NCBI GenBank assembly: GCA_001871075.1
Contig: MNUP01000109.1
Coordinates: forward strand, 1 to 15,798
Source: Candidatus Desantisbacteria bacterium CG1_02_49_89
GTDB lineage: Bacteria > Desantisbacteria > UBA1551
Reading direction: 5' to 3'
Length of the DNA: 15,798 nt
In this document: positions 1 through 15,798 of the stretch, one piece after another
Layout of the letters: each line of letters starts with the position of its first letter
Position numbering within the stretch: position 1 is the first letter of the stretch
Notes under the pieces: generated by a model
Told to the model about the DNA's origin: nothing
Seen by the model: only the letters and a program-made list of their open reading frames with translations
Database searches by the model: none
Translations under genes and position numbers: made by a program

Positions 1-64
1 TGATTACGGTGATTATAATTAAAATTATGGTGATTTAAAAATAATCACTGTAATCATATTTTGA
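1..64. repeat. Family A repeat cluster downstream of fabG
   Basis: Contains the family A unit TGATTACGGTGATT at 1-14, a decayed copy at 25-35, a reverse-oriented unit AATCACTGTAATCA at 43-56, and a half unit TGATTAC at 62-68 that runs over the fabG stop codon. The opposite arms can form a stem, so it could act as a weak terminator or mRNA end after fabG, but there is no clear U-tract. The cluster may continue beyond the window. Confidence 0.75.
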
Positions 65-808
65 TTACATGGCCATTCCGCCGTCTATCCTGATGACCTG
101 CCCCGTTATGTAATCCGAATCCCCGCTTGCGAGGAACAGGACAAGCCTTGCGACGTCCTGCGGCATTCCGAGCTTTTTCAGCGGTATCAGGCCCAGAAGC
201 TCCTGCCTCTGCTTTTCGTCAAGGGCCTGCGTCATCTTCGTGTCAATGAAACCCGGCGCTATCGCGTTCACGTTTATGTTCCACGCGGAAAGCTCTTTCG
301 CGGATGTTTTTGTGAGCGCTATGACCCCTCCCTTGCTTGCGGCGTAGTTTGCCTGCCCCACGTTCCCTATAATGCCTATTATGGATGCCATGTTTACGAT
401 CTTGCCGCTGTGCTGCTTCATCATGACTTTTGCCGCTGCCTGGGTGCAGTTAAAAACACCTTTCAGGTTTATCGCCAGCACCTTGTCCCACGCATCCTCT
501 TTCATGCGGACAAGCAGGGCATCCCGCGTGATCCCCGCGTTATTGACAAGTATGTCTATCCTCCCGTATTTATCAGTGACCTCTTTCGCCATCCTTTCGG
601 CATCCGCGGCGCTGGAAACGTCGATCTGCATCGCCATCGAATCCCTGCCTGTTCCGGAGCGCAGTTCCTTCGCGGTATTTTCAGCCTCGTTTATGTCCAC
701 GTCGACAACAACGGGGTTCGCGCCTTCTCCGGCCAGCATCTCCGCTATTGCTCTTCCAATGCCCCTTGCCCCGCCGGTAATGATCGCTACTTTATTCTCG
801 AGTTTCAT
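65..808 (-). CDS. fabG: 3-oxoacyl-[acyl-carrier-protein] reductase FabG
   Basis: A 247-residue short-chain dehydrogenase, the usual FabG length, which reduces 3-oxoacyl-ACP with NADPH in cytosolic fatty-acid elongation. Visible motifs are the cofactor loop TGGARGIG (residues 11-18), NNAG (89-92), N114, and the catalytic S142, Y155 and K159 in YAASK. The C-terminus GQVIRIDGGMAM is typical of FabG. The ATG at 808 is preceded by an AGGAG-type ribosome site about 6 bases upstream. It follows fabD after an 88-base gap filled by two family A repeats, and is the last gene of the plsX-fabD-fabG run in this window. Other SDR enzymes share these motifs, but the FabG-like sequence and the fab context make the assignment firm. 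Confidence 0.96.
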   Translation of the reverse strand: MKLENKVAIITGGARGIGRAIAEMLAGEGANPVVVDVDINEAENTAKELRSGTGRDSMAMQIDVSSAADAERMAKEVTDKYGRIDILVNNAGITRDALLVRMKEDAWDKVLAINLKGVFNCTQAAAKVMMKQHSGKIVNMASIIGIIGNVGQANYAASKGGVIALTKTSAKELSAWNINVNAIAPGFIDTKMTQALDEKQRQELLGLIPLKKLGMPQDVARLVLFLASGDSDYITGQVIRIDGGMAM

Positions 809-897
809 ATTTTCTCCTGAAGATGATTACGGTGATTATTAACTGATGATTACGGTGATTATTTAATCGTGCGTAATCGTGTGGTTATTTCCTGTCG
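809..897. repeat. Family A repeat pair between fabD and fabG
   Basis: Two same-orientation copies of TGATTACGGTGATT at 824-837 and 847-860, followed by a looser pair of TAATCGTG strings at about 864-881. The repeats start just upstream of the fabG ribosome site and reach to within about 16 bases of the fabD stop. No opposite-orientation arm is present, so no strong hairpin is expected. Confidence 0.8.
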
Positions 898-1821
898 TTA
901 AGCGGTAACCAGTTTTTCTAAAGATTCAATGTCTTCCACGTTGAGGACCTGCTTTGTCCTGTCGAAACGCCCCCAAAGGCCTGAAAGCACCTTTCCCGGC
1001 CCGACCTCAACGATCCTGTCTATCCCGCTGTCCAGCATCCGCTGCATTATATCCGTCCACCTGACCGGATTATTTACCTGCCTGACAAGGAACTCTTTTA
1101 TATTCGCGGGGTCTTTTTCGAAATCTCCCGAATAATTCGAAAGGAAAGAAACATTGGGGATCTTTATGCTCACGGGCTCCAGCTCAGCTGCCAGCCTTCC
1201 GGAAGCCTCATCCATTAACCTTGAATGGAATCCGCCGCTGACCTGAAGCGGAACACACATCCTCGCACCCTTCTCTCCTGCGAGTCTCAACGCCTCTTCA
1301 AGCGCAGTGAGTTCCCCGGATATTACTATCTGACCGGGGCAGTTGTAATTCGCAACGTCAATTATACCTTTGTTAGAAACCTGTTTCAGGACCTCTTCAA
1401 CCGCCGCCTTCTCAAGCCCGATCACCGCGGTCATTCCGGAACGGGCCTTCTGGCCCGCATCTTCCATGAAAAGCGCCCGTTTCTGGACGATCCCCAGCGC
1501 CGCGTCAAAATCCAGGGAGCCTGCCGCCACCAGGGCCGAATACTCGCCGAGGCTGTGACCGGCGCACACCTGGGGTAGGAACCCCTTTTCCTCCAGCACC
1601 CTGAAAATAGCGGTCTCAACCGTGAGTAACGCGACCTGCGTAATGCTTGTTTTCTTTAGCTCTTCCCCGGTTCCTTCGAATATCGTTTTTGAAAGCGGGA
1701 ACCCCAGGACCTTATCCGCCCTGTCAAAAACCTTTCTGGCAGCCGCGTACGACCCGGAAAGATCCTTTCCCATGCCCGGCTTCTGCGAGCCCTGCCCGGG
1801 AAAAACAAAAGCAGTTTTCAT
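898..1821 (-). CDS. fabD: Malonyl CoA-acyl carrier protein transacylase FabD
   Basis: A 307-residue protein that transfers malonyl groups from CoA to ACP, supplying the extender unit for fatty-acid synthesis. Visible are FPGQGSQ (7-13), the nucleophile elbow GHSLGEYSA with S90, the malonyl-binding R115, the catalytic H199 in GGFHS, and EVGPG (272-276). The frame is open 49 codons further upstream, but the start at 1821 begins with the canonical MKTAFVFPGQGSQ. It also makes an ATGA overlap with the plsX stop (1818-1821), which implies translational coupling. The product length fits the family (about 305-315). Confidence 0.96.
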   Translation of the reverse strand: MKTAFVFPGQGSQKPGMGKDLSGSYAAARKVFDRADKVLGFPLSKTIFEGTGEELKKTSITQVALLTVETAIFRVLEEKGFLPQVCAGHSLGEYSALVAAGSLDFDAALGIVQKRALFMEDAGQKARSGMTAVIGLEKAAVEEVLKQVSNKGIIDVANYNCPGQIVISGELTALEEALRLAGEKGARMCVPLQVSGGFHSRLMDEASGRLAAELEPVSIKIPNVSFLSNYSGDFEKDPANIKEFLVRQVNNPVRWTDIMQRMLDSGIDRIVEVGPGKVLSGLWGRFDRTKQVLNVEDIESLEKLVTA

Positions 1822-2840
1822 GTTCGGCTCTCTTTGCCAGGCCCCAGGACTTCCCTTTTGAAATATTCTATCGTATTGCGGTTCAGGCTGTGCGACACCG
1901 ATTCCGACGCGACCCTTATCGCGTTCTTTATCGCCTTGGGAGACGACCTTCCGTGGCCGATGACACATACGCCGTTCACTCCCAGAAGCGGCATCCCGCC
2001 GTATTCGGCGTAATCCACCCTTTTCCTGAAATTCTCAAAAGCTTCCTGGAAGACCGAAGGCACTATTCTCTGCCGCACAAATTCCCGCCTTACCAGCAGT
2101 TCCGCGGCCCTGAAAAGGTTCTCGGCGAATTTTAAGACTATGTTGCCCACAAACCCGTCGCAGACAAGAACATCGACCTTGTTGCCCACTATGTCATTTC
2201 CCTCTATGTTGCCGATGAAATTCAACTTGCTCTGCTGTATCAGTTCGTGGGCCGCGACGGTCAGCTCATTTCCTTTTGTTGGTTCCGAGCCGACGCTGAG
2301 CAACCCTACGCGCGGCTTTTTGTATCCGTAAACGTATTCCATTAAAACACTGCCCATCATGGCGAACTGCAGGAGGTTTTTAGGTTTGCAGTCTACAGTG
2401 GCGCCTCCGTCAACAAGGAGGAAGAAACCCTTTAGTGTGGGAAGCATGACCCCTATCGCCGGCCTGTCTATCCCCTCAAGCTTTCCCAGCGTGAAAAGCG
2501 ATGACACGACAACAGCGCCGGTGTTGCCGGCAGAAAAGAAAGCGTCCGCCCTGCCTTCTTTCACAAGGCGCGCGCATACCATAATGGAGGATTCCGGCTT
2601 CTCCTTGCATGATGCCACAGGATGCTCTTCCATGCCGATAACCTGCGGCGAAGCAACAACAGTAAGCCTGGAGGCATCAAATTTATATTTTGACAACTCG
2701 GAGTTAATCATGCTTACGGTGCCTACGAGCAGAATGTGCAGGTTTTCCTGCTGCAGCGCCTGGACAGACCCCTCAACAACCACGCGCGGGGCGTCGTCCC
2801 CTCCCATAGCATCAACAGCTACACGGATTATGTTCCCCAT
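1818..2840 (-). CDS. plsX: Phosphate acyltransferase PlsX
   Basis: A 340-residue protein of the PlsX family, which makes acyl-phosphate from acyl-ACP for the PlsY step of phosphatidic acid synthesis; it is a peripheral membrane enzyme. Motifs seen are DAMGGDDAP (10-18), SAGNTGA (103-109), RPAIG (126-130), DGGA (144-147), GNIEGND (210-216), CDGFVGN (227-233) and GHGRS (295-299). It starts 11 bases after rpmF and its TGA overlaps the fabD ATG. fabH, which commonly lies between plsX and fabD, is absent. The ribosome site in front of the ATG is weak, so it probably depends on translation of rpmF. Confidence 0.96.
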   Translation of the reverse strand: MGNIIRVAVDAMGGDDAPRVVVEGSVQALQQENLHILLVGTVSMINSELSKYKFDASRLTVVASPQVIGMEEHPVASCKEKPESSIMVCARLVKEGRADAFFSAGNTGAVVVSSLFTLGKLEGIDRPAIGVMLPTLKGFFLLVDGGATVDCKPKNLLQFAMMGSVLMEYVYGYKKPRVGLLSVGSEPTKGNELTVAAHELIQQSKLNFIGNIEGNDIVGNKVDVLVCDGFVGNIVLKFAENLFRAAELLVRREFVRQRIVPSVFQEAFENFRKRVDYAEYGGMPLLGVNGVCVIGHGRSSPKAIKNAIRVASESVSHSLNRNTIEYFKREVLGPGKESRT

Positions 2841-2851
2841 ATTCTATCAGC

Positions 2852-3067
2852 CTATTTTTTTTCCTCTTTCTTTTTCTTTTTTTCTTCTTCTGATTTCATC
2901 ACCTTGCGCCCCTTGTAATATCCGCACTTGGGGCACGCGTTATAAGAAAGCTTGGGCTGATGGCACTGCGGGCACAAGCCAAGCGTAGGCGACACAGCTT
3001 TCCAGTGGCTCGCTCTCATATCGCGCTTTGATTTTGAAGTCCTGCGTTTCGGAACCGGAACCGGCAT
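2852..3067 (-). CDS. rpmF: Large ribosomal subunit protein bL32, with Lys/Glu tail
   Basis: A 71-residue protein beginning MPVPVPKRRTSKSKRDMRASHW, the standard bL32 N-terminus, with a zinc-ribbon of the C32-x2-C35 and C45-x2-C48 type. The ATG at 3067 has an excellent AAGGAGG ribosome site; the frame is open 25 codons further upstream, but that part is only translated family A repeat. Most bL32 proteins are about 57-60 residues. Here the last 14 residues (KSEEEKKKKKEEKK) form a low-complexity charged tail encoded by an A-rich tract. The pairing with plsX is a classical conserved neighbourhood. Confidence 0.95.
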   Translation of the reverse strand: MPVPVPKRRTSKSKRDMRASHWKAVSPTLGLCPQCHQPKLSYNACPKCGYYKGRKVMKSEEEKKKKKEEKK

Positions 3068-3197
3068 ATTTCCTCCTTGAATGATGATTACGGTGATTTC
3101 TAAATGATGATTACGGTGATTATTTTTAGTATCAAGAGTCAAGCAGAAAATTAAACTGTGCTAATCTGCGTTAATCTGCGTCTGATTTTTACGTGTT
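3068..3197. repeat. Family A pair and family F repeats between degT and rpmF
   Basis: Two same-orientation family A units at 3085-3098 and 3108-3121 lie directly upstream of the rpmF ribosome site. A different repeat, family F, follows at about 3158-3185 with two copies of TAATCTGCG in tandem, close to the degT stop codon at 3198-3200. No promoter could be assigned with confidence. Confidence 0.75.
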
Positions 3198-4427
3198 TTA
3201 ACGGAGTTCTTTAACGTTATCCTTGATCTTCCGGACCGCGGTAACAATGTCCTTCATGTCTGACTTCGTTCCCAGAAGGACGGATTGAAAGATCCATGCC
3301 GCATCTCCGCAGATCTTTTCCGTATTTGGGCAGAAAACCGAGCTGTAATCTGTTTTCCCGCCGTAATAAGGGCAGGATAACGGGCAGTATCTGGGTCCTT
3401 TGCCTTTGCGCTGGAAAAGGGGATTTTTATACAGCGGAAAAGGATAACCCTGGCTTCCCGGAACGCCCTCGGCGCTGAGCGCTTCCAGAAATTTTTCCCT
3501 TGTTACCCCGAATTCTTTCGGTTCGATCCTGAATATATAAAGATGGTACGAACGCCTTGTGACCCTTCGATCATTCCTCATAAGCTTTATTCCGGGTATG
3601 CCCTTTAAGCCTTTGTCCAGAATTGCCGCGTTCTCTTCCCTCTTCTCGGTCTGGGCTTTCAGCCTGGTAAGCTGCGCCAGGAGTATCGCTGCCTGCAGTT
3701 CCGTCATGCGGTAGTTGCCCGCAAGTATATAGTGCTCGTACCACGGCTTGTCTTTGCCCCTTCCAACGTTTGTGTAAGAGCGCGCTGCATCGGCTATTTC
3801 CCGGCTGTCAGTCAGGATTATTCCGCCTTCGCCTGACGTAATGTTCTTGCTCATCTGGAAACTGAAAACGCCGGCGTCGCCAAGCGCCCCTGTGCCCTTG
3901 CCCCTCCACCTGGAACCCCATGAATGGCAGGCGTCTTCGATGATCCTGAGGCGGTGCTTCTTCGCTATCCTGCCTATCGCATCCATATCCGAAGGCAGTC
4001 CCGCGAAATGAACCGGTATCACTGCCTTTGTCCTTCTGGTTATCTTGGCTTCTATGTCGCGGGGGTCTATATTGCACGTGTCGGGCTCGATGTCCGCAAA
4101 CACAGGGATCGCGTTTACCTTAAGCACCGCCGTGGAAGTAGCAACAAAAGTATAAGCGGGCACTATGACTTCGTCTCCCGCTCCTACCCCGCAGGAAATA
4201 AGCGATATCTCAAGCCCTGCTGTTCCGTTGGTGCAGGTAATACCGTATTTCGCGTCCTGAAATCCGGCGTATTTTTCCTCGAATTCCCTTACCTTCTCCC
4301 CGTACCACCACCTGCCGCTCTCGAACACTTTCAGCAGCATGCGCTTCTCAGGTTCTCCTGTTACGGGCCATGAAGGAAATCCTTTTGTCCTTACGGGCTT
4401 CCCGCCCTTTAAAGCAAGCTTTGCCAT
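3198..4427 (-). CDS. DegT/DnrJ/EryC1/StrS-family PLP aminotransferase
   Basis: A 409-residue fold-type I PLP enzyme of the sugar/cyclitol aminotransferase family. It shows the N-terminal LALKGGKPVR, CTNGTAGLE (65-73), the PLP phosphate/ring region EDACHSWGS (164-172) with D165, and the Schiff-base lysine K194 in SFQMSKNITSGEGG. These enzymes transaminate nucleotide-linked ketosugars or cyclitols. The N-terminal style resembles the scyllo-inosose aminotransferase branch, but the substrate cannot be read from sequence. ATG at 4427 is chosen because an AAGG site lies 5 bases upstream; a TTG four codons earlier is possible. The C-terminal part has four cysteines (C348, C352, C366, C373) of unknown role. 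It sits between yceD and rpmF, which are normally adjacent, so it looks like an insertion into that cluster. Confidence 0.9.
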   Translation of the reverse strand: MAKLALKGGKPVRTKGFPSWPVTGEPEKRMLLKVFESGRWWYGEKVREFEEKYAGFQDAKYGITCTNGTAGLEISLISCGVGAGDEVIVPAYTFVATSTAVLKVNAIPVFADIEPDTCNIDPRDIEAKITRRTKAVIPVHFAGLPSDMDAIGRIAKKHRLRIIEDACHSWGSRWRGKGTGALGDAGVFSFQMSKNITSGEGGIILTDSREIADAARSYTNVGRGKDKPWYEHYILAGNYRMTELQAAILLAQLTRLKAQTEKREENAAILDKGLKGIPGIKLMRNDRRVTRRSYHLYIFRIEPKEFGVTREKFLEALSAEGVPGSQGYPFPLYKNPLFQRKGKGPRYCPLSCPYYGGKTDYSSVFCPNTEKICGDAAWIFQSVLLGTKSDMKDIVTAVRKIKDNVKELR

Positions 4428-4440
4428 TGACACCTTCAAA

Positions 4441-4560
4441 GCGTGTCAGAGTATCAGCGTATCAGCGTGTCAAAGTAAAAACAAGGAATTTATTTTCAAA
4501 AATTTATCTAATAATTTTAACTTGTTTTTTTACTCTGATACGTTGACACGTTGACACGTT
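4441..4560. repeat. Family B inverted repeat between yceD and degT
   Basis: The left arm at 4441-4477 is built of GTGTCA/GTATCA units and the right arm at 4531-4560 carries the same units in opposite orientation. Inside them AGTAAAAACAAG near 4475 is mirrored by CTTGTTTTTTTACT near 4521, so the whole gap is one imperfect palindrome around an AT-rich centre. The right arm begins directly at the yceD TAA (4559-4561), and the left arm ends just before the degT ribosome site. It could form a long hairpin in the transcript and separate expression of the two genes. Confidence 0.8.
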
Positions 4561-5029
4561 ATTTTGTGGGGCAGGAGCATTCCTCTTTATTCAGGTTTGC
4601 CCCGCACCGGGAACAAAGGCCCTTACAATCGTCCCTGCATATATGTTTCATGGACATCCCCAGCAGAAGCTGCTGCCTTATAAGGTCTGTCAGGTCGATT
4701 ATCCCGCTTGCAGGCAGAATGTCCTCATCAAGCTCGCCCGGCTCCAGCTCTGCTGCCGCATCCCTGCGGGATCTGCGGCCGCAGTACCTGGCCGAAAAAA
4801 CCCGCCTTACCTTTAAAACATAGTTCTCAAGGCACCTCGTGCAGGAAAGCCTTATTTCAACCGCAACATCGCAGTCCAGCCCGATCGTGCCGTCGCTGTA
4901 ACTCAAAGAGCATTTCACCCTGGCTGGTTTTTCCAGTTCGATCTCAGGCGCAAAAGCCTGAGTGTCTTCTTCATAATCAAGTTCTTTTGAAATTACATTT
5001 TTTTCAAGATCGCTTATGCTTATCTTCAT
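4559..5029 (-). CDS. YceD/DUF177-family protein
   Basis: A 156-residue protein of the DUF177 family, which is typically encoded next to rpmF. In E. coli and plants, members have been linked to 23S rRNA accumulation. Seen here are the mid-protein LSCTRCLE motif (C63, C66), the acidic DEDI at 101-104, a hydrophobic helix around 111-123, and the C-terminal cluster C131, C135, C139, C142 in CRDDCKGLCSRCGANLN plus C151 and C153. The cysteines suggest a bound zinc. The ATG at 5029 has a GGAG site. It starts 40 bases after yajC and is separated from rpmF by the aminotransferase gene. Family membership is clear; the biochemical role is not. Confidence 0.88.
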   Translation of the reverse strand: MKISISDLEKNVISKELDYEEDTQAFAPEIELEKPARVKCSLSYSDGTIGLDCDVAVEIRLSCTRCLENYVLKVRRVFSARYCGRRSRRDAAAELEPGELDEDILPASGIIDLTDLIRQQLLLGMSMKHICRDDCKGLCSRCGANLNKEECSCPTK

Positions 5030-5069
5030 CTGGGCGCTCCCGGAAAGAAATTACGGCGCGAAGCGTGTC

Positions 5070-5378
5070 TTACTTTACGGGTTGCGCCTCCGGGGGAGCT
5101 GCCAGGTCCTGAAGTCCTGATATGGCGCCGCGGAGAACCATAAGAGTCGCCCTGTCGTCTATCCTGAGTATGACCTTATCTCCCTTGAAATCAAGAACGG
5201 TTCCGCATATGCCGCCGCTTGTTACCACGTTATCGCCCTTTTTGATCTCAGACCTCATCTTTTCCATTGCCTTTTCTTTCTTCATCTGCGGGCGTATGAG
5301 GATGAAGTAAAAAATTACGATGATCAGGATAAAAGGCATCAAACCCGTAAGTCCCATCAACGCGCTGTTTCCCTGCAT
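5070..5378 (-). CDS. yajC: Preprotein translocase accessory subunit YajC
   Basis: A 102-residue protein with a single N-terminal membrane helix (about residues 11-28), followed by the family signature IRPQMKKEK. The cytosolic domain carries GDNVVTSGGICGTV (48-61) and an acidic/basic strand region. YajC associates with SecDF at the Sec channel. The ATG at 5378 has a strong CAGGAGG site 5 bases upstream; an in-frame TTG nine codons earlier lies in the repeat and is not favoured. secD and secF are not in the window. The C-terminus is short and Pro/Ala-rich. Confidence 0.93.
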   Translation of the reverse strand: MQGNSALMGLTGLMPFILIIVIFYFILIRPQMKKEKAMEKMRSEIKKGDNVVTSGGICGTVLDFKGDKVILRIDDRATLMVLRGAISGLQDLAAPPEAQPVK

Positions 5379-5398
5379 GGTTCCCTCCTGTAATAAAA

Positions 5399-5480
5399 GT
5401 GTCAACGTGTCAAAGTATCAACGTGTCAAAGTTTAAAGCAGTAACTCTGATACTCTGATACTCTGATACTGTGATACTGT
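5399..5480. repeat. Family B inverted repeat between rnpB and yajC
   Basis: The left part (5399-5432) holds four GTGTCAA/GTATCAA units in one orientation; the right part (5445-5480) holds CTCTGATA and GTGATACTG units in the other. This copy of family B resembles the one at 4441-4560 but with different unit variants. It begins about 9 bases after the 3' end of the RNase P RNA and ends just before the yajC ribosome site. Confidence 0.8.
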
Positions 5481-5526
5481 ATTCAAAAACGGGGGAGGTC
5501 ATAAGCCGGGTCCTGTCCTCTTAAAA

Positions 5527-5595
5527 CAGTGAGTAGTGATGAGTGAAGAGCGAAAAGTCAAAGACTTCCCACTTTTCACTTTACACTTTACACTG
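5527..5595 (-). repeat. Family D repeat inserted at the P19 position of rnpB
   Basis: Two 33-base arms (5527-5559 and 5563-5595) of AGTG/AAAGTG-type units run in opposite orientation around a 3-base loop. They lie between the 3' strand of P2 and the 3' strand of P4, inside a short closing CCTC/GAGG stem. The same unit type occurs at the ilvC-leuA junction (9565-9593). Confidence 0.8.
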
Positions 5596-5737
5596 TATCT
5601 TGAGGTGCGATCATTTATCTACGCGACCTACCCGGAACCCTGCGATAAGCAGATGGCGAGCGGCCTTAAGTTCCTTTTTTGGTCTTGCTCCGGATGGGGT
5701 TTGCCGTGCCTCCGATGTTGCCATCGGAGCGGTAGGC

Positions 5738-5818
5738 TCTTAACCTCCGCCCCGACTTTCGTCGGGGCGAGACCTCGCCTCGCTTGCCCTGCCTTATCGG
5801 CAAGGATGGCGGGCGGGT
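5738..5818 (-). repeat. Hairpin repeat inserted in L13 of rnpB
   Basis: About 81 bases replace the short P13 loop expected in class A RNase P RNA (closing stem 5819-5822 with 5734-5737). The insert contains the hairpin GCCCCGACTTTCGTCGGGGC (5750-5769) and the 18-base string TCGGGGCGAGACCTCGCC (5762-5779), which is found again at 6177-6194 upstream of rnpB. Confidence 0.75.
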
Positions 5819-6027
5819 GCCTTTTCACCCTTACCGGAAAAAGGAAGCGGAAAATTGGGACTGTCCCTTTTTTTCCGCCGTTTTTTCCGGCGGTATTTTT
5901 TCTGTGGCACTTTCCATTCCCGGCGTTCTGCCGGGATCCCTGATTGTTCAGGGCACCCTGCTCTTTGGAGCCCGGACTTTCCTCCCCGATGTTACATCGG
6001 AGCGACCGCAACCTCCCCCGTTTAACA

Positions 6028-6054
6028 CTCTATTGCTCTATTGCTCTATTGTTC
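6028..6054. repeat. Family C repeat upstream of rnpB
   Basis: Three tandem CTATTGCT/CTATTGTT units. The same unit type occurs at 7541-7557 in the opposite orientation and at 7707-7728. It lies 7 bases from the rnpB 5' end, so it would be at or just upstream of the transcription start. Confidence 0.75.
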
Positions 6055-6068
6055 ATTAGTATAAGGAA

Positions 6069-6156
6069 TCAGGGCTCCCACCTTAAGGATTTGCACCTTA
6101 GATATTGGCGCATCCGCCAATTCTTAAGGCGGAGGCGGGTCTTCGAGAAGCCCTGA
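6069..6156 (-). other. Nested stem-loop element of unknown identity
   Basis: Closed by an 8-base stem (AGCCCTGA at 6149-6156 with TCAGGGCT at 6069-6076). On the minus strand a second stem CCCGCC/GGTGGG and an inner hairpin ATTGGCG-GATG-CGCCAAT within CCTTA/TAAGG follow. The nesting over 88 bases is more than expected by chance and could be a small RNA, a leader element for rnpB or another palindromic repeat. It does not match 6S, SRP, tmRNA or riboswitch cores that I can recognise. Confidence 0.4.
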
Positions 6157-6163
6157 GTTATCC

Positions 6164-6205
6164 GCCCCGATGTCCATCGGGGCGAGACCTCGCCCCAAAG
6201 GGGCG
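6164..6205. repeat. Tandem GC-rich hairpins
   Basis: GCCCCGATG/CATCGGGGC with a two-base centre (6164-6183) is followed by CGCCCC-AAA-GGGGCG (6191-6205). The join between them contains the 18-base string also present in the L13 insert of rnpB. Possibly a terminator for rnhA, but without a U-tract. Confidence 0.65.
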
Positions 6206-6320
6206 GGCAATAAATTCCTTGTTGTTGCGTTGACACTTTGATGCGTTGTCCGATGACTCCGAAAGGACGTCGCATACGGACTCTTCGGAGACACTTTGAC
6301 ACGCAGTTTGCGTCAGGTAG

Positions 6321-6743
6321 TTACTTTGAATCTTTCTCTGCATTCTGCGGCCAGAGGGCCTGGTCCGCAAGGTTATCCGCGTATTTGTTATTTTCCCTGT
6401 CGATATGACGCACCCTTATATCATTGAAGTTATGCATAAGGCCTTTTGCTTTAAGGAAAAGGTTTCTCAGGTTTTCGTCTTTTACTTTATAAAATCCGTT
6501 TATCTGGCGGGCGAGGAGCTCGCTGTCCGTGTTGACATAAAGCACTTCGCATTTCAGTTCCACTGCTTTTTCAAGCGCGTGTATAAGGGCTTCATATTCG
6601 GCAATATTGTTTGTTGCTTCACCGATCGGCTTGCCTGTTTCGTATACTATTGCACCCGTTTCGTCGTAGATCACAACGCCTATGCCGGCCGGGCCGGGAT
6701 TCCCCTTACAGGCCCCATCAATGTTAGCAGTCATTTTTTTCAT
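6321..6743 (-). CDS. Ribonuclease H family protein
   Basis: A 140-residue RNase H fold protein. It opens with the DGACKGNPGPAGIGVV motif (D9) and has the conserved acidic residues E49 in NIAEYEAL, D73 in NTDSELL and D123 in the C-terminal NKYADNLAD. It should cleave RNA in RNA-DNA hybrids. The compact form without the basic protrusion resembles the RnhA-like/YpdQ-type branch, so activity is likely but not certain. The ATG at 6743 directly follows an A-rich family H repeat and no Shine-Dalgarno is visible; ATG at 6734 is an alternative. It lies 18 bases after the zinc-ribbon protein gene, so it may be translated by coupling. Confidence 0.88.
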   Translation of the reverse strand: MKKMTANIDGACKGNPGPAGIGVVIYDETGAIVYETGKPIGEATNNIAEYEALIHALEKAVELKCEVLYVNTDSELLARQINGFYKVKDENLRNLFLKAKGLMHNFNDIRVRHIDRENNKYADNLADQALWPQNAEKDSK

Positions 6744-6768
6744 ATTTTTAATTTAGAATTTTTAATTG
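6744..6768. repeat. Family H AT-rich repeat at the rnhA start
   Basis: The minus strand reads as AATTAAAAATT/CTAAATTAAAAAT units. It begins in the last two codons and TAA stop of the upstream gene and runs to the rnhA ATG, leaving no ribosome site. At this length it could also be ordinary AT-rich spacer. Confidence 0.5.
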
Positions 6769-7484
6769 TCAGCCGGAATAGTGTCCGGGTAATAAAGAAT
6801 GCGCGCGCAGTTCTCGCATCTGTTTATCTGGTCGTTCTTTTTTACCTCATTGGCAAGTTTAGGGGGCACAGCCATATGGCAGCCGCCGCATATGCCGTCC
6901 CTCATGGCTGCGACAGCGCAGTCTCCCTTGCTTTTCGCGATCCTTCTGTATTCCGTAAGCAGGGAGGCATCAACGCCTTTAAGTGCTTCTTCTTTCTTTA
7001 CCGCCAGAGACTCAAGCTTCTTGCTTGCTTCGGAGAATATCTTCTCTGATTCAGCCAGCTTGCCGACCGCGTCCTTTGATTCCTGGCTTATCTCTTTCTC
7101 CTTGGTATTAACACCTTTGGATGACGTGTCTATCCTTTCCATTATTGCCAGCAGCTCTTCTTCATACGATGCTTTTTTCTTTTTGGCTTCTTTTATTTCC
7201 TCATCGATCGCGGCAAGCTCCTTCTGGTTGGTTATCTTGTAGATCTTTTCCCTGCACTTCGCCATCTGGGCGTTGACGTCTTCCAGCTGCCTTTCCTTGC
7301 TTCTCAGATCTTTTTCGGTTGATGCAAGTAAATTCTTTTCTTCGGCAAACGTGTTTTCTTTTGCGCTCAGGTTTCCCCTGATGCCGTTTACGGCATCGGT
7401 TGTCTCCTTGATGATAATTTCTTCTTTTCTTATCTCGGTATCTATTTTCTGCAGATTTACAAGCGACAACAATGACTGGTTCAT
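6762..7484 (-). CDS. Coiled-coil protein with C-terminal C4 zinc ribbon (DUF164-like)
   Basis: A 240-residue protein. Residues about 1-180 are charged heptad-rich helix predicted to form long coiled coils, and the C-terminus carries a zinc ribbon with C199-x2-C202 and C223-x2-C226 in GICGGCHMAVPP and RCENCARILYY. This arrangement is that of the CT398/HP0958 (FlgZ) family, whose members bind RNA, sigma factor or flagellar partners in different lineages; the role here is unknown. The KITNQKELAAIDEEI segment (83-97) is typical of the family. The ribosome site in front of the ATG is weak. The final codons and stop overlap a family H repeat. Closely followed by the RNase H gene. Confidence 0.87.
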   Translation of the reverse strand: MNQSLLSLVNLQKIDTEIRKEEIIIKETTDAVNGIRGNLSAKENTFAEEKNLLASTEKDLRSKERQLEDVNAQMAKCREKIYKITNQKELAAIDEEIKEAKKKKASYEEELLAIMERIDTSSKGVNTKEKEISQESKDAVGKLAESEKIFSEASKKLESLAVKKEEALKGVDASLLTEYRRIAKSKGDCAVAAMRDGICGGCHMAVPPKLANEVKKNDQINRCENCARILYYPDTIPADN

Positions 7485-7602
7485 TTTAACACTCGCTTTC
7501 TTTGATCCTGGATTATCTCAAAGGGATCCCTTTGAGAATGGAGCAATAGAACAATAGACCACAATTTCGCCCGCCAATATTTGCGGCGGGCTCAATTGTT
7601 CT
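7485..7602. repeat. Palindromic and family C repeats after tRNA-Val
   Basis: Holds a perfect 22-base palindrome centred on GGATCC (7516-7537), a family C pair at 7541-7557 and an imperfect palindrome 7561-7599 whose core is GCCCGCC/GGCGGGC (7569-7575 with 7585-7591). These lie between the tRNA and the start of the zinc-ribbon gene. No gene is supported here. Confidence 0.75.
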
Positions 7603-7625
7603 GATTTTTCGCTTTGCGAAAAATC
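7603..7625 (-). terminator. Hairpin abutting the 3' end of tRNA-Val
   Basis: GATTTTTCGC/GCGAAAAATC with a 3-base loop, a perfect 10-base stem that begins at the base next to the tRNA discriminator. It could be a processing or termination signal, or another small palindromic repeat; there is no separate U-tract downstream. Confidence 0.45.
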
Positions 7626-7697
7626 TGGGTGGAACAGGATTTGAACCTGTGATCCCCGCCGTGTAAGGGCGATGCTCTGCCGCTGAGCTATCCACCC
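7626..7697 (-). tRNA. tRNA-Val (anticodon UAC)
   Basis: A 72-base cloverleaf. The acceptor stem GGGTGGA/TCCACCC has discriminator A, the D arm is GCTC-AGCGGCA-GAGC, the anticodon stem TCGCC/GGCGG carries loop CTTACAC (anticodon TAC), and the T arm is ACAGG-TTCAAAT-CCTGT. CCA is not encoded, so it must be added by a nucleotidyltransferase. It starts 24 bases after the divIC-like stop and could be co-transcribed with the leuA-divIC genes. Confidence 0.97.
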
Positions 7698-7706
7698 AAT
7701 AATAAT

Positions 7707-7728
7707 CTATTTTCTATTGCTCTATTTT
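7707..7728. repeat. Family C repeat at the divIC-like stop codon
   Basis: CTATTTTCTATTGCTCTATT on the plus strand. On the minus strand the unit AAAATAG supplies the last Lys codon and the TAG stop of the septum formation gene. Confidence 0.65.
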
Positions 7729-8054
7729 CTGTCTTTCTTCTTTTTTACGTCCTGTGTCTTTGTATCGGGCGCGACGAATTTAACCCTGAGCTCTCCCTTT
7801 TTAACCCAGCCCAGTTTCCTCGCTATCTCTTCAATGGCTGCGGGATCTTTTTCAAGCCTTTCTATTTCAACACGCAGTTTTTCGTTCTCTTCACGCAGCC
7901 TGCTTAAATCCTTTTCCAGCAGGGCAAGGCTTTTCTTCAGCTTTGCAACCCTCATGTATCCCGGAAGGAGCACTATACAGCATGCGGCGCAGAAAACAAC
8001 GGCGATTTTCCAGAACACGCCTGTTTTTCCCGAAGGTTCATTCTTTTTTATCAT
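7722..8054 (-). CDS. Septum formation initiator family protein (DivIC/FtsB-like)
   Basis: A 110-residue bitopic membrane protein. It has a short basic cytosolic start, one membrane helix (about residues 14-34), a coiled coil (about 35-68) of LEKDLSRLREENEKLRVEIERLE type, and the DivIC/FtsB hallmark DPAAIEEIARKLGWVKKGEL (70-89). Such proteins link FtsL and FtsQ in the divisome. The gene starts at the base next to the leuA stop (TAA then ATG), with AAGAAG in the leuA end as ribosome site, so the two are coupled. The C-terminal Lys-rich tail ends in a family C repeat. FtsB and DivIC cannot be told apart from this. Confidence 0.88.
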   Translation of the reverse strand: MIKKNEPSGKTGVFWKIAVVFCAACCIVLLPGYMRVAKLKKSLALLEKDLSRLREENEKLRVEIERLEKDPAAIEEIARKLGWVKKGELRVKFVAPDTKTQDVKKKKDRK

Positions 8055-9572
8055 TTATCTTCTTGAAGCGAGCCTGTTAAGCGCGTTTAAGTATGCAAGA
8101 GCGCTTGCCTCTATTATGTCCGTGCTGATGCCCCTGCCGCTCATGATCCTGCCTTTTCGGTCCGCGATCTTAACGCTAACCTCTCCCAGCGCGTCCTTGC
8201 CCCTTGTAACCGCCTTGAGCGAATAATCAACAAGCCCGGCGGAAATTTTAGTGATCCTGTCGATCGCCTTGTATGCGGCGTCAACCGGGCCGTCCCCGCA
8301 GGAAGCCTCCTGGACAGTCGCTCCCTTTGTCTTTATCCTCACAGTCGCGGTGGGAACAGTGTTATTACCCGTTGTTACCTGGATGTATTCAAGACGGAAC
8401 GCCTGGGGCGATTCCTTTACATGCTCTTCGATAAGCGCTTCCACATCTTCGTCAAACACCTCTTTTTTCTTGTCAGCAAGGTTCTTGAAACTGGTAAAAG
8501 CCTTTTCGAACTCTGCGCCCCTGACAGCGCACCCGAGTTCCCGCAGTTTCTTCATAAACGCGTGCCTGCCCGAATGTTTTCCAAGCACTATGCGGCCTGA
8601 TTTCAAGCCTATGGTCCTGGGAGACATGATCTCGAACGTGCTGCTTTTTTTAAGCACACCGTCCTGGTGGATCCCGGACTCATGCGCGAAGGCATTTGCC
8701 CCCACAATGGCCTTGTTGGGCTGGACAGGGATACCGGTAAGAGCGCTGACAAGCCTGCTTGTGCGGTATATCTCCTCCGTCTTCACACCCACTGTCTTAC
8801 CGAAGAAATCTTTTCTGGTCTTGACCGCCATTACCACTTCTTCAAGAGAAGTATTGCCTGCCCGTTCTCCTATGCCGTTCACGGAACATTCTATCTGCCC
8901 GGCGCCGGCCTTTACCGCGGCAAGCGAATTCGCAACTGCCAGGCCAAGGTCATTATGGCAGTGGACGCTTATTACCGCCCTTGCTGCGCCGGGAATATTC
9001 GCTTTTATATCGCTGATGAGCGCGGCGAACTCATCGGGGGTCGTATAGCCTACGGTATCCGGTATGTTGACAACATTAGCCCCGGCTTTTATAGCGCCTT
9101 CCACCACCCTGAAAAGAAAATCTCTTTTGCTGCGGGTAGCGTCCATTGGCGAGAATTCCACGTCATCCGTGAACCTGCGGCAGTATTTCACAGCCCAAAC
9201 AGCCCTGCTGAAAACTTCGTTTTCCGTCATGCGGAGCTGGTATTTCATGTGGATCGGTGATGTCCCTACGAACACGTGGATCCTGGGGCGCCCTGCTTTT
9301 TTAAGCGCAAGCGCTGCCTGGTCTATGTCTTTCTGCATCACGCGCGCAAGCCCTGTTATGACCACGCCTTTTATCTTTCCGGCTATGAGCCTGACAGATT
9401 CGAACTGCTCCGGGGAAGAAACGGGAAAACCTGCCTCGATAACGTCAACCCTGAGCCTTGCAAGCGCAGCGGCTATTTCAAGCTTCTCGTTTATATTAAG
9501 GCTTGCTCCGGGAGACTGCTCCCCGTCCCTTAAGGTGGTGTCGAAAATAATTATCCTGTCTTTGCTTTTCAC
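8055..9572 (-). CDS. leuA: 2-isopropylmalate synthase LeuA
   Basis: A 505-residue protein catalysing the first step of leucine synthesis (2-oxoisovalerate plus acetyl-CoA). Seen are FDTTLRDGEQSPG (10-22), the metal ligands HCHND (204-208), GERAGN (235-240), GIHQDG (300-305), GKHSGR (331-336), and the C-terminal regulatory domain from about 390, including CGDGPVDAAYKAID (425-438), where leucine feedback normally binds. The full length and HQDG motif favour LeuA over citramalate or homocitrate synthase. The start is a GTG lying in a family D repeat with GGAG upstream from the same repeat. It sits 10 bases after ilvC and immediately before the divIC-like gene. Confidence 0.94.
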   Translation of the reverse strand: MKSKDRIIIFDTTLRDGEQSPGASLNINEKLEIAAALARLRVDVIEAGFPVSSPEQFESVRLIAGKIKGVVITGLARVMQKDIDQAALALKKAGRPRIHVFVGTSPIHMKYQLRMTENEVFSRAVWAVKYCRRFTDDVEFSPMDATRSKRDFLFRVVEGAIKAGANVVNIPDTVGYTTPDEFAALISDIKANIPGAARAVISVHCHNDLGLAVANSLAAVKAGAGQIECSVNGIGERAGNTSLEEVVMAVKTRKDFFGKTVGVKTEEIYRTSRLVSALTGIPVQPNKAIVGANAFAHESGIHQDGVLKKSSTFEIMSPRTIGLKSGRIVLGKHSGRHAFMKKLRELGCAVRGAEFEKAFTSFKNLADKKKEVFDEDVEALIEEHVKESPQAFRLEYIQVTTGNNTVPTATVRIKTKGATVQEASCGDGPVDAAYKAIDRITKISAGLVDYSLKAVTRGKDALGEVSVKIADRKGRIMSGRGISTDIIEASALAYLNALNRLASRR

Positions 9573-9593
9573 TCTTCACTCCTCACTTTTCTC
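9565..9593. repeat. Family D repeat at the ilvC-leuA junction
   Basis: On the minus strand this reads GAAAAGTGAGGAGTGAAGAG and continues into GTGAAAAG. It contains the ilvC TGA stop (9583-9585), the GGAG ribosome site and the GTG start of leuA (9570-9572). The unit type matches the arms in the rnpB P19 insert. Confidence 0.75.
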
Positions 9594-10587
9594 TGTCTTT
9601 TTGCATCCACGGCATCATGGACCTGAGTTTCCTGCCCACGATCTCAACCGGGTGGTTCTCGTCCTTCCTGACAAGGGCGTTGAAAACCGGACGCCCTGCC
9701 CTGTTTTCCAGTATCCACTCTCGCGCGAACTCGCCGTTCTGGACCTCTTTCAGGATGCGCCTCATCTCGTTCTTTGTTTCATCCGTGATAACCCTGGGTC
9801 CCCTGGTCAGGTCCCCGTATTCGGCAGTATCGCTTACCCTTTCCCTCATTCCCATGATGCCCGATTCCTGTATCATATCGGTTATGAGTTTCAGCTCGTG
9901 CAGGCACTCAAAATACGCCATTTCAGGCGCGTAACCGGCTTCCACAAGCACCTCAAAACCGGCCTTTATAAGGGCGCTTGCCCCGCCGCACAGAACAGCC
10001 TGCTCGCCGAAAAGATCCGTTTCGGTCTCTTCCTTGAAAGTGGTTTCAATAACCCCGGCCCTTGTCCCGCCGATCGCCCTCGCGTAGGCAAGGCCTGTCT
10101 GCCTGGCTTTACCCGTCGAATCCTGGTAAACCGCAAGAAGGCAGGGAACGCCTTTGCCTGCCTCGTACATCTGCCTGACCAGGCTTCCCGGGCCCTTCGG
10201 GGCCACCATGATCACGTCGATATCCGTCGGGGGTACTATCTGGTTGTAGTGTATGTTGAAACCGTGAGAAAAAAGTATCGTCTTGCCCTTTTTCAGCCCC
10301 GGCTTGATCTCTTCGCCGTAAACTTTCGGCTGGACAACGTCTTCCGTCAGGACTGAAATAAGGTCGGCTCCGCCGGATGCTTCAGCCGCGGAAAGCGGCT
10401 TGAACCCGTCTTTTTCCGCCTGTTTCCAGTTCGCGGTGCCTTTCAGGTCGCAGACCGTCACGCTCATGCCGCTGTCCCTCAGGCACATCGCCTGGGCGCG
10501 GCCCTGGATCCCGTATCCGACGATCGCGATCTTCTTTCCTTTCAGAAACTTCAGATCAGCGTCTTTATCGTAGTAGATCTTTACCAT
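9583..10587 (-). CDS. ilvC: Ketol-acid reductoisomerase IlvC (class I)
   Basis: A 334-residue protein converting acetolactate or acetohydroxybutyrate to the dihydroxy acids of valine, leucine and isoleucine synthesis; this length is that of the short class I enzymes. Visible are the Rossmann loop GYGIQGRA (24-31), H108, K131, the Mg ligands D191 and E195 (DLFGEQ), E227 and E231 (ECLHE), and S252. At the end of the second strand the sequence is [10 protein letters not shown], with D47 where NADPH enzymes usually carry no acidic residue, so cofactor preference is open. The ATG at 10587 has a strong GGGAGGGG site. leuA follows directly; ilvB and ilvN are not in the window. Confidence 0.95.
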
Positions 10588-10606
10588 GTTCCCCTCCCTG
10601 TGCAGA

Positions 10607-10686
10607 GATTACGGTGATTTTCAACTAATGATTACGGTGATATTAAAATAATCACTGCAATCATCTTCTAGAAATCACTGTAATCA
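10607..10686. repeat. Family A four-unit inverted cluster
   Basis: Two units in one orientation (10607-10619 and 10629-10641) face two in the other (10650-10663 and 10673-10686). The outermost reverse unit ends 4 bases from the lpxC-fabZ stop and the other arm ends about 20 bases before the ilvC start. The arms can form a long stem that would separate the two genes. Confidence 0.85.
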
Positions 10687-10690
10687 GTTT

Positions 10691-11998
10691 TTACTGGGGG
10701 TCGACTATCGAAAGCATTATCTCGGCTTCGGCGGCAAGTTTTCCGCCCACAAAAGCCTGCCCTTTCATGACCCCTATCCTTGCCCTCATCCTCAGCACTT
10801 CCACTTCAAGGCGCAGCTGGTCTCCGGGCACAACAGGCCTCCGCAGCCTTATTTTATCCATCCCGGTGAAATATATCAATTTTCCAAGGTTTTCGCCTTT
10901 CCTGAGCATTAATATCCCGGCTGCCTGCGCCATACCCTCAAGCATAAGCACTCCGGGCATAACAGGCTGGCCCGGGAAATGGCCCTGGAAATACCACTCG
11001 TTTATTGAAACGTTCTTTATCGCGACTATGCGCTTGTCTTCGACCCACTCAAGGACCCTGTCTATCATCAGGAACGGGTACCGGTGGGGGAGGATATGCG
11101 AGATGGCATCTATGCTCAGGCCTTCCTTGTCCGGTTCAACGCGGGCGCTTACAAGAAGCCCTCCTCTTTTTGCCTCCTCCATTTTCTGCAGTATTTTCTT
11201 CGCGAGCTTTGAATCGAGCGTATGCCCGCCCTTTGCCACTATGATATGCCCCACAAGGGGCTGGCCGAGAAGGTTCAGATCGCCTATCAGGTCCAGTATC
11301 TTGTGAAAAACGAACTCTTTTTCGCTCCGCAGCTGCACGAGGAATTTGTCATCCTCGATGGGAACGACGTTCTTGGCGCTGGCGCCCTTTATAAGGCCTT
11401 TCTTCTTCATGTCGTTCACGTCCTTCATGAAACCGAAAGTCCTTGCAGGCGCTATATCCCTTATAAATGTTTCCTCGTCAACCACCACGGACGCGAACTG
11501 CGCGCCCAGCATCTTATGCCCGTAATCGATCGTATAGCTTATCCGCAATTCTTCCCCTGGAAGGAAAACAAGATGCCTGTCGCCTTCCACCACCCACGCG
11601 GCATCCTGGAAAGACAGGTATTCCCTTTCCTTTGCCTGTTCAACTATCCCGGCATCCGTTATGAGCTTTACGAAAGGAAGGGCGCTTCCGTCAAGTATCG
11701 GGACCTCCGGGCCGTCCACCTCAACAAGCAGGTTGTCTATCCTCATGCCCGCAAGGGCTCCCAGGATATGCTCGACCGTGGTGATGGTTATGCCGCCTTC
11801 GGCAAGCGTCAGGGCGTACTGCGCGTCCGAAAGGTTTGAAATGTGGGCCCCTATACGGGGGTTTCCCGGAAGGTCAGACCTTGAAAAGATTATGCCGCTG
11901 TCTTCAGGCAGCGGGAGTATGCGCATGGAAATTTCCTCTCCGGTGTGAAGCCCCAGGCCCTTGATACCCATCTCATTTTTTATTGTTCTCTGCATCAT
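10691..11998 (-). CDS. lpxC-fabZ: LpxC-FabZ fusion: UDP-3-O-acyl-GlcNAc deacetylase / 3-hydroxyacyl-ACP dehydratase
   Basis: A 435-residue two-domain protein. Residues about 1-285 are LpxC, the committed step of lipid A synthesis, with E76-H77 in TTVEH, H232 and D236 in FHKILD as zinc ligands, and H259 in GGHT. Residues about 295-435 are a FabZ hotdog domain with ILPHRYPFLMIDRV (H305) and GHFPGQPVMPGVLMLEGMAQ (H340, E354). Fusions of this order are known in Bacteroidota and some related groups. It implies a lipid A-bearing outer membrane and couples hydroxyacyl-ACP use in lipid A to fatty-acid synthesis. ATG at 11998 is chosen for its GGAG site seven bases upstream; ATG at 11995 and TTG at 12010 are alternatives. 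It follows the PorV-like gene after 26 bases. Confidence 0.95.
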   Translation of the reverse strand: MMQRTIKNEMGIKGLGLHTGEEISMRILPLPEDSGIIFSRSDLPGNPRIGAHISNLSDAQYALTLAEGGITITTVEHILGALAGMRIDNLLVEVDGPEVPILDGSALPFVKLITDAGIVEQAKEREYLSFQDAAWVVEGDRHLVFLPGEELRISYTIDYGHKMLGAQFASVVVDEETFIRDIAPARTFGFMKDVNDMKKKGLIKGASAKNVVPIEDDKFLVQLRSEKEFVFHKILDLIGDLNLLGQPLVGHIIVAKGGHTLDSKLAKKILQKMEEAKRGGLLVSARVEPDKEGLSIDAISHILPHRYPFLMIDRVLEWVEDKRIVAIKNVSINEWYFQGHFPGQPVMPGVLMLEGMAQAAGILMLRKGENLGKLIYFTGMDKIRLRRPVVPGDQLRLEVEVLRMRARIGVMKGQAFVGGKLAAEAEIMLSIVDPQ

Positions 11999-12024
11999 CT
12001 TCGTCTCCAAAAATATCGCCTATT

Positions 12025-12984
12025 TTAAAACTTCGCTGCCACCGATACCCTGTGGGTATATCCTAAATCTCCGTAAGGCACCATCGCATAATCAATGTCT
12101 ATTATGCCTATTTTGAAACCGACGCCGCAGGTTAAACCGGACAAAGCTCCCAGCGTGTTGTTTATCGCGTTGTTATACTTATATCCTGCCCTTATGGCAA
12201 GCACAGGATGGACCCAGTATTCAATACCTGCTCCTATCGCCCAAATGCTATCCAGGATGCTATAGTTAAGGTCAGCCGCGAGCGTCAACTTACTGTCAGC
12301 AGACTTGTTGGCAATGCCTATCCTCAGGTTCATAGGCAGGATGTTCGCCTCTGTGATGAACGGGGCTTCATAACCCATATTCTGCAGGGCAAGACCCGCA
12401 ACCAAACCTTCCTTATTTAACTTGTATTGCAGGCCAAGGTCTGCGACTATACCAAGCGCGGACTTGTCATCCAGCTGCTGGTTGATGATCTTGGCTGTTC
12501 CGCCAAGGTTCAGGCGCTCTGAGAGCGCCCTGGCGTAGGATATGGCTATTGCAAGGTCGTTTGCGGGCACCGTAGTCCCAAGCAGGCCTCCGGCAATATC
12601 TCTCCTCTCAATATCCGTGATATACAGGTAGGTTATGCCTGCCCCTATCGTACCGCCAAAAGCCTGCTGGCAATAAGCAAGGTACTCGTACCTGATAGCC
12701 TGAAACCACTCTGTATGGGTGAATATTACCTGCTTCCCTTCTGCAAGGGACAGGCCTGATGGGTTCCAGTACAGGGCATTGATATCATCTGCTGCAGCAA
12801 CAAAAGCTTCGCCCATTGCAACCGGTCTTGAACCAACTCCGAGCTTTAAGAAGGTTGCGCCTGTAGTTCCTGGCCCGGCGGAAAAACAGTTGAAAGTTAA
12901 AAGTTGAAAGGTGAAAGCAAAAATAACCACGGAGACACAGAGGCACGGAGAAAGTTTTATTTTTTGAACTTGAATCTGTCTCAT
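12025..12984 (-). CDS. PorV/PorQ-like outer-membrane beta-barrel protein
   Basis: A 319-residue protein of the PorV/PorQ (UPF0164) type. After a signal peptide (about 1-36, hydrophobic core 14-34), the mature start GTTGATFLKLGVGSRPVAMGEAFVAAADDINALYWNPSGLS is the family hallmark (FadL-like N-terminus). The rest is alternating amphipathic strands ending in VSVAAKF with a terminal Phe, as in barrels assembled by BamA. PorV is a type IX secretion shuttle in Bacteroidota; relatives elsewhere have unknown roles. ATG at 12984 has AAGGA upstream, whereas the longer frame gives a poor start. The core of the signal peptide is encoded by two repeats. The upstream gene ends in a sorting-like domain, which suggests a functional pair. 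Confidence 0.88.
   Translation of the reverse strand: MRQIQVQKIKLSPCLCVSVVIFAFTFQLLTFNCFSAGPGTTGATFLKLGVGSRPVAMGEAFVAAADDINALYWNPSGLSLAEGKQVIFTHTEWFQAIRYEYLAYCQQAFGGTIGAGITYLYITDIERRDIAGGLLGTTVPANDLAIAISYARALSERLNLGGTAKIINQQLDDKSALGIVADLGLQYKLNKEGLVAGLALQNMGYEAPFITEANILPMNLRIGIANKSADSKLTLAADLNYSILDSIWAIGAGIEYWVHPVLAIRAGYKYNNAINNTLGALSGLTCGVGFKIGIIDIDYAMVPYGDLGYTHRVSVAAKF
12887..12954. repeat. Families E and I inside the PorV-like signal peptide region
   Basis: Family I (12887-12917) consists of GTTGAAAG/GTTAAAAG/GTGAAAG units on the plus strand and family E (12925-12954) of CACGGAGACACAGAGGCACG. Both lie wholly within codons 11-33 of the PorV-like gene, encoding LSPCLCVSVV (11-20) and AFTFQLLTFNC (23-33). 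Confidence 0.75.
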
Positions 12985-13014
12985 AACTTTTCCTTCTTGA
13001 ATTTTATTATTATA

Positions 13015-13055
13015 AACTGGCAAAACTGGCTCAACAGACCAAACAGACCAAACTG
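13015..13055. repeat. Family G repeat downstream of the NHL gene
   Basis: The plus strand carries AACTGGC/AAAACTGGC units followed by two tandem CAGACCAAA units. It starts directly after the TAA of the NHL gene (13056-13058) and ends about 30 bases before the next ATG. Confidence 0.7.
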
Positions 13056-15798
13056 TTACCTAATGATCATTATCTTGCCGATCTTCCTTTCCAAAGTACT
13101 ATCTGTCAGGAAGTAGATATAAACACCTGAAGCGATAGGCTCATCCCAGTTGTTTACAACGCTCCAGACGAATGGATCTGTGGTTATGTCTGTTTTTTCA
13201 AACACAAGCTCCCCTGCTATGTTATAAATCCTAAGCAGGACGTTTAAGGTGCTGTAGAGTTTAAAACTTATGGCGGTATGACCCTGGGACGGCTTGAATG
13301 GTATTGGGTAGGCATATGCATCCTTTATAGTCACCGCTGCCTTAGGCAGAGAGAATCCTCTCATTCCTGATGTCTCTCCGGGCATTGCAGGGCAACTGAT
13401 CTTCAATATCCTTTCATTTTTCTCGTCCACGATCCAGAGGTTTCCATTGTTGTCAAGGCAGATGCCCGCGGGTTTGTCAAGGGCTGTGGTGTTCACACCT
13501 GCAAATGTCATAAGGAGCTGCCCATACCCGTTGTATTTCTTAACTGCATCATTCTTGCTGTCTGAAACGTATATGTATCCCCTGTTGTCAGCACAGACCG
13601 CTCTTGGATCATCAAAACCTTTTATACTCAAGGTCGGGGTAAGGGCTGATGTGTAGACGCCAACCGTGTCTTTGCCTGTGTTAGCAATATAAATACTAAT
13701 TTGCCCTGAACCTGAACCCTGTGAATGGTTAAGGGCAAACACACCTTCCGGATCCTTAAGGCCCGAAATTGTAGAAAGCAGATTCCCTTCATAATCAAAT
13801 ATGGCTATCCTGTCCTTTTTCTCATCTGCCACATAGACTGCCTTTGTGCAGGAATAAGATGCGTCTGAATAGGAATAGAACAGGCCTATAGATATCTGTT
13901 CGGGTCTCTTTATGTCGTGTCTTTCACCGAATGAGAACAGGAAATTGCCGAACAGATTAAATGCCTGTATCCTGTCATTGTCCCTGTCAGCTACGAATAC
14001 CATTGGTCTTGTGTCTGCTGACCACTCACCACTGACCACTGTTGTTACAGCTATTCCTGAAGGTTTCTTTAACTTGTGGTATTCCTCGCTCCTGCCGTTG
14101 AACGAGAGCAGGAAGTTGCCGTTCAGGTCAAACTTCTGCACCCTGTCGTTCTTGTTATCCGTGATAAAGATACAGCCTGAATTGTCAGAGCCAGTCTGGG
14201 TAGGGCTGAATGCTATGCCGTAAGGCTCTTTAAATTCTGCATCGTCATTTCCTCTTTTACCGAATACAAGATTGACCTCGGGGTTGCCTAGATAAATTGC
14301 AACGCTGTCATAAGAGGTGTTATACAATTTATCGTCCGAAACAATACTTATAAGATACCAGCCGTCTGCAAACCTGCTCCTGTTCAACACTGCAAGGGTC
14401 TGCGTGCCTTCCTCAATTATATCCTGGGAAATCAGTGTTTCTGCAAATGGAGTTTCCCCTATCGCCAGTATGCTTATCCTGTAATTCAGGAAATTGGCAT
14501 CCCCGATCACGCCAATTATTGAAGCCGTGTCGCTGTTGATTACGCTGCTGATACCAATGGCGCCTTTTGCCGGGTAGATAAGCCGGATGTCCGGAGGATT
14601 GTTGTCAAGCACGACCATGATTGAATTTGAATCCTCAACATTGCCTGCATTGTCGACTGCGCGATAATAAATAGTATAAATCCCGTCGGAATAAGAAGAA
14701 AGAATTGTAAACTTGTAATTTTCAGCTACATGCCATTGTGTTTCGCCGTTTATCAGCCACTCCACATGATGAACACCCGAAGCGACTACGTTGTTTGTTT
14801 CGCTATCTTTTACCATGAAATAGAAAGGAGTTGAAGAAGTAACGATATAAGGCAAGGTATCTGTTTCTCTGTATTTTGGATTTCCAATGCTTATTGCGGT
14901 CCCGAAAGGCGAGGCATTGTCAGCCAGAAGCGTAGTAATCTTTACTGCCGCATCGCCGAATCTGTTGGCGGCTGTTAACCTGAGGGTATAAGAACCGTTA
15001 AGCCCTGATGTGTTCCAGACAGCAAGAGTTTCGCTGTCGATTTCATACGAAATAGCGTTGCCAATCATAGTCCATTCATCACCAAGATAAGGTAAATATT
15101 CCAGTTTGTAATTACTGAAGAATTGTCCCTTGGCGATTCCTATAATATTTACATTGCCGCTGACAAAACTGCCCTGGGCTGGCCGGATGATCTCTGCCAT
15201 AGGCATTCCTATACCGGCAACGTCCCTTGGAACAAGCAGGGAGTACAAAGACAAATGCGTTATGGGAACTCTGATACAGTTGTTTACGGTATCTAATACC
15301 TGCCCGGGCACTATTTCCCACTTATCCTCTGATTCATCGTACTTATAGATCTTCAGTTCACTCTCAAAACCAGCCACTGCCTGTTTATTGTAATATATCG
15401 TAAGCATCGCGGCAGGTTCAAACACTGCCCCGGGAGGCCCGATATCGTAAATTGAACTTGCCGATATTAGGTCTTGGCTCTTTAAAGCAAAGGACGCGGT
15501 GGAAACCTTCGGATTTGCCGATGAAAAAGGAATGATTTTTATGCTTGCGTTGCCCGGATTGTAAATCCCCGCGCCTTCTGTATTAACGCTTATGTTCTTA
15601 AGCACTGTCACCTGCCCGTATTTGGGCACCGAGGGACTGTAAGCAACATAATTATAAGGATAAGCTATTAACTTATACGTATAAATGCCCTCTTCCACTT
15701 CTTTTCCCGTATTGTCCTTTCCGTCCCAGACATAAGTCTGGTCAATGCCCCAGGAAACAAACCAGCACACAGTATTTTTAACCAGGGCGCCCATTTCA
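13056..15798 (-). CDS. Large extracellular NHL-propeller protein with FlgD-Ig/sorting-like C-terminus (5' partial)
   Basis: At least 912 residues are visible (numbered from the Met at 15794), but the frame stays open to the window edge, so the true N-terminus is missing. An incomplete FlgD-Ig-like unit comes first (YVWDGKDNTGKEVEEGIYTYKL, 21-42). Ig/Bacterial-surface-type segments follow to about 505, including DGIYTIYYRAVDNAGNVEDS (370-389). Then come six NHL blades with ITDNKNDRVQKFD (544), VADRDNDRIQAFN (601), VADEKKDRIAIFD (655), IANTGKDTVGVYT (703), VSDSKNDAVKKYN (743) and IVDEKNERILKIS (788). The last 87 residues (AYPIPFKPSQGH to KIGKIMIIR) form a FlgD-Ig-like domain similar to type IX sorting domains. 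It is probably secreted or surface-attached; the ligand is unknown. The PorV-like gene follows after 71 bases. Confidence 0.85.
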   Translation of the reverse strand, partial: EMGALVKNTVCWFVSWGIDQTYVWDGKDNTGKEVEEGIYTYKLIAYPYNYVAYSPSVPKYGQVTVLKNISVNTEGAGIYNPGNASIKIIPFSSANPKVSTASFALKSQDLISASSIYDIGPPGAVFEPAAMLTIYYNKQAVAGFESELKIYKYDESEDKWEIVPGQVLDTVNNCIRVPITHLSLYSLLVPRDVAGIGMPMAEIIRPAQGSFVSGNVNIIGIAKGQFFSNYKLEYLPYLGDEWTMIGNAISYEIDSETLAVWNTSGLNGSYTLRLTAANRFGDAAVKITTLLADNASPFGTAISIGNPKYRETDTLPYIVTSSTPFYFMVKDSETNNVVASGVHHVEWLINGETQWHVAENYKFTILSSYSDGIYTIYYRAVDNAGNVEDSNSIMVVLDNNPPDIRLIYPAKGAIGISSVINSDTASIIGVIGDANFLNYRISILAIGETPFAETLISQDIIEEGTQTLAVLNRSRFADGWYLISIVSDDKLYNTSYDSVAIYLGNPEVNLVFGKRGNDDAEFKEPYGIAFSPTQTGSDNSGCIFITDNKNDRVQKFDLNGNFLLSFNGRSEEYHKLKKPSGIAVTTVVSGEWSADTRPMVFVADRDNDRIQAFNLFGNFLFSFGERHDIKRPEQISIGLFYSYSDASYSCTKAVYVADEKKDRIAIFDYEGNLLSTISGLKDPEGVFALNHSQGSGSGQISIYIANTGKDTVGVYTSALTPTLSIKGFDDPRAVCADNRGYIYVSDSKNDAVKKYNGYGQLLMTFAGVNTTALDKPAGICLDNNGNLWIVDEKNERILKISCPAMPGETSGMRGFSLPKAAVTIKDAYAYPIPFKPSQGHTAISFKLYSTLNVLLRIYNIAGELVFEKTDITTDPFVWSVVNNWDEPIASGVYIYFLTDSTLERKIGKIMIIR
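13704..13721. repeat. Family K mini-repeat inside the NHL gene
   Basis: CCTGAACCTGAACCCTG on the plus strand, in frame, encoding QGSGSG-type residues (691-697) in the loop before the fourth NHL blade. It is very short and could be a plain linker. Confidence 0.45.
14017..14041. repeat. Family J repeat inside the NHL gene
   Basis: Units ACCACTCACC/ACTGACCACTG on the plus strand encode TVVSGEWSA (585-593) in the loop before the second NHL blade. That loop is longer than the equivalent in the later compact blades. Confidence 0.6.

Follow-up and report, generated by a model that had tools for sequence, protein, structure and literature searches.

Introduction

Short repeats dispersed in bacterial genomes have been described in several forms. 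Heptanucleotide tandem repeats are known from the cyanobacteria, from Xanthomonas (GGGNATC) and from the Beggiatoaceae (TAACTGA) (PMC4692102, PMC4679880), and a term search of these two papers gave no mention of signal peptides in either. In Yersinia, YPAL/RU-2, a MITE-like structured element of 168 nt, forms part of the leader of YPO1552 (PMC2229807), and this case was the sole match found in the literature for a repeat-derived signal peptide. The present analysis concerns a window (the whole stretch analysed, 15,798 nt) of the genome of Candidatus Desantisbacteria bacterium CG1_02_49_89, in which a PorV/PorQ-family gene carries two repeats, E and I, in its signal-peptide codons. The original prediction covered this one gene, but the phenomenon spans at least 24 leaders: the patching of export leaders by short tandem arrays is systematic in this genome.

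The PorV/PorQ-Family Gene and Its Leader

The window protein matches the NCBIfam profile NF033709 (PorV/PorQ family) with 193.6 bits (E 6e-57, cut-off 90), scores under the equivalog cut-offs of PorV proper and PorQ proper, and has only distant relatives (up to 44% identity) in named genomes. The features of the locus are as follows.

12028..12984, minus strand: PorV/PorQ-family outer-membrane protein gene, 319 codons (stop 12025-12027, ATG at 12984; NCBIfam profile), bearing the repeat-built signal peptide
12985..12998, minus strand: ribosome-binding region (AAGAAGGAAAAGTT) 5' of the ATG, also present in paralogue C130
12955..12984, minus strand: n-region MRQIQVQKIK, codons 1-10 (codon map)
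12919..12954, minus strand: E octamer array and conserved flanks, codons 11-22 (LSPCLCVSVVIF); core 12927-12951, flank positions about 12919-12955
12886..12918, minus strand: I heptamer array, codons 23-33, AFTFQLLTFNC (codon map)
12877..12885, minus strand: c-region FSA, then mature GPGTTGA (sequence and paralogue alignment)

The ATG looks right as the start codon, because the Shine-Dalgarno-like site before it (GAAGGAAAAGTT-ATG) has a counterpart in C130 (GAAGGAAAA-ATG). An alternative GTG start within E (codon 19) was rejected, since no purine-rich site lies upstream of it whereas the ATG has a conserved one. The mature-region dN/dS between the window gene and C130 is 0.086 and therefore indicates strong purifying selection. 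A Sec signal peptide has a charged n-region, a hydrophobic core and small residues before the cleavage site; the window leader has R, K and K in its n-region and a maximum 12-residue hydropathy of 2.68, the value in the orthologue from genome G001 being 2.68 and that in paralogue C139 2.57. The family motif AGPGTTGA begins at codon 36 (codon map), and signal peptidase I probably cuts after the c-region FSA; the residue at -3 before A36, however, is F, which does not give a classic cleavage context. The leader would presumably work as an export signal.

E is a period-8 array of three units (CACGGAGA CACAGAGG CACGGAGA), and I is a period-7 array of four units (CTTTCAC CTTTCAA CTTTTAA CTTTCAA). 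Together they make up nearly the whole hydrophobic core, in agreement with the predicted repeat origin of most of this segment (E codons 11-22 plus I codons 23-33). The predicted limits of I were correct, but E does not end at codon 20; it reaches codon 22, so that E and I abut.

Period-7 and Period-8 Arrays in the Genome

The genome (2.48 Mb) was searched by patterns, together with a 650-kb sample of stretches. E was found at 70 places (<=3 mismatches) against 17 for the reversed control, a slightly looser E pattern (<=1 mismatch) at 64 against 1, and I at 28 against 4. Both strings are dispersed repeats, as had been claimed, and their presence in the window leader is far beyond chance; a lack of further genomic copies, which was to count against the prediction, is contradicted by this abundance. 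The E consensus is about 35 nt long, with flanks conserved at a few A/T positions alone (A-rich). The statement that E-like strings turn up in other genomes was also right: of 289 further genomes, 16 contain the E family, all of them belong to other families, and one holds 119 copies. A four-unit array of another repeat family, H, (TTACACN)n, was matched (<=1 mismatch) in this genome only. The E string searched literally in published papers gave no match. One E-rich genome, G202 (L318-L329; 68% GC, unrelated family), has about 119 copies of the 25-nt E text, mainly outside convincing leaders.

E and I are members of a larger population. A 372-kb sample contained 106 arrays of period 7, whereas Markov sequence gave 0, and the families are many, including CTTACAC, CTTTCAA, CATAATT, GACGTAC, CAGTGTC, ATTGCAA and others. 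In the 650-kb sample 214 of 283 arrays of all families are intergenic. With units of 5-11 nt in several copies, dispersed, above chance and mainly intergenic, the arrays agree with repeats of the STRR/LSSR type; E differs from MITEs and palindromic elements (RPE, YPAL), which have terminal inverted repeats or a long stem-loop and about 100-200 nt, as against about 35 nt in the E consensus.

It might be supposed that T- and C-rich hydrophobic leader codons give heptamer-like strings by chance or convergence, for TTT and CTT codons are favoured in leaders and the G001 leader is itself weakly periodic (P 0.04). However, exact array families are common to leaders and intergenic copies, long identical runs are shared between paralogues, and E exceeds its control by tens of copies. 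Moreover, this genome has 28 period-7 arrays per 100 kb (650-kb sample), as compared with 1.2 in G001, its sole relative from the same order, and with 0-7.5 in ten further genomes, of which small samples were taken. Coincidence is therefore hardly credible as a general account; it is contradicted for E and H and is possible for I in G001.

Some further repeats were observed. One 20-kb stretch, L137 (3410-19228), is denser in arrays than elsewhere, its ORFs containing eight or more in-frame arrays of period 7 or 8. A family spaced by 23 nt (TGATTACGGTGATTATT, reverse ATAATCACTGTAATCA) takes up several intergenic regions of the window (1-62, 822-887, 3083-3125 and 10604-10690), and its copies are often paired, either head to tail or inverted.

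Arrays Inside Housekeeping Genes and RNase P RNA

Arrays are also read in frame within housekeeping genes, where both heptamer and octamer types are seen.

L136 11266-11305: in-frame array in leuS, a nine-residue insert relative to G001
L112 8248-8406: in-frame array in valS
L148 16975-17014: in-frame array in mnmG
L144 824-857: in-frame array in tsaD
L168 (G000:C122:3985): in-frame array in an ispG-like gene

The LeuRS array is a clean insert that the G001 enzyme, 71% identical, does not have, and no other direct evidence speaks as strongly for insertion as against drift. In addition, the RNase P RNA (RF00010, 201.8 bits; window 5486-6020, minus strand) has some 73 additional nt at about 5518-5590, between model positions 335 and 336, and these are largely heptamer-like repeats (TTTACAC and CACTACT types). 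Cyanobacterial rnpB likewise has STRR inserts.

Leaders as a Coding Site of Arrays

Arrays that lie inside ORFs (those of 150 aa or more) are concentrated near the start. Their density per kb is 2.7 in intergenic DNA, 0.42 in codons 5-45 and 0.065 in mid-gene, and codons 5-45 exceed mid-gene with an odds ratio of 6.5 (Fisher P 2e-9), the gene calls being simple ORF picks. Because part of the sample had been picked for PorV or E content, the ratio was also determined on contigs picked by number only, where it was 4.1 (P 8e-4). As the intergenic density is higher than the N-terminal one, leaders are tolerant sites, not hot ones, and tolerance accounts for the array data without any advantage to the carriers.

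The carriers are diverse. Heptamer arrays are present in the leaders of no fewer than 24 exported proteins here, including eleven PorV-like paralogues, DegP (TIGR02037), a SurA-like isomerase, an ApbE-like lipoprotein whose leader is an array almost throughout, LamG proteins and several others (names without a profile result were read from the sequence). In the H family, 30 of 46 places were inspected; 15 of these 30 arrays lie in ORFs, all in the sense direction, and 14 of the 15 in leaders of different proteins. Seven I arrays are also located in leaders. The pyrimidine strand is the one read in a ratio of 17:5 at N-termini versus 7:22 in mid-gene (P 2e-4). Even the array-poor G001 contains a leader array, in an LptA-like protein (L192 17729-17758). 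In G202 and other E-rich genomes sampled, N-terminal matches were mostly in doubtful ORFs, so the use in leaders looks particular to this lineage.

Arrays of non-triplet units close to start codons recall phase variation, in which N-terminal heptamer arrays would vary in copy number, shift the frame and toggle surface proteins, and an N-terminal enrichment of SSRs is described for prokaryotes, at least as Lin and Kussell are cited in PMC4692102. Nevertheless, such switching is very unlikely here: slippage is discouraged by the shortness of the arrays (3-4 units) and by their imperfect repetition, most arrays are intergenic, and some lie in the LeuRS and SurA-like genes, where an off state would be harmful.

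Paralogues and the History of the Leader

The window, C130 and C139 proteins are about 85% identical, yet their leaders differ in array family. The window leader has E plus I and the C130 leader an I array without E; in C139 this position is occupied by an H array, preceded by the same upstream sequence and the same n-region start (MKKIIF). When the mature parts are placed on a tree (18 rows, branches starred), the window protein pairs with C139 (97/87), followed by C130, C75 and G001; in this order the leader types therefore alternate as I (+E), H, I, H and I-like, and over the whole tree the leader type changes nine times or more.

Such exchanges could be taken to mean that leader arrays are active signal-peptide cassettes, spread between leaders by gene conversion or by dedicated mobilising machinery because they make functional export signals. 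The leaders of C139 and C75 have 38 identical nt in common with the remaining gene 68.6% identical, C139 and C79 share 30 identical leader nt with the remaining gene 51% identical, and half of the inspected H arrays are in leaders. This explanation is nevertheless improbable, for the majority of the sampled arrays (the 214 of 283) are intergenic and some are within LeuRS, MnmG and TsaD.

The preferred reading is that arrays rebuild leaders that already exist. The original prediction had proposed the de novo creation of an export signal from a repeat, but the closest full-length paralogues (C130, C139 and C75) and the G001 orthologue all have a hydrophobic leader at the same place, directly before AGPGTTGA or GGPGTTGA. 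The signal is therefore ancestral and was rebuilt by repeats, and its creation de novo is not supported. The proposed comparison with orthologous leaders gave a divided answer. I is common to C130, and the G001 leader resembles the I part as protein (FAFHLLSFTCFAAG versus FAFTFQLLTFNCFSAG), where a degenerate I array may be present, so the I part of the window leader may be old. E, looked for in the other leaders inspected (30 of its 70 copies), was present in the window gene alone, and I would have preceded E.

The PorV, DegP and SurA-like families consist of exported proteins. Array-free leaders are found in the PorV paralogues C127, C106, C82 and C78 of the same genome, and DegP, which has an H array in its leader here, has an array-free one in G001. 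Export is therefore older than the arrays, which were added to leaders already in place.

Frame-Independent Peptides and a Proposed Mechanism

Because neither 7 nor 8 is a multiple of three, an array of units of these lengths yields, as computed, the identical cyclic peptide in all three frames. The H array gives LHLTPYT and the pure I array LSTFNFQ in the sense direction, and the opposite strand of each has a stop, which partly explains why the H arrays in ORFs are all sense. E is open on both strands, as LCASVPLC or as the charged AQRHRGTE. On the pyrimidine strand stops are rare and the peptide is hydrophobic to semi-polar, of a kind that a Sec leader would tolerate, so that this strand suits leaders; open purine-rich variants are found in linkers (LKVESSKLKVE) and enzyme loops.

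The following course is proposed. Short arrays of tandem 7- and 8-nt units would have multiplied in the lineage, apparently by insertion and not by growth through slippage, and landed mostly in intergenic DNA. An array that landed in the signal-peptide codons of an exported-protein gene would often have been retained, because of its frame-independent peptide and the tolerance of the Sec leader, and over time leader segments would have been replaced, extended and exchanged between array families. In the window gene, the I array was probably already part of the leader, as in C130, and the E array would then have replaced or lengthened the n/h part to give a leader of about 36 residues. Array identity, recurrence in leaders, paralogue swaps, enrichment, orientation and one clean in-frame insertion were observed directly, and the overall explanation, that arrays spread, are tolerated in existing leaders and rebuild them, is considered probable. 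A stronger version, in which frame-independent heptamer arrays are portable cassettes copied from leader to leader and continually rebuild export leaders because they work, is doubtful.

Comparison with Known Systems

In many genes of one genome, tandem repeats of a noncoding type can overwrite an export signal while the gene is kept. The reason offered is simple: a unit whose length is not a multiple of three has a single reading whatever the frame, and on one strand this reading is hydrophobic. The genome is thus a natural experiment on the minimal sequence needs of a Sec leader and on the gain of coding sequence from repeats.

As in the case of YPAL/RU-2, a dispersed repeat is read in frame and contributes to the signal peptide of an exported protein (PMC2229807), but there one gene was highlighted, whereas here tandem arrays of 21-35 nt from several families occupy at least 24 leaders and are swapped between paralogues. 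The Rickettsia palindromic elements are similar in being in-frame insertions in conserved protein genes, retained where tolerated; they are larger, however, with long stem-loops and terminal inverted repeats (PMC2229807), while the arrays here consist of tandem 7-10-nt units concentrated in leaders and loops. The heptanucleotide repeats of other bacteria are likewise dispersed, mostly intergenic, of few units and patchy across phyla (PMC4692102, PMC4679880), and the present genome differs from them in having many unrelated families side by side, recruited into leaders.
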